From positions 434,001 through 498,000 of the forward strand of contig NZ_CP024963.1 of assembly GCF_002803985.1 (NCBI RefSeq): a stretch of DNA of 64,000 nucleotides, given 5' to 3'. Every line of letters starts with the position of its first letter. Within the stretch, counting starts at the first letter, position 1. The notes beneath the pieces were generated by a model that was not told the DNA's origin, searched no databases, and saw only the letters and a program-made list of their open reading frames with translations. Source of the stretch: Williamsoniiplasma luminosum. GTDB taxonomy: Bacteria; Bacillota_I; Bacilli_A; Mycoplasmatales; Mycoplasmataceae. Below, one piece after another: positions 1-64,000 of the stretch. The translations under genes and the position numbers were made by a program.

Positions 1-545
1 AACCAAATATGAATGTTTTAGATATGTGTAGTGCTCCGGGTGGAAAATTAACTCATCTTGCAGCTTTGATGCAAGACACAAAATATCTTGTTGGCAATGA
101 AATTAGCGTTCATAAAATGCATTTAATTGAGGAAAATATTCAAAGATTAGGCATTAAAAATATCATTTTAAAAAATCAAGATGCAAGAAAATTTGATGAT
201 CAAAACTTTTTTGATTTAATTTTATTAGATGCTCCTTGTTCTGGTTTTGGCGTTTTTAAACGCAAACCAGAAATTAAATTAAACTACAATTCAATTGATA
301 CAGTCAGTTTGGTTCAACTTCAAAAAGAGTTGTTAGAGACAGCATATTTTAATTTAAAAAATGGTGGAGAATTAGTTTATTCAACATGCACAATCAATAA
401 GGCAGAATGTTCTGATCAAATCCAAAACTTTATTAATCAACATCAAGATATGAAGATTATTTCTGAAAAACAAATTTTTGGATTCGAAAATAACACTGAT
501 GGATTTTATATTTGTAAATTAAAGAAAAGCGACAAAATCGTCTAA
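1..545 (+). CDS. rsmB: 16S rRNA m5C967 methyltransferase RsmB, C-terminal part
   Basis: SAM-dependent enzyme that methylates C967 of 16S rRNA. The reading frame is open through the left edge (Pro-Asn precede the first visible Met), so this is the 3' part of the gene. The Rossmann methyltransferase domain is visible: SAPGGK near the edge is the SAM-binding loop, DAPCSG holds one motif cysteine, and STCT holds the catalytic cysteine. The N-terminal NusB-like RNA-binding domain would lie outside the window. It is the first gene of the conserved block that continues with prpC, prkC, rsgA, rpe and thiN. The TAA stop lies inside the left arm of a long inverted repeat that surrounds its terminator. 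Family assignment is firm. RsmF is less likely because of the operon context. Confidence 0.93.
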   Translation, partial: PNMNVLDMCSAPGGKLTHLAALMQDTKYLVGNEISVHKMHLIEENIQRLGIKNIILKNQDARKFDDQNFFDLILLDAPCSGFGVFKRKPEIKLNYNSIDTVSLVQLQKELLETAYFNLKNGGELVYSTCTINKAECSDQIQNFINQHQDMKIISEKQIFGFENNTDGFYICKLKKSDKIV

Positions 546-604
546 AATAAAATTTTATAACCCAAAAAAGGGGTTTTTTTGTTAAAAATTTTATTTTAGA
601 CGAT
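537..604 (+). terminator. Terminator of rsmB inside a 20-bp perfect inverted repeat
   Basis: The inner hairpin AACCC/GGGTT (559-563 with 571-575) is followed by seven T and is a normal rho-independent terminator. Positions 537-556 and 585-604 are perfect reverse complements (20 bp), so the whole region can fold into a long two-storey stem. The left arm includes the last codons and stop of rsmB. Confidence 0.8.
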
Positions 605-651
605 AAAAAAGGTTACTTTTCTTTTTTTATTCCTAATCTTTAATGGAGGTT

Positions 652-2406
652 ATGATGAAAACAATATGAACAATTTTACCAAATGTGTTAAGTGTAGCAG
701 CCCCAACCATTAATCCAATGGTTTGTCGAGCAGCAGCTACACCACCACCAAAACAAGAAGAAATAGATAGTTATGATTATAAAGATGGTTTTTTTATTAA
801 GGAATTTCAATATCCAATAGCACAAGGTGATGATCATTTATCCTTATTGATCGATAAAAAATCTGAGACAATTATTAAACTAGATGAGTATGATAAAAAA
901 CTTATTAGATTAGGGTTTTTAAAACCAAAATTAAAATTTGATTGGCATGGGGAAATAGAAAATCCCTCTCCAACTGCTGGAACAAATTTAGGTTATAAAC
1001 ACCCAGGAGACTCCAAACATGAAATATTATTAAACAATCACGGCTTTTCAGACATAACAAAACTTGGAATCCGATTTAATGTTTTTACCAATTATAATCT
1101 TGGAGATATTAATGTTGCATATCAATCCAAAATGAAATTATTTTTTGATAAAAATTATGATATTAATATAAGTTCATTTATAGAAAACGATACTTCTGGT
1201 GATCGCACCAAACTAGAAGAAGATGTTAAAAAATATTGAGGGACTGCATATTATCGATGACAAATGACAAACATTAGATTAAGTTATGAATTAGCCTTTC
1301 CAATCAAAGAGTTAAAAAATAACATATTAAATTTTGATTACACATTAGATTTTCAAAAACTCGATGATTTTAATTTATTGTTTTTAAATAAAATTAAAGA
1401 TAATGCATGATTTCAAAAAAATGAGTTGTTAAAATGATTTGATGTCGAGAAAATATCAAGCAATGATGTTAACCGCTTGTTGTTGTATTCAAATCCAGGT
1501 GAAATCACAATAAATTTAAAAGTACGATTTAAAGATCGTTATAATTTAAAATTGTTTAAATTACTTGATCCAGATGATTTCATTATTAAAATTAAAGTTA
1601 ATAAATTTTTAGATTTAAATAAAATTAATTTAAACAAAAACGAAATTATTGTTCATGATCCAGACGAAGTGATAGAAAAGTTTAAGCAAGACAATAGTCA
1701 TTATGCAAAACTGCTTAATGACAAAGTTCAATACAAAATTTTAGGAACCAAATTAGTTTTGGAATCAAATGATAAAAATATTAAAGGCAAACTTGAAATA
1801 CCATTCAAAATAAAAAGTGAAGATAAGATTAAGTTAGAAGAATTAGATGGTGATTTAGGGAATTTCATCGAAACAAAAATCACAGATAGATTTTTGTTTG
1901 AAAAATTTAAAACAAAAAATATTGCTAAAATTCCATTAGCTAAATTTGATGATTTTTTATTCATAAATGATACTTTTTATTCTAAAAATTCAAAGTATAT
2001 TGGTTCGAAAAAAGTTATATATAAATTGATTGAAGGAGCTAAAAACCCCAAACTATCAAGTACCAATTTTACGTTCGATTTAGGAGATGTAACCTTTTCT
2101 TCAAAGGACAAAATGGAGCAAGAATTGCTTGAAAATTTCTTAACAACAAACAAATTAGATTTAGATTTTAAGCAATGAAATATTGAAAAAAATGATGGTA
2201 AATACTGGGTTAAAAACACTAAAAACAATTACCTTGGTGCTGTGCAATTAGATTTCAAAGAAGCGAACACTTTCCAAGAAATGGGGGACAAGATAATCCC
2301 TCCAAAAAGTTCAAAAAGTATTTTTATTTGACTAATAGTTGGATTTTTAGGAGTCATTGCTTTATCTGTCTTTTTATACTTAGTGAAAAAATTTAAAAAG
2401 AAATAA
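652..2406 (+). CDS. Hypothetical surface-anchored protein, 584 aa
   Basis: I do not recognise the family. The start at 652 (or 655, ATGATG) has a strong GGAGGT ribosome site 4-9 bases upstream. Residues 1-30 look like a short export signal ending near MVCRAAA, which could be a weak lipobox-like cysteine. The body is hydrophilic, rich in Asp, Lys, Leu and Phe, and carries in-frame TGA tryptophans at 1237, 1246, 1252 and later. The C-terminus has one membrane helix (about residues 555-578) followed by KKFKKK, so the bulk would be outside the cell with a basic cytoplasmic tail. The gene lies between rsmB and prpC, where relatives usually have rlmN or nothing, so it looks like an accessory insertion. 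Its terminator-flanked upstream side suggests its own promoter. Function unknown. Confidence 0.75.
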
Positions 2407-2443
2407 CCTATATTTTGGTAAAATATATTAAATGAGGTAGTGG

Positions 2444-3202
2444 ATGAAATACAAAGCAGCTGGTCTAACGGACGTTGGTAATTATCGTAAAAATAATCAA
2501 GATGATTTTGCTTTTTGTTCAAATAAACAAAATAACTTTTTTGCGATTGTTTGTGACGGTTTAGGAGGGCATGTTGGGGGCGAAATCGCTTCACATATGG
2601 CTGTTGCTGAATTTATCGGTTTGTTTAAACAAACCGATTTTTCTATTTTAACCAACACTGAAATTAATCTTTGATTAAGAGAAAGTGTTTATCAAATTTT
2701 AAAAATTATGAGTAATAAAGCTCAAAAATCACCCGAAATCAAAGATATGGGTACAACACTAACAGCGATTCTTTTTGCAAATGAAAAAGGTTTTGTCGTG
2801 AATATCGGTGATTCTCGAACACATAAATTTACCAAAAATAAAATATATCAAATTACTAAGGATCAAAACCTTTTAAATTCAACATCAAAAGAAGACCGCA
2901 AAAACCTCAAACAACCAAATGTATTTGGACCACAATTAAATGAAATTACTTATTGAAAAGTTTTAACATCAGCATTAGGTCCTACTAAAACTTTAAAAAT
3001 CGACACTTACATGGTCAATGAACCTAAAGGTTTATATTTTTTAACAAGTGATGGTGTGCATGATCATCTTGAAGATTACACAACAATTGATATTTTAGCC
3101 AACAAAAGTTCGTTAAAGAAAAAAGGTAAAGAATTAATTGATTTAGCTAAATCTAATCTTTCAACAGATAATTTAACTGTTGTTTTAGTGGAGGTTAAGT
3201 AA
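2444..3202 (+). CDS. prpC: PP2C-type Ser/Thr protein phosphatase PrpC (Stp)
   Basis: Metal-dependent phosphatase that reverses phosphorylation by the kinase encoded next. The 252-aa protein is read through TGA at 2672 and 2954. PP2C motifs appear in order: RKNNQDDF near residue 15, DGLGGHVGGE near residue 40, NIGDSR near residue 122, LTSDGVHD near residue 202, and DNLTVVLV at the end. These supply the aspartates that bind the two Mn/Mg ions. The GAGGTAG ribosome site lies just upstream of ATG 2444. The stop overlaps the prkC start by one base (TAATG), which implies translational coupling. The length matches bacterial PrpC/Stp proteins. Confidence 0.93.
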
Positions 3203-4302
3203 TGATTTCGAAGCCTGTTAATGATGCTTTCAAAATTGGGGATTTGTTTGCTGGGAGATATTTAATTTTAGAACAAATTGGAGCAGGTGGTTTTGCTGTG
3301 GTTTTTAAAGCACAAGATTTGGGTTCAGCTTCTGATGTTAAACCACTGGTTGCTTTAAAAATTATGCAAATTGATATGAATATGACAGATGAAGAACGTG
3401 CTAAAACTCAGCAATCTTTAAATTTAGAAAAAGATGCTTTTGCTAAATTTACGTTTTCTGAAAATGTTGTAAGTTTGAAAAATTTTGCTCAAATAGATTC
3501 CTATTTTTACATGGTTTTAGAATTGGTTGATGGTAAACAACATTTTGGTCAAATGTTTAAAAACTATGTTAATCAATTATCAACTCAAGAAATCATTTAT
3601 TATTTTTCTCAAATCGGACAAGGATTATCAGAAATTCACAATGCCGGAATTGCTCATAGAGATGTAAAACCTGCTAACATCATGATCACAAAAGATGAAG
3701 TTGTTAAAATTTCTGATTTTGGAATTGCAAGATTTTTAGATATTTTAAAATACGACAATCCTAGTTCTGAATCGTTTCAAGGAACACCAAAATTTTCAGC
3801 GCCGGAACAATCTTGAAACTTTAAGGAAAGTTATACCCAAAGTGATATTTATTCAGTTGGAATTATGCTTTATGAATTTTCAACAGGTGTTCCACCATTT
3901 GAACAATTTTGGCTTTTTAACAAAAATCCAAAAGGCGATAATCAAAAGTATCGCTATATGTTATCTCAGCAAACTAAAGAAAAACTGATACGACCAAGAA
4001 TTTTTAATCCGAATATTCCTCAATCGTTAGAAAATATTATTGTGAAAGCTTTGGCAAAAGATGTTAGTGATCGATTTCAAACTTTCAAGGAATTTGTTGA
4101 TGATTTACAAAACATTTTGATAAATATTAATGCTAAGGAAACCCCATTGTTTAATGAAATTAAGAATAAAAATTTTAAAAAAACGAATAAATTACAATTT
4201 GAACGTTTTTTTAAAATATTTGAAAAACAAATTATCATTTGGTTTTGTGTTTCAATAGCTTTAATATTGTTAAGTTTAGTAGTTTTTTTGATTGTTAGTT
4301 AG
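3202..4302 (+). CDS. prkC: Membrane Ser/Thr protein kinase PrkC/StkP family, no PASTA domains
   Basis: Eukaryote-type protein kinase of 366 aa, with TGA at 3814 read as Trp. The glycine loop GAGGFAVVF is at residues 27-35, the catalytic loop HRDVKPAN begins at residue 152, and DFG is at about 172. SDIYSVGIMLYEFSTG (kinase region IX) and the GTPKFSAPEQ activation segment are also clear. A single membrane helix occupies about residues 338-364 and the protein ends there. The extracellular PASTA repeats that sense muropeptides in walled Firmicutes are therefore absent, as expected for a wall-less cell. Its partner phosphatase is directly upstream with a one-base overlap. Substrates cannot be inferred here. 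Confidence 0.93.
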
Positions 4303-4312
4303 GTGGTAGTTT

Positions 4313-5212
4313 ATGAATAAAGGTGTAATAGTTAAAATTGGAAGTAATACAAGTCATGTGTTAGCAGGTGAACAAATACTTGTCGCGAGTTTAAAAGGTG
4401 GTGTGTTAAAAGACAAGACACCCCTTGTTGGTGATATTGTTGAATTTGAAATGATTGATGAATATAAGATTATGATTGTCAAAATTGAGGAAAGAAAAAC
4501 TGAATTATATCGCCCTAAAATTGCCAATGTTAATCAAGTAGGAATTGTCGCTTCTTTGAAAGAACCTAAATTAGATCATTATGTTTTATTAAAAATGATG
4601 GCTTATTTAAATTCTCAAAATATTGAAACATTCATCATTTTTACTAAAAAAGATTTACTATTAGAAGAAGATGAAATCATTAAAAATCAAATTACTTGAT
4701 TTGAAAAATTAGGTATAGAAATGGTTATTTTAAATAATAAAGAAATACCAACAAAAGATTTTAAAAAATTAGAGCAAATTTTAAAAGACAAAATAACTGT
4801 TTTAACTGGTCAAACTGGAGCTGGGAAATCAACCACAATCAATCACTTTTTAGAATTTGAAGATCAAATAAAAACTCAAACCATATCTAAAGCTTTGAAC
4901 AGAGGAAAACACACAACTACTTCCATTCAATTATATAAATTACCACAAAACATTTTGCTTGCTGATACTCCTGGATTTTCATCATTTGAAATTAAAAATA
5001 TTTCCGCGGAGTTAATTTCCTCGACATTTACCCCATTTCAAGATATGTATTATCAATGCAAATTTAGAAATTGTTTACACGTTAAAGAGAAAGGGTGCTA
5101 TGTAAAACAAGCATTAGAAAATAATGAATTGGCACAATTTATTTACGATGACTATAAAAAAATTATTTCAGAAATCAAACCAAAAAAGGAGACCACAACA
5201 TGAAAAAAATAG
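4313..5212 (+). CDS. rsgA: Ribosome small-subunit assembly GTPase RsgA
   Basis: Circularly permuted GTPase that checks late 30S assembly. The 299-aa protein has an N-terminal OB-fold, then G4-like TKKD near residue 112, the P-loop GQTGAGKST at 166-174 and DTPGF at 218-222. A C-terminal zinc knuckle follows (C249, C254, H256, C262). TGA at 4697 is Trp. The TGA at 5201-5203 overlaps the rpe start as ATGA and would be the stop under the standard code. Under code 4 it is Trp, so the frame runs three codons further (Trp-Lys-Lys) to TAG at 5210. The overlap with rpe is therefore 13 bases. Member of the prkC operon, which is its usual neighbourhood. Confidence 0.93.
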
Positions 5213-5865
5213 AAATAGCACCAAGTTTACTATCTGCTGATTTTTATGATTTAAAAGCAGACCTAGATCTATGTAAAAAACATAAGATTGAATGATTGCA
5301 TTATGATGTAATGGATTTTGATTTTGTTCCAAATTTAACTTTTGGCGCCAAAATTTTAAAAGATATAACCGACCGCACAAATTTTAAAATTGATATCCAT
5401 TTTATGGTCAAAGTTAAGAGTGTTGATTTTGAATCTTTCTTTGAAGAATATATTCAAACAAAACCTGCAATGATGACAATGCACATTGAAGCGATGTCTA
5501 AAAATCAAGCATCTACATTTATAAATTTATGTCAAAAAAATAATATTTTAGCATCTTTGGCAATCAAACCAAACACAGAAATTGATGAAATTTTAGAATT
5601 TTTACCAATCATTGATAATGTTTTGGTGATGACTGTTGAACCAGGTTTTGGTGGTCAAAAATTTATGTCAAAAGCAGCGCTTAAAATTCATGATCTAAAA
5701 ATTTTAGCTCAAGAAAATGGTTATCATTACACTATTGAAGTTGATGGTGGAATTAATGATCAAACGTTTGAAATAGTCAAAAAATATAATGTTGATCTTG
5801 TTGTGGCTGGTAGTTATTTATTTGGTCAAAGTGACTTCACTCAAAGATTGGAAAAACTAAAATAA
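5200..5865 (+). CDS. rpe: Ribulose-phosphate 3-epimerase
   Basis: TIM-barrel enzyme that interconverts ribulose 5-phosphate and xylulose 5-phosphate in the pentose phosphate pathway. 221 aa, with TGA at 5293 read as Trp. Start ATG 5200 sits inside the end of rsgA with AAAAAGGAG just upstream. Recognised motifs are PSLLSADF at residues 8-15, HYDVMDFDFVPN at 34-45, HFMV, MTVEPGFGGQ and VDGGI near residue 182. The usual HxDxMDG site reads MDFD here, so the conserved glycine is replaced by Phe while the acidic residues remain. A second, more divergent family member is encoded at 60168. The stop overlaps thiN by one base. Confidence 0.93.
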
Positions 5866-6500
5866 TGAAACCAAATATATTTATAGTTGCGGCAAAAACC
5901 AAATTAAATTACAAAAAAATTCTAAGCACTTTTCCAAATACTATTTTTATTGGAGTCGAAAGAGGAGCTTTGGACTTGATTCATAAAGGAATTAAACCCA
6001 ATCTTTGTATTGGTGACTTTGATAAAGTCACCAAAGAAGAATTAAAACTGATCAAAAACAGTTGTGACAAATTCGAATTGCATAATAGAGAAAAAGAATT
6101 TTTAGATGGTGAAATAGCGATTCTAGAAGCCTTAAAATTAGAACATACCAAAATTTTCTTTGTGGTAAAACCAACAAAACGTTATGACAAAAATATTTCC
6201 ATTATGGATTTGGTTTTTAAATATAATGTTGAAGTTTTAAATGATGAAACAGTGATTTTAAAAATCAAAAAAGGATTCACAACCTTAGATTTCAATCTTT
6301 ATCAAGACATCACTTACATTTCGTTTTATGCTAAAAATAAAGCAACAATTGCTCTAAATAATTTTAAATACGATATTGAAAATCTTACTTTGGATGCTTA
6401 TGAAAATAAAGCAATTTCAAATGAGTTTATTTCATATAAAAATTCAACAATTATGACCAATAAAGAATTGGTTTGTATTCTTTCAAAAAATAGCGATTAA
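5865..6500 (+). CDS. thiN: Thiamine pyrophosphokinase
   Basis: Transfers pyrophosphate from ATP to thiamine to make the cofactor TPP. 211 aa, the usual length for ThiN. The GDFDKV motif near residue 51 matches the family metal/ATP site (GDFDS). ERGALDLIHKGIKPNLCIGD is the typical lead-in. The downstream KD-TD motif of other ThiN proteins is weaker here (EKEFLDGE). Placement after rsgA and rpe is the conserved Firmicutes order and supports the call. The TAA stop at 6498 overlaps the stop of the convergent gene and lies inside a bidirectional terminator. Confidence 0.88.
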   Translation: MKPNIFIVAAKTKLNYKKILSTFPNTIFIGVERGALDLIHKGIKPNLCIGDFDKVTKEELKLIKNSCDKFELHNREKEFLDGEIAILEALKLEHTKIFFVVKPTKRYDKNISIMDLVFKYNVEVLNDETVILKIKKGFTTLDFNLYQDITYISFYAKNKATIALNNFKYDIENLTLDAYENKAISNEFISYKNSTIMTNKELVCILSKNSD

Positions 6501-6515
6501 TAATCGCTATTTTTT
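6486..6515. terminator. Bidirectional terminator overlapping two stop codons
   Basis: Near-perfect palindrome: ATAGCGATTA (6490-6499) and TAATCGCTAT (6501-6510) are flanked by A- and T-runs, giving U-tracts on both strands. It ends thiN (+) and the convergent gene at 6497 (-), and contains both stop codons, so the last codons of both genes are fixed by the hairpin. Confidence 0.85.
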
Positions 6516-6934
6516 TGACTTTTGCTCATTTCCTTAAATTTTCTTTTGGCGATTTTGCTTGTATATTTTGCTTTTTCTAAACGCTCTTTGGCATAATTGA
6601 AGCGCATTTTATTTTCAAACAGATCTTCTTTTTCAGAATTTTTTAGTGCCTTTTTTCTTTTTTTCATTTCAATTTTTGCAACAGCTAATTCAGCTCTTGT
6701 AATTCGTACTTCACTAATTTGTTTGCCGTACATTTCTTCGGGAGATAAAAAACTCGTATAATCTGCTTGCGAAATTGTTTCTTCATCTTCATGAAGAAAC
6801 AAAATTGCTTTATTATCTTTGGCGATTTTACGACCTAAACGTTCAGCTTCTTCTTTATTGATGAAGCTACCTTCGTCATTTTTAATCAGATGAATCTCAC
6901 CCATTTTGTCAGTTTCTATTTTTCATTTATCCAT
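6497..6934 (-). CDS. Hypothetical basic coiled-coil protein, 145 aa
   Basis: Family not recognised. The start at 6934 was chosen because AAGGA lies 5-9 bases upstream and the frame is open through a TGA Trp (MDKWKIETDKMGE); the Met at 6904 lacks a ribosome site. Residues 20-60 are mixed. Residues 70-140 are a Lys/Glu/Ala-rich helix with heptad-like spacing, very likely coiled coil, ending KFKEMSKSQKNSDY. No membrane segment, no cysteine cluster. It is monocistronic, between the tRNA-Leu terminator and the bidirectional terminator. Small Lys-rich proteins near rpmB occur in relatives, but no function is inferred. Confidence 0.7.
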
Positions 6935-6956
6935 ATTTGTCCTTAGAAATAGTTTA

Positions 6957-6985
6957 ACAAAAAAAGGTACATATGTATGTACCTT
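6957..6985 (-). terminator. Terminator of tRNA-Leu
   Basis: 22-base palindrome (6964-6985, GGTACATATGTATGTACC core) followed on the minus strand by seven U (6957-6963 is A-rich on plus). It lies 11 bases past the tRNA 3' end and upstream of the next minus-strand gene. Confidence 0.75.
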
Positions 6986-6995
6986 GAATTTCTAA

Positions 6996-7080
6996 TGGTG
7001 CCCCCTGCCGGGGTCGAACCGGCACGAGTCTCCTCGTCAGATTTTGAGTCTGATGCGTCTGCCAATTCCGCCAAGAGGGC
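6996..7080 (-). tRNA. tRNA-Leu (anticodon CAA)
   Basis: Class II tRNA of 85 nt with encoded CCA. The acceptor GCCCTCT pairs with AGGGGGC plus discriminator A (one G-U). The D arm is GGCGGAATTGGCAGAC. Anticodon stem TCAGA/TCTGA closes the loop CTCAAAA, giving CAA in positions 34-36. A long variable arm (CGAGGAGACTCG) and a T arm GCCGGTTCGACCCCGGC follow. The long variable arm and anticodon identify leucine (UUG codon). Confidence 0.95.
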
Positions 7081-7135
7081 ATTAAATATATTATACTTTA
7101 AAAGTAATTAATGTAAAATTATAAAAGGTGCTAAA

Positions 7136-7897
7136 ATGAAAAAATTTAAAATAATATCAATAATATTTTTGTTTATATGAATAATGTTGTGAGGTTTATT
7201 CCCAGCCATTTTGGTGTGAGCAACAGATGTCCAACCATTATGAGTCTTGATGTTATTTGCGGTTGTTGCTGTTTTTAATTTAGTTTGATGAGTCTTAATC
7301 GCTGATGACAAAAAAGAACTAGGAATGTTTACAAAATTTTGTTTTCTTTTCACATTAAATTTTCCAGCGTTAATTTTTGCAAAATGATATCGCCAACAAA
7401 AAGTTGAACAAGAAAATGAAGAAATTGCTAAGAAAAAAATCATTGATCCAGAATTAGATAATGAGTATGATTTTATTCCTGAATGAGAAAAAGCAATTAT
7501 TGCTCAAAAAACTCCTAAAAAAGAAAAGCAACCAAAAAAGATTAGTGCTTATTTAGAAAATCCTGATTTTGTCTTACAAAGAAAAATCATTAATGCTTAT
7601 TGTCAATATTTATTGTTTTTGGTTTTATCAGAAGAGCAAACACTAACAGATACTTTCGAAATGACATCAAGAGTCAACAACAAAGCATATACAGATAATC
7701 AAGAAGAACAATTTCGAAACTTTTTAAAAGTCTTTGATATGTTTTTACCAGACAATTTCCATAAAACAAATGAAGAATTAAAAATGGAAATTATGAAAAC
7801 TTTAAACGATACAACTCCAGCTGAAGTGATGGTTCTGTACAAAGAAAATCGAATTGAAAACACGATTAATGTTAAACAAAAATTAAAATTGATATAA
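7136..7897 (+). CDS. Hypothetical membrane protein, 253 aa
   Basis: Family not recognised. Start ATG 7136 has AAAGGTG eight bases upstream. The N-terminal 100 residues hold three hydrophobic segments (about residues 5-30, 37-58 and 68-85), all rich in TGA-encoded Trp, consistent with three membrane helices. The rest is a soluble, charged domain with KTPKKEKQPKK near residue 125 and a helical C-terminus (FLKVFDMFLPDNF). It is alone between tRNA-Leu (divergent) and rpmB (convergent). The soluble part probably faces the cytoplasm because of its high Lys content. No function assigned. Confidence 0.7.
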
Positions 7898-7899
7898 AA

Positions 7900-7924
7900 A
7901 AAATCAGCTAAGCTGATTTTTTTT
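7900..7924. terminator. Bidirectional terminator between convergent genes
   Basis: TCAGCT-A-AGCTGA (7904-7916) with A-run before and T-run after serves the gene ending at 7897 and rpmB, whose stop is at 7923. Confidence 0.8.
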
Positions 7925-8123
7925 AAGCGTTTGCTCTTTCTTCTTTTTTCAAAGTTCTCAATGTTCTAGCTGAAACTTTAATAGTATATGTTTTCCCACT
8001 GTCGTCGGTTACTTTAACTTTTTGTAAATTCAAATTTCATTTTTTTCTAGTTGCATTTAAGGCATGAGATCTAGAGTTCCCTGAAAGAGGGCCTTTGCCT
8101 GTTAGTCAATCTTTTCTTGCCAT
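7923..8123 (-). CDS. rpmB: 50S ribosomal protein L28
   Basis: Structural protein of the large ribosomal subunit, 66 aa, the standard length. It begins [20 protein letters not shown], the family signature, with AGAGGTGA eight bases before ATG 8123. Two in-frame TGA codons (residues 6 and 27 region) encode Trp, so the gene is invisible under the standard code. The C-terminus is [18 protein letters not shown]. No zinc cysteines are present, so this is the zinc-independent form. It lies near thiN and yloU as in Bacillus, but is transcribed in the opposite direction to them. Confidence 0.95.
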
Positions 8124-8275
8124 TATTTCACCTCTTACTTTTCGTACTTATCAATATTACTAAAAAAGCAATATTATTTCAAGCACATTTTGCAAACATC
8201 AAGAAAAAAATAGTGGAATATTATAGGAAACTCTAGATTTTGTAGGTTTTAAAAGATATCTATTCATATATTTTG

Positions 8276-8284
8276 TGCTAAAAT
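8276..8284 (+). promoter_or_regulatory. Extended -10 promoter of yloU-fakA
   Basis: TGCTAAAAT is an extended -10 (TGN plus TAAAAT). No good -35 box is seen. Transcription would start about 10 bases before GTG 8301. Confidence 0.5.
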
Positions 8285-8300
8285 ATAAAAATGAAAGTCG

Positions 8301-8627
8301 GTGAATTTTGTGAATACTATTGACAAAAATGTCATGAAGGTTATCAAAGATGCTGTTGTGACAGTGCCTGGTGTTATTTCTTTTGCAAATTTTAATGCAA
8401 CAACAAATGATGATCTCTCCACTTTAGAGATTGATAATGCCGTAGAATTTATAAACACTGACAACCTAACTAGATTTAGAATCCACGTGATCTTAATTAG
8501 TGGGGTTAACATAAAAGATGTAATTAACGAAATTCAAATCAGAGTTAAATATGAATTAGAAAAAACAGCTAAATTTACAATTAAATACATGGTCGATGTT
8601 GCTGTGGATGATTTAATTGTGATTTAA
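8301..8627 (+). CDS. Asp23/YloU family protein
   Basis: Member of the Asp23/Gls24 (DUF322) family, which in Bacillus is YloU, always next to the fatty acid kinase gene. 108 aa from GTG 8301; a second GTG at 8310 with GGTG upstream is an equally possible start. The family core is visible: VTVPGVISFANF, FRIHVILISGVNI, EIQIRVKYELEKTAKFTI and the terminal VDVAVDDLIV. No membrane helix. Role is not well defined; Asp23 homologues associate with the membrane and with FakA-linked stress responses. The pairing with fakA 57 bases downstream is the strongest support. Confidence 0.82.
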   Translation: MNFVNTIDKNVMKVIKDAVVTVPGVISFANFNATTNDDLSTLEIDNAVEFINTDNLTRFRIHVILISGVNIKDVINEIQIRVKYELEKTAKFTIKYMVDVAVDDLIVI

Positions 8628-8684
8628 AGATTAAAATAAAGATGAGAATATATATGACAAAAAGAGACTTAGGTGACTATAAAA

Positions 8685-10337
8685 ATGAACAATAATATGA
8701 ATAGAATTATAAATATGTTAATCAGTGGTGTTAACAACCTTTATAATAATTATCCACACATAGACAAATTAAATGTTTTCCCTGTTCCGGATGGTGACAC
8801 TGGAACAAACATGAATTTAACTGCAACCAATGGATACAATGATGTTAAAGATTTAGAATTTAATTCAATTGGCGAATTGATGAATGCTTTTGCAAGAGGA
8901 TTAATCATGGGTGCTCGGGGAAATTCTGGAGTAATTTTTTCACAAATTATGAAAGGATTTGCCAAAGGACTTGTTGATTCAACAGATTTAACAGTTCAAG
9001 ATTGAAAAAAAGCTTTCACATTTGCAACAGAAATCGCCTATAAAGCCGTGATGAAACCAGTTGAAGGAACAATTTTAACAGTGATTAGAGAAACTGGTGA
9101 AGCTGTCAACCTTTTGGATGATGCAATTGATGAAAAAGAATTGTGAAATCAAATTGTGAAAGCTGCAAATATTTCATTGGATAATACTCCCAATCTTTTA
9201 CAAGCATTAAAAGATGTTGGGGTTGTTGACTCTGGTGGATATGGACTTGTAAAATTTTTAGAAGGAATGCACAGCGTTGTGGTCAATGATAAAATCATTG
9301 ACCGCTTAGAAAAATTAGAATCAAATGATGGTTCTAATTTAAACATGGACATTTTAGAAGAAGAATTTGGATACTGTACTGAAGCAATCGTGATGTTGAA
9401 TCATGAATTTATTAATAAAATTGAAGTTTCAATTATTCGTGATCAATTAACAATTTATGGAAATACTTCAATTGTAATTGTAATTGATGAAGACATTTTA
9501 AAAGTGCATACACATGCTCTAACCCCTGGTCAAGTCATAACATTTTTACAACAATATGGTAACTTTAGATCATTGAAAATTGAAAATATGAATTTACAAG
9601 CTGAAAGACAAGTTGCAGATGCCAAACCTTCTGAATGAAAAGAAACATCAACAATCACCAATGAACGTAAATTAAAAAATAATATGGCGATTATTGCTGT
9701 GGTTGCCAGTCAAGAATTAAAACAATATTTTGAAACTGAACTAGGTGTGGATTTAGCCATCAATAGTGGGGCAAAAATGAACCCATCAACTAATGAGTTT
9801 TTGAAAGCGATTGAAGAAGTTGATGCTAAAAACGTTTTCATTATGCCAAATAATTCCAACGTTTTATTGACTGCTAAACAAGCTGAAAAAGTGGAAGAAA
9901 AATCAAAAATTTATGTGATTCCGACAAAAACAATTCAACAAGGAATGGTTTCTGCTTTAAATTTTGATCCATCAGCTTCTGTGTTTAAAAACCACACAGG
10001 ACTATCGCGAGCAATTAAAAATGTGGTTTCATTTACCATCACCCAAGCAGTTAAAGATGCAACAGTTGATGGAATTAAAATCAAAAAAAATCAACAAATG
10101 GCAATTGCTGATGGGAAAATTGTGGCCACAGAATCAACTTTAAAATTGATTTTTGAAAAATCTTTAAGTAAATATATTACGCACAAAACAGAAATAATTA
10201 CTGTTTTTGTCGGTCAAGACACTGATGCTAAAAACATTAGTGATTTGAGAAAATTTTTAGATGAAAACTTTGATGTGGAATACGAAATCATCGATGGTGG
10301 ACAAAAGGTTTATAGTTTCTTAATTAGTATTGAATAA
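8685..10337 (+). CDS. fakA: Fatty acid kinase catalytic subunit FakA (YloV/DAK domain)
   Basis: Phosphorylates exogenous fatty acids held by a FakB binding protein, giving acyl-phosphate for PlsX/PlsY. 550 aa. Start ATG 8685 has AGGTGA eight bases upstream; GTG 8673 in frame is less likely. The N-terminal DhaL-like domain has PVPDGDTGTNM near residue 30 (metal/nucleotide loop) and GARGNSGVIFSQ near 75. The middle domain carries VHTH near residue 275, and the C-terminal domain is DegV-like in fold. TGA at 9003, 9145 and 9637 are Trp. Upstream yloU and downstream plsX match the Bacillus order and the pathway. Confidence 0.9.
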
Positions 10338-10379
10338 AGATAAACTAGGGATTTTCATATTTTTATTTTCAAATAGAGA

Positions 10380-10385
10380 TATAAT
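10380..10385 (+). promoter_or_regulatory. -10 box of plsX-rnc
   Basis: Perfect TATAAT 27 bases before the plsX start codon. The -35 region is T-rich without a clear consensus. Confidence 0.5.
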
Positions 10386-10411
10386 ACTTTCAAATGAATG
10401 GAGATTGACAA

Positions 10412-11416
10412 ATGTATAAAATAGCTTTTGATGTTATGGGTTCTGATCTGGGGCCTAAAATTGCGGTTCAAGCAGCGATCAAATTTTTAGAAAACAAAAA
10501 GGATTTAATCATCGTTTTTGTCGGAGACAAAAACCAAATTGAAGCAGCAATTAATGAAACTGGAAATGTTTCAACCACACAATATGAAATCTTTCCAACA
10601 ACAGAATTTATTGATATGCATGGGTCTATTTTGGATGTAAAAAGAAAAAAAGATGCATCATTAGTGCGAGCATTAGAACTAGTTCAAACTAAAAAAGTTG
10701 ATGGTATGTTAACTGGTGGTCATTCAGGTGCATTTTTGGCAGGTTCACACTTCATTCTTGGAGAATTAGATGGCATTATTCGTCCTGGATTCATGCCAAC
10801 ATTTCCAACTATGGTCAAAGATAGAGTCACTTTATTTTTAGATGCTGGGGCAAATAATGATAATACACCCGAAGATCTACATAATTATGCTAAATTAGCA
10901 TCAACTTATTCAAAAACAGTTTTAGGTGTTAAAAACCCAGAAATTGGCTTGTTAAATGTCGGAACTGAAAAAGGCAAAGGTAGAGAATTGCAAAAACTAA
11001 CTGAAAAATTATTAGATGAAGATAAACATTTAAATTTCAAAGGCAATATTGAAGCCAGAGAAATGTTAACTGGAACTGTTGATATCATGGTCACTGATGG
11101 ATTTACAGGTAACGTTGCTTTAAAAGCAATGGAAGGAACTTCTAAAATTTTATTAAGTGCGATTAAAGCAAATGTGATGAAAAGTTTTATGGCCAAAATT
11201 GGGGCATTATTTATGAAAAATGTTTTCAAAGAAGTTAAAACCACTTTTGATTATAAAGAACATGCAGGAGCAATTTTAATTGGGGCGAACGGGATTGTTT
11301 TTAAAGCTCATGGTTCAAATGATATTCAAGGTTTTGTTTCAACTCTAAGAATGACATATGACGCTGTTCAAAACGATGTTTTGAACAAAATGAAAAAAGA
11401 AATGGCAATTAAATAA
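10412..11416 (+). CDS. plsX: Phosphate acyltransferase PlsX
   Basis: Interconverts acyl-ACP and acyl-phosphate, the acyl donor for glycerol-3-phosphate acylation. 334 aa, standard length. It starts MYKIAFDVMGSDLGP, the family opener (FDxMGxDxxP). Later motifs include LTGGHSGAFLAGS, ERPDL-like FLDAGAN and VTDGFTGNVALKAMEGT. Ribosome site GGAGA is eight bases before ATG. The stop overlaps the rnc start by one base. With FakA upstream it forms the fatty-acid incorporation branch used by cells that do not synthesise fatty acids. Confidence 0.95.
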   Translation: MYKIAFDVMGSDLGPKIAVQAAIKFLENKKDLIIVFVGDKNQIEAAINETGNVSTTQYEIFPTTEFIDMHGSILDVKRKKDASLVRALELVQTKKVDGMLTGGHSGAFLAGSHFILGELDGIIRPGFMPTFPTMVKDRVTLFLDAGANNDNTPEDLHNYAKLASTYSKTVLGVKNPEIGLLNVGTEKGKGRELQKLTEKLLDEDKHLNFKGNIEAREMLTGTVDIMVTDGFTGNVALKAMEGTSKILLSAIKANVMKSFMAKIGALFMKNVFKEVKTTFDYKEHAGAILIGANGIVFKAHGSNDIQGFVSTLRMTYDAVQNDVLNKMKKEMAIK

Positions 11417-12108
11417 TGATGACGTTAGAAGAATTTTTACAACAATATGACATCAAAATTAAGAATCGACATTTATATGATGAAGCACTAACTCATAATT
11501 CTTTTTCCAATGAAAAACACTTGAAATACACTTATCAAAGGTTAGAATTTCTTGGTGATTCATTGCTGCAAATGTATGTTAGTCTTTATTTTTTTCGCAA
11601 TCACCCAAAATTAAAAGAAGGTGTTTTGACTAAATCTCGATCAAACATTGTTCGCGAAGAATCGTTGGCAATGATTGCTAGGCAAATCAATCTTGGTAAT
11701 TACATAAGATTGGGTCAAGGAGAACTTAATTCAAAAGGGTATGATAAAGATTCGATTTTATCAGATGTTTTTGAATCAATTACTGCAGCAATTTATTTAG
11801 ATCAAGGTGAAGAAAAAACTTTAAATTGATTAAATAAAACGCTTTTCAAAATCATGAATAATGACCAACTTTTAGAAAAAACTAAAGATTATAAATCAGA
11901 ATTACAAGAGTTATTACAAGCAAACAAAAGAACAGATTTAAAATATATTGTTGATTTAGAAAACCATATGGATGCTGAATCAAAAATTGAATATACAATT
12001 TCGGTTTATTTAGAAGACCAAAAACTCGGAACAGGAATTGGATTTTCAAAACAGCAAGCTGAACAAAGAGCTGCCAAAGATTCACTTTCAAAATTGAAAA
12101 TCAGATAA
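11416..12108 (+). CDS. rnc: Ribonuclease III
   Basis: Double-strand-specific endonuclease that processes rRNA precursors and mRNA. 230 aa, with TGA at 11827 as Trp. The catalytic signature RLEFLGDSLLQM lies near residue 43 and the second acidic site DVFESITAAIYLD near 116-128. A double-stranded RNA-binding domain fills about residues 158-228, ending GFSKQQAEQRAAKDSLSKL. The start overlaps the plsX stop. Its likely substrates include the long 16S and 23S flanking stems seen in the rRNA operon of this window. Confidence 0.95.
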
Positions 12109-12116
12109 TTTTTATT

Positions 12117-12137
12117 GGGATGTCATATCCCTTTTTT
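12117..12137 (+). terminator. Terminator of plsX-rnc
   Basis: GGGAT-GTCAT-ATCCC hairpin followed by six T, nine bases after the rnc stop. Confidence 0.85.
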
Positions 12138-12157
12138 ATATTTATTTGGTTTTGCTT

Positions 12158-12166
12158 TGGTATAAT
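12158..12166 (+). promoter_or_regulatory. Extended -10 promoter of smc
   Basis: TGGTATAAT is a perfect extended -10, 35 bases before the smc start. An AAAGGAGAG ribosome site follows at 12190-12197. Confidence 0.65.
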
Positions 12167-12200
12167 GAATGAGTATAATAATTTTTTTAAAGGAGAGAAT

Positions 12201-15182
12201 ATGGCATTTTTGAAGCAAATTCGTGCTCATGGTTTTAAATCTTTCGCAGACCCAACCATCTTAGATTTTAGTCACGACATGATTGGAGTGGTTGGACCTA
12301 ATGGTTCGGGTAAATCTAATATTACTGATGCCATTCGTTGAGCATTGGGTGAACAATCAGCAAAATCATTGCGTGGAAGTAATTTAGATGATGTTGTTTT
12401 TTCAGGAAGTAGTGATCGTCCAGCTCTAGATTTTGCTGAAGTAACTTTGGTTTTTGATAATTCAAACCGAGTTTTTTCAACCATTGATGAAGATGTTGTT
12501 GAAATTACCAGAAAATTTAATAAGAAAACACGTGATAGTGATTTTTTCATTAATAACGAACGTGTTAAAATGCGAGATATTCAAGATGCAGCGCTTGAAA
12601 CTGGTTTAACAAAGTCAAGTATTGCAATTATTTCTCAAGGAACAATTTCTACTTTTGCTGAAGCAAAAGCAGAGGCGCGAAGAGAAATTTTTGATGAGGC
12701 AGCTGGTGTTGCTAAGTACAAAAAACGCAAGCGCGAAGCCACAGCAAAATTAATTAAAACTGTTGAAAATTTGAACCGTGTCGAAGACCTGATGAACGAA
12801 ATTGCTCGCAGACTTCCTAATCTTGAAAGACAATCAAATAAAGCGTTGGCATATAAATCAAAAATTGAAGAATTGCAAAAATATGAAGTTGCAATTTTGA
12901 CACGCGATGTGAAAATTTTCAAAAATAAAATTGATCAACTTTCTATTCAAAAAAGTGCTTTAACTGAAAAAGTTAAAATCTTATCAAATGATATTAATTT
13001 TTCTGAAAAAGAATTTTCAGAAATGATCAACGAAACAAGTACATCTGAAATAAGCATGTTTGAATTAAATGATAAATTTAATGAATTAGTGCAAAGAATT
13101 TCAGAATTAAAAGTTAAAAAAAATGATGCTGAAAGTCGTGAAAACAATCAAAATAAAAATGATCATGCTGATGAAATCAAAGCAAAACAATACAAAAAAG
13201 AATTTGATGAAAAAAATATTAATGTTCAAATTGAAAAAGAAAAACAACAACAATGAAATAATCGTCTAACTGAAGTTAAAGAAAAATATGATTATTTATC
13301 AGATAAATTTGAAAATTTATATGCTGAAGTTAATTCAATTCGTGAGAATGCTTGAAGATTAAAAATGCAAAAAGAAAATCTAGAAAAACAACAACATTCT
13401 AGTAATTTTTCAAATGCTAATTATGGAAGTCAAGCGATTATTAATCATGCTAAAACCATCGGTGGGGTGATTGGGACATTAATGAGTTTGGTTCAAGTTC
13501 AAGAAAAACATCAAGTTGCAATTAGTGTGGCTGCAGCTGCATCAATGCATTCAGTTGTGATGAAAACATCAGATGATGTGAAACGTGCTGTTGAATTTTT
13601 GAAAAGAAATCAAGCAGGAAGAGTGACATTTTTACCTTTAAACACATTAAATCCATCAACAATTCAAGGCCCACAAAGAACAGCCATTCAACAACAACCA
13701 GGTTTTATTGGTTTTGCCAATGATATCGTCACAATTGACGAACAATATCGTGCTGCTTTAGATTATGCTTTGGGAACAATTATTGTTGTTGATAATTATG
13801 ATTCTGCAATCATGCTTGCGAAAAATATCAACTACAGATTTAACATCGTAACATTAGAAGGTGAAAGAATTTTACCGCATGGAGCCATTGTTGGGGGAAA
13901 AACTAAAAACCAAAATATTTTTGCTCAAACCCAACAATCAGAAAATAATTTAGAAGAAATTTCAGAAAAACTCCAACAATTTGAACAATTAGAATTAGAC
14001 AAAAACCAACAATTAAATGATGTAAAAAATGATCGTGATAAAACTCGCGATGAAATCAACACTTTATCATCAACAATTAGAGTTTCGATTGATGCATATA
14101 ATCAAATGATTAATCAATTGAGAAGTATTTCTGAAGATTATAAAATCATTACAGGTAAATCATTAGACCCAAATGACAATACAAAAAGTAATGAACTTGA
14201 ATCAATTAAATTTGCCAAAGAAATTGCAAAATTAGAGTTAGAAAGAGATAATGCTCAACTTGAAATTAATGCTTTATCGGCAAATAAAAATAAATATGCT
14301 GATCGTCAAAAAGAATTGAATGAACAAAATAGTGTTAAACGTCAAGAACTTTCAGACTTAAAAGATCAGTTATCTAAAGTTAGTGCAGAATTAGAAGTGT
14401 TGCATGTTCGTAACATCGAATCATTAAAACGTCTTACTGAAGGGTACGGAATTACAAGTGATACTGCGTTGGAAATGGAAGAAGTTCAATTTGAAAACGA
14501 AGAAGAAGTTCGTGATCGCATTATTCAACTAACAAACGATTTACGTGATTTAGGAAATGTGAATTTAGATGCCATTGTTGAATATCAACAAGAAAAAGAA
14601 CGTCATGATTATTACTTAGTTCAAACTAAAGAAATTCGTGAAGCTGTGGAAAAACTAGAATCAATTATTCATGATATTGATATTGCCATGGAAACCCAAT
14701 TCAAAAAAGTTATTGATGATGTTAATGAAGCATTGCCTGAAGCTTTTAGAAGATTATTTGGTGGGGGAACTGCTAAATTAATTTATACAGATCCTGAAAA
14801 TATTCTAGAAACTGGAATTGATATTCAAGTTTCACCACCAGGGAAGAAAATTTCTAACTTAAACTTATTGTCTGGTGGTGAAAAATCACTTGTGGCACTT
14901 TCTGTCTTGTTTTCAATTTTGAAAGCAAGACCACTACCATTAGTGATTTTAGATGAAGCAGAAGCTCCACTTGATCCCGCCAACGTTGAACGTTTTGCCA
15001 GATATATTAAACACTTTACCAACCACACTCAATTTATCGTTGTGACTCACCGTGAAGGAACAATGGAAAATGTTGATATTTTATTCGGTGTGACCATGGA
15101 AACCAAGGGAATTACTAAAATTGTCAAAATTAAATTAATTGATGCGAAAAAAATGGTGGCAGAAGAATCACCAACAACCTAA
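12201..15182 (+). CDS. smc: Chromosome segregation ATPase SMC
   Basis: Core of the condensin complex that organises the chromosome. 993 aa, near the short end for the family. Walker A GPNGSGKSN is at residues 32-40. Two coiled-coil arms (about 165-390 and 570-800) flank a hinge near residues 420-560 (TIGGVIGTLMSL to GGKTKNQ). The ABC signature LLSGGEKSL is near 889 and Walker B VILDEAEAPLD near 915. TGA at 12340, 13254 and 13354 are Trp. The rnc-smc-ftsY neighbourhood of Bacillus is kept but interrupted here by the phosphate operon. Confidence 0.96.
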
Positions 15183-15188
15183 ATTTAC

Positions 15189-15220
15189 GCCATATTTTTG
15201 TGTAAAATAATGGCTTTTTT
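15189..15220 (+). terminator. Terminator of smc
   Basis: GCCAT (15189-15193) pairs with ATGGC and an inner ATTTT/AAAAT extends the stem, followed by TTTTTT to 15220. Confidence 0.8.
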
Positions 15221-15228
15221 GTTATAAT
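15200..15228 (+). promoter_or_regulatory. Promoter of the pst operon
   Basis: Perfect TATAAT at 15223-15228, with a TGTAAA-like -35 sixteen bases before it that overlaps the smc terminator. AAGGAGAG at 15261-15268 is the ribosome site for pstS. No PHO-box-like direct repeats were found. Confidence 0.5.
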
Positions 15229-15280
15229 CACTATGATTTAAATAAGAACAATAAATCAACAAGGAGAGCTATTTAAACAA

Positions 15281-16387
15281 ATGACAAAGAAAATTCGATT
15301 GATATTTCTTGCCGTAGTTGCAATTATGCTTGGACTTTGAGTATGAACTTTTTCAATTCAAAGAGATTATTTAAGCATCGGAGGATCAGCGAGTGTTGAC
15401 CTTATTTTGCAACGTTCAACAGGTATTTATCAAAACCAAAAACATGGTTCACTGATTTTTTCTTCAACAGGAAGTCAAGCTGGAATGAATAATATGTTAC
15501 AAGATGTTTATGACATTGGTTTTTTATCACGTGATTTAAAAACAACAGAAATTAAAGATTATAAATTCAAAGATGATGAAGATTATTTTAAGGCAGGTAA
15601 TTTTGATCAAGAAACATACTTTCAAAATGTTGAAAACGAAGCATCAAAATATCATAAACTAACTTTTGCAAAAGATGCGCTTGTCTTAATTTATAATCCT
15701 GTGGAAGGTTTTGATGAAAGATTTCAAGAAAAATTAATTATTGAAATCAAGAATGCAAAATCAAGTCAATATTTTACTCCAGAAGAAATTATTAGACCAA
15801 TTTTTTCAGCCAAGGACACTAGCCATAGATTAAAATGAAATGAATTAGCACAGCTAATTGCTGATAAATATCCAGAAGCAAATTTACAAGATGCTGCTAA
15901 AAAAGTGAAATCATTACCAATCGAGAGTTACACATTAGATCCAGGTTCTGGAACTCGTAGTTCATTTGAAAAAAGCATGGGAAACATTCCAATCGGGATA
16001 GCAAATAATACGTATTCAAATAATGGTTCAATTTTTTATCAAATTGCACAATCAAAAGGTTCGATTGGATACGTTTCACAAAGTTATGCTCAAAATTTAA
16101 AAGCAAATGATTATGCTTATTTAAAAAGTATAACTATTGCTCTAAGAAATAGAAAATATAATCCAAATGTGAATCCAACAAGAGCAGGAGACATTGATGT
16201 AGATTTAAAAGATTATCCTTTAAAACGTCCATTTAATGCTGTGTTCAAAAACCAAGATGATAAAGAGAAATTAAGAAAAATTACTGACTTTTTATATTGA
16301 TTGGGGACTAATCCGGATTTAGATGAAGCATTTATAAAAGAAGGTCTAGATCGCCCTCTTGAAAAAAAGGGGGTAAATAATGTTTAA
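15281..16387 (+). CDS. pstS: Phosphate ABC transporter, substrate-binding protein PstS
   Basis: Extracellular phosphate receptor of the Pst importer. 368 aa with an N-terminal hydrophobic helix (residues 4-25) but no lipobox cysteine, so it is probably held by an uncleaved signal anchor. The phosphate-binding region IGGSASVDLILQ lies near residue 35, and SSTGSQAGMNNMLQ near 65 corresponds to the second Ser/Thr loop. GSGTRSSFEKSMG near 225 is the third conserved loop (family GSGT motif). First gene of pstS-pstCA-pstB-phoU. The stop overlaps the start of pstCA by eight bases, so translation is coupled. Confidence 0.9.
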
Positions 16388-18494
16388 GTTTAAAAAGAAA
16401 AACGATGATTTTAAAGTTTTTCCAGCTCGAGTACCAAAAATCAAAACTTCGAATGCTGAACGTAGTGTCAAAGGCACTGTTTATTTATTAACTGTAGCTG
16501 TGCTTTTAATCCTTATGGTTTTAGTTGTTTTTGTTGTCGCTAAATCAACAACTATTTTCAAAAATGTTGGATTTTTAGATTTCATTTTTAATGGTAATTG
16601 AGATCCAACAAATAAAGCCAACCCATCATATGGAATTGGAACGATCATTTTTATGACGTTAGTGCTTTTAGCACTAACAATGTTATTTGCTGTTCCAATC
16701 ACCATTTTTTCAACCTTATTTATTTCAGAATATTTAAGTAAAAGAACTCAAAAAATGGTGATGACAATTGTTAAACTGCTTGCTGGAATTCCGTCAATTG
16801 TTTTTGGTTTATTCGCTCGTGAACAAATTGGGTGATTATGTCGTATGATGGGAGCACCAAGTAATGATAATTTAATGGTCGCTGTCATCACAATGACATT
16901 TATGGCAGTTCCAACAATGGTGTCTTTAAGTTATAACGCTGTTCAATCTGTCCCAAGTACTTATCGTTTTGCAGCTTTAAGTCTTGGAGTAACCAAAGAA
17001 CAAACCACATTTGGGATTATTCGTAAATCTGTTAATACTAAAATTATTTCAGCCATCATCATGGGGATGAGTCGAGTGATTGGTGAAACTATGGCGATCA
17101 TGATGATTGCTGGAAATTCAGTTGGTGGATTTGATACAACTTCAGGTTTAGGTGGATTTTTATTCTCGTCAGTGAGAACTTTAGCTGGAACCATTGGGAT
17201 TGAAATTTTAGAAGCAAGTGGTAAAGATCATCAGTCTGCATTGTATGCAATCGGATTAATTCTTTTCTTCTTAGTTTTTGTGATTAATTTAATTATTTTG
17301 AGTCTTTCAAACTTTGAAACTTTCAAAATCAATCGTAAAATTAAACATGAAGAAAAATTAGCAAAAGCAGATAGAATTAAACCTTTAAAAATTACTAAAC
17401 GTTATGATGATTATCAATTAACTAGTTTTGTTAAATTTCATTCGCAAAACAAAATTTTTAAAAATATTCACTCATCGATTATGCTCTTGTTGATGTGAAC
17501 ATCAACAGCAATTATTGTCATGTTTACGTTTTGAATTATTGGGACTGTCGCTGTTAAAGGGTTAGCTGGTTTACAATATAGTGAAGCGTTTGTTTCGATC
17601 AATGATCAAGGTGGAATTATTGCTGCTTTATTCACAACCCTACTATTAATTGCGGCAACCTTACTTTTCGCAATTCCGCTTGGACTAGCAACTGCTATTT
17701 ATCTTTCAGAATATGCTCGACAATCAAGTTTAATCACTAAATCATTTAGATTTATTATTAATCTATTTGCTTCAACCCCATCAATTATTTTTGGGATCTT
17801 TGGGTTATCATTCTTTATTGTCATTATGAAATTACCTTTCTCTGTTCTGGCCGCGGCCCTGACGATGACGATTGTGGTTTTACCAATGTTAATTTCCAAT
17901 TTTGAAGATGCTTTAACTTCAGTGCCACTTGGACATAAAGAATCAGCAGCAGCGCTTGGTTTAAACAAAATGAAAATTTTGTTTAAAATTACTTTGCCAA
18001 ATGCAATGGAGGGAATTATTACTGCGATTCTGCTTTCGATGGCTAAAATCATTGGAGAATCAGCCCCAATTTATTTAACCCTTGGAACCGCGATCAGAAT
18101 GCCATCAGAAGGATTTTTATCAACGGGAGCGACCCTAACAACTGGAATCTACATGATTGCAGCTGGTGGTGGAGTTGGAGAATCAGAATATATTGCTTAT
18201 TTAATGTCACTAACTACAATCATTTTAGTTTTAACATTAAATCTTGCTTCATCTAAATTATCATCATCAATCTTAAGAACGACACATGCAATTCATTTTG
18301 AAGGCATTAAGAATTTTATTAAATGATGAAAAAATTTCTCTTTAAAACACTCATGAAATAATTTTATTAGAACGGGTAAACGTCGTTGAAATAAAGTTAA
18401 ATTTAAACTTTCAAAAGAAAATATTGTGAATAAATATAATGGATCAAAACAACGAAGAGCTAACATCAAAAGAATTAAAATGGAGGATGAATAA
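16380..18494 (+). CDS. pstCA: Fused phosphate ABC transporter permease PstC-PstA
   Basis: Membrane channel of the phosphate importer, 704 aa in one uninterrupted frame when TGA is Trp. The N-terminal half (about 25-320) resembles PstC: ITIFSTLFISEYLSKR, GIPSIVFGLFAREQIG and GMSRVIGETMAIMMIAGNS (EAA-like coupling loop GxxxxxGET). The C-terminal half (about 365-640) resembles PstA: LGLATAIYLSEYAR, STPSIIFGIFGLSFF, and LSMAKIIGESAPIYLTLG. A linker of charged residues joins them at about 320-365. Each half has about six helices. The last 60 residues are a very basic cytoplasmic tail. Fused Pst permeases are known from other Mollicutes. The stop overlaps the pstB start (TAATG). Confidence 0.92.
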
Positions 18495-19348
18495 TGTCAA
18501 CATCAATGATCAATAAATGAGAAGACAGTCTCATGGAGACAACTTTAAATGAAAAAACAATTAAGAAATTACCCCCCTTTAGTCAAAGAAAAGACATAAT
18601 CGAAATTAAGGACTTTAATTTCTATTATAATAAAGGTAAGGTTCATGCTTTAAAAAACATTAATATGAAAATTAAGGAAAACTCAATTACAACATTTATT
18701 GGGCCATCTGGTTGCGGAAAATCGACTTTAATTCGCTCAATCAACCGCATGAATGATTTGATTGAAGGTTCACTTTACGAAGGCGAAATTACGGTTTTTG
18801 ATCAAAACATTTTTGCCCCTGGAACTGATGTCACTCAATTAAGAACAGAGGTTGGAATGGTGTTTCAAAAACCCAATCCGTTCCCAATTTCGATTTATGA
18901 AAATGTAGCATATGGTCCAAAAACTCAAGGTGTAAAAGATAAAAATGTTTTGAATCAAATCGTCGAAGATTCTTTGAAAAAAGCGGCTTTATGAGAAGAA
19001 GTTGCCGATAAATTAAACTCTCCAGCTTTAGGATTAAGTGGGGGACAACAACAACGTCTCTCAATTGCCAGAGCAATTGCGATGAAACCCAAAATCATTT
19101 TACTTGATGAACCAACTTCAGCTTTAGATCCAATTGCCACAATCAAAGTGGAAGAATTGATTTTAGAGTTGAAAAAAGAATATTCAATTGTGATGGTGAC
19201 GCACTCACTTGATCAAGCAGCAAGAATTAGTGAAATGACTGCTTTTTTCAACAAAGGTGAATTAATTGAATACAACAAAACCAAGAAAATATTTACAAAT
19301 CCTAAAAATCCATTAACAGAACAATACATTTCAGGAAGATTCTCATAG
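18494..19348 (+). CDS. pstB: Phosphate ABC transporter ATP-binding protein PstB
   Basis: ATPase that drives phosphate import. 284 aa from ATG 18494, which overlaps the pstCA stop and has GGAGGATG upstream. Walker [10 protein letters not shown] near residue 70, Q-loop [19 protein letters not shown] near 120, signature [14 protein letters not shown] near 180, Walker [13 protein letters not shown] near 202, and switch histidine VMVTHS near 232. The KPNPFP sequence after the Q-loop is diagnostic for PstB. The N-terminus is about 30 residues longer than usual. Confidence 0.96.
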
Positions 19349-19360
19349 GGGGTAATAATA

Positions 19361-20053
19361 ATGTCAATCAACAAAATCTTAGATCGTGACATTGAACAAA
19401 TTAAAAGATTAATTTATGAAATGATTTACGAAACCAAAATCCAATATGCGTCAGCTTTTGAAGTTGTTCAAACTGACAATTTAGAGTTAGCGAACAAAAC
19501 CATTCAAAATGATCAAAAAATTAATGATATGTTAAATGCTTTTACCAATATTGCTTTATGAAAAATCATTAAACAACGCTTAACTGCTGGAGATTTAAGA
19601 ATGGCTATTGGTTCAATCTTAATTGCTCGTGAAATCGAAATTATCGCTGATTATGCTAAAAAAATCTGTAAATATTTCGTTTTATACACACCAGCCAAAG
19701 AAGATATTCAAGCAATTATTGTCATGTTTAATATGGTGATTAAAATGTTGGACCTTGTTTCAGCATTGTTCAACGATTACGATAGTGACCAAAAAAATAA
19801 AGTCATTGAAATTGAACAAGAATTGAACAATAAATTTCATGAGTTTAACCTTGATTTATTTTATAAAATTAGATCAGCCAAAACTGATGCTCATGCTTTA
19901 GTATATTTTGAGCAAATTGGTAAGTTAAAAAACTTACAAAGAGCTGGTGATCATTTAGTTAGTATTCAAGAAATTTTAGTCTTTATTAGGACTGGAAGTT
20001 TCGTTGAATTAACTCACAATGACCCAGATTTACCGAATGAAGATGACGAATAA
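19361..20053 (+). CDS. phoU: Phosphate transport regulator PhoU
   Basis: Helical-bundle protein that restrains Pst activity and, where present, PhoR signalling. 230 aa with TGA at 19559 as Trp. The two PhoU three-helix repeats are visible, each with the metal-binding E/DxxxD pattern: EIEIIADYAKKICKY near residue 88 and LQRAGDHLVSIQE near 195. Last gene of the operon, 12 bases after pstB with GGGGGTAA as ribosome site. No PhoB/PhoR genes are in the window, so direct control of the transporter is the likely role. Confidence 0.88.
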
Positions 20054-20074
20054 GACTTTCAAGTCTTTTTTTAT
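20052..20074 (+). terminator. Terminator of the pst operon
   Basis: AAGACTT-TC-AAGTCTT followed by a T-run. The left arm includes the last two bases of the phoU stop codon. Confidence 0.8.
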
Positions 20075-20125
20075 TTTTTATTTTTAGAGTAAAATAAATA
20101 ATAGAAAGTTAAAGGAATTATTATT

Positions 20126-21478
20126 ATGGGATTTTGAGCTAATTGAAAAGCAAAAAAAGAAGCAAAAGCAACAACTGATAATCAGCAAATTAATCAGAAA
20201 GTAACGGAAATGGCAGCAATTGAAGAATGCCAAGCAAAAGTTGCGAACCAAATTCAACCAAATAATTTGTCAGCTGATTCAGCATCAGCAATTGAAGAAT
20301 ATAACGAAAAACACATTGCACATTTAACAGAAGCGCCAACAGAATCTGTTGATTCTGTTGATCATGAAGCTGGGTATTTTGACCATGGTCCAGTTTCAAC
20401 AACTGATTTAAATGTTTTGTTTAACAAAATGTCGCATCAAAAAGAAAAACCAAAACTTTCTAAAAGCGAATTAAGAAAGCAACAAAAAGAGCTGAAATTA
20501 AAACAAAAAGAACAGAAAAAACGTGAAAAAACTGAAAAAGCGATTTTAAAATCATCACTTACTTTCTCAAAAGATATTAAAAAACTTTCCAAAAAATATA
20601 AAGAAGCAGATGATGAATTTTTTATTGAATTAGAAGAAGTTTTAATTAAAACTGATATGGGAATGAAAATGGTCATGAACATTTCTAACAGCATTCAAAA
20701 ACGTAGCAAAAAAACGAATTCTTTTCATGACATCAAAGAATTATTAGTTGAAGAATTATACAAAGCTTACGATATTAAACATAAAGGTGACACAAAACTA
20801 AATTATGTTGATGGGCGCATGAATATTTTTATGGTTGTGGGAGTTAATGGCACTGGTAAAACAACATCTTTGGCTAAATTATCAAATTACTATGCTGAAT
20901 TAGATAAAAAAGTGATGATTGTAGCTGGAGATACTTTTAGAGCTGGAGCCATTGAACAATTAGAAGAATGAACCACTACGCGTTTAGAAGAAAATATTGT
21001 TTTATTTAAAGGAAAAAATAATCAAGATCCTTCTTCTGTTATTTTTGATGCAATCAAAAAAGCAGAAGCAGAAAAATTTGATATTGTTTTAATTGACACT
21101 GCTGGAAGAATCCAAAACAAAGTTAATTTGATGAAAGAATTGGAAAAAATGCACAATACCATCAAAAAATTTGACAAAAGTGCTCCGCATGAAGTTTTAT
21201 TAGTCATTGATGCAACAACTGGACAAAATGGAGTCATTCAAGCTGAAGAATTTAGCCAAGTCACAAAAGTTAGTGGAATTATTTTAACTAAAATGGATGG
21301 AACAAGTAAGGGTGGAATTGCCCTGGCCATTAAAGATGAATTATCAATTCCGGTCAAAATGATTGGAATTGGTGAACAAGTTGATGACCTTGTCGAATTT
21401 GATGTTGAAGAATATGTTTATGGCTTAGTTGCTGGTTTTATGGATGAAAATTTAGAAAACGATGATCTTGATGAATAA
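20126..21478 (+). CDS. ftsY: Signal recognition particle receptor FtsY
   Basis: GTPase that docks ribosome-SRP complexes at the membrane. 450 aa. Start ATG 20126 (MGFWANWKAKKEAK) has AAAGGAA 8-9 bases upstream; the first 110 residues are the acidic/charged A domain, then a Lys-rich stretch near 115-150. The NG domain follows: GVNGTGKTTSLAKL near 238, GDTFRAGAIEQLEEW near 268, LIDTAGR near 323, TKMDGTSKGG near 388 and the terminal GIGEQVDDLVEFD. TGA codons encode Trp. The stop overlaps the start of ylxM by eight bases. Confidence 0.95.
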
Positions 21479-21788
21479 TTTAGAAAAAACTTTAGAAATT
21501 TCTGAACTTTTCATTATTTATAAAAATCTTCTTACTGAAAAACAAACTAAATATTTGGAATTATATATTGATGAAGACTGATCTTTGCAAGAAATTGCTG
21601 ATGAATTTAATGTCTCTAAAGCAGCAATTCATGATTCAATTAAAAAAACAATTTTAAGTTTAAATGACTTAGAAACCAAATTAGGGCTGAACCAAAAAGA
21701 AAAGCACATCAATCAAATCATGCTAAAATATGAAAATAGTCAAAATTCAGAAGTTAAAAATTTAATTCAAGAATTAAAAGGAGAATAA
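21471..21788 (+). CDS. ylxM: YlxM-family SRP-associated helix-turn-helix protein
   Basis: Small DNA-binding-like protein (UPF0122) that is normally encoded with ftsY and ffh. 105 aa, standard length. It contains the family pattern LTEKQTKYLELYIDEDWSLQEIADEFNVSKAAI split across residues 20-60, where the second half is a sigma-70 region 4-like helix-turn-helix. TGA at 21579 is the Trp inside EDWSL. In streptococci YlxM modulates SRP GTPase activity. The eight-base overlap with ftsY and one-base gap to ymdB suggest one transcript. Confidence 0.88.
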
Positions 21789-21789
21789 T

Positions 21790-22563
21790 ATGAAAATCTT
21801 AATGGTCGGAGATGTGTACGCAGCCCCTGGTCGTGCAGCGCTAAAAGAATATTTACCCAACATCGTTTCAAAAGAAAATATTGATTTTGTTGTTGTAAAT
21901 GGAGAAAATGTCACGCACGGAGCTTCAATCACCCAAAAACATTATCAAGAAATTAAAAATATTGGGGTTGATGTGATTACAAGTGGTAACCATATTTTTG
22001 ACAAAGATGATGTTGTGCATTATATTAAAAATACTCCTGACCTTTTAAGACCTTTGAATATGAACATCTTCAATCCTGGCAACGGTTTTGTGATCAAAAA
22101 CTTCCAAAAGAAAAAAATTGCTGTTGTCAATTTATTAGGAACTGCATTTATGGATCCGGTCAATAATCCGTATGAAGTTTTTGATCAATTTTTAAAAGAA
22201 AATGAAAACCAATATGATATTTTATTAGTTGATTTTCATGCTGAAGCAACTGCTGAAAAATTAGCATTTGCTTGAAATTATGATGGAATTATTACAGGAT
22301 TTGTTGGAACACACACCCACGTTCAAACAGCTGATGAAAGAATTTTACCCAAAGGAACTGCTTACATCACTGACATTGGGATGACTGGACCTCGTGATTC
22401 AATTATTGGGGTTAATCCTGATGAAGTTGTTTTTAAACAAAAAACAGGACGTCCATCAAGATTTCAACCTTCGAAAAATAAAGCTGGCTTTGGTGCTGTT
22501 GTGATCGAAATTGATGACAAAACCAACAAAGCCATAGATATTAAAAGAATTTTAATTAATTAA
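21790..22563 (+). CDS. ymdB: YmdB-family metallophosphodiesterase
   Basis: Calcineurin-like phosphoesterase; the Bacillus protein cleaves 2',3'-cyclic AMP and alters mRNA levels and biofilm decisions. 257 aa. Metal ligands are visible in order: GDVYAAPGR at residues 7-15, VNGENVTHG near 37, TSGNHIFD near 66, DFHAEATAEK near 148 and VGTHTHVQTAD near 173. The late motif DIGMTGPRDSIIGV is family-specific. TGA at 22273 is Trp. AAAGGAG lies seven bases before ATG. It follows ylxM, although in Bacillus the neighbours differ. Confidence 0.93.
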
Positions 22564-22572
22564 AAATTTATG

Positions 22573-22602
22573 TTATCATTTTTTAGTAACTAAAGTTATA
22601 AA
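22573..22602 (+). promoter_or_regulatory. Promoter of metK leader
   Basis: TTATCA (22573-22578), an 18-base spacer and TATAAA (22597-22602). Transcription would begin at about 22608, exactly at the 5' side of the putative riboswitch. Confidence 0.5.
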
Positions 22603-22603
22603 A

Positions 22604-22697
22604 ATCATTAAGAACCACTGAAAGAAAAAACTTACAGAAGTGGTAGCAACCCATTAAGATGGGTGCTTAAATTAGGGGGTAATACCGTCAATGAGCA
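22604..22697 (+). promoter_or_regulatory. Candidate SAM-binding riboswitch (SAM-I/IV clan variant) of metK
   Basis: The metK leader folds as a SAM-clan aptamer: P1 TCATT (22605-22609) with AATGA (22690-22694), then AAGA as in J1/2, a P2 stem ACCACT/AGTGGT, the invariant-looking AGCAACC, a P3 hairpin ACCCAT-TAAG-ATGGGT, the GGTGCTTAAATT segment that matches the SAM-I GGTGCTAAATTC core, and a small P4 (GGTAATACC). P2 lacks the kink-turn and GGGA elements of standard SAM-I. A terminator follows 22 bases later and metK makes SAM, so feedback control fits. A T-box was considered but the TGGN bulge is absent. Confidence 0.62.
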
Positions 22698-22718
22698 GAA
22701 ATCTCAAAAGTATTATTT

Positions 22719-22748
22719 AACCGCCTATTTAACATTGTGGCGGTTTTT
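22719..22748 (+). terminator. Leader terminator (attenuator) before metK
   Basis: AACCGCC (22719-22725) and GGCGGTT (22739-22745) with a 13-base loop, then five T. It lies before the metK ribosome site (AAAAGGAG at 22768-22775), so transcription must read through it, as expected for a riboswitch-controlled attenuator. Confidence 0.75.
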
Positions 22749-22781
22749 ATTTAGTTAATATAAAAAATAAAAGGAGAAAAA

Positions 22782-23921
22782 ATGAAAAAATATTTTACAA
22801 GTGAATCAGTGAGTGAAGGTCATCCTGATAAACTTTGTGACCAAATAAGTGATGCAATTTTAGATGCTTGTTTAGAACAAGACCCATATTCTCGAGTTGC
22901 ATGTGAAGTGTTTGTCACAGATAACTACATGGTGATTGGTGGAGAAATCACAACTAAAGCCGTGGTTGATTATGAAAAAATTGCCAGAAAAATTCTGAAA
23001 AAAGTTGGCTATGATGATGATATATTTAGCGTCAGTCATAAATCAATGGAAATAGCTGTCAAAATCAACACCCAATCTGTTGATATTGCAATGGGGGTTG
23101 ATGGTCAAGAAATTGGGGCGGGTGATCAAGGAATCATGTTTGGTTTTGCCAATAAAGAAACCAAAGAATACATGCCATTTGCGATTAAAATCGCCAATGA
23201 CTTAATGCATTTAGCTTCAAAATTAAGAAAAAATGGCACATTCAAATGGGCAAAACCAGACATGAAATCACAAGTTACACTAGATTATACTGATTGTCAT
23301 CATCCTAAAATTGATACAGTTTTAATGTCAGTCCAACATGACCCAAATTATGATGAAGTTGAATTTAAAACCTTTATCAAAGAACACATTATGGATGTCA
23401 TTGCCAAACGTCATAAATTAAATACAGACTTTAAAGTCCTAATTAATCCAACAGGAAAATTTGTCATTGGTGGACCAAAAGGTGATACTGGTTTAACAGG
23501 AAGAAAAATTATTGCTGATACTTATGGAGGTTATGGACACCATGGAGGTGGTGCTTTTTCTGGAAAAGATGCAACAAAAGTTGATCGTAGTGCTGCATAT
23601 TATGCTCGCTATGCAGCAAAAAATATCGTGGCAGCCGGATTGGCTGACACAATTGAAATTCAATTAAGTTATGCCATTGGAAAACCAAAACCAATCTCAA
23701 TTTTCTTTGATACTTTTAATTCCAATCATGTGAACAATGAAGTGATTATGAAAGTTTTAGAAACTGAATTTAATTTTTCAGTTTCTGGGATGATCAACGA
23801 ATTAGATTTAAGAAGTCCGGTCTTTTTAAAAACCGCAACTTATGGTCATTTTGGTAAGGACCATTTTAAATGAGAAGAAACAGATAAAGCTAAAACATTA
23901 GCTAAATATTTAAAGGAGTAA
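22782..23921 (+). CDS. metK: S-adenosylmethionine synthetase MetK
   Basis: Makes SAM from methionine and ATP. 379 aa, standard length; the frame continues past TGA at 23871 to TAA at 23919. Motifs: SVSEGHPDKLCDQISDAILD near residue 8, GEITTKA near 53, GAGDQGIMFGFA near 109, GPKGDTGLTGRKI near 232 and GGGAFSGKDATKVDRSAAY near 252 (active-site loop with K and D). SAM is needed by the methyltransferases in this window (RsmB, RlmB-type). Candidate riboswitch upstream. cutC follows after two bases and shares its ribosome site with the metK end. Confidence 0.96.
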
Positions 23922-23923
23922 AA

Positions 23924-24589
23924 ATGACATTAGAAGTAATCGCAACAAATATCGAAGATATTAAACAAATCAACAAAAGCCAAGCTGACAGAATTGAATT
24001 TTGTTTTGAATTAGAACGTGGAGGTTTAACCCCAAGTTATGAAACAATCAAACAAGCTGGTGAAATTTCTTCAACCCCTGTGAATGTCATGTTAAGACCA
24101 CATGACCGTGGATATAATTATTCAGATGAAGATTTTAATCAAATGCTAATTGATGCTAAATATATTGCCTCAACTAAAGTTAATGGAGTTGTTTGTGGAA
24201 TTTTAACCCCGGATAAAAAAATTGATCAAATTCGTTTTAAACAAATTATCGATTTATTACCAGGCAAACAAATTGTTTGCCATCGTGCTTTTCAAGAAGT
24301 CGAAGACCAAATACAAGGGTTGAAAGATTTAAAAGCGTTAGGTGTTGAGATGGTTTTAACTTCTGGAAGAGACAATATTAATGAGTCTTTAGATTTATTA
24401 AAAACTTTAAAAGAAGCGAACTTAGTGACAATTCAAGCTGGAGGTGGCGTTGGTTTTGACAATATCCAAGCCATTAAACAAGTCGTTGATGCTGTTCATG
24501 TTGGAACAGCAGTTCGTGAAACAAAATCTTGACTTGCACCAATTTCAATTGAAAAAATTAACCAAATGCAAGATATTTTAAGTAATTAA
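23924..24589 (+). CDS. cutC: CutC-family TIM-barrel protein
   Basis: Member of the CutC family, once called copper homeostasis proteins; the biochemical activity is not settled. 221 aa with TGA at 24530 as Trp. Family motifs: LEVIATNIEDIKQINKSQAD at the start, RIEFCFELERGGLTPSYE near residue 23, VMLRPHDRGYNYSDEDF near 52, CHRAFQEV near 120, LTSGRDNINESLDLL near 145 and GGGVGFDNI near 172. Co-transcribed with metK (two-base gap). No copper protein is nearby, so a link to SAM metabolism or sugar-phosphate chemistry is as plausible as copper. Confidence 0.88.
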
Positions 24590-24647
24590 AAATTTTTATT
24601 GCAGTTTAAAAATCGTAATTATAAAAGCATATTTTGTAATTAGATAG

Positions 24648-24693
24648 CTCAATTATTTCTTGTGATTTTCTCCAAGAAATAATTGAGTTTTTT
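24648..24693 (+). terminator. Strong terminator of metK-cutC
   Basis: Perfect 15-bp stem (24648-24662 with 24673-24687), ten-base loop, six T. It is 58 bases after cutC. Confidence 0.88.
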
Positions 24694-24932
24694 CTTGCTT
24701 AAGTTCATAAAATAATGCAAATTTTTCAAAAAAACTACACATAAGTTATAAAACTTTATTTTTTCCTTGAGTTTAAAACTTTAAAATTAATGAAAATGCT
24801 ATTATAACCTTATGTAATAAAGATAATTTTTATGTTAAAAATGTAAGTTTAACAAAAGAAAATATACTATTTATTGAAATTTTTAATCACAAAAGAACAG
24901 ATCCAAATTTTTTGGTCCAGGAGGGCTTTTAT
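24694..24932 (+). other. AT-rich leader of the permease pair
   Basis: Gene-free stretch from 24590 to 24932 (with the terminator above). An extended -10 TGCTATTAT lies at 24797-24805, giving a possible leader of about 120 bases. Ribosome site AGGAGGG at 24920-24926 serves the gene at 24933. No open frame with a ribosome site and no clear conserved RNA fold was seen. Confidence 0.4.
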
Positions 24933-25760
24933 ATGAAACAATTAAATTCATTTTTACCAAATTCGAAAATCATTAATTGCCATTTAAAAAGTAATTGAAA
25001 ATCTCTTCTTATTGGAGGGATTGTTTGGCTTTTATTTGTGAATGTTTGACTGTTTCTCTTTGCAACACAACTGAGCCCAAAACATGTAATTTCAATTGTC
25101 TTTCCTGGAAACGAATTCTCTTATAGTGTTCTTGGTGTTTTAAATCAGATTACAATGTATAGTGTTGTGGTCTTTTCCATTATTAGTAGTGTTATGGTTC
25201 ATCATGTAATCGGGCGAGAAATAAGAAAAGGGGAAATTACTATTTGGATGGCTTCTCCAATATCAAGAAATAAAATTATGATTTCTAAAATAGTTTTTAT
25301 TTGATGTGTGAATTTAATTATCATTGCCCCATCTTTGATTCCTATTTTGATTTATGGAGGAATAGCAGTTGATGCTGGGCAAAATTTTGGGGATTTGATT
25401 GCACAATTATTAACAATGGTTTTGTTCATACTAATGATTTCAACACTTTTTGCATCAATTGCTCTTGCGTGTTCGAATATGGGACGCGTCACTGGTATGA
25501 TTCATGCTGAGATTATTCTTTACATGATTGTTTTTACTGCTTTTGGATTTTTGGGTCAAGAATGATCTAGATATTTTCAATACATTAATCTTAAATCATT
25601 GCTTGTTTGGGTTTATAATAGCGACCCATATAATCATGTTCAACTATATCGTGAAAATCTTGGATGAATTATTGGTTCAATGTTCATCAATATTGCTTTA
25701 ATTAGTGGACTGACTTATTTACCGTCTTTCATTTTCAAAAGAAAAGATTTAATGGGATAA
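24933..25760 (+). CDS. ABC-2-type transporter permease-like membrane protein (copy 1)
   Basis: 275-aa polytopic membrane protein with about six helices, starting near residues 28-48. The stretch GREIRKGEITIWMASPISRNKIM (residues 87-109, read in two halves) is the typical cytoplasmic coupling region of ABC-2 permeases, where E-x-G-T-x-x-x-x-P-I-S-R is common. Several TGA tryptophans. It is a paralogue of the gene at 25866, sharing EIR-G-I--WM--PISRN-IM and IAVDA-Q-FG. No ATPase gene is adjacent, which is unusual for this family; an ATPase elsewhere in the genome is assumed. Substrate unknown; relatives export peptides, lipids or drugs. Confidence 0.7.
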
Positions 25761-25785
25761 AAATGATAGAGTAATACGAATATTA

Positions 25786-25839
25786 ATGCTTGGTTTTCAA
25801 TTTTGAATGTAAGGAACATTTAAAAATTGAAATAAGCAT
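25786..25839 (+). other. Long hairpin between the two permease genes
   Basis: ATGCTT (25786-25791) pairs with AAGCAT (25834-25839), TTTCAATTTT (25795-25804) with AAAATTGAAA (25823-25832), and AATGT with ACATT around loop AAGGA. About 21 bp in all with one small internal loop. No T-run follows, so it is not a terminator. It could be a processing or stability element, or hide the downstream ribosome site GGAAAG at 25849-25854. Confidence 0.55.
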
Positions 25840-25865
25840 AGAAAAAATGGAAAGAACAAAAAATT

Positions 25866-26678
25866 ATGAAAAAAATAAATAGCTTTTTCCCAAACATGCA
25901 TTTAATGATTGCTCATTACAAAAATAATTGAAAAATAATTCTTATTTTTGGAATTATTTTTGTAGGTTTAAGTACAATCATGTTTCTTTCTCCGATTCTT
26001 TCATCAATCACTGATCGCAATATAGTTATTGTAGCTACTGGTAAGGAACATCAGACAAGCATTTTAGGAACTTTAAATTGATTTAATTTATATAGAATTT
26101 TATTCTTTTCTTTATTAAGTTTTTCCTTAACTAGAAATATGATCGGTCAAGAAATAAGAAGTGGACAAATCAATTTATGAATGACTGCTCCCATATCAAG
26201 AAATAGAATTATGTTTTCAAAAATATGTTTTCTTTGGTCAGTTACTTTAATAATTTTGATTCCATCATTATTACCTTTTTTAATTACTTCTGCAGTTGCA
26301 GTTGATGCCAACCAACATTTTGGACGTTTAGTTTTACAATTGCTTGGCATAATTTTGTTTACATTAATGTTTACAACAATTTACATCCTTGTGACCGTTA
26401 TTTTTTCGAGTCTTGATCGTGTGACCGGACTTATCAACTCTGGGATATTTTTGTATCTAAGTATATTCCAAATTTTAAAAACATTAGTTGGTCTTGAATT
26501 AGGGGGATATATTCAATACTTCAATCTTAATTCCTTACTTGTAGCAGTTATTAAACCTGATGGGGCTTACACAAATTTGGGTTGGGTGATTGGTTCAATG
26601 GGGATTAATGTTGCCGTAATTAGTGTATTGGCATATCTATCTTGCTGAAACTTTAAAAGAAAAGAATTTATGTTATAA
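25866..26678 (+). CDS. ABC-2-type transporter permease-like membrane protein (copy 2)
   Basis: 270-aa paralogue of the upstream gene, about six helices. The coupling region GQEIRSGQINLWMTAPISRNRIM lies near residues 93-115 (given here as a pattern: EIR-G-I-LWM-APISRN-IM). VAVDANQHFGRLVLQLLG matches copy 1 as well. The first residues KKINSFFPNMHLM mirror KQLNSFLPNSKII of copy 1. TGA codons encode Trp. The two proteins probably form a heterodimeric or alternative membrane domain. Ribosome site GGAAAG is 12 bases upstream. The gene ends at a strong terminator. Substrate and ATPase partner are not visible. Confidence 0.7.
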
Positions 26679-26710
26679 AAAATGCAATGACTAAATTCAT
26701 TGCATTTTTT
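26677..26710. terminator. Terminator after the permease pair
   Basis: AATGCAATGA-CTAAAT-TCATTGCATT with A-run before and T-run after. It sits between the permeases and the convergent gene ending at 26755 and may work on both strands. Confidence 0.88.
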
Positions 26711-26754
26711 AACAAAAATTTTCATTTTTTTTTGGATTAATCAATAGCTCTTTG

Positions 26755-27426
26755 TTATAAAGAATCTTCACTTAAATGGTCTTCTGAATAAGATATTTTT
26801 TGAATGATTTCGTCTATATTCAAAAACATATAGATTGCATAAATGGTTCCAATAAAGAAACAAAACAATGCTAAATATTTAATATAAACATTAAATTCGA
26901 CTGGTAAAAAATGTGAAATATAAAAAATGCCCAAACCGCAAAAAATGGCAATTACATTTAAAACCATGTAAAAGATAATCGAAATCAAATGCACACCACC
27001 TAGTTTACCAACAACAATTAAAACAACACTTGAAGCGATTCCAATAATGGCCAATATGCAATTTGCTCAAACCAAAAATAAAAGATCTTGTTTTATTTTT
27101 AATTTTTCTCTCGGAAAAATTAAAGTTAAAAATTTATTGTTTATTTTCATTTTTTTGTACATCAAATATAAGCCTAAATAAAGGGTTGTAAATATTAACA
27201 AAATAGATCCTCAAATAGTCATTCATGTTTTGTCTAGTAATGCACCCGTTAAAATTGAAATTATTGAACTGATTCAAAAACTAAAGACGATCATTAATCA
27301 AGTTGAATCCAAAACTGTAATGCCAGTATTTTGTTCTAATCTTTGTTGAGTTCGAAGAAATTGTTTATTCAATTCACTTTCTTCTTGATTGCATAGCTCA
27401 TAAACTCCATAGACAATTCCAAACAT
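26755..27426 (-). CDS. Distal fragment of a duplicated multi-pass membrane protein
   Basis: 223 codons from ATG 27426. The frame is the same as that of the gene at 27436-27933 and is separated from it by a single TAA (27436-27438), so this is most likely the lower part of one 392-codon gene. It begins MFGIVYGVYELCNQEESELN, which aligns with the C-terminus of the intact paralogue at 27956-28570 (GIAYTVYEFCNRNNSEENELN). The rest repeats the whole domain plan: a charged segment with FLTLIFPREKLK matching KYLFPNKKP of copy one, then four helices. Only a weak TTAGG precedes this ATG, so translation would depend on re-initiation or readthrough. Function unknown. Confidence 0.6.
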
Positions 27427-27435
27427 TCAACCTAA

Positions 27436-27933
27436 TTAGGAAAAATATTTTCCTAATTTTGACAAATTATCCGGATTATAATTTGTCAAAATTGCCCCCA
27501 TAGAACCAATAAAACCTAAGAATCCAATGACAAATCATACAATAACAATAACCAATAATGGAATTGGTCAATCGCTTATATTATCCCCAAAACTTCACAA
27601 TAATTGAAATAAAGCAAAAGCCAAAATAAGTCAACTGATGCTAAGGAATAAACTTATTCAGTTTAATTTAAACATGTCTTTATAAATTAATGGTTTTTTA
27701 TTGGGAAATAAATATTTTCAGATTTTACCCTTAATAATATTTTTGTGATATAAAACAAAACCTACTAAATAGATGGTCCCTAACATTAACACAACACTAG
27801 ATACTATCACTCCTTCTGACCCTCATCCATCCGGAATGAGACTCATCGTTAGTGGCAAAAATCATGCAAATGTATAACTTGCAACAAAACCGATTCAAAC
27901 AGCACCTAAAATACTTATGCCTTTTTTATTCAT
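27436..27933 (-). CDS. Proximal fragment of the duplicated membrane protein, ends at premature TAA
   Basis: 165 aa from ATG 27933, which has a strong AAGGAGGTAAT ribosome site. Four to five helices; the middle contains IIKGKIWKYLFPNKKP, identical to that of the neighbouring paralogue. It stops at TAA 27436-27438 after GKYFS, where the paralogue reads KYFALLG without a gap, so a Leu codon has become a stop. The sequence around the stop is two adjacent AT-rich palindromes. Either a pseudogene or two separately translated pieces. It follows the paralogue at 22 bases, so they form an operon. Function unknown. Confidence 0.6.
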
Positions 27934-27955
27934 AATTACCTCCTTCTTGTTTTTC

Positions 27956-28570
27956 TTAATTACTATCATTTATGTTTAACAGATTTAATTCATTTTCTTC
28001 ACTATTATTTCGATTACAAAATTCATAAACTGTATATGCAATTCCAGGAACTAAACCTAGCAAAGCAAAATATTTTGTATATTTTTTCCAATCACGTTGG
28101 CTATAGTTTGTAATAATTGCCCCAATTGCCCCAATCATCCCTAATCCACCAAGTATAAACCATGTAATAACCAAACTTCAAAGAAGATGAGCTCCTTGAT
28201 ATCATGCTGGTCCATTTTTATCGAATGGTAATATAAATGAACACGCAATTCCTAAGGCGATTCACAATTGGCTAGTAAAAAAATTTATTCAATTTAATTT
28301 GAACACGTCTTTATAAATTACTGGTTTTTTATTAGGAAATAAATATTTTCAAATCTTACCTTTAATAATATCTTTGTGATATAAAACAAAACTAATTAAA
28401 TAAGCAACCCCAATCACAAGAAAGATGCTAAATTCAATTATGCCTCATAAACCGAATTGATCATCAATTGCACTCAATACAATCAAATAGATTTGTGTCA
28501 ATGTTAAAAAAGCAACAATACCAATTCAAACAGATCTTGAAACAGTTATGCCTTTTGCATTTTTATTCAT
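27956..28570 (-). CDS. Hypothetical multi-pass membrane protein, 204 aa
   Basis: Intact single-domain member of the local family. About five helices (near residues 12-34, 42-64, 95-115, 132-158 and 168-186) and a short acidic tail EENELNLLNINDSN. The basic stretch GKIWKYLFPNKKPVIYKD near residue 70 is cytoplasmic by the positive-inside rule and is shared with the broken gene downstream. Ribosome site AGAGGTT is 8 bases before ATG 28570. Ten or more TGA tryptophans. I do not recognise the family. It faces the ABC-2-like permeases convergently, so a common role in the accessory island is possible but not shown. Confidence 0.68.
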
Positions 28571-28891
28571 AAATTAACCTCTTTTCACAATACCATTAAC
28601 TAACTTTTATGAAAGAATGTATTTCTTAATTGTTGTTTTTCTTTATTCATTTTTTAAAATACATAAACTTTTTGCATAAGTTATTTTTATCGATTTATAT
28701 TTATATTATTGCTTGTTTTAACAAAAAAACTTAAAAATGCCCATTAATTCCTGATTTTTTCAAGATTTTAGTAATATAAATTCATATTAACATCATGACT
28801 ATCTATATTGAAGGTTAATCTCGTTCCATCATTTAAAATTACTTCAATTAATCTAATTGCAAATCTTAAATCATAATATAATATTAATGTT
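28571..28891. other. Divergent intergenic region
   Basis: 321 bases between the minus-strand membrane-protein operon and trmFO. It must hold both promoters; the trmFO -10 is listed separately. A minus-strand frame from about 28890 to 28768 looks protein-like (FAIRLIEVILNDGTRLTF) but has no start codon or ribosome site. No strong hairpin. Confidence 0.4.
28877..28882 (+). promoter_or_regulatory. -10 box of trmFO (leaderless transcript)
   Basis: TATAAT ends nine bases before the ATG and no purine-rich ribosome site precedes the start, so the mRNA would begin within about three bases of the start codon. Confidence 0.5.
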
Positions 28892-30205
28892 ATGAAAATT
28901 AAAATTATTGGAGCTGGATTAGCTGGATGTGAAGCTGCATATCAATTAGCAGAACATGGATTTAAAGTTGAACTTTATGAATCTAAAACTATGCAAAAGA
29001 ATCCAATTCAAAAATTGGATTCTTTTGCCGAATTAGTTTGCTCGAATACATTAAGATCTAAATCCTTAAAAAATGCTGTTGGAATTTTAAAAGCAGAAAT
29101 GCAAATGTTTAATTCTTTAATTATTGAAGCAGCCTATCAAACTTGTATTCCAAGTGATGATGCTTTAGCTGTTGATCGCGTTAAATTTTCAGATTATGTG
29201 ACTGACAAAATCCAAAATCACCCAAACATTGAAGTTATTTACAAAGAAGTGGATGCAATTGATGATGTTAATGACATTACTTTAATTACAACCGGACCTT
29301 TAACAAGTGAAAAAATGAAAAGTGAAATTGAACGTTTAATTGGCAAACAAAAACTCTTTTATCTAGATGCATCAGCCCCCATTATTGCCAAAGATAGTAT
29401 TGATTTTAGTTATGTTTATCAAGCTTCAAGACATAATCAAGATCAAGGAGATTACATTTGTATTCCTTTAAATGAAGCTGAATTTGATGCTTTTGTTAAA
29501 CAGTTAAAGCAAGCTGAAACTGTTCAAACAAAAGACTTTGAAAAAGAAATTTATTTTAAAGGTTGTCAACCAATTGAGGTGATGGCCAAAGAAAGTAAAA
29601 AGATTTTATTGCATGGGCCAATGTCACCCAATAACCTTTTAAAACCAGATCAAACTCAACCATATGCAGTTGTTCAATTAAGACAAGATGATGCAATTGA
29701 TACACTTTATAATTTTGTTGGTTTTCAAACCAATTTAAAATGACCAGAACAATTAAGAGTCTTATCACAACTACCAGGAATGGGGGATATGAAAATTGTT
29801 AGGTACGGAGTGATGCATAAAAATTATTATATTAATTCACCTAAAATTTTAAATAATAAACTTCAAGTAATGCGCAGAAAAAATGTGTATTTCGCTGGTC
29901 AAATCACTGGTGTTGAAGGTTATGTTGAATCAAGTATGAGCGGAATTATTGCTAGCTTAGGAATTATTGCTTCGCTGACAAACCAAAAATTACCTAAATT
30001 TCCTTCAACAACAGTGATGGGAGCATTACATAATTATGTGACGAATGAAAAAATTAAACATTTAAAACCGATGAAAGCAAATTTAGGAATTATGCAAAAA
30101 GCTTTTGATGAAGGAAATGGAGAAAGTTATTTTTCCAAATCAAAAATGGAGTTGGAAAATTATTTAAATTCAATAAAAGGAATTATTGAATTTAAAAATA
30201 AATAA
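28892..30205 (+). CDS. trmFO: tRNA m5U54 methyltransferase TrmFO (folate/FAD-dependent)
   Basis: Methylates U54 of the tRNA T-loop using methylene-THF and FAD. 437 aa, standard length, TGA at 29741 as Trp. The FAD-binding [10 protein letters not shown] is at residues 7-16. [13 protein letters not shown] near 49 holds a conserved catalytic-region cysteine, [11 protein letters not shown]-like ([11 protein letters not shown]) near 224, HGPMSPNNL near 245, and [17 protein letters not shown] near 331 is the C-terminal FAD site. Start confirmed by the glycine motif position. Folate cofactor metabolism is represented here by fthC at 42134. Leaderless promoter. Confidence 0.95.
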
Positions 30206-30215
30206 GAGGTTAAAT

Positions 30216-31133
30216 ATGGAAATAATTAAATTAAAACCTTTCTTTTCAGAAAAAATCTGAGGTGGAAATGGATTGAAAAAAATGGGATTTGATATTCCTT
30301 TAAATAAAAATATTGGTGAGGCTTGAATTATTTCAGCCCATGATAATGGAATGAGTTTTTTAACCACAGGAAAATTTAAAGATCAAGCTTTAAAAAATGT
30401 TTTTGAAGATAATCGTCAATTATTTGGTGATTACCAAGGTGAGTTTCCCTTGTTGGTAAAAATAATTTCACCCAATGATTATTTATCTGTGCAAGTGCAT
30501 CCCGATGATGAATATGCTTTAAAAAAACACCATTGTTTAGGAAAACCAGAATCTTGATTGGTTTTGGATGCCCCAGTTGATGCTCATTTAATTTATGGAC
30601 ATCATGCAAAAACAAAACAAGAATTAGAGTCAATGGTTGAACATGATCAATGAGATAAATTATTAAAAAAAGTGAAAGTGCAAGTTGGTGATTTTTTATA
30701 TGTTGAACCTGGTAAAGTGCATGCGATCACTCCAGGAGTTGTTGTTTGTGAAGTGCAAAGATCGAGTGATATCACTTATCGTTTTTATGATTACAAACGT
30801 TTGGATGACCATGGTCAACCACGAAGATTAGATCTTGAGGATTCAATTAATTGTACTTTAATTCCAGATTCACAAGATGTGATTGTCAGACAACAAACGG
30901 GACAGATTTTTTCAAGCCAATATTTTTCAATTAATATTTGAGATACAAAAAATAATTTAAAACTTGAAATTGATGAACAACCATATTGATTACAATTAAC
31001 GGTTTTATCTGGTCAAGGGACAATTAACAACCAAGATTTTCAACTTGGTGAATCAGCGATCACACTAGGGTCGATTGAACAAATCACAGCAACTGGAGAG
31101 ATGAAAATCTTGGTTTCTTGAATCAAAAAGTAG
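30216..31133 (+). CDS. manA: Mannose-6-phosphate isomerase, class I
   Basis: Zinc enzyme interconverting mannose 6-phosphate and fructose 6-phosphate. 305 aa. SVQVHPDDEYA near residue 90 supplies Gln and His ligands, and EPGKVHAI near 168 gives the second His. FSEKIWGG near residue 10 and CEVQRSSDITYRFYDY near 182 are family segments, with the catalytic Arg in the latter. Several TGA tryptophans. AGAGGT lies eight bases before ATG, ten bases after trmFO, so the two are probably co-transcribed. It would feed mannose or mannosamine-derived sugars into glycolysis. Confidence 0.94.
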
Positions 31134-31151
31134 TGTCAACTACTTTTTATT
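31125..31151 (+). terminator. Terminator of trmFO-manA
   Basis: AAAAAGTAGT-GTCA-ACTACTTTTT hairpin; the manA stop TAG is inside the left arm. Confidence 0.85.
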
Positions 31152-31197
31152 TTTTATGTTTTAAAATCCTTTCAAAACATAAAAAATACTCTATAAT
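31150..31197 (+). promoter_or_regulatory. Promoter with overlapping 13-bp inverted repeat before the FNT gene
   Basis: TATAAT at 31192-31197 with TTTCAA 16 bases before. A perfect 13-bp inverted repeat (31150-31162 and 31174-31186) with an 11-base centre spans the -35 box and most of the spacer, a layout typical of a repressor operator. Confidence 0.55.
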
Positions 31198-31233
31198 CAT
31201 AAGGTTATATTTAAACGGAAGATAAATGGAAAA

Positions 31234-32370
31234 ATGGAACAAAATAAATTTTTAAAAATGAAAAAATTAACAAGGTCAATGACAAATGATGAAATTCAAG
31301 AAGAAATTCATACATTAGAAAAAGTTGATTACACACCTTTATACAACAAAGATGTGGCATACCACAATTATGGATATATCCATACTTTTAGAGTAATTTC
31401 TGATGGTTTACGCTTAAGCTCAATCAAACAATTTTTTGGTGGTTTGTTAGCCGGGATTTGAATTGGGGTTGCTTATACTGCCATTTTGTATGCAACATAC
31501 AAAATGGAAAATGCTTCGGTTGTGAAATTATTAACAGGTCTTTTATTTTCGGGAGTGATTTTATTAATTGCCTTTTTGGGTGGTGGTTTTGTCACTGCTC
31601 ACATGTGATATAACCGCACAATGTTTCGAAGAGTTGAAAAGTGATCGATTTTCTTAAAAGCGTGTGGTCTAGTTTATCTTGGAAATATTGCTGGAATCGG
31701 AATCTTTTTAGGGATTTTGTTCTTATCTGGGGCTTTTAATGGGAATGATAAACTGTTGATTTATGCTTATGAATCATTTGGTTTAGGTAAACTTTACAGT
31801 GTTGGAACAGCAATTAAAACTGGTCAAACATTTACCAATGGAGATGTTTGACAAACCATTTCATGAGTCTTTTTTAGTGGGATTTTATGTAATTTCTTAA
31901 TTTGTTTAGCGACCCAAGGAGCTAAATCAACTAAAGGAAATACAGTTGCTACAATGATTATGTATATTGTGGTTTTATTCTTTTTTGCCATTGGAGGTTA
32001 TCAACATTGTGTTGCTAATTGATATGGTGCTTGAGTTTTAATCATCTTAGCAATTGATCCAAATGTGGCTGGTAATATTCAAACTAGTCCAGGACATGAT
32101 TATTTGTTCAATGTAAATTCAGCTTGGTTGTATCTTTCTTTAAATATCATTCCAGCGGTTTTAGGAAACTTTGTTGGAGCGTTAATTATTGGTACTTTTA
32201 TGGGATTGTTTAATATGGATTATGACAAACTTTTATTAAAAGAAGCAAGATTAAGATTCTTACGTGAAGTTTTGGCAGTGCGTCAAAATCCAAATCTGTT
32301 AAGTGAAAAACTTCACGACGATCAATATACACCTTGATATAAACGTCCTTATAAAAAGAGAAAAAAATAA
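31234..32370 (+). CDS. Formate/nitrite transporter (FNT) family channel
   Basis: Polytopic membrane protein of 378 aa with six helices predicted between about residues 70 and 330. FNT traits: small-residue-rich first helix GGLLAGIWIGVAYT, a central GGYQHCVANWYGAW near 248 (family pattern G-x-x-H-x-V-A-N-M/W with the pore His), and NIIPAVLGNFVGALIIGT near 305 (N-x-x-P-x-x-x-G-N-x-x-G). The long N-terminal (about 65 residues) and basic C-terminal tails are longer than in FocA. Possible substrates are formate, lactate, nitrite or similar anions; lactate or acetate efflux would fit a fermenter. Regulated by the inverted repeat upstream. Confidence 0.82.
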
Positions 32371-32390
32371 TTATTTAAATTTAAAATTCA

Positions 32391-32429
32391 AAAACGCAAC
32401 ATTTAGGTTTAACCTAAATGTTGCGTTTT
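32391..32429. terminator. Bidirectional terminator between FNT gene and ridA
   Basis: Perfect 19-bp stem, AAAACGCAACATTTAGGTT on the left arm, with A- and T-rich ends. It separates two convergent genes. Confidence 0.88.
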
Positions 32430-32448
32430 CTAATATAAATATTAGATG

Positions 32449-32823
32449 TTAATTTTTAGCAATTACTTCAATTTCAACTAAACCATTTTTTGGTAATTTT
32501 GCAACTTGAATGGTACTTCTAGCTGGTTTGTGGTCGCCAAAATAATGTTCATAAATGCTGTTTACAATTTGAAAATCATCCATACTGTTTAAAAAGATTG
32601 TGGTTTTAACAACATGATTTTTATTGAAATTTGCTTCTTCTAAAATCGCATTAATATTGTTTAAAACTCTTTTGGTTTGTGCTTCAATTCCACTTTCTAA
32701 TTTTCCACTAATCGGATCAATTCCAAGCTGTCCAGAGAGGTATAGTGTTTGATCATTTGTCAAAATCGCTTGTGAATATGGACCAAGTGCTTTTGGGGCT
32801 TTATCGGTGTTTATTTTTTTCAT
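32449..32823 (-). CDS. ridA: RidA family reactive enamine/imine deaminase
   Basis: Hydrolyses 2-aminoacrylate-type enamines and imines formed by PLP enzymes, protecting such enzymes from damage. 124 aa, standard length. GPYSQAI at residues 14-20 and LYLSGQLGIDPISGKL near 27 are family signatures; the active-site Arg appears in HKPARSTIQVAKLPK near 97-111 and the glutamate in VEIEVIA at the end. It lies downstream of an amino-acid permease and a PLP-dependent PatB-like lyase on the same strand, a functional grouping, since that lyase class releases aminoacrylate. Confidence 0.94.
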   Translation of the reverse strand: MKKINTDKAPKALGPYSQAILTNDQTLYLSGQLGIDPISGKLESGIEAQTKRVLNNINAILEEANFNKNHVVKTTIFLNSMDDFQIVNSIYEHYFGDHKPARSTIQVAKLPKNGLVEIEVIAKN

Positions 32824-32874
32824 TTATTTTTTCCTTCTAAATTATTTTCTAATATTTTAACTGGATTTTATTGA

Positions 32875-34569
32875 TTATTCATTTAATTTATTTAGTAATT
32901 CAATTTTAGTTCAAGCACTAATATCTAATTTCACATCAGCTTTTTTGTATTTATTTTTAACTTTGTTTTGAAGAATTAATCTCGGAGTAGAAATACCATC
33001 ACTTCCATCTTTTAAACTACGCATTTTCATTTCAAGTTGCTTAGCTTTCAATGTTGATAGTTCCAAAAACTCTTCTGAATCTAATCAATTTGGTAGATCG
33101 TTAATACTTTCCTTTTTGAGTTCACCACTCGCTATTCGTTTTTTGTATTTGGGATAAATTCCAACAAAGTACCAGCCAATTGCTAAAGCAGTAACAACAA
33201 TAAAAGTTAAAGTTTGTCATTTATGAGCATCTCAATCAACGAAATAAACGACACTTTGATAGATAAAGAAAACTAAACCAAAAACTCAAAGTACCATTAA
33301 CACAAGATTAGTTTTAGTTTTCTTTTTAATGCTTAGCCATAAAGCAATCACAATCACGGTTCCATAAATAATGAACAGGACAACTGATTTAAAACCAACA
33401 ATTGTGGCAAAATCCACAGAGTTATCTTTTAAAATAAATGGCAATACCAACCAGATTGTCGCGAATAAAACCGTAAAAATAATATTGATAAAAATCGCAC
33501 GAATCGCTAAACCAGTTTTGTCTTTGGCTGCCAGTTTGGCAGAAATCATTTTGTGTTGAGCTAATGGTTGAAGTGCTCCACCACTATAATAAGTTCCTTG
33601 CATAAAGTTGTTTAAGTTTTGGGCAATCAAAGAGATGCCAACAAAAACTAATGCTCCAGTTCCCATCACCATTTGGATGATTTCATTATTGGGGTTTTTA
33701 GGAAAGACACTTCCAAGTGCTCCGATGAAAAAGACTAGTCCCACCATATAAAATACTACCGCAATCCCCAAAACAATCATGATGGTTTTGGGGATTGTTT
33801 TTTTCGGATTTTTAACATTTTCCCCAATTGTTGAAAATGTTTCAAAACCAGTAAAAGCATAAAAGAAGGCGGTGAAAGCTGTGTTGAAATTGCCCAATGT
33901 TAAGCTTCCAGCATTTTGTGCTTCGTTAAATTTTCCTCCACTAGTTCTTGCCATGATGATGATTGCTCCAATATAAACCATCACCATCACAGCTCATTTA
34001 ACAATACTTGTGACATTGGTTGCTAATTTAAAAATTTTAGTTCCTAATAAAACAGTTAAAGCAATCACAACATAAATTCCAATTGAAATTAAATTCAAGT
34101 ATAACTGTGTTTGTTCAACAGTGCCTCACATTGTGGTCGAATACAAACCTTCTAACGCGATTGATAGTAAAACTAAAAGGTTTGCACTAGCAGAAATCGG
34201 CAGTAAAATATATTGATAAATTCCAATCATTCATCCCCCGAAATGACCAAATGTTCTTCTTGAGTATTCAAATGGTCCTCCACTTTTAGAGGAAAATATA
34301 TTTGCACATTTAGCAAACGCCATCCCAGCAATCCCGGCGACAAATGCTCCTAAAAGGATGATTCAAAAGAGATGGTAACCCACTCCTTTTTCCCCGCTAA
34401 AAGCATTAGTTAAGATTAAAACAAAACTCATTGAGACAGTGTAATCAAATCCCAACCAAATCATTTGTTTTAAACCAATTTTTTCTTCACCAGAATCTGG
34501 CTTGCGTTTGAACATAAGCATATTTTTAATTTTTTCTTTTTTGTCCATAAAATTTAAAAATCCTTTCAT
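32875..34569 (-). CDS. APC-superfamily amino acid permease
   Basis: Proton- or exchange-driven amino acid transporter, 564 aa with about 12 helices and TGA tryptophans. Helix 1 region GLKQMIWLGFDYTVSMSFVL, then AFAKCANIFSSKSGGPFEYSRRTFG and GFETFSTIGENVKNPKKTIPK near residue 245 are the classic APC helix 6-7 segments. The C-terminal 110 residues are charged and cytoplasmic. Start may be ATG 34569 or ATG 34548; the only AAAGGA lies 12 bases before the latter. Probably in one unit with the PatB-like gene upstream and ridA downstream, although a terminator and a hairpin separate the first two. Substrate not predictable. Confidence 0.85.
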
Positions 34570-34588
34570 ATTTTGATTTTTTAATGTT

Positions 34589-34621
34589 GATCCAAATTTG
34601 TTTTTTCAGCAAATTTGGATC
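34589..34621 (-). other. 12-bp hairpin in the permease leader
   Basis: GATCCAAATTTG and CAAATTTGGATC with a nine-base loop, 20 bases upstream of the permease start on the minus strand. No U-run follows in transcription direction. It could be a leader element or operator. Confidence 0.5.
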
Positions 34622-34624
34622 CTC

Positions 34625-34664
34625 AAAAATAAAATTACAAAGTTAATTTTTGTAACTTTGTAAT
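34625..34664 (-). terminator. Terminator of the PatB-like gene
   Basis: On the minus strand ATTACAAAGTTA and TAACTTTGTAAT pair around a seven-base loop and are followed by TTTATTTTT. Confidence 0.75.
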
Positions 34665-34666
34665 TT

Positions 34667-35857
34667 TTAGTAAAGATTTAATTCTTTAAAAATAGCTTTG
34701 ATTTCATCAATTGCTTTGATTAATTCAGGTCTAGATAGACCGATATTAATTCTAAATCAACCAGGTTCTGCATATGCAAAAGCATCAGAAAAATTGACAA
34801 TCACCCCATGTTTAAAGAAGATTTTTTTCAGTTCGACTCAATCAAGATTGGCACTAATTTTAACTCAAATAATATATGAAGCGTCCATGTTCATTGGATG
34901 TAAGCAACTAATTTTGCTTAACTCACTTTTAATCAATAGATAGTTATCATAAACATAATTCTTCATCGCTTTCAATCAATCAAATGCATCTTGATTAGTG
35001 TAAGCTGCAATCATGGCTGGTTGAAAGAAGACGTTTGGGGTCATTACTCGATTGTGTTTATACATTTCCATCACTTGATCTAAGATTTTTTGATTAGAAA
35101 AAATCATATATGAGCCATATAATCCAGCAAGATTGAAACCTTTGTTGGGAGAATTGACGACAACAAAGTTTTTAGCTTTATCTCTTCATTTTAAAATTGA
35201 ATTATGTTCACCTTTTAAAACTAAATCCCCATGCACTTCATCAGATAAAATTAAAACATTATATTTATTGCAAATTTCAATAATTTTGATGACTTCGTCA
35301 TCATGTCAAACTCTTCCACCTGGATTATGGGGATTGCATCAAATAAAGATTTTGACATCATTCAAGGCGATTTGTTTTTCGAAATCATCAAAATCAATTT
35401 CATATTGATTATTTTTGTAAATTAATTTGTTGACAATTAATTTACGTTGAGTATTTTCAACAACTTCTTGAAAAGGTTTATAAACTGGGGTTTGGATTAA
35501 AACACTTTCCCCAACTTTGGCATATACCTTAATGATTTCCATCATTGAATTAATAATTCCATCAACAATTTTAATCATGTCTTTTTCTATAGTGATATTG
35601 TGTAATTTTTTATATCAATCATAGATCGCGTCAATCGCTGCATTTTGCACATAACCATAGCTATAAGTTTTTTTATTTGCACGTTCTGCGATTGCTTTGA
35701 CAATTGATTCTGGTGTTTCAAAATCAATGTCAGCAATTGATAAATTGTGCACTTTTTTAGAATAATCAACTGGAAAAACTGTTTTTAAGTATTCCACAGA
35801 TCATTTCTTCTCCTCGTTTTTGCTCCTGTCGATTTTTTTATCAAATATTTTGTCCAT
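34667..35857 (-). CDS. PLP-dependent C-S lyase / aminotransferase, MalY-PatB family
   Basis: Fold-type I PLP enzyme of 396 aa. The family cleaves cystathionine or cysteine (beta-lyase) or transaminates. The start at 35857 (GGGAGG upstream) gives MDKIFDKKIDRSKNEEKKW, the standard MalY/PatB N-terminus; TGA at residue 19 is Trp. IADIDFETPESI near residue 35, YGYVQ near 62, IWCNPHNPGGRVW near 168 (PLP contact), and the lysine in VVVNSPNKGFNLAGL near 240 match the family. RINIGLSRPEL near 375 binds substrate carboxylate. It may supply sulfur or pyruvate from cysteine. The product aminoacrylate would be handled by RidA. Confidence 0.88.
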
Positions 35858-36340
35858 ACTTTTCCTCCCGTTTAACTTCTAAAAATGCTTAGGCTCTTAG
35901 TTGTTGAAAAGTAATTTTTTCAGTGTACCTTATAAAAAATGTCTAGTTTTTTTAAGTCTGATTGTTTTTGTTAGTTGTTTAATTTCTTGATGAAATTAAT
36001 CAAACTAAAGCAAAAAAAGTATTTTTAGTGTTAATAATGTTTTCTAGACACTTTGATTTTATTCCTAAAACATTATTAATACATTTAGGGTCAGAAACTT
36101 TCTCAGGTTTTTTGCTTTTTTTGCCATAAAAATAACAAAAAATTGAATTTTTGAGCAAAAAAAGCAATAGAAATTCAAAAAAAGTCATAATCAATATTTA
36201 TAAAAACGATGGTGGTGAAATGTTACGTAAAACCAAAAAAAGAACCGAAGTTCTTTTTTAGCGTGACACATGTCCCCATACTTAATTGCTAAAGATAACT
36301 TTAACTAAATCTATTATACATCAATTGATATTCAAAAATA
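35858..36340. other. Gene-poor region with weak open frames
   Basis: 483 bases between a minus-strand gene start and a small gene. The minus frame 36194-35979 (71 codons, starts MIMTFFEFLLLF, then KKSKKPEKVSDPKC) has no ribosome site and I do not trust it. A 13-bp inverted repeat joins 36031-36043 and 36067-36079. Near 36261-36290 the minus strand reads TATGGGGACATGTGTCACGC, right after a -10-like TATAAT and before the UUCG-loop terminator, which could mark a small RNA or an insertion-sequence remnant. Confidence 0.4.
36235..36260 (-). terminator. UUCG-loop terminator
   Basis: Minus strand AAAAAAGAAC-TTCG-GTTCTTTTTT. It would end the coaX / small-gene transcript, 80 bases after the latter. 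Confidence 0.82.
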
Positions 36341-36526
36341 TTAATTTTTGCTAGTTGTTAAAACATCAATTACTTCTTGGAAATGTTTTTTGCAATAATA
36401 TAATGAAACCTTTTTATAAGTCGGTTCTTCTGTTACTCATTTATTTTCAGAAGAATTCACATCTAAAACATCTTCGCAAACTTTTGCACTTGCTTGGTTA
36501 TTGCAATCTTTTTTTATACAAATCAT
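36341..36526 (-). CDS. Small cysteine-rich, zinc-ribbon-like protein, 61 aa
   Basis: Not recognised as a named family. ATG 36526 has AAAGGA seven to eight bases upstream, and the frame uses one TGA as Trp. Cysteines are spaced C3-x4-C8-x8-C17 and then YYCKKHFQEV near residue 47, so C3/C8 and C48/H51 could form a zinc site. The rest is polar (SSENKWVTEEPTYKK). It lies 29 bases after coaX on the same strand and before a UUCG-loop terminator. Possible roles are nucleic-acid binding or metal storage, but this is only inference. Confidence 0.7.
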
Positions 36527-36555
36527 ATAGTTCCTTTTTTAAATTGTTTTATGGA

Positions 36556-37257
36556 TTATAACATTTTGATCATGCCATCAAAAATTAATTTTTCATTGTA
36601 AATTCAATTTTCGTTTGTGATCCCTTGTTTAATTAAATTAGCATTTCCACCAGTCACAATCACTTTGTATGATTCATCAATTTCTAATTGACGAATCAAA
36701 CCTTTAATCATTTCAAAATGGCCATTAATAGCACCAATATTAATTGCTGTTAGCGTATTGAAACCAATTTTTTTATCACTTCATTCAAATTTGCTATTTT
36801 TTAATTGGGCAGCAGATCTAATCATTGTTTTTAAACTGTTTCTAATTCCAGGAGCAATGATCACACCATCAAATTTATAGTTAGTCACTTTCATAAAAGT
36901 GGTTGTTGTCCCAAGGCTTACAATAATTGTATTTGGTTGTCTAATTGCATGTAAATTAGCAATAAAATCTGCTCCCAATTCTTCAACATTGTCAATCCCA
37001 ACTGCTTCAGGACTTCAATGTTTAGTATCTTTTAAATCAATTGCATGAAGATTTAACTCATTTACATAACTTGTAAAATCGGGCACGACACTGGCAAAGA
37101 TAATCTGATCATATTCAGAGTCGTTAAATAAACTTGGATCCTTTCATTCATTTGTGTATGTGTAAAAGCGATGTTTTTTGGTCAAGGTTTTATTTTCGGC
37201 GTTATAAACGCGAAAATCAACAGTTGTATTACCAGCATCAATTAATAATGTTTTCAT
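36556..37257 (-). CDS. coaX: Type III pantothenate kinase CoaX
   Basis: First step of CoA synthesis from pantothenate. 233 aa with TGA tryptophans. Start ATG 37257: MKTLLIDAGNTTVDFRVYN gives the ASKHA phosphate-1 motif (DxGNTxxxF). FASVVPDF near residue 60 and VGIDNVEELGADFIANLHAIR near 96 (GADR-like site; here GADF, the Arg is shifted) follow. VSLGTTTTFMKV near 122 is phosphate-2, normally DxGTATT; the Asp is replaced by Ser-Leu here. VTGGNANLI near 205 is the adenosine motif. Short but complete. The altered catalytic Asp is worth checking before assuming activity. Confidence 0.85.
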
Positions 37258-37343
37258 TTTTTACCTGTTTCTATGAATATATTTTACTTGTTATTGTAAT
37301 CAAGAGAATAAAAAAGATAAAATTAAAATAATGGAGACAAGAA

Positions 37344-38324
37344 ATGCAAAAAATAAAAGAAATAACAGCGGACAATAAAAACGTTAATTTAATCGCGAGA
37401 ATTGAAAAAGTTAATGTTTTAACTGGGGCTAATGGTCAAAATTACATGATCGTTCACTTAGTTGATAACACAGGAAGACTAGAGGCAAGAAAGTGAATTG
37501 TCACTGAAGCTGACAAAACCAAGATTAAACCAAATAATATTATTGAACTAATTGATGCCACAACATCAGAATTTAGAGGTCAATTACAAGCCAAAATTAA
37601 TGGTTATAACATTTTAGAACAAGAAGATTTATTAAAACTTGGGATTGATGTGAAAGAATTTGTGATTATTGCCCCAATTGATATTGAAAAAGATTTTCTC
37701 GATTTAATGAAGATTTTAAATTCACTTGAAAATGAAGTATATAAAAATATTACTTTGGCTTTAATCAAAAAATATGAACATGAATTTAAAACTTATCCAG
37801 CTGCGATGAATATTCATCATAATGTGGAATCAGGATTATTTTGACATAGTTATACTTTAGTGAAAAATGCTTTAGCAATTAAACCTTTTTATACATATGC
37901 CAATATTGATTGAGAGTTATTAATCGCTGGTTCAATTTTGCATGATATTGGAAAAATCATTGAATTACTTGATGTTAATGGCAGCGATTATTCTTTAGAA
38001 GGAAAATTAATTGGACATATTTCAATTGGAAATGCTGAGATTGCCCAAGTTGCCAAAGATTTAAATTATCTTGATTTAGAAAATAATTTAACAAATAAAT
38101 ATGTCACATTACTCCAACACATGGTGCTTGCAAGTCATGGTAAAAATGAATATGGTTCACCAACTGAACCAGTGATTATTGAAGCTGTAATTCTATCAAC
38201 CTTTGATAGTTTAGATGCCAGAATTTATCGCATTAATGATGAAATTGGTAAAGTAGATTTAGATAGCTGAACCAATCGTTTGCCAAGCGAAGAAGGTAAA
38301 ATGTTTTTAAAACATAAAAAATAA
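37344..38324 (+). CDS. YhaM-family 3'-5' exoribonuclease
   Basis: 326 aa. The N-terminal OB-fold (about residues 5-100: LIARIEKVNVLTGANGQNYMIVHLVD, shown in parts) binds nucleic acid. The HD-type metal phosphohydrolase domain follows, with NIHHNVESGLFWHS near residue 153 and SILHDIGKIIELL near 198 providing the H...HD ligands, and LQHMVLASHGKNEYGSP near 258 the later His and the conserved HGxxEYGSP motif of YhaM. TGA codons encode Trp. GGAGA is nine bases before ATG 37344. Role: RNA turnover, also DNA in some relatives. Monocistronic, divergent from coaX. Confidence 0.9.
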
Positions 38325-38349
38325 TTGAGTTTTTAAAAAGTAACCTTAT

Positions 38350-38398
38350 CAATCTCTAATTCAGCTTTAAAAAGTTGAATTAGAGATTGATTTTTTTT
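38350..38398 (+). terminator. Terminator of the YhaM-like gene
   Basis: 18-bp stem (38350-38367 with 38372-38389, one G-U), tetraloop, then eight T. Confidence 0.9.
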
Positions 38399-38522
38399 CT
38401 TATTTTTAGAAAAACAAGAAAAAAATTACGAAAAAATCATGTTTAGGATAAATATTTTTTAATTATGAAATAAAAACTGATAATTAAGGATTACAATTGA
38501 AAGTATAGAACGAGGTCTAATT

Positions 38523-39509
38523 GTGATAAAAATAGGAACTATTGGAACATCATATATTGCTGATATGTTTATTCATGCAGCAAAACAAATTGAAAATTTA
38601 GAAGTAACTGCTGTTAGTTCGCGAAAAGAACAAACAGCAAGGCAATTGATCGAAAGAGCTAATTTAAGTGAAAACACAAAAATTGTTGAGGATTGAAAAG
38701 AATTAATTGCTTTTGTTGATTGTGTTTATATTGGGACGCCTAACGGAACCCATTATGAAATTGCTAAATATTTGTTAGAAAACAACAAACACGTTTTTGT
38801 TGAAAAAACAGCAACTTTTAAAGTTCAAGAATTTGAAGAATTGATGAAAATTGCCAAAGCAAAAAATTTAATTTTAATGGAAGCATTTAAACCCATCCAT
38901 TATCCCCAATATCAATTATTAAAAGACTTTAAAAATCAATATGATATTGTGACAGTTAATTTGACTCAATCAAGTTATTCAAGATTTATGCCAGAATTAA
39001 AAAGTGGTCAAAACCCATCTAGTTTTGAACCCAATCTTGGACGTGGAACAACATATGATATGTTAGTTTATCCAGTTCAATTCGCAATTGATTTATTAGG
39101 TGATATTAAACATGTTAAATCAATGAAGAGAAAATTGCCAAATGGTGTTTCAATCATTAATAATGTTTTATTAGAACATGAAAATGGAATTTTGACCACA
39201 ATTAATAATTCTAAAATGTCTTTTTCAGGAATTAATAATGAATTAGCGACTGAAGATCGAGTGAATTTAATTTTTGACAATCCAAACAGTTTGAAAAAAA
39301 TTGCTATTTGTAAATGAGATCAAAAATATAAATCGACAGTAGAAGAAATCTTTACCAACGACCAAAGCATTAATAGCATGATTTATGAAACTCAAGTTTT
39401 TGTTGATTTAATTCAAAACAATGATTTTGCACAAAGAGATAAATTCTTAGAGTTGACAAAAAAAACCATCAAAGTACTTGAAAGTATTGACAACGAAATT
39501 GATTACTAA
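38523..39509 (+). CDS. Gfo/Idh/MocA-family NAD(P)-dependent oxidoreductase
   Basis: 328 aa. GTG start 38523 is supported by ACGAGG 8 bases upstream and by the Rossmann motif starting at once: IKIGTIGTSYIADMF (G-x-x-G-x-x-A pattern). VYIGTPNGTHYEIA near residue 68 and KHVFVEKTATFKVQEF near 85 hold the EKP-like motif, here EKT. LGRGTTYDMLVYPVQFAIDLLGD near 180 corresponds to the family D(I/L)G.H catalytic site, with Tyr where His is frequent. Family members oxidise or epimerise sugars and inositols, some are dihydrodiol or biliverdin reductases. Substrate not predictable. Monocistronic. Confidence 0.85.
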
Positions 39510-39531
39510 AGACAATTTATTTGTCTTTTTT
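39508..39531 (+). terminator. Terminator of the oxidoreductase gene
   Basis: AAAGACAA-ATTT-TTGTCTTT-type hairpin overlapping the stop codon, followed by T-run. Confidence 0.8.
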
Positions 39532-39545
39532 TATTTAAATTTTTT

Positions 39546-39576
39546 ACTGATTTATCTGTATGATAAATCAGTTTTT
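39546..39576 (+). terminator. Second tandem hairpin
   Basis: ACTGATTTATC-TGTAT-GATAAATCAGT followed by five T, 15 bases after the first terminator. A perfect -10 TATAAT for the next gene is at 39708-39713. Confidence 0.7.
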
Positions 39577-39738
39577 AAAACATTATCATAACCACATCAA
39601 AAAAGAGAACATCAATGCAAAAAGTCATTACAATAAAATTTGCACTCCTGCTAATGATGTTTAATTTTTAGAAAAGCAAAAAATTTATTTTATTTTATTT
39701 AGAATCCTATAATATTTATTTGAAAGCAAGGAGAGAAA

Positions 39739-40785
39739 ATGCAACAAACAAAATTTGAGGGAAACTATAGGACGGGAATTATACTAATCATCGTTGGTGC
39801 TGCTATCACATTGGCGATGGCTGTTGTGGCAAGTGTTATGTTTTTCTTTTCATTGGCCAATGTTGGTCTTTACGCTAGTTTTATGAATAGCGCACAAACA
39901 GGTGACTTTGAATTGATTACAACAACAAATCCGGAAATGGCTCTTGTGAAGAAAATTTCATTTATTTTCTATATGATAGTTTTAATTCCGAATATTATTA
40001 ATTTGATTTTTGCAAGTCAAAGTATCAAAAATAAAGCGACTGATAAGAAAGTTTTAATCGCCGTTTTAGCAATTATATTTGGTGGAATTTTAGGAATTAT
40101 TGGCGGAATTATGATTCTATGTGCTCCAACCAGCACTGGTCAATGTCAACCAAAAGTTGAAATTGAAATTAAACCTAATCCGGTTGAACCAAAATCTGAT
40201 AATAAAAATGATGAGGTTATCAAAGAACAACCAACAACTGAAAAACCAAAACCAACACAACCAAAAACCGAAGTTAAAAAACCAACTGCAAAAAAAGTTG
40301 AAAAAACTGAAAAACCAAAGCAACTAAAAGCTGAAGTGAAAAAATCGACTGTCAAAAAAGTTGTCAAATCAACAAACCTAAAACCAGCAAAAGAATCAAA
40401 TAATAATGCACATATTTTAACTAAAGATTTAATTGAAAAATATGCTGCTGAATTAAAAAAACATGAAGAAGCAGACAAGTTAGAACGTGAAGCACATGAA
40501 AAAGCATTGGCAGCAACTAACGAAAAAGCTGAACAAGAAAAAATGATCAAAGCTCGTGAAGAAGCAAAAGCTAAAAAAGCCCAAATGTCAATTCAAGAAA
40601 GAACTAAAATCGATGGATCAGATGCGATATCTGAACCACGAAGTGAATTACAAAAACATGCATCATCTTTACGTGAACAAGCCAAAGAATTAGACATTAA
40701 ATTAAAAGATGCAAATCTTCGTAATATGACTAAAAAAGAACTTATTGTCTACATGAAGACTGTTGTAATAAAAATTAATGCTTAA
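39739..40785 (+). CDS. Hypothetical membrane protein with Lys/Pro-rich linker and coiled coil, 348 aa
   Basis: Not recognised. Three membrane helices (about residues 13-40, 73-95 and 105-128) are followed by CAPTSTGQCQPK, then a low-complexity region rich in Lys, Pro, Thr and Glu (about 135-215: EPKSDNKNDE, KPKPTQPKTEVKKPTAKK) that resembles histone-H1-like or cell-surface linkers. Residues 225-300 form a charged helix, probably coiled coil (EADKLEREAHEKALAATNEK). The last 50 residues include TKIDGSDAISEPRSELQKH and MTKKELIVYMKTVVIKI, a possible short helical DNA- or protein-binding motif. GGAGAG ribosome site. No TGA codons. Single gene between terminators. Confidence 0.7.
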   Translation: MQQTKFEGNYRTGIILIIVGAAITLAMAVVASVMFFFSLANVGLYASFMNSAQTGDFELITTTNPEMALVKKISFIFYMIVLIPNIINLIFASQSIKNKATDKKVLIAVLAIIFGGILGIIGGIMILCAPTSTGQCQPKVEIEIKPNPVEPKSDNKNDEVIKEQPTTEKPKPTQPKTEVKKPTAKKVEKTEKPKQLKAEVKKSTVKKVVKSTNLKPAKESNNNAHILTKDLIEKYAAELKKHEEADKLEREAHEKALAATNEKAEQEKMIKAREEAKAKKAQMSIQERTKIDGSDAISEPRSELQKHASSLREQAKELDIKLKDANLRNMTKKELIVYMKTVVIKINA

Positions 40786-40813
40786 TAAAATTCGCACTAA
40801 TCTTTAAAAAAGA

Positions 40814-40857
40814 AAAAAATGAAGCTTATAAGTAAATGCTTATAAGCTTCATTTTTT
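40814..40857. terminator. Bidirectional terminator before convergent pgi
   Basis: Perfect 19-bp stem (40814-40832 with 40839-40857) around a six-base loop, A-rich and T-rich ends, between convergent genes. Confidence 0.9.
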
Positions 40858-40862
40858 ATTGT

Positions 40863-42146
40863 TTATTCAGGTTTTCCTAAAAGTTTAAACATATTCTTTT
40901 TATAAATATCAACTCCAGGTTGGTTGAAAGGATTGACTTCTAATAAATAAGCACTCATTGCAACTGCCATTTCAAATCAGTAAACTAAATATCCGAACAT
41001 TTCATCATCCATCTTGTCAAATTCTAAAACGATATTTGGCATTTTACCAACATTAAAGTGAGCATCTAAAACTCCTTCAATGGCTGTTGAATTAATTTCA
41101 TGTAATGTTTTACTTGTTAAATAATTTAATTCATCTAAGTTATCTTTATTTTTTGGAACTTTAACATTTGCAAGTGGTTTTTTAACACGAATGACTGTTT
41201 CAAACATCACGTTTCTTGTTCCTTCTTGCACTCATTGTCCTAATGAGTGCAAGTCTGTTGAAAAAACCATTGATGTTGGTAATAATCCTTTACCGTCTTT
41301 TCCTTCTGATTCACCAAATAATTGTTTTCATCATTCAGTTAATAATTGCATTTGTGATTCATATGAAACTAATGCTTCTGTTTTGTAACCATACTTAGTA
41401 TTTAAAACATAACGTGCTGCTGCATACTGGTATGCTGAATTAGCAAGATCATGTTTTGATAATTGTTTTCTTGCTTTTTTTGCTCCATCAAAGATGTTGT
41501 CAGTATTCACCCCAGCCACTAACAACGGGAAAATTCCGACAGGTGTTAGAACTGAAAAACGTCCACCAATATCATCAGGAATCTCAAATGTTTGATATCC
41601 TTTTTGATCTGCTAAAGCTTTTAAAGCTCCTTTTGATTTATCAGTAATTGCCACAATCAATTCTTTGGCAGCTTCAGCCCCAACTTGTTGCACTAATTGA
41701 CCTTCTAAAATTCGAAAAGCAATTCCTGGTTCAGTTGTTGTTCCTGATTTAGAAACAACAGCAATTCCAAAATGTTTATTTTTTAAATATTTTGTTAATT
41801 GGTCAGTATAACTTGAACTCATTGTATGCCCAGCATAAATGACTTCCACTTTATCACTGTGATTTAATCCACGAATCATTTCATCAGCAGCACGGGTTCC
41901 TAAATAAGAACCCCCAATTCCAATCACGATTAATGTATCGATTTTTGAGCGAAGATTTTTCGCCACTTTTTTCATTGCTTTGTATTCAGTTGAATCAAAA
42001 TTAACTGGTCAATCAACTCATCCTAAAAAATCAGCCCCAGCCCCAGTTCTATTTCTAATCATTGCATCAACTTTAATAATTTCACTATCTTTTACTTCTT
42101 GTGATAGATCATTTAAGCCTGTATATTCTAAATTTACTTTAATCAT
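40863..42146 (-). CDS. pgi: Glucose-6-phosphate isomerase
   Basis: Interconverts glucose 6-phosphate and fructose 6-phosphate. 427 aa, typical of Firmicutes Pgi. [17 protein letters not shown] near residue 76, [15 protein letters not shown] near 135 (phosphate loop), [21 protein letters not shown] near 190 (family signature GGRFS), and [25 protein letters not shown] near 278 (read in two parts) carries catalytic residues. TGA codons, including two adjacent, encode Trp. The GGAGTT ribosome site is inside fthC. The start overlaps the end of fthC by 13 bases. Last gene of sufS-sufU-fthC-pgi; placing a glycolytic gene behind Suf genes is uncommon. Confidence 0.95.
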
Positions 42147-42853
42147 TGTAACTCCATTTCATTTTTAATTTTATGCTTGCGCTCGGCACTTTTCAACCGT
42201 TAATCTAATTCATCTTCATTTAATCTTCAATAAGTGACATCTAAAGTTTCGTCTAACTCTTCTGTTTCTTGTAACGGAATATGAATTTGTTTTTCACTAA
42301 TCACAAAATTCAATTTCACATCATGTTCATTGGTGTCAATAATTTTATTTGTAAATTGACTTGATTGAGCTAACCCGATTTTGTATTTATGAAAATCATG
42401 TTCTTTAATTCAACGATCATAATAACCCTTGCCCATCCCAATTCTGTTCAAGTCTTTGTCAAAAACCACAAGTGGCATAAATAAGACGTCTAAATCATTT
42501 GAATCGACTAAATCTGGTTTATTTGCCAGTGGTTCGAGGATGTCTCATTTTTCATTTTTCAGAAGGTCAGTTGTCAAATTTTTAATTCTTTTAAACTGCA
42601 TTTGATTACTATCTAATTCCGATTTTGGCACATAAACCTCAATTTTGTTTAGTAAACAAAATTGAATAATTTCCTTGGTATCAACTTCATTTTGGGTTCC
42701 TAAATAAATTCCAATCTTTTTCAATTGATATTTATTAATAAATCAAATGACTTTTCTGGTTAAATTTTGATTGGCAAATTGGACGAATTCATCAGACAGC
42801 ATATTTCGAATTTGCAAGTAACTTTCACGCAATTGCGTTTTATTATTTTTCAT
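42134..42853 (-). CDS. fthC: 5-formyltetrahydrofolate cyclo-ligase
   Basis: Converts 5-formyl-THF to methenyl-THF, returning folate to the active pool. 239 aa, longer than the usual 180-190 because of a charged C-terminal tail (about 45 residues, ELDETLDVTYWRLNEDELD then basic KSAERKHKIKNEMEL). GIYLGTQNEVDTKEII near residue 47 and the family motif RIGMGKGYYDRW near 137 are clear. The TGA at 42143 overlaps the pgi start as ATGA and would be the stop in the standard code; in code 4 the frame gains Trp-Leu-Lys before TAA at 42134. The start lies inside sufU (11-base overlap). Confidence 0.9.
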
Positions 42854-43286
42854 TGTTTTCTCCTTTAATGATTGCAAATATTCCATTACTAAATAATGTG
42901 GCACATTTTTTTCTCGCACGTTGTTTGTGCACATTTTGAAAGACGATTAAATCATTTAAAAGATTTGTATCAACTTCTTGGTCATGTTCAATTAAATGGG
43001 TGTATTCATTTAAAAGTTCACCAGCTTTTTCAAAGCTTTGATTTTTCATCATCTCACATAAAATATCAGCACTAGCTGTGGCAATCGCGCATCCTGTGCC
43101 ATTAAATTTAACATCAATAATTAAATTATTAGCAGTTTTAATGAACAAATTTAATTGATCAGAACAGGTGTCTAATTTTAATTTTGCTTCGATGTATAGA
43201 TTTGGTTTTTGTTCGGAAAAATTTTGTGGTTTTGAATAACGTTCAACAATAATTTTTCGCATTTCTTGTTCTGTATATTGTTTCAT
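42843..43286 (-). CDS. sufU: Fe-S scaffold / sulfurtransferase SufU
   Basis: Zinc-binding partner of SufS that accepts persulfide sulfur. 147 aa. The start at 43286 (AGGAGGG directly upstream, seven bases after the sufS stop) is preferred to an in-frame ATG at 43310 inside sufS. Conserved cysteines sit in DTCSDQ near residue 40, GTGCAIATASADIL near 65 and KKCATLF near 129. D-x-C, G-x-G-C-A-I and C-A-x-L are the SufU/IscU pattern. With SufS it likely supplies sulfur for clusters or tRNA thiolation. No sufBCD genes are in the window. Confidence 0.93.
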   Translation of the reverse strand: MKQYTEQEMRKIIVERYSKPQNFSEQKPNLYIEAKLKLDTCSDQLNLFIKTANNLIIDVKFNGTGCAIATASADILCEMMKNQSFEKAGELLNEYTHLIEHDQEVDTNLLNDLIVFQNVHKQRARKKCATLFSNGIFAIIKGENNEK

Positions 43287-43293
43287 AACCCTC

Positions 43294-44520
43294 CTATGTA
43301 AAAAAGACATCTAAAAATTCGTCTTCTTTTGTTAAAGCATTTAACAAAAGATCAATATCACTTTTTGTTGTGTAAATTCCAAAACTGGCACGAATAGAAT
43401 TTTTGGCAAACATTTTCCCAGTTAATCTCGCACAATGCTCCCCAGTTCGCACAGCAATATTGTGCTTGACATCAAGATAATTAGCCACATCCTGAGCATT
43501 TCATCCATTAACATTAAAAGTTAAGATTGGTGCATGATTATTTAAATTATAAAAAGTGATTTTTTTTGCTAAATTCAGCTTGTTAATTTGGGCAATAGCA
43601 TAAGTTTTTAATTCTTGTTCATAGGTTTGAATCTTGTTCATCCCAATTTCACTCACTCATTGGACCGCTTTTTGAAAACTTTGAATGGCACTTAAATTTG
43701 GTGTGCCTGCTTCAAATTTATGTGGCACAGCAGTTAATTCATATCCTGAATAATCTTCAGCGATATAACTACTCATCCCTCCACCATAAATTAAAGGTGG
43801 CATTTGTTTTAATAACTTCATTTTTCCTCATAAAACCCCAATTCCAAATGGACCATAAATTTTATGGGCTGAAAATGCTAAAAAATCAATCGCTCATTGG
43901 TCAATTTTGACTTCGGTATGCCCAATTGATTGAGCAGCATCAACACAAATAATGACATTTGGATTAATTTGTTTAATTTCTAAAGAAATTAAACCAACAT
44001 CATTTAAATAACCAATGGTATTAGTGGCATGAGCAAAAGTCACAATTTTAGTTTTGTCAGTAATTGATCTTTTTAACTTAAAAAGATCAATTCCCATTGT
44101 TTGGGGGTTTAAACTTAAAGTTTTAATTAGAGCCCCAGTTTCTTTGGCTAAAACGATTCATGGAAGTAAATTCGCAGCATGTTCTAAATCAGTGACTAAA
44201 ATTTCGTCCCCTGGTTGGATTAAATGCTTTAAACCATGCGTAATTTGATTAATCGACATGGTGGCCCCAGTTGTAAAAACAATTTCTTGCACATTTTCCA
44301 CGCCAATAAAATTGGCGATGGTTTTTCTTGTGCTTTCAATCATTTCACTCGCTAAAAGGGCATTTTCAAAAGCATCCGTATGTGGATTGGCCCCATTTTT
44401 AGTTAAAAACTCAGCCTCTGCTGCAATCACTAAATCTGGTTTTAAAGTTGTTGAAGCACTATCTAAATAAATTAAACGAGGATTGTTTCTTAAGACAGGA
44501 AAGTTTTTTTTATCAAGCAT
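43294..44520 (-). CDS. sufS: Cysteine desulfurase SufS
   Basis: PLP enzyme removing sulfur from cysteine. 408 aa, standard length. LIYLDSASTTLKPDLVI near residue 16, FTTGATMSINQI near 83, VTDLEHAANLLPW near 108, CVDAAQSIGH near 188, SAHKIYGPFGIGVLWG near 215 (PLP lysine), and the late RTGEHCAR near 357 with the catalytic Cys. These place it in the SufS group (class II, RxGxHCA). TGA codons are Trp. AAAGG lies 11 bases before ATG. First gene of the operon; a promoter with TTGATT-18-TATAAT precedes it. Confidence 0.95.
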
Positions 44521-44543
44521 TTTTTATCTGCCTTTCTAGTGAA

Positions 44544-44573
44544 ATTATATATTTTTTAGTAGTTATAAATCAA
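44544..44573 (-). promoter_or_regulatory. Promoter of the suf-fthC-pgi operon
   Basis: Minus strand TTGATT (44573-44568), 18-base spacer, TATAAT (44549-44544). A second TATAAT on the plus strand (44583-44588) serves the divergent lipoprotein gene. Confidence 0.7.
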
Positions 44574-44618
44574 TAAATTGTTTATAATAACTTATATTGT
44601 ATTTTTTGGAGGACATGA

Positions 44619-47483
44619 ATGAAAAAATTGTTAACTATCTTAGGAGGATTGGGTATGGTGGCCACAACAGGTTTAACTGTTGTTGCTTGTACAAACAAAG
44701 ATGAAGATGAATCAACAGGATCGAAATTTATTGATGATACAGGAGATTTAAATATTACTTCTGAAACATTATTGAATTGAGTGCGAGAAAACTCAATTGG
44801 ATTGAATAATATTGCTAAAATGAAGGAATTCTTTCAATTTTTTGGAGTTGCAATTATGAATCCACCGGCTGATAAAGATAAGGATATTTTAAAAGATATT
44901 GTTCCAACTAAAACATCAAATCAATATGCTTTAGAAGATTTACGTGCGCAATTAACAAAACTTTGAGGAAAACCAGGAGAAGTTGACAACACCACAGTCA
45001 ATGGAAAAGTTGAACAAGCTTGAAGACAAAAAGCAGACAAATCAAAAGAAGATAATGGTGAAAAAAAATACAAAGACGTTTTAAAAAAAGAATTACACAA
45101 ACAATTTCCTTGAGTGAAAAATGACTATGACACATTAGTTAAAGCTTGAAAAAATAATGAACGCTTAACAAATTCTGAATATAGTGCATATGGGATGTTA
45201 ACTAAAAAATTGATTGATGGAAATTCTAAAAATGTTATTATGAATCAAAATAGTCCAAATGCTATTCAAACTGAATGAGGTAAATTTAGAAGCGCATTTG
45301 GTGGAATAAAAGTTAGTGACTTAGCAGCCGAACTTGTAAAAGCGACAGAAGATAAAAAAAATATTGCTTTAAATCTAATCAATATGACTGGTGGGGTTAA
45401 ACCAATTACAACAGGAACAGAAAAAGAAAAAACTTCTTGATCTTTAAATAATGTTGAATGAGCAACAAAAGATATTCCAGCAATAGAAGGAACCCCGGGT
45501 ACTCCAGCAAACCCAGGTACTATAATTACTCAAGAACTTGCTAAAGATCTAAAGAATAGATTATTTGGAACAAAATTTGCTGATAAAAAAGTTTCTGAAA
45601 TAACTGATGAAGATTTTGGTCAAGGACGTGGAACAGGTGTCCATGAACATTGAACTTATATGAGTAGCCAAGGTAGACAATTAAATAGTAATTCTTCGTA
45701 TTTTGACTTAGTTTCTGAATACCCTAATTTAGATCCAAGTGATATCAAAACCGATTCTGATAATGAAGTATATGGATTATTAACTAATTCACAAAGATAT
45801 TTAATGGATACTTATTTTAAAAATGAAAAACCAATTTCTGTTAGTGAAGTTGTTTTCAAATCAACCAATGGTGATTTGACAAAAAATATTAATGGTCCTG
45901 CATTCTTAAATTCAACAACTCCAGATGCTAAAAATTGACAACAATATTATGGATTAGTAAACTTTTTAGAAAACTATGTATTGGGAGCAGAATCAAAAGC
46001 TGGTGCAACAAACGATAATAATAAAAAAATCGAAGGTTCAAGTTTATATAAATTCGATACAATTTTCGCAAATACAAACCCAACTAAAAAAGGACATATT
46101 TGGACCAATAAAGAAACCACACAAACTATCTTGCCAGAAGAATGAGATGCTGCAAATTTTGAAGTTAAAGCACCAGATACACTTATTAGTATGAATAACC
46201 CTGGTTCATCAAGTATGCAAAAATATGCTGTTTATGATTTTTTGGCTTCTGAAACTACCAAAAGTGAATCATTAGATCCTACTGGTTCTAAAACCACTAT
46301 TGATAAAATTGCTGAAAAATTGAGTACAGAGTATGAATTCATAACTACTCCAGTACTTGATGCTATTAAACAATCACTTACCAATATTGGGGATAAAACC
46401 ACTCAAGACGAAGTTAAACAAAGTTTATTCAAAACATTAAATTTAATTAAATCACTTAATCGTCGTGAAAGCACCACCGTAGCTAGAGAAGGGGTACAAC
46501 CCCCAACTAATGCAGAGGCTAAAAAAGTGTATCAAGTCTTAAATGCTGAGCAAGGAATTATTGCTTTTATTGATAAAGATGGTTTACACATAACTAAAAT
46601 CAATGGTTTTGAATTACTTAAACAAAATAAAATAACAGCCCAAAAATCATTTGGATTTACAGTCGATAAAAAAACTTACATGGAAGAAGTTTCAAAATTA
46701 AAACGTTTGAACTCATTAAAAGATGAACCATTAGGATTAAGACGTTTGGTTTTTCAAGATTATGCTGATCAAATATGATCAAATCCAAATCCAACAAGAG
46801 ATGGAGTTACTCCACCAGATTTTATTGATAAACTTGTAGATCGTAAAGATATTTTAAAAGCTAAGGATATTGGAGTTGATTATGCTTCGATAAATTCTGC
46901 TATTTCTAATCAATATGAAAAATTCTTAGTGAACAATTCAATCTTAAACGGAACTAGTGATACAACTAAATCATTTTATGGTTTTAACGTTATTGCAGAA
47001 ATGAAAAAAGAAATGACCGAAAACGATAAAGATGCAAATAAATTGAGTAAAAACAATATTTGATTATGAGATTATATTATAAAGTTAACCGGGAAAACCC
47101 ATAAGGACTTAATGCAAGCAATGTTCAAATTTGGCGATGATAATATTAGTAAACAAACTAAAAAAGATTTAACGCAGTTACTTAAAAAACTTGATGAATT
47201 ACCTACAACTAATTCAACAAATGCATATAATACAGGTAAGCAAAAATGAGATCAAGATATTGATAATGTTTTCAATGCAATGACTAATCCTACTGACAAA
47301 AAAAATGCCCCAAAAGCTAAATTGACAGATGGAGAAAAAACATGATCTACAATTCCTAGTTCGAAATTATTTGACCCTTTTACAACTACAACTACAAATG
47401 GGTCATTACAAGCAACACGTTTTAATTTTGATAATGTTAAAAATATTGTTTTGCCTAGTCAAAATAGAAAAGGAGTTAATTAA
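44619..47483 (+). CDS. Large lipoprotein, P60/P80-like locus member, 954 aa
   Basis: Surface lipoprotein. Signal peptide MKKLLTILGGLGMVATTGLTVVAC gives a lipidated Cys24 (read in two parts; lipobox VVAC). TTGGAGGAC is a strong ribosome site. The mature protein is hydrophilic, Lys/Asn/Asp/Thr-rich, with many TGA tryptophans and low-complexity Thr/Pro patches (EGTPGTPANPGT near 292). No known enzymatic domain was recognised. It is two bases upstream of a second lipoprotein, which in turn overlaps a HIT gene; in Mycoplasma hominis the P60-P80 membrane complex genes are encoded with hinT in this way. By position the two proteins here likely form such a complex, but sequence relatedness was not tested. 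Confidence 0.8.
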
Positions 47484-47485
47484 TT

Positions 47486-49795
47486 ATGAAAAAGATTTTA
47501 GCACTCCTATCTTCAATAGGATTATTAGCAACAACCAGTTTAACAGTTGTTGCATGTACAAATAATGAAGTTAAACGTTTTGATACTCCAACTTTAGAAG
47601 AAAAACTTAGAGATCAAATGATTATGGAATTATTACAAGATCCCGAATTTGGTTCAATCACTAATGGGAAATATTTCAACAGCATTGATTTTAAAGATGT
47701 TGTATTAAAAATGGTTCAAGAAACAACATCTAAATTAGCTAACAACCATTACAATGAACAATGATCAAAAAGTTTGAAATCAAAACCAATCAGTAAAGAT
47801 GAATCATTTCAACAAACAAAAGATCGTTTAAGTAAAATTGCTCAAAATGAATTTTATATTCAATATACAACTAGATTGTTGGCTGATAGCAAGGTGTCTT
47901 TAGATAGTGAACTTTCAGGTTCAACTGACAACTTGTTTTTATTAAATCCTCAAGATTTAATAAAAACAAAAGATGAAATAGATCCGAATGATGATTACTA
48001 TATTTATTATAATTCAGCTCCTGGAGTGAAAGACAAGTGATATAGATGAAATTTTTATGGTGAAAATAAAAATGCCCAAGATTCTATTCCAAGTATTGAA
48101 CAACTTGAAACATCACAATTTGTTATCACCAATGATGGTACAGAAGCTGTGATTAATGCAGATATCGTTAAAGACAAAGATAGATTTTATATTGATGCAC
48201 AAGGTAAACAAATTAATCCAAAGAATGGAATTTATTCAAAAGATAAAGATGGTCAAACAGTCTTTGTTATGAATGGTAAAACAGCTTTAGAATATAGATT
48301 CCAACAATACTTTAATGCCAAAATTAAAACAACTACATTCCAAAATTTATTAACATCAACATTCTTAGCAAATGATACATTTACTACAAAATATACAGAG
48401 CCAACTAAAATTAGTGATTTAATTGAACTAAATCAAGATTTATACTATAAATCTTCATCAGATCTTTTAAAATATGTTCAATCATGAAACAAAAATGATG
48501 GATATAAATCTAACTTAAAAATGGTTTGATCAGCAACATTCGATACAAAAGAAAAGGCTCAAGAAGCTTACGGTCGTGTTGAATCATTGCTAAATTCAGA
48601 TGGATCATTCATTGACTCAAATAAACACGCATTAAAAGAAGCGTATGAATTAATTAAAGCTGATAATAAAACAAACATTGGAACAGATCCGTTCCTTGGA
48701 ATGAAAGGATTTAATGGTTTTGTGCAAAATGATGGTGATTCAGTTAAATCTGTTGATGGTACTTTTGCACTAGCAGATAGCACAAAAACTTTAATTGCCA
48801 AAGCTAATAGTCCTGCGATTTTTGCCAATAATGGACAAGGATATGAATCTAAACAAGTCGGAAAATTTGATATTGCTTTAGTTTTACCAATTTATGCTGT
48901 TGACTTATTCAGTGATAAAGATAAAACTTTTGATTATGGACAATCAACTACACTTTATAAAGCTTGAGGAGTTGATGAACTTTGAACTTCTTTAGATGAT
49001 GCTAATAACAAAAATGCCCAAGGTAAAATTTCAGATTCCAAAAAAGATTGAATTAACCAACATCAAAATGGAAATATTACAAATATTTTATTGGTTGATA
49101 AGAATAACGCAACACTTACATTAGATGAATGAAACAAAGGCAAAACAGATAAAATAACCCCAGAAAATATTTGAAGTCATGAAACAGTTGAAGGGTTAAA
49201 AGGTTTCCAAGCAAATATTAAAAATACATTACCAACTGCAAATACTTTTGGAAACGTTGCAATTGGCCAAGACAAAGTTGTTTTAACAGAAAACTTTGAG
49301 GGTCTTAAACCAACTGATACTGATAAAATTAAATTCACACTTGAAGGTAAAAAATTATCTGTTTCCACACCAAATGACCCTTCATTAATTGGAACTGTGC
49401 AAAACTTCGGAACAGTTTCATTATCTTTTGATAAAGGTTCAACTGGAAACGTTTATACAAGGGACGAAATTCACGAAAACGGAAGAACAGTTTCTTATAA
49501 AATTAATTTAGGTTCTGGTTCAGATCATCCAAATGATATGGTAGTTGATGGTCCATTTAACTTCTATTTAAATGGTCAAACTAGTTTAGATGTCACAAAT
49601 TTAAATAAAACTAAAAAACGTGAACTATTAGAACAAGTTGAATATATCGTTTCGAAAAAAGATGGAATGTCAAAAAATGCTGAAGCAGTTATTTACCCTC
49701 TATTCTTGAAAAACGATAAAATCTTGTACAAACCATTATATGAAGCTTTAAAAGAATATCTAGAAGATAAATCTAAAGGAGGATCATCAGACTAA
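47486..49795 (+). CDS. Large lipoprotein, P60/P80-like locus member, 769 aa
   Basis: Second lipoprotein, two bases after the first; AAAAGGAGTTAAT serves as its ribosome site. Signal MKKILALLSSIGLL then ATTSLTVVAC, lipidated Cys24. The 745-residue mature part is hydrophilic and secreted, beta- and helix-mixed, with no cysteine beyond position 24 noted. It ends with EYLEDKSKGGSSD. Stop TAATG overlaps the HIT gene by one base, so the cytoplasmic HIT protein is translationally coupled to it. The first lipoprotein shares the signal but not obvious body similarity. The arrangement points to a P80-like role at the cell surface. Confidence 0.8.
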
Positions 49796-50196
49796 TGAAA
49801 GATTGTATATTTTGTAAAATTATTAACCGTGAATTACCAGCACACATTATTTATGAAGATAACCACACTTTAGCTTTTCTGGATTTACATCCAGATAGTG
49901 AGGGTCACACTTTGGTAATTCCTAAAGAACACTCAGAAGACTTTATTTCCACAACTTTAGAAAACATTGCCTTTGTCAATGCTACTAAAAAACATGTTGT
50001 AAGATTATTGGATGCAAAATTAAAACCCAAAGGCTTTAATTTTATTTCTAATAATGGGGCTGAAGCTTTTCAAGTCGTGTTTCATTACCATGAACATATT
50101 GTTCCTAAATATGTGAAAACTGAAGGTTATATTCCAAGTAAAAACCCTGTGATTACAAAAGATAACACCCAAGTCTATGAACTATTGACTAAATAA
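49795..50196 (+). CDS. hit: HIT-family nucleotide hydrolase (HinT)
   Basis: Purine nucleoside phosphoramidase-type protein, 133 aa. CIFCKIINRELPA at the start with C4/C7, PDSEGHTLVIPKEH near residue 33, and the histidine triad VVFHYHEHIVP near 95 (HxHxH-hh) fit HinT. The last strand ends NTQVYELLTK. It is cytoplasmic. Overlap with the upstream lipoprotein stop and its long operon match the P60-P80-HinT unit reported for Mycoplasma hominis, in which HinT interacts with P80. Terminator follows. Confidence 0.92.
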   Translation: MKDCIFCKIINRELPAHIIYEDNHTLAFLDLHPDSEGHTLVIPKEHSEDFISTTLENIAFVNATKKHVVRLLDAKLKPKGFNFISNNGAEAFQVVFHYHEHIVPKYVKTEGYIPSKNPVITKDNTQVYELLTK

Positions 50197-50211
50197 TTAG
50201 TCAACAAAATT

Positions 50212-50255
50212 AAACCAAATTTATGGCATGATTCATAAATTTGGTTTTTTGTTTT
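50212..50255 (+). terminator. Terminator of the lipoprotein-hit operon
   Basis: 14-bp stem AAACCAAATTTATG/CATAAATTTGGTTT with an eight-base loop, followed by T-rich tail. Confidence 0.88.
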
Positions 50256-50313
50256 TTAAAGCTCAGGTTGTTTGTTAAAATATAATTAATTTATTTTTCA
50301 AAGGAGAATTGAA

Positions 50314-50817
50314 ATGATTTCATCCCAAGCACTTATTTGATTAAGTGAACAACAACAAAAACTTGATGCCTATATTTTAAAAAATCTTGATGTGCAAACA
50401 GACCAACTTTACATCAACAAAAAAATCATTGCTTTTTTTGTTGAATTGGGAGAATACGCCAACGAAGAACGTAGTTTTAAATTTTGGTCGAAAAAAAAGG
50501 CCAGTGATCTAACAATTCAATTAGATGAATATATTGATGGTTTGCATTTTTTAATTAGTTTAGGCAATGATCTTAATTTTAATTTTAAGGATTTCAAATT
50601 TAAACAATTTGATGTTAAAACTAATCTTGAAAGCTATTTTGTGATTTTAGATAAATTAAATGCTTTTAGTCAAATTCAAGATGCAAATAATTACCAAAAG
50701 CTTTTAAATGCTTTTTTAACCATTGCCCAAATTAATGATTATTCAGAAACAGCGGTCATTGACGCTTATAAAATTAAAAACAAGGTCAATTTTGAGCGCC
50801 AAGATTCCAATTATTAA
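50314..50817 (+). CDS. Dimeric dUTP diphosphatase (MazG-fold)
   Basis: Hydrolyses dUTP to dUMP, preventing uracil incorporation and feeding dTMP synthesis. 167 aa; TGA at 50338 gives Trp. All-alpha MazG-like fold: FFVELGEYANEERSFKFWSKKK near residue 38 carries the metal-binding E-x-x-E pattern and LDEYIDGLHFLISLG near 72 carries E-x-x-D. The FKFW-x-KK motif is typical of the dimeric dUTPase group (Firmicutes and phages), not the trimeric one. AAAGGAG is eight bases before ATG. Followed by rlmB-type gene after 31 bases. Confidence 0.85.
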
Positions 50818-50848
50818 TTTAATGGAATAAAATATTACAAAGGATTAT

Positions 50849-51622
50849 ATGCAAAAGTTATCATCATCAACAAATTACAAAATTAAAGAAATCTTAAAAT
50901 TAAAAGAAAAACATGTGCGTTTAGAACGCCAACAATTTCTTGTTGAAGGGCAACACTTAGTTTTAGAAGCACTAAAAAAAGGCATTGTGTTAACCATTTT
51001 AGGAACTGAGTTAGCTTTACAACATAATGTCGTTCAAAAACATTTACATACAGTTGACGAAGTTTATGAAATTAGTGCTAATGTGGCCCAAAAACTAAGT
51101 GATGTTGTGACTAGTCAACATATTTTTGCAGTTTGTTCAATGAAAGAACAAAAAATTGATTATGAACATAATATTTTGCTTTTAGACCAACTCCAAGATC
51201 CAGGTAATTTAGGAACTTTAATTCGTAGCGCTGCCAGTTTTGATTTTAAAACGATCATTGGTTCAGCCAACGCTGTGAGTTTTTACAATGATAAAGTTTT
51301 ACGTGCAACGCAAGGGAATTTCTTTCAAGTTAATTTGATTAATGAATATTTAATTAAAACCATTAATGATCTTAAACAAGCTGGATATGTGATTTTAGGC
51401 ACTAACTTACATCAAAATTCGAAGAAACTGGAAAAAGTTCGATTCAATGACAAAGACAAGTACGCTTTAATTATTGGCAATGAAGCCAAGGGAATTTCTT
51501 TTGAATTATTAGACATGATTGATATCAACATTAATGTGGAAATGGATGATCAAGTTGAGTCATTAAATGCTGCAATTGCTGGTTCAATTATTATGCATAA
51601 AATTTATGTTGATAATGCTTAG
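50849..51622 (+). CDS. SpoU-family rRNA/tRNA 2'-O-ribose methyltransferase
   Basis: SPOUT methyltransferase of 257 aa, of the TrmH/RlmB/YsgA type. The N-terminal substrate-binding domain (about 1-100) resembles L30e (EGQHLVLEALKKG). The SAM-binding trefoil knot motifs are DQLQDPGNLGTLIRSAASFD near residue 113 (motif 1), LIIGNEAKGIS near 205 (motif 2) and VESLNAAIAGSIIMH near 237 (motif 3). The catalytic Arg and Glu are in motif 1 and 2. The exact target (G2251 of 23S or other) cannot be set. No TGA codon. Linked with dUTPase, 31 bases apart. Confidence 0.9.
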   Translation: MQKLSSSTNYKIKEILKLKEKHVRLERQQFLVEGQHLVLEALKKGIVLTILGTELALQHNVVQKHLHTVDEVYEISANVAQKLSDVVTSQHIFAVCSMKEQKIDYEHNILLLDQLQDPGNLGTLIRSAASFDFKTIIGSANAVSFYNDKVLRATQGNFFQVNLINEYLIKTINDLKQAGYVILGTNLHQNSKKLEKVRFNDKDKYALIIGNEAKGISFELLDMIDININVEMDDQVESLNAAIAGSIIMHKIYVDNA

Positions 51623-51641
51623 GGGTTTGCGATTTAGGATT

Positions 51642-51650
51642 TGTTATAAT
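51642..51650 (+). promoter_or_regulatory. Extended -10 promoter of gapN
   Basis: TGTTATAAT, perfect extended -10, puts the transcript start near 51657, about 12 bases before a long hairpin. Confidence 0.6.
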
Positions 51651-51668
51651 TAAATCTATAGGAAAAGA

Positions 51669-51709
51669 TTGCTTTTTATTTTGAACAACATGTTCAAAAT
51701 AAAAAGCAA
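51669..51709 (+). promoter_or_regulatory. 19-bp perfect hairpin in the gapN leader
   Basis: 51669-51687 and 51691-51709 are exact reverse complements around ACA. The hairpin ends five bases before the GAGGTG ribosome site and has no T-run, so it is not a terminator. Candidate protein-binding operator or mRNA control element. Confidence 0.65.
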
Positions 51710-51724
51710 CAATTGAGGTGTGTG

Positions 51725-53140
51725 ATGTACAAAATGAAAGTTTTAATTAATGGAGAGATGATTCAAACTGATGAAGTGGTGGAAATTTTAAATCCAACAA
51801 CTTTTGAAGTTGCTGGAGTTGTGCCAGCTTTAAAAGCAAATGATATTAATAATGCTTATTTAGCAGCCAGAAATGCGCAAAAAAACTGAGAAAATCTGCA
51901 AATTCTTGAAAGAATTAAAATTCTAAACCGTTGAAGAGATTTAATTTTAGCAAATAAAGAAGAATTGGCCACAATTATTATGACTGAAGTTGCCAAAGCT
52001 TATAAAGATGCTTTAAGTGAAGTTGAACGAACTGTTGAATATATGGATTATACCTTCCAAGAAGCGATGCGTCTTGAACCGTTGGCTTTAACTGGGGCCG
52101 GAATGGGTGTTAAAAACAAATACGGAATTTTTGAACGTGTAGCTAAAGGTGTGGGTCTAGCAATTTCGCCTTTTAATTACCCAATTAACTTAGCGCTTTC
52201 AAAAATTGCCCCTGCTTTAGTGATGGGAAATACCTTAGTTTTTAAACCAGCCACAGCTGGAAGTTTAATTGGAGCTAAATTAAGTGAATTAGCGCATCAA
52301 GCACAAATTCCGGCTGGAGTTTTAAATGTTGTAACTGGAAGAGGAAGAGACATTGGTGATGATTTAACCAATAATGTCCAATTAAACTTTATTTCTTTTA
52401 CTGGATCAACTGAAATTGGCCACCGAATTTTAAAAAATGCTTCAACAAAAGACATTGTTTTAGAATTAGGAGGAAAAGACCCAGCAATTGTTTTAGATGA
52501 TCTAAAACTTGAAATGTATGCCAAAGAAATTATTAGTGGGGCTTTTTCATATTCTGGACAACGCTGTACAGCGATTAAAAGAGTGATTACAACTGATGCG
52601 ATAGCTGACAAATTAGTTTCAATTTTGAAAGACAAAATTGAAAAACTAAAAGTTGGACTGCCAATGGATAATGCTGATATTACCCCATTAATTGATCAAG
52701 GATCAGCTGATTTTGTTTTAAAACTAATTGATGACGCTAAAACTAAAGGTGCTCAAATTGTAACTGGTGACAAACACGAGAAAAACTTAATCTGACCAAC
52801 TTTAATTGATCATGTCACAACTAAAATGGATTTAGCATGAACAGAACCCTTTGGACCAGTCCTACCCATTATTAGAATTAATGATGTGGAAGAAATGATC
52901 AAGATTGCCAATGCATCAAATTATGGACTTCAAGCCTCAATTTATTGTCAAGATTTAAATCAAGCCTTGCATGTAGCTAAACGCATCGAAACCGGAACTG
53001 TCAATATTAATGGAAAATCACAACGTGGACCAGACTCATTTCCGTTTATTGGAATTAAAGATTCTGGAGTTGGAACCCAAGGAATTGGTGAAACACTTTT
53101 AAGCGTCACACGCTTAAAAGGAATTGTCATTAATTATTAA
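51725..53140 (+). CDS. gapN: Non-phosphorylating glyceraldehyde-3-phosphate dehydrogenase (GapN)
   Basis: Oxidises glyceraldehyde 3-phosphate to 3-phosphoglycerate with NADP, giving NADPH and bypassing an ATP step. 471 aa, aldehyde dehydrogenase fold. AISPFNYPINLAL near residue 147 has the oxyanion Asn. ELGGKDPAIVL with general base E247 and FSYSGQRCTAIKR with catalytic C281 follow. EPFGPVLPI near 375 and GTVNINGKSQRGPDSFPFIG near 422 are family elements, the latter with substrate-binding RGPD typical of GapN. Several TGA Trp. GAGGTG precedes ATG 51725. Adjacent to an unusual leader hairpin. Confidence 0.92.
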
Positions 53141-53167
53141 GCAAAAACAAAAACTTCAAAAAAATGT

Positions 53168-53199
53168 AAAAATGAATGTCAAAATTCATTTTTTTTATT
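53168..53199 (+). terminator. Terminator of gapN
   Basis: AAAAATGAAT/ATTCATTTTT stem, six-base loop, and T-run. Confidence 0.8.
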
Positions 53200-53509
53200 G
53201 AAATGAATTGTTTTATGAAATTTTATTAAAAAAAGTGTTTTTCAGGCAAAAAAATGAATTTTGAACAAATTTTCACTTTTAGATATATCTGCTTGACAAT
53301 ATATAAAAAAACCATAATGTTAATGTTGAGTTCGACAATTAGGTAAAAAAATAGAATGAATAATTAAAGTTGCAAACCCATAACTTATAATAAGCAATTT
53401 TAAAAAGAAAACGAAAAATAGCAAAAAATATTGGACAAGCAATATATTTGTTTTGTTGTTTTACGAATTGAAGAATGAATAATGATGATTAAGTGAGAGG
53501 AATCAAATT
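53200..53509 (+). promoter_or_regulatory. Long leader and promoter region of the spiralin-like gene
   Basis: A consensus TTGACA lies at 53293-53298, with TAATGT at 53315-53320 (16-base spacer) as the best -10. Transcription would start near 53327, leaving an unusually long leader of about 180 bases without open frames with a ribosome site. GAGAGGAAT at 53495-53503 is the ribosome site. The leader may stabilise a highly expressed mRNA. Confidence 0.5.
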
Positions 53510-54379
53510 ATGAAAAAAATATTAACATTATTAAGTGGTGTTGGAGTTATGGCCACCACTGCTGGAGCTGCATTAACTGTAGTTTCATGTGCAGGGCACA
53601 AAAACCTAGCAAACATGACAGCTGGTGAAAAACCAAAATTATTCGTTGGAATGGATCAAACCCAAGCTGATGCAGCTGTTGAAGCAGCAATGAAAGTATT
53701 CCAACCAAAAGCTGTAATCGACGAGGATTATACAGTGGGAACAATTACTGGAACTTTAGCAGCAAATGCTAAAGTTAAAATTACAGCAACAACAACATCA
53801 AAATTGTTGACAGGTGAAATTGAATTAACAGCAATTGCTAAAATTGATCTATCAACAGCAATAACTGATGTAATTAAAACTAAATTAGCACTTGCACCAG
53901 GTGTAAAATTAGCAACAGCTAAAGAAAAAGTGCTTACTGCAATTAACGCATTAGCAAACTTAGGATTAGTAACAGAAGCAAATGATATAGCATTTACTGG
54001 AACTGCTATTCCAGCAAGCGCAACTGAAACCACAGCTCTAACAGCCGGAACATTTATTGCAACTGCAAAAGGAACATCACAATACTTAACAGGAGCATCT
54101 ACAATTAACCTTAAATTAGACATTTCAGGAATTACAAAACCACCATTGACTACTGCAAAAGTTAAAACAGTAGCTCAAACAGAACTTTTAGCTTTAATTA
54201 ATGCATTAACTGCTAAAGGAACTATGACAGATGTTGTTGTTGGTGATCTTGACTGAACAGGAATTGCTTGAACTACTGTAGGTAATAACTTAGCAGCTGG
54301 AGCATTGACTGTAACTGCAAAAGCAGATAATACAAAAGTTACTGGAACATTTACAATTACTGTAACTACCGCTCAATAA
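53510..54379 (+). CDS. Spiralin-like surface lipoprotein, 289 aa
   Basis: Abundant-type surface lipoprotein. Signal MKKILTLLSGVGVM with ATTAGAALTVVSC, lipidated Cys27. The mature part has three units of about 85 residues, each an Ala/Thr-rich beta strand set: TGTLAANAKVKITATTTSKLLTG, TGTAIPASATE...GTFIATAKGTSQYLTG, and AGALTVTAKADNTKVTGTF (patterns shown in short). LDISGITKPPLT resembles the VDIS repeats of Spiroplasma spiralin. No cysteine after 27 and only two Trp, both TGA. Codon use is Ala/Thr heavy compared with neighbours. Likely a coat protein facing the host; partner unknown. Confidence 0.78.
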
Positions 54380-54632
54380 GAATTAAAAAATAATCAAATT
54401 TTAAAACTAAACATTAAAAACTTTATGAACGAAAACGCTTAAAGTTTTAGTTGCAAAATTTAAATAATCAAACCAAAAAAATATTTTCATCAATGAAAAT
54501 ATAAATTAGGTAAAATGTAGGCAATGCCTATAAACTTATTTGTAAATTCAATTTAAAAGTTCATGAACTTTAAAATTAAAGATCTCGAATCCTTTGAACT
54601 AGTTTAGTTCAACAGAATTCGAGATTTTTTTA
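54380..54632 (+). other. Spacer with hairpins and terminator downstream of the spiralin-like gene
   Basis: Contains a perfect 10-bp hairpin (54481-54490 with 54493-54502), the short palindrome TAGGCA-A-TGCCTA, a self-complementary AAAGTTCATGAACTTT (54557-54572), and a terminator at 54582-54632: ATCTCGAAT/ATTCGAGAT enclosing TTGAACTA/TAGTTCAA, then seven T. The terminator lies 200 bases after the stop, preceded by a -10-like TAAAAT at 54511, so a separate short RNA is possible. Confidence 0.5.
54582..54632 (+). terminator. Strong two-part terminator
   Basis: Outer nine-bp and inner eight-bp stems with three-base symmetric internal loop, then T-run. Confidence 0.85.
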
Positions 54633-54714
54633 TGCTTTTTTCAGCAAAAAAACCATAAAAATAAAGAAAAAATAAAAAAATGACGATTGTTTCATTTTAA
54701 AACCAAAATATTGG

Positions 54715-54720
54715 TACAAT
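54715..54720 (+). promoter_or_regulatory. Candidate upstream rRNA promoter (P1)
   Basis: TTGGTACAAT gives an extended -10 (TGG-TACAAT), about 400 bases before 16S. A second -35/-10 pair is nearer the gene. Confidence 0.4.
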
Positions 54721-54908
54721 ATGAAAGGCAATAAACGGATGTTACATCAACACTTTGCAACTTTTCAAGCTTATTTTCAGAAAATAAATCAATTTAAAAA
54801 CATTTATTAACTTTAATAAGTAAAAACGGCATTTTTTGGTCAAAAAACCTGAAAATGTTGAAAAAAATAAAAAAAATACATTTTTTTAAAACTTTTTTAA
54901 AAAACGTA

Positions 54909-54936
54909 TTGCAAAGTGTTCTCAATATGTTATTAT
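54909..54936 (+). promoter_or_regulatory. Candidate main rRNA promoter (P2)
   Basis: TTGCAA (54909-54914), 16-base spacer, TATTAT (54931-54936), about 190 bases before mature 16S, then the box-A-like ATCTTTGAAAACTAAATAG at 55002-55020. Confidence 0.55.
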
Positions 54937-55125
54937 CTCTTTGTTGCTCATTGAGGAAGCCAAAAAATCGCAAGAAAAAAGGCCTAAAATCAGCACAAAT
55001 GATCTTTGAAAACTAAATAGAACAATTATTGTACAAACTTGTTAATTCAATTAAATTGAGTAAATAAAAAACAAATACTTTTATACAAAAATAAACAAAC
55101 AGTCAGAATCAAAACACATTAATTT

Positions 55126-56650
<1,525 letters not shown>

Positions 56651-56934
56651 ATGGAGATAATTTATTAAAACACATAGTAGTGTCTATGTGTGACTGTTTG
56701 GTTCTATTTAGTTTTCAGAGGTTATTTTTATAATCTCTGAAAAAATCAGAATTGTTCTTTGAAAACTGAATATTAGATGAAATATAATTTTCTTACTTGT
56801 TATTAGTAATAATAACAATTAAAAAACAAATTTTTGATCATTGCTGTAAGGCAATGATCTTAAAGACATCAGTAATAAACTAAAATTACAAAATTAAAAA
56901 TAAATATAATATATTTATATGCCAAATAGATTTT
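56651..56934 (+). other. 16S-23S spacer without tRNA
   Basis: 284 bases. No tRNA gene is present. It contains the 3' arm of the 16S processing stem and the 5' arm (56750-56772) of the 23S stem, which pairs perfectly over 23 bp with 59886-59908 downstream of 23S. The GTTCTTTGAAAACT box is shared with the leader. Confidence 0.8.
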
Positions 56935-59838
<2,904 letters not shown>

Positions 59839-59920
59839 TAAAAATCTATTTAACAACGCTTATAAATATAAATATTTCAATCTAGTATTCAGTTTTCAAA
59901 GAACAATTCACAAAACCCTG

Positions 59921-60029
59921 ATCTGGTGTTTATGGCGTAGAGGTCACACCTGTTCCCATACCGAACACAGAAGTTAAGCTCTACTGCGGCGATGATATTG
60001 CATTGTGAGAAAGTAGCACGACGCCAGTT
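59921..60029 (+). rRNA. rrf: 5S ribosomal RNA
   Basis: CTGGTGTTTATGGCGTAGAG at the 5' end pairs with the terminal ACGCCAG, and TTCCCATACCGAACACAGAA and GTTAAGCTCTAC are the standard loops B and C. About 108 nt, typical of Mollicutes. Ends estimated. Confidence 0.94.
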
Positions 60030-60034
60030 CAAAC

Positions 60035-60063
60035 AAAAAGGAAACTTCGGTTTCCTTTTTTTG
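60035..60063 (+). terminator. Terminator of the rRNA operon
   Basis: AAAAAGGAAAC-TTCG-GTTTCCTTTTTTT, a UUCG tetraloop hairpin, right after 5S. Confidence 0.92.
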
Positions 60064-60167
60064 TGTTTAATCAAAAATATCACTTTTTTGCCCTTTTTAA
60101 TCCAAATTTATCATTTTGAGTGTGATAAAATCAAAAAAGATAAGAAAAATAAAGAAGGATCAAAATC

Positions 60168-60836
60168 ATGAAAAGTAAAGTCGCAGTATCAATTTATGTT
60201 TTCAATTTTTTAGAAGTTGGCAACAAAATAGAAGAATTAGTTCAAGCCGGGGTTGATTGAATCCATGTTGATATTATGGATGGGAATTTTGTCAATAATT
60301 ATGCTTTGTGCCAAAAATTTTGTCAGGACATTAAAGCTAAATATCCAAATATTTTAATCGATGCACATCTTATGTGCATTGAACCACAAAGATATATTGA
60401 ATCTTTTGCAAACGCTAAAACTGACAACTTCAATTTTCATTATGAAGCTGTCACAAATAAAAATGAAGCTAATATTTTACAAATTATTCAAGACATCAAA
60501 GCAAACAAGATGAAAGCAGTCATTGCTATTAATCCAGAAACTAATCCGCAAGTATTAAAACCATTTTTAGATCAAGTTGATGGAGTGATGTGTATGTCGA
60601 TTAAACCAGGATTTAATGGCCAACAACTTAATGATATGGTTTATGACAATATCATCTGACTTGCTGAATATAAAAAAGTAAATAATTTAAATTTCTTCAT
60701 TCAAGTTGATGGGGGAGTTAGAGAAAACACATATCTTAAATTAAAACAAAGTGGAGCTGAAGTTTTGGTAGTTGGAGCATTTGTCAATGTTCCCAATAAC
60801 GAATTAAAAACACAAATTAACAAAATAGAAAATTAA
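60168..60836 (+). CDS. Ribulose-phosphate 3-epimerase family protein (second copy)
   Basis: 222-aa TIM-barrel protein of the Rpe/AlsE family, divergent from rpe at 5200. IHVDIMDGNFVNNYAL near residue 35 keeps the catalytic Asp and MDG loop, IDAHLMCIEPQRYIES near 65 the His-containing loop, MCMSIKPGFNGQQ near 145 the phosphate loop, and FIQVDGGVRE near 180 the second Asp. TGA codons are Trp. Clustered with a ribokinase, RpiR regulator and PTS EIIA/EIIC of ascorbate type, it may act on allulose 6-phosphate or an L-sugar such as L-ribulose/xylulose 5-phosphate rather than on ribulose 5-phosphate. Own terminator follows. Confidence 0.85.
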
Positions 60837-60898
60837 ATTTATAAAATCTAAATTTAATTTTTGATAGTTTAATTAGAAATAAGTTTATAACTGTTTGT

Positions 60899-60940
60899 GA
60901 ATACTCCTCATGTTTTTAATGAGAGAGTATTCTTTTTTTT
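60899..60940 (+). terminator. Terminator after the epimerase gene
   Basis: GAATACTC/GAGTATTC with inner CTCAT/ATGAG, followed by eight T. Confidence 0.88.
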
Positions 60941-61049
60941 AAAAAAACAACACCCCAGAATAATAATTTTAAAGTCTTGTACTGGAACTCGAATTTCTTA
61001 AACTCATACCAATCAATCAAAATAAAAAAAATAAAAAGGATAAAATAAC

Positions 61050-61979
61050 ATGAAAATAATATTAACATTCGGATCAATACATATAGATTTAGTTTATAGT
61101 GTCAAGGAATTACCTTTAAAAGGACAAACTGTGGTATCCAAAAAATTTGAAACATTTTTTGGTGGAAAAGGTGCTAATCAAGCTGTTGCCATTCGTAGAA
61201 TGGGAACTGATCTAACCATGATCGGTAAAGTTGGTGATGATGCCAATGGAGATAAAACAATTGAAAATTTAATTACTAATCAAATCAATGTTGATTTGAT
61301 TAGTAAAGTTAAAGGTGTTGCAACTGGAGTTGGTTGAGTTGTTGTTGATGAACACGCAAACAATATCATAATCACTGATCTAGGAGCTGACAAAGAATTT
61401 AAAGCTCAAGAAGTTCAAAATTATCTTAAAGAAATTGAAAAAAGCGATCTTGTTTTAACTCAACTAGAAACTACCAGAGAATTCACTTTTGAATTTTTAA
61501 AACAAGCTAAAAAATTAGGAAAAACAACAATTTTGAATCCTGGACCAGCCATTAAATTAACTCCTGAAGAGATCAAAAGTTGTGATTTTATTATTCCAAA
61601 TGAAACAGAAATCGCAATTGTGCTTGGTGAAGAAGTATCTGATGATTTTGAAACAATTAAAAATCAAGCAATTAGACTTCAAAAAATTTCAAACAAACAT
61701 GTGATTGTAACCCTTGGTGAGAACGGTTCACTATATGTTGGACCAGATACAATCAAGAAATTCAATGCTGTCAAGGTGAATGCGATTGATCCAACTGCAG
61801 CTGGAGATACATTCATTGGTGCGTTCGCACATATGCTAGCACATGAAAAATCAATTCAAGAAGCGATCGAATTTGCTACATACGCATCAGCTTTAACTGT
61901 GACAAAATCTGGAGCACAATCTTCAATTCCGACACTTGAATTGGTGAATATGTTTATCCAAAGTTATAATAAGATATAA
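61050..61979 (+). CDS. rbsK: Ribokinase (PfkB family)
   Basis: Phosphorylates ribose or a related pentose/deoxyribose with ATP. 309 aa, TGA at 61335 as Trp. GSIHIDLVYSV near residue 8, FFGGKGANQAVAIRRMG near 36 (PfkB signature 1), LNPGPA near 161, PNETEIAIVLGE near 179, TLGENGSLYVG near 217 and signature 2 IDPTAAGDTFIGAFAHM near 245 with the catalytic Asp in AAGD. AAAGGAT lies 10 bases before ATG. The gene is isolated by terminators but close to the RpiR regulator and the EIIA/EIIC genes, so it may belong to the same sugar regulon. Confidence 0.92.
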
Positions 61980-62008
61980 AATTTAAAATTCCATTTTATA
62001 AACTTAAA

Positions 62009-62075
62009 ATTAGAGTATTTTAAAACACAGCCCATTTTTTTCCAGTTTAAGGCGGTGTCCTTAACATACTCTAAT
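62009..62075. other. Structured element between convergent rbsK and rpiR-family gene
   Basis: ATTAGAGTAT (62009-62018) and ATACTCTAAT (62066-62075) form a 10-bp outer stem. Inside, ACAC-A-GCC (62025-62032) pairs with GGC-G-GTGT (62051-62058). TTAAGG (62047-62052) and CCTTAA (62059-62064) can form an alternative hairpin. No U-run on either strand in the usual place. Confidence 0.6.
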
Positions 62076-62106
62076 CTGACCCTTTTGTTAAAACAATAAA
62101 TGAATC

Positions 62107-62919
62107 TTATCTTTCTCAAATAATTTTATCTTGCTTTGAAAGATCAATGCCTTTTTTTCTTATTAGTGATGAGATTATGAAATTATTAACAAATATTTGT
62201 TGCATCTTAGTATTTCTTACAACGTCTGGTCTCGTTTCCCTTGGAAATGCAAAAAAACTAATTTTATAGTCAACTTTATCATTGATGAAAAAGGGATTAA
62301 TAGAAGTTATTGTTGCAATTTTTACGCCCCTTTTGCTAGCCATATCTATCAATTTTTCATATTCTTTTTGGCCCAAACGCTCTGAAATAATTATTATAAG
62401 ATCTTCTTCTGTCACTTGTTGTAATCTTCGGATTTCACCAAATATATCATTTGTCGCAAATGAAACAATTCCTTGTGTATTTAAAGAACTACTCAAGTCT
62501 CTGGCTGCTAAAAAGCTGTTTCCCATTCCAATGCACCAAACTTTTTTTGATGAAATAATACAATCAACTAATTTCTGTGTTTCTGGATTATCTATTATTC
62601 TTGCTGTTTGATCAATTGCATAAAATGCATAATTTTTATTAGTGATAATATCTCTAGTTTCCTCAAGCTGAGGGTCTGTTAATTCGCTTTCCTTCATTAT
62701 ATAAAAACTTTTCGAAATATAATGTTGAAAAGTTTTATAATTTTCAAAACCCAAATGTCTAACAAATTTACTAATTGTTGAAGTTGTAGAATTTGTTCTT
62801 TTACCAAAATCGACTATTGAAATATCAATAAAATTCAATGGATCTTTATTCACAATATCCAAAATAATTTTATCGCCTCTTGAAATTTTTTTATTTGAAT
62901 CATTTATTAACGTATTCAT
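62107..62919 (-). CDS. MurR/RpiR-family transcriptional regulator
   Basis: Sugar-phosphate-responsive regulator. 270 aa, with the TGA at 62116 read as Trp and the TAA stop at 62107. The N-terminal domain (about 1-75) is the HTH_6 winged helix: IVDFGKRTNSTTSTISKFVRHLGFENYKTF, shown in parts, is the family helix-turn-helix. The SIS domain (about 120-255) binds phosphosugars: CIISSKKVWCIGMGNSFLAAR with the phosphate loop and LIIIISERLGQ. AGGA is eight to nine bases before ATG 62919. It probably controls the PTS genes at 63052 and rbsK. Its promoter is overlain by a 16-base A-tract. Confidence 0.9.
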
Positions 62920-62930
62920 GATTTAATCCT

Positions 62931-62964
62931 ATTATAAAAAGTCTAACATTTTTTTTTTTTTTTT
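62931..62964 (-). promoter_or_regulatory. RpiR-family promoter with A16 homopolymer
   Basis: TATAAT on the minus strand (62936-62931) lies 12 bases before the start codon. A tract of 16 A on the minus strand (62964-62949) begins 12 bases upstream of this -10 and covers the -35 position and part of the spacer. Confidence 0.6.
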
Positions 62965-63051
62965 AGAAAATATTGGAAAAAAAATATCCGTTTAATAAAA
63001 AAAAGCATAATGTAAACAAGGGCAATTAATTTTGTTCTTGCTAGGAGATGT

Positions 63052-63504
63052 ATGCAAATTTTTAAAGAGGAGTTAATTCAATTTAATAAAAAAGCAACTG
63101 ATTGAAAAAATGCTATCAAGATTGCTTCAAAACCATTATTAAAAAACGGTTATATTAATGAAAATTTTGTTCCGAATTTAATATCGGAAACAAAGAGATT
63201 GGGTCCATATTATATTTTGGCCCCAAATTTAGCATTAGGTCATATTTCGCCAGATGGTTCTTGTTTGAAAGAAGGACTTAGTTTATTGTTTTTAGAACAG
63301 GTTGTGCCATTTAAGAATGATGGAACAGGTGATGTTAAGTTTTTATTTATACTAAGCACCACTGATCAAGATTCACACTTGAACTTATTGAAAGAATTGG
63401 CTTTAGCATTTGGTAATAGTGATTTTTATAAAGAATTCTATAATGTTAAAAATTATGCTGACATTAAGAAATTAGTGGAAAAACATCTTAAAGTTAAAAA
63501 ATAA
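63052..63504 (+). CDS. ulaC: PTS EIIA component, ascorbate/UlaC type
   Basis: Phosphocarrier of a sugar phosphotransferase system (EIIA type 2, fructose/mannitol/ascorbate fold). 150 aa. APNLALGHISPDGSC near residue 60 holds the active-site His; the family pattern is AP-x-x-x-x-P/G-H. LLFLEQVVPFKND near 82 and VKFLFILSTTDQDSHLNLLKELA near 99 (in parts) complete the domain. TGA at 63103 is Trp. AGGAGATG lies five to eleven bases before ATG 63052. It is 15 bases upstream of the EIIC gene and divergent from the RpiR-family gene. Confidence 0.85.
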
Positions 63505-63519
63505 GAAGGAGGTATTTCT

Positions 63520-64000
63520 ATGGGAAATATATTATTTTTCGCAGCAGAAAGTACCGGTAGAGATTTTTCGGAATATTTTATAAATTTTATATCTGGATTC
63601 TTTGGTACACCTGCGTTATTAATTGGTCTATTTGCATTAATAGGGACAATTATTCAACGAAAAAAAATTACAGAAATTATAACTTCAGTATTTAAAACCG
63701 TAATTGGATTCTTAATTATTGGTGGAGGAGCTGGAATAGTATCTGGAGCAATTGGCAAATTTGGTAAAGCATTCGAATTGTTATTCAGCAGACAGGGTTA
63801 TGTTGCTAATAACGATGTTATGCCTGGGCTATTAATGAGTTTTGAGCAACTACAATGAATAGCAACAGCGGGTTCATTAATATTAATATTTGGAATGTTG
63901 TTGAACTTGGTTATTGCAAGAATTTCACAAGTTAAATTTGTTTATTTGACTGGTCACTCAGCTTGATATTTTTCAACAATGTTAGCTTCAGTAATGGCTA
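63520..64000 (+). CDS. ulaA: PTS EIIC component, ascorbate (UlaA/SgaT) type, truncated by window end
   Basis: Sugar-transporting membrane subunit. Open to the right edge, 160 codons visible, with TGA Trp at 63856, 63964 region. The N-terminal EIIC (GutA-related) segments FGTPALLIGLFALIGTIIQRKK and IKTVIGFLIIGGGAGIV near residues 25-75 are the UlaA hallmark (family reads PALLLGLIALIGLLLQKK and GFLILGGGAGIV), with further helices after residue 105. AAGGAGGTA before ATG 63520. An EIIB gene should follow outside the window. Substrate could be L-ascorbate or another sugar handled by the neighbouring epimerase and kinase. Confidence 0.88.

Follow-up and report, generated by a model that had tools for sequence, protein, structure and literature searches.

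A perfect 19-bp stem-loop in the gapN leader of Williamsoniiplasma luminosum, probably a 5'-proximal mRNA element

The leader of gapN in Williamsoniiplasma luminosum, a small insect-associated bacterium, carries a real, non-random stem of 19 perfect base pairs, the structure of which is partly conserved in the nearest relatives. Judging from the sequence, it is probably a 5'-proximal mRNA stem-loop with a stabilising effect. The genome of W. luminosum consists of one contig of 1,031,560 bases, and the window analysed here is a stretch of 64,000 nucleotides of it, to which all positions refer unless stated otherwise.

Layout and rarity of the gapN leader stem

The stem lies between two genes on the + strand and is arranged with its surroundings as follows.

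50849-51622, + strand: upstream gene, SpoU/TrmH-type RNA methyltransferase (named by eye), ending 46 bases 5' of the stem
51642-51650, + strand: extended -10 promoter element of gapN, TGTTATAAT, i.e. TG, one base and TATAAT (51645-51650)
51657-51668, + strand: predicted unpaired 5' end of the gapN mRNA, placed from the -10 position and unpaired in the folds
51669-51687, + strand: 5' arm of the stem, TTGCTTTTTATTTTGAACA, U-rich
51688-51690, + strand: loop, ACA
51691-51709, + strand: 3' arm of the stem, TGTTCAAAATAAAAAGCAA, A-rich
51715-51720, + strand: GAGGTG ribosome binding site of gapN, outside the stem and separated from it by the five-base spacer CAATT
51725-53140, + strand: gapN, 471 aa (code 4), homologue of the NADP-dependent non-phosphorylating glyceraldehyde-3-phosphate dehydrogenase

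The best three PDB matches of the gapN product (3prl, 9dla and 1euh; E 1.2e-146 to 1.7e-143) are solved GAPN enzymes; no NCBIfam model scored over its cut-off among the 25 listed of 42 matching. A protein end resembling that of the upstream gene also precedes gapN in several relatives (by eye). About 2 kb 3' of gapN lie the 16S-23S-5S rRNA genes (55125-60029).

The two arms are 100% complementary as read from the sequence. A sequence-only reading of this DNA had described the perfect 19-bp hairpin with its ACA loop next to the gapN ribosome site, placing it about 12 bases from the predicted transcript start and five bases from GAGGTG, and the analysis confirmed each of these points. We infer that the gapN mRNA likely starts at about 51657, given the TATAAT box with TG one base upstream. 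As a promoter scan of the leader revealed no pair of sigma-70 hexamers on the + strand, the start is placed by the -10 box alone. Promoters of Mesoplasma florum have a strong TAWAAT box and a -35 region that is degenerate, according to a passage of PMC10884336.

For independent bases at the given base composition, the expected number of perfect repeats with arms of at least 19 bp and loops of 3-10 is 3e-5 per 64 kb and 5e-4 per genome. For these loop lengths the gapN arms are the longest perfect ones in the window, equalled by those of a terminator-like repeat of 19 bp at 40814-40857. Arm polarity was surveyed in 464 kb of the W. luminosum genome, comprising the window and 400 kb of further stretches. 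Six perfect repeats of this kind (arms of at least 19 bp, loops 3-10) were detected, and the gapN stem alone lacks terminator-like polarity: in the other five the 5' arm has an A-rich base, as in terminators, and four of these are located where a mechanically predicted gene ends. Among the 52 perfect repeats of at least 13 bp outside predicted genes, the base of the 5' arm is A-rich in 42 and T-rich in seven, with three ties; the gapN stem is the longest of the seven. It thus resembles intrinsic terminators in its long perfect stem and short loop but differs from them in its reversed arm polarity and in the lack of a T-run on the + strand. The earlier view that it is not a terminator is shared for this strand, since neither the sequence nor a terminator scan revealed a T-run 3' of the stem.

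An RNA fold of 51657-51760 (leader and 36 bases of the gene) reached -21.7 kcal/mol (z -3.7), and the leader alone -21.1 kcal/mol (z -6.8 and -7.1 in two shuffle runs). The ribosome site is open in the centroid structure; the minimum-energy fold of 51657-51760 places a weak extra helix over AATTGAGG. Two further classes of element were considered and rejected. An Rfam scan of the whole 64-kb window returned three rRNA matches and one tRNA match and none at the gapN leader with at least the gathering score, which speaks against a riboswitch or known leader RNA. The second class was a repeat or mobile element; exact matches to a 15-letter piece of the arm are confined to the two arms, and six other places match it with one mismatch.

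Stems in the gapN leaders of relatives

The gene gapN is present in all 60 family genomes, W. luminosum included. Since the proteins among the best 80 matches listed in a contig scan were at most 50% identical, close relatives were taken from a separate genome search. The region upstream of gapN was examined in 46 of the 60 genomes, the remaining 14 belonging to genus g11; of the six g11 genomes read, five have gapN at most a few dozen bases behind the upstream gene (by eye). Seven of the eight genomes of g1 (the genus of W. luminosum itself) and g9 have a -10 box with a stem between it and the ribosome site. No leader of this kind was recognised in the eighth, G003 of the own genus, which was therefore left out of the leader tests, and the stem was found in none of the nine genomes of g3 and g4.

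The seven leaders are given below with the number of pairs, the distance from the -10 box to the stem start, the z score of the leader fold, and p for stem length against shuffles with G-U allowed. The folded span extends from four bases after the -10 box to nine bases before the start codon.

W. luminosum: 19 pairs, all Watson-Crick; 18 bases; z -6.8; p 0/300
G002: 10 pairs, one G-U and 9 Watson-Crick; 10 bases; z -3.1; p 0.05
G001: 13 pairs, two G-U; 5-7 bases; z -4.1; p 0.01
G011: 10 pairs, two G-U; 5-7 bases; z -2.2; p 0.01
G018: 10 pairs, three G-U; 5-7 bases; z -2.4; p 0.01
G024: 10 pairs, three G-U; 5-7 bases; z -2.3; p 0.01
G029: 10 pairs, one C-A mismatch; 5-7 bases; z -1.1; p 0.7

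In the five genomes with a distance of 5-7 bases the stem would thus lie near the expected start, all starts being predicted. By eye no stem sequence common to the g1 and g9 leaders was seen, except between G011 and G018, whose leaders are near-copies and not independent; their stems differ by one base, with the pair retained as U-G (by eye). As the arms do not align in a MAFFT alignment of the seven leaders, no covariation table was obtained and pair changes were read by eye.

Because g9 had been added to g1 only once the stems were seen, a gapN tree of 30 proteins was built afterwards. It pairs W. luminosum with G002 (100/99), with the other g1 and g9 rows mixed beside them in no resolved order, and sets apart g4 (100/100) and a group of 17 rows with g3 and g11 (86/88); g1 and g9 together were not recovered as one clade.

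A z score of -2 or lower was obtained for six of the seven gapN leaders, whose -10 boxes were picked by hand with the stems already known, compared to 24 of 207 background leaders, a few of which are possibly counted twice due to an overlap of about 4 kb between the G002 stretches L163 and L164 and to near-copies among the W. luminosum genes. This background comprises 218 rule-picked leaders from five genomes minus nine terminator-like and two gapN leaders. When repeated with new shuffles, the test gave five of seven, with G018 at -1.99. By energy alone, none of the 207 background leaders folds at least as well as that of W. luminosum and two fold as well as that of G001, the count being 21-41 for the other relatives. 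With a fixed window from -70 to -9, z scores of -2 or lower were found in two of the eight g1 and g9 genomes (W. luminosum and G001) and at five of all 46 loci, the other three being two of g12, with a terminator-like stem upstream of TATAAT, and one of g7. Furthermore, scores in this range occur in 24 of 183 background leaders, 26 of 183 antisense strands and 19 of 366 ORF pieces (counts derived from fractions). Since the rates of background leaders and antisense strands are alike, the gapN leaders appear as the extreme of a mild, strand-blind trend.

The sequence-only reading had proposed a search of related gapN leaders for pairing and had regarded a missing conservation of the stem or of compensatory changes as evidence against its interpretation. 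Such a lack is not clearly seen: a stem is at the same place in seven of the eight g1 and g9 genomes, and what falls short are the statistics, which are mixed, and the covariation table. Structural conservation of the gapN leader stem in the relatives is therefore supported, not proved.

Stems in other leaders of the W. luminosum genome were also noticed. A row of three paralogous genes encoding large surface-type proteins (by eye; stretch L121, 7825-14934, - strand, genome 107825-114934) has near-identical short leaders, in which a TATTAT box is followed after four bases by a stem TTATGGGA...TCCCAT. A PTS-type transporter gene (by eye; L135, 10691-12733, - strand) has an 8-pair leader stem with one G-U four bases after TATAAT; by eye, seven pairs of different sequence make up the stem of its counterpart in the closest relative G002 (L175), while G001 has a 10-pair repeat next to a -10 box that is ambiguous, G024 has no stem, and G011 and G018 give no clear picture. 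In the window, the gene at 63052-63504 has a stem CAAGGGCAA/TTGTTCTTG (63012-63051) ahead of its ribosome site and after a CATAAT box; matches to its protein were found in only three of nine relatives. A perfect 14-bp repeat with a T-rich 5' arm just 5' of a TATAAT box (L126, 14493-14527) may suit an operator better than the gapN stem does.

RNA element, DNA operator or neutral repeat

The sequence-only reading had left the choice between an operator and a translation control element. The relatives shift this choice towards an RNA element. The stems of G001, G011, G018 and G024 have 10-13 pairs if G-U is allowed and 4-5 if A-C is allowed instead, while G029 behaves in the opposite way (10 pairs with A-C, 6 with G-U). 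The antisense strands of G011, G018 and G024 gave z scores of -0.8, 0.7 and -0.1, respectively, and that of G001 gave -1.9 compared to -3.9 for the sense strand; antisense z is lower than sense in G029 (-2.7 vs -1.1), in G002 (-8.3 vs -3.0) and slightly in W. luminosum. On balance, the mRNA strand seems to be the strand whose pairing is kept, by four to one among the stems that contain a non-Watson-Crick position. As the stems of four of the six relatives need G-U on the mRNA strand, this points to RNA rather than to a DNA operator. Translation control by masking of the ribosome site was not seen, the stem stopping five bases short of GAGGTG.

For an operator, a dimeric regulator would have to bind this palindrome on the 3' side of the start and thereby stop RNA polymerase, which we regard as unlikely. 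The symmetry is perfect in W. luminosum (19) and G002 (9 Watson-Crick pairs), the inner TTGAACA-ACA-TGTTCAA is a plausible half-site pair, and this inner pattern occurs with up to two mismatches 65 times per strand in the genome compared to 21 times for the reversed control, an excess over the control. However, no half-site common to the species was seen by eye in the leaders of the six relatives, and the imperfect symmetry in four of them is accounted for by G-U. Four copies were placed, namely the exact one and three of the seven with one mismatch: the sole other exact TTGAACANNNTGTTCAA in the genome falls inside a predicted gene, as does the copy at genome position 8823, and those at 29833 and 227390 are in open frames. 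Palindromic operators of Mollicutes (HrcA/CIRCE, and the predictions in an excerpt of PMC5138195) are likewise inverted repeats near a promoter; the gapN repeat differs from them in these placements, in lacking a sequence shared across species and in that both of its arms mix G and C, whereas the factor sites predicted for Spiroplasma melliferum and Mycoplasma gallisepticum in that excerpt avoid G and C in the same repeat.

It also seems improbable that a weak, functionless stem was lengthened and perfected by template switching in an AT-rich genome. Such a neutral quasi-palindrome would fit the W. luminosum arms being about twice as long as those of G002, the stem sequences all differing save those of G011 and G018, the failure of most relatives in the fixed-window fold test and the high density of perfect inverted repeats in Mycoplasmatota described in a part of PMC13155455, but neither the occurrence of stems at the same place in seven of the eight g1 and g9 genomes nor the G-U bias toward the mRNA strand in four relatives. 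An RNase III processing site yielding a trimmed gapN mRNA is very unlikely: the 19 perfect pairs make up about two helical turns and W. luminosum has an RNase III gene, but the 10-13 pairs of the relatives' stems are short for ordinary cleavage by this enzyme. Barely plausible is a terminator for antisense transcription running from gapN toward the upstream gene. A lax scan did find one terminator-like - strand site at the leader, compared to 0.1 expected from shuffles, with 20 pairs (G-T allowed) and the tail CTTTTCCTAT; this tail is short, however, the polarity of the arms is opposite to that of 42 of the 52 long repeats outside genes (the gapN stem being among the 52), and both neighbouring genes are on the + strand, so that there is no known - strand transcript to end.

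Proposed mechanism and significance

Most likely the gapN stem belongs to a known class of 5' mRNA elements, among which its length is extreme. Stem-loops acting as 5' stabilisers have reportedly been found in the aprE leader of Bacillus subtilis, in papA and at 5' termini in Escherichia coli. Like these, the gapN leader is short and has a single stem-loop between the start, as predicted from the -10 box, and an open ribosome site downstream; Bacillus-type decay enzymes are encoded in W. luminosum as well. It differs in that its stem lies about 12 bases from the predicted 5' end, has 19 AU-rich pairs and is known from sequence. Among the titles listed in a non-exhaustive literature search, none concerned this leader.

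Transcription of gapN would start about 12 bases ahead of the inverted repeat, which would act in the mRNA, where the leader would fold as a single long stem. This 5'-proximal stem may hinder decay from the 5' end, either by pyrophosphate removal and subsequently RNase J or by RNase Y landing on the leader, and the gapN mRNA would survive longer with the ribosome site just below the stem remaining open. We consider the chances of this whole explanation, a leader stem that hinders decay and makes the gapN mRNA last longer, to be about even. With the ribosome site outside the stem, we regard protection as likelier than a block of translation. Two genes of the RNase J family and genes for RNase Y and RNase III (the latter at 11437-12096 in the window) scored over the family cut-offs, and the decay machinery looks Bacillus-like by these predicted proteins. 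In B. subtilis, mRNA is stabilised by a hairpin located at its 5' end or close to it, such a hairpin can protect long downstream regions, and RppH needs two or three unpaired 5' bases, as stated in a section of PMC3997798. The approximately 12 unpaired bases predicted in W. luminosum exceed this number, so that blocking of the end would be weak and protection would depend on stalling RNase J or excluding RNase Y.

The role in NADPH supply that the sequence-only reading had suggested is conjecture. We consider it rather doubtful that the stem represents a gapN leader RNA specific to Williamsoniiplasma and g9, in which pairing and position are selected with the sequence fully turned over and which sets the NADPH supply in bacteria with few transcription factors. 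If this is not true, the stem would be a caution that AT-rich genomes easily give rise to long hairpins. If it is true, gapN would provide a compact case of a redox gene that is controlled post-transcriptionally, in near-minimal bacteria with few transcription factors, and its leader would be a usable 5' element for expression in Mollicutes.

Follow-up and report, generated by a model that had tools for sequence, protein, structure and literature searches.

In the firefly-gut mollicute Williamsoniiplasma luminosum PIMN-1 (PMC10884336), a 16-nt homopolymer (A16) adjoins the promoter of rpiR, a gene for an RpiR-family regulator that diverges from a PTS operon, and this tract is one of 13 members of a discrete, genome-wide class. 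On balance, we lean towards reading A16 as an rpiR promoter tract of the contingency type, at which slippage would make the level of RpiR, and with it the output of the divergent PTS operon, vary heritably between cells. The parts of this model that we observed are the tract itself, the class to which it belongs, its position and the conserved repeat that flanks it.

Layout of the rpiR locus

The sequence studied (the window) is a stretch of 64,000 nt that takes up positions 434001–498000 of the W. luminosum PIMN-1 genome (GCF_002803985.1), a single contig of 1,031,560 bp. A second assembly of the species, that of strain NJ-2016 (GCA_003013295.1; Photinus pyralis genome working group), is listed at 1,029,845 bp in PMC10884336, whereas the firefly Entomoplasma CP027019 is given as 1.29 Mbp in PMC6191289 (eLife 2018); the two are probably the same genome, and the figure of 1.29 Mbp is likely to be a typing error in PMC6191289.

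The first-pass annotation had assigned the regulator to the RpiR family, and a domain search bore this out, with PF01418 (HTH_6, N-terminal) and PF01380 (SIS, C-terminal) both above the cut-off. The divergent gap between rpiR and the EIIA gene measures 132 bp and contains the A16/T16 tract, which lies 29 nt from the ATG of rpiR (Table 1). The divergent operon has the order EIIA-EIIC-EIIB-ribulose-phosphate 3-epimerase-transketolase, from which we infer a role in the uptake of a pentose-like sugar or of ascorbate. The edges of the tract read TTTTCT-A16 towards rpiR and TCTAACA-T16-AGAAAAT towards EIIA. We found no Rfam match at the locus that would point to an RNA element.

Table 1. Features of the rpiR locus (positions in the window) and further tracts of the class (positions in the W. 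luminosum genome)
Feature	Position	Strand	Basis or remark
A16 homopolymer, putative slippage-prone promoter tract (T16 on +)	62949..62964 (window)	-	Sequence; one of 13 such tracts genome-wide
TATAAT, first candidate -10 of rpiR, 12 nt downstream of A16	62931..62936 (window)	-	Aligns with M. grammopterae TAGAAT
TAGACT, second candidate -10 of rpiR, 3 nt below A16	62940..62945 (window)	-	Same place as the -10 of other class members
AGGA, probable ribosome-binding site of rpiR	62927..62930 (window)	-	Sequence and position
TTTTCCAATATTTTCTAA, direct repeat TTTTCYAA with 10-bp period, putative RpiR operator	62963..62980 (window)	-	Conserved in W. somnilux and M. grammopterae
rpiR, RpiR/MurR-family regulator (HTH_6 + SIS), 270 aa under code 4	62107..62919 (window)	-	ORF and domain matches
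rpiR start codon	62917-62919 (window)	-	
CATAAT, candidate -10 of the divergent PTS operon, 41 nt from A16	63006..63011 (window)	+	Sequence
PTS EIIA (EIIA-2 type), gene 1 of the divergent operon	63052..63504 (window)	+	ORF and domain
PTS EIIC (ascorbate/GAT type), continues past the window end	63520..64000 (window)	+	ORF and domain
Ribokinase, 3' end facing the rpiR 3' end (head-on)	61050..61979 (window)	+	ORF
PTS EIIAB tract	904676 (genome)		
PTS EIIA-EIIB-EIIC tract	983336 (genome)		
GH1 glycosidase tract	989157 (genome)		
C5-cytosine methyltransferase tract, PLD/ResIII helicase gene adjacent	659055-659071 (genome)		
EcoRI-methylase-like/GmrSD-HNH operon tract (T16)	508534-508549 (genome)		

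The tracts form a separate class

A whole-genome pattern search for A or T runs of at least 11 nt returned exactly 13, each of 15, 16 or 17 nt and none of 11–14 nt, and the second-longest homopolymer in the 64-kb window has 9 nt. In 162 kb of the same genome, a sample made up of the window and stretches around the tracts that takes in all 13 by design, the number of runs falls from 592 of length 6 to 229 (length 7), 69 (length 8), one (length 9) and zero (lengths 10–14), followed by the 13 runs of 15–17 nt. Only about 0.15–0.4 runs of at least 15 nt would be expected in the whole genome, whether from intergenic composition or by extrapolating the decay of run lengths. The 15–17-nt tracts stand apart as a class of their own and do not simply extend the run-length distribution. 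Outside the 16-mer class, the sampled part of the genome very sharply avoids A/T runs of more than 8 nt.

All 13 tracts are intergenic and lie upstream of genes; lipoprotein or DUF285 surface proteins stand behind seven of them, and sugar-uptake and DNA-modification genes behind others (Table 1). Surface-protein, sugar-uptake and DNA-modification genes are the usual classes of contingency loci, and this choice of targets is one point in favour of a contingency-type reading. The C5-methyltransferase tract marks a candidate phase-variable restriction-modification system. The tracts at 342477 and 348583 belong to a large lipoprotein gene that is tandem-duplicated; the two copies are 6.1 kb from each other, and their A16 promoters are identical. 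Ahead of the T16 at 508534 stands a long inverted repeat, AAATTTTGCAGT..ACTGCAAAATTT. As that strand has no clear gene end at this point, the repeat may serve as an operator or attenuator and not as a terminator.

The class extends beyond this species, with eight tracts in W. somnilux, three in W. lucivorax, none in E. freundtii and four in Mesoplasma florum L1; the same 16-mer class is found in Entomoplasma ellychniae and in Mesoplasma, and, across the family, runs of at least 15 nt occur in 52 of 60 genomes. The length is exactly 16 nt in 56 of the 84 tracts collected from 11 genomes, a count in which, as in the other class counts, tracts of related species are non-independent. In M. coleopterae, a T15 and an A17 stand back to back as a 32-nt T-then-A run, approximately 340–355 nt from the ORF on one side.

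Among tracts with one clear target, TTG occurs at the gene-side 5' edge in 12 of 19 cases in the same genus and 25 of 39 in other genera, compared with 2/19 and 5/39 at the opposite edge and a background of 4.4%. The commonest form of the class, TTG(C)-[A/T]16-G-TANNNT, would most simply be read as a -35 element, a homopolymer spacer and a -10 element. Matches to five of the six positions of TATAAT number 25 at offsets 0–5 after the tract, against approximately 8.8 per six positions further on; this enrichment is modest, so that the TTG edge is the main support for the spacer model. The coding strand may carry A or T, and 19 of the 54 coding-strand T-tracts of the wider class are preceded by a stable hairpin, which makes the class heterogeneous.

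These hairpins are the one point that favours the tail of an intrinsic terminator as an account of the rpiR tract. Here, however, both neighbouring genes diverge and no gene ends at the site, a terminator scan is negative at this position and shuffled sequences fold just as well as the intergenic strand; with divergent genes and no hairpin we rejected a terminator tail at this locus. Nor does a neutral or assembly-inflated homopolymer fit with 13 tracts of nearly equal length that recur in assemblies of other species from several sequencing centres, although the count of bases may be off by one. Taken together, a terminator tail and a neutral or inflated run constitute a very improbable explanation of A16.

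Where orthologous tracts could be compared, the flanks are kept and the length differs by 1–2 nt between species. The tracts ahead of PTS EIIA genes are T15, T16 or T17 in several species, the C5-methyltransferase tract is A16 or A17 across five species, and further orthologous groups show T15/T16, T16/T17 and T17/T18; these length differences are between species and at class loci other than rpiR. In contrast to the varying groups, the promoter of an ABC-ATPase-like gene has T16 in all eight copies, from Mesoplasma and W. somnilux. The first-pass annotation had raised the possibility of phase variation, and this is supported in part, that is at the level of a discrete, clade-wide class of 15–17-nt promoter tracts with a contingency-type set of genes.

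The rpiR tract compared with its class and its orthologues

The tract at rpiR resembles the rest of the class in being 16 nt long, intergenic and shortly upstream of a start codon. The TTG edge, a common but not universal feature of the class, is absent in both the rpiR and the EIIA directions. Tract placement is conserved in orthologous genes for the methyltransferase and PTS EIIA members; the rpiR orthologues of W. somnilux and M. grammopterae are without a tract. In an alignment of the gap from the three species, the homologous segment in these two is A-rich but interrupted (AAAAAGGAAAAT), and the pure A16 either arose in the W. luminosum lineage or was lost from the other two species.

This interrupted segment has a bearing on the view that A16 is a structural A-tract, that is rigid, curved and easily melted DNA acting as a UP-like element or spacer, with a length that is effectively fixed and slippage that has no regulatory role. 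That relatives have A-rich yet interrupted DNA at the same place is consistent with such a function, as are the narrow length peak at 16 across species, the invariant T16 of the ABC-ATPase-like group and the behaviour of the M. agalactiae vpma genes, where a T-tract directly upstream of the -10, as at rpiR, is reported to play no part in variation (PMC2268961). The inert vpma tract is the strongest warning against inferring switching from anatomy alone. However, interrupted A-rich DNA would do equally well as a structural element, and pure 16-mers are kept although the genome otherwise shuns runs of more than 8 nt; in addition, the targets are enriched for contingency-type genes, and the class does not keep to one base on the coding strand. 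We therefore regard a purely structural role as possible but rather unlikely.

Among approximately 44 RpiR-family loci of the order, only W. luminosum rpiR has a run of at least 11 nt within 100 nt of the start, and one other has an A17 approximately 200–240 nt away. A regulator as tract target is thus unique among the RpiR loci examined, whereas sugar uptake is a recurrent target in the clade. The first-pass annotation had considered a switched regulator of sugar uptake to be unusual; the surprise lies in the regulator, of which this is the sole case among those loci, and not in sugar uptake, whose genes are ordinary tract targets here.

In an alternative view, the target of the tract is the divergent PTS operon: serving as a T-run upstream element, it would switch sugar uptake directly rather than through rpiR. 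PTS or GH1 genes lie behind three other tracts in this genome (904676, 983336 and 989157), and T-tracts precede PTS EIIA genes in several species. At the present locus, however, 41 nt separate the tract from the candidate -10 of EIIA and 87 nt separate it from the EIIA ATG, which puts it beyond the core promoter; in the EIIA direction there is neither a TTG edge nor an adjoining TANAAT, and the conserved operator-like repeat stands in between. Given the distances, we judged direct control of EIIA to be distinctly unlikely.

Candidate -10 elements of rpiR

The first-pass annotation had described a 16-base homopolymer 12 bases upstream of TATAAT, covering the -35 and spacer region. The distance was confirmed, with T16 at 62949–62964 on the + strand and TATAAT at 62931–62936 on the - strand, but TATAAT is just one of two options for the -10, the other being TAGACT, 3 nt from the end of A16; there is no recognisable -35 at the 5' edge of the tract. 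TATAAT is the better hexamer, and a consensus promoter scan found no -35/-10 pair that includes it. Transcription in M. florum starts 6–7 nt downstream of the -10 (PMC7745072) and, by this rule, use of TATAAT would give a leader of approximately 5 nt with the AGGA cut off, whereas TAGACT as the -10 would keep the AGGA in the leader. The place and surroundings of TAGACT also match those of the methyltransferase promoters, as seen from A16-GTTAAACTTTTTATTATAGAGG in W. somnilux and A16-TGTTAGACTTTTTATAATAGG at rpiR. The choice between the two hexamers is not forced, since M. florum makes some leaderless messages (PMC7745072).

A conserved direct repeat adjoins the tract

In the alignment of the rpiR–EIIA gap, the direct repeat TTTTCYAA is conserved in W. 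luminosum, W. somnilux and M. grammopterae with a period of 10–11 bp. With two mismatches allowed, 1.6 chance matches are expected in the window, and the case for the repeat therefore rests on its conservation between species and not on its rarity in one genome. Counted by hand on the aligned sequences, the distance between the second repeat and TANAAT is 34 nt in W. luminosum and likewise in M. grammopterae. The repeat is a possible operator for RpiR. Its second copy ends in the A's that form the first bases of A16, which places the tract between the putative operator and the start of rpiR, so that indels would move the operator relative to the rpiR -10. The description as a promoter tract can accordingly be kept with a correction: the tract adjoins the rpiR promoter, lying between it and the conserved direct repeat, and is outside the core promoter of the divergent PTS operon.

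A contingency-type model for A16

In the contingency-type model that we favour, slipped-strand replication would add or delete an A, presumably at a high rate, and thereby alter the spacing and helical phase of upstream elements (the operator-like repeat and any -35 contact) relative to the rpiR -10. Such a change of spacing would be expected to alter rpiR transcription, the level of RpiR would then differ heritably between sister cells and, if RpiR controls the divergent EIIA-to-transketolase operon, so would the output of that operon. To judge by its class and the targets of that class, A16 is probably an evolved mutational switch, acting either as an on/off switch or as a dimmer. The lack of a TTG edge at rpiR, the lack of a tract in two orthologues and the one tract group with T16 in eight of eight copies speak against a switch. 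In addition, M. florum has a degenerate -35 (PMC7745072), and spacer length may therefore matter little.

The comparison with the vlp genes of M. hyorhinis, made in the first-pass annotation, is apt. In that system, indels in a poly-A tract near the -10 switch transcription (Citti and Wise 1995, as summarized in passages of PMC10502178 and PMC2268961), and the tracts of both loci belong to mollicute promoters and stand near the -10. The vlp genes encode surface lipoproteins, whereas the product of rpiR is a cytoplasmic regulator that has a SIS domain, of the sugar-phosphate type, and the rpiR tract abuts a putative operator and is a candidate switch. In M. arthritidis maa2 and M. mycoides vmm, indels in the -35/-10 spacer are cited as turning transcription ON or OFF (summary in PMC2268961); most of the Williamsoniiplasma and Mesoplasma tracts look like such spacers (TTG-N16-TANNNT), but the rpiR tract has no TTG edge and the vmm repeat is a dinucleotide. 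Phase-variable sugar uptake itself has a precedent in a related mollicute, as the glucose-PTS permease of M. mycoides is described as switching ON and OFF (Gaurivaud 2004, as cited in PMC3711806); there the permease itself is truncated, whereas at rpiR the promoter of a regulator would vary. Homopolymeric and dinucleotide contingency loci, 5' VNTRs at membrane-protein genes, also lie 5' of lipoprotein genes in M. capricolum, a member of a related clade, but their targets are surface proteins and the passage concerned mentions no regulator or PTS target (PMC2996958, citing Wise 2006).

A limited literature search found no description of such tracts in Williamsoniiplasma, Entomoplasma or Mesoplasma, although an earlier report is possible, and neither phase variation nor homopolymers turned up in a search of the main M. 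florum transcriptome paper (PMC7745072). The rpiR tract would add a regulator to the targets of an already known type of switch; the original observation is confirmed, and the case for a switch has gained strength for the class as a whole and is unproven for rpiR. More tentatively still, the tracts could constitute a clade-wide, phase-variable regulon of A/T16 promoters that takes in surface proteins, DNA methylation and sugar uptake and that, in W. luminosum, has captured a transcription factor, so that a single slipped base would reset a sugar operon by shifting the operator relative to the -10.

In animal-pathogenic mycoplasmas, phase variation through promoter tracts is known, and the usual explanation is immune evasion, whereas Williamsoniiplasma and Mesoplasma are taken to be benign mollicutes of insects and flowers. 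If the model is correct, insect-gut commensals use the same architecture over sugar uptake, DNA methylation, a regulator and surface proteins, and bet-hedging on diet and phage would also have been selected. It would matter equally for M. florum, a near-minimal chassis for synthetic biology that carries tracts of this kind.
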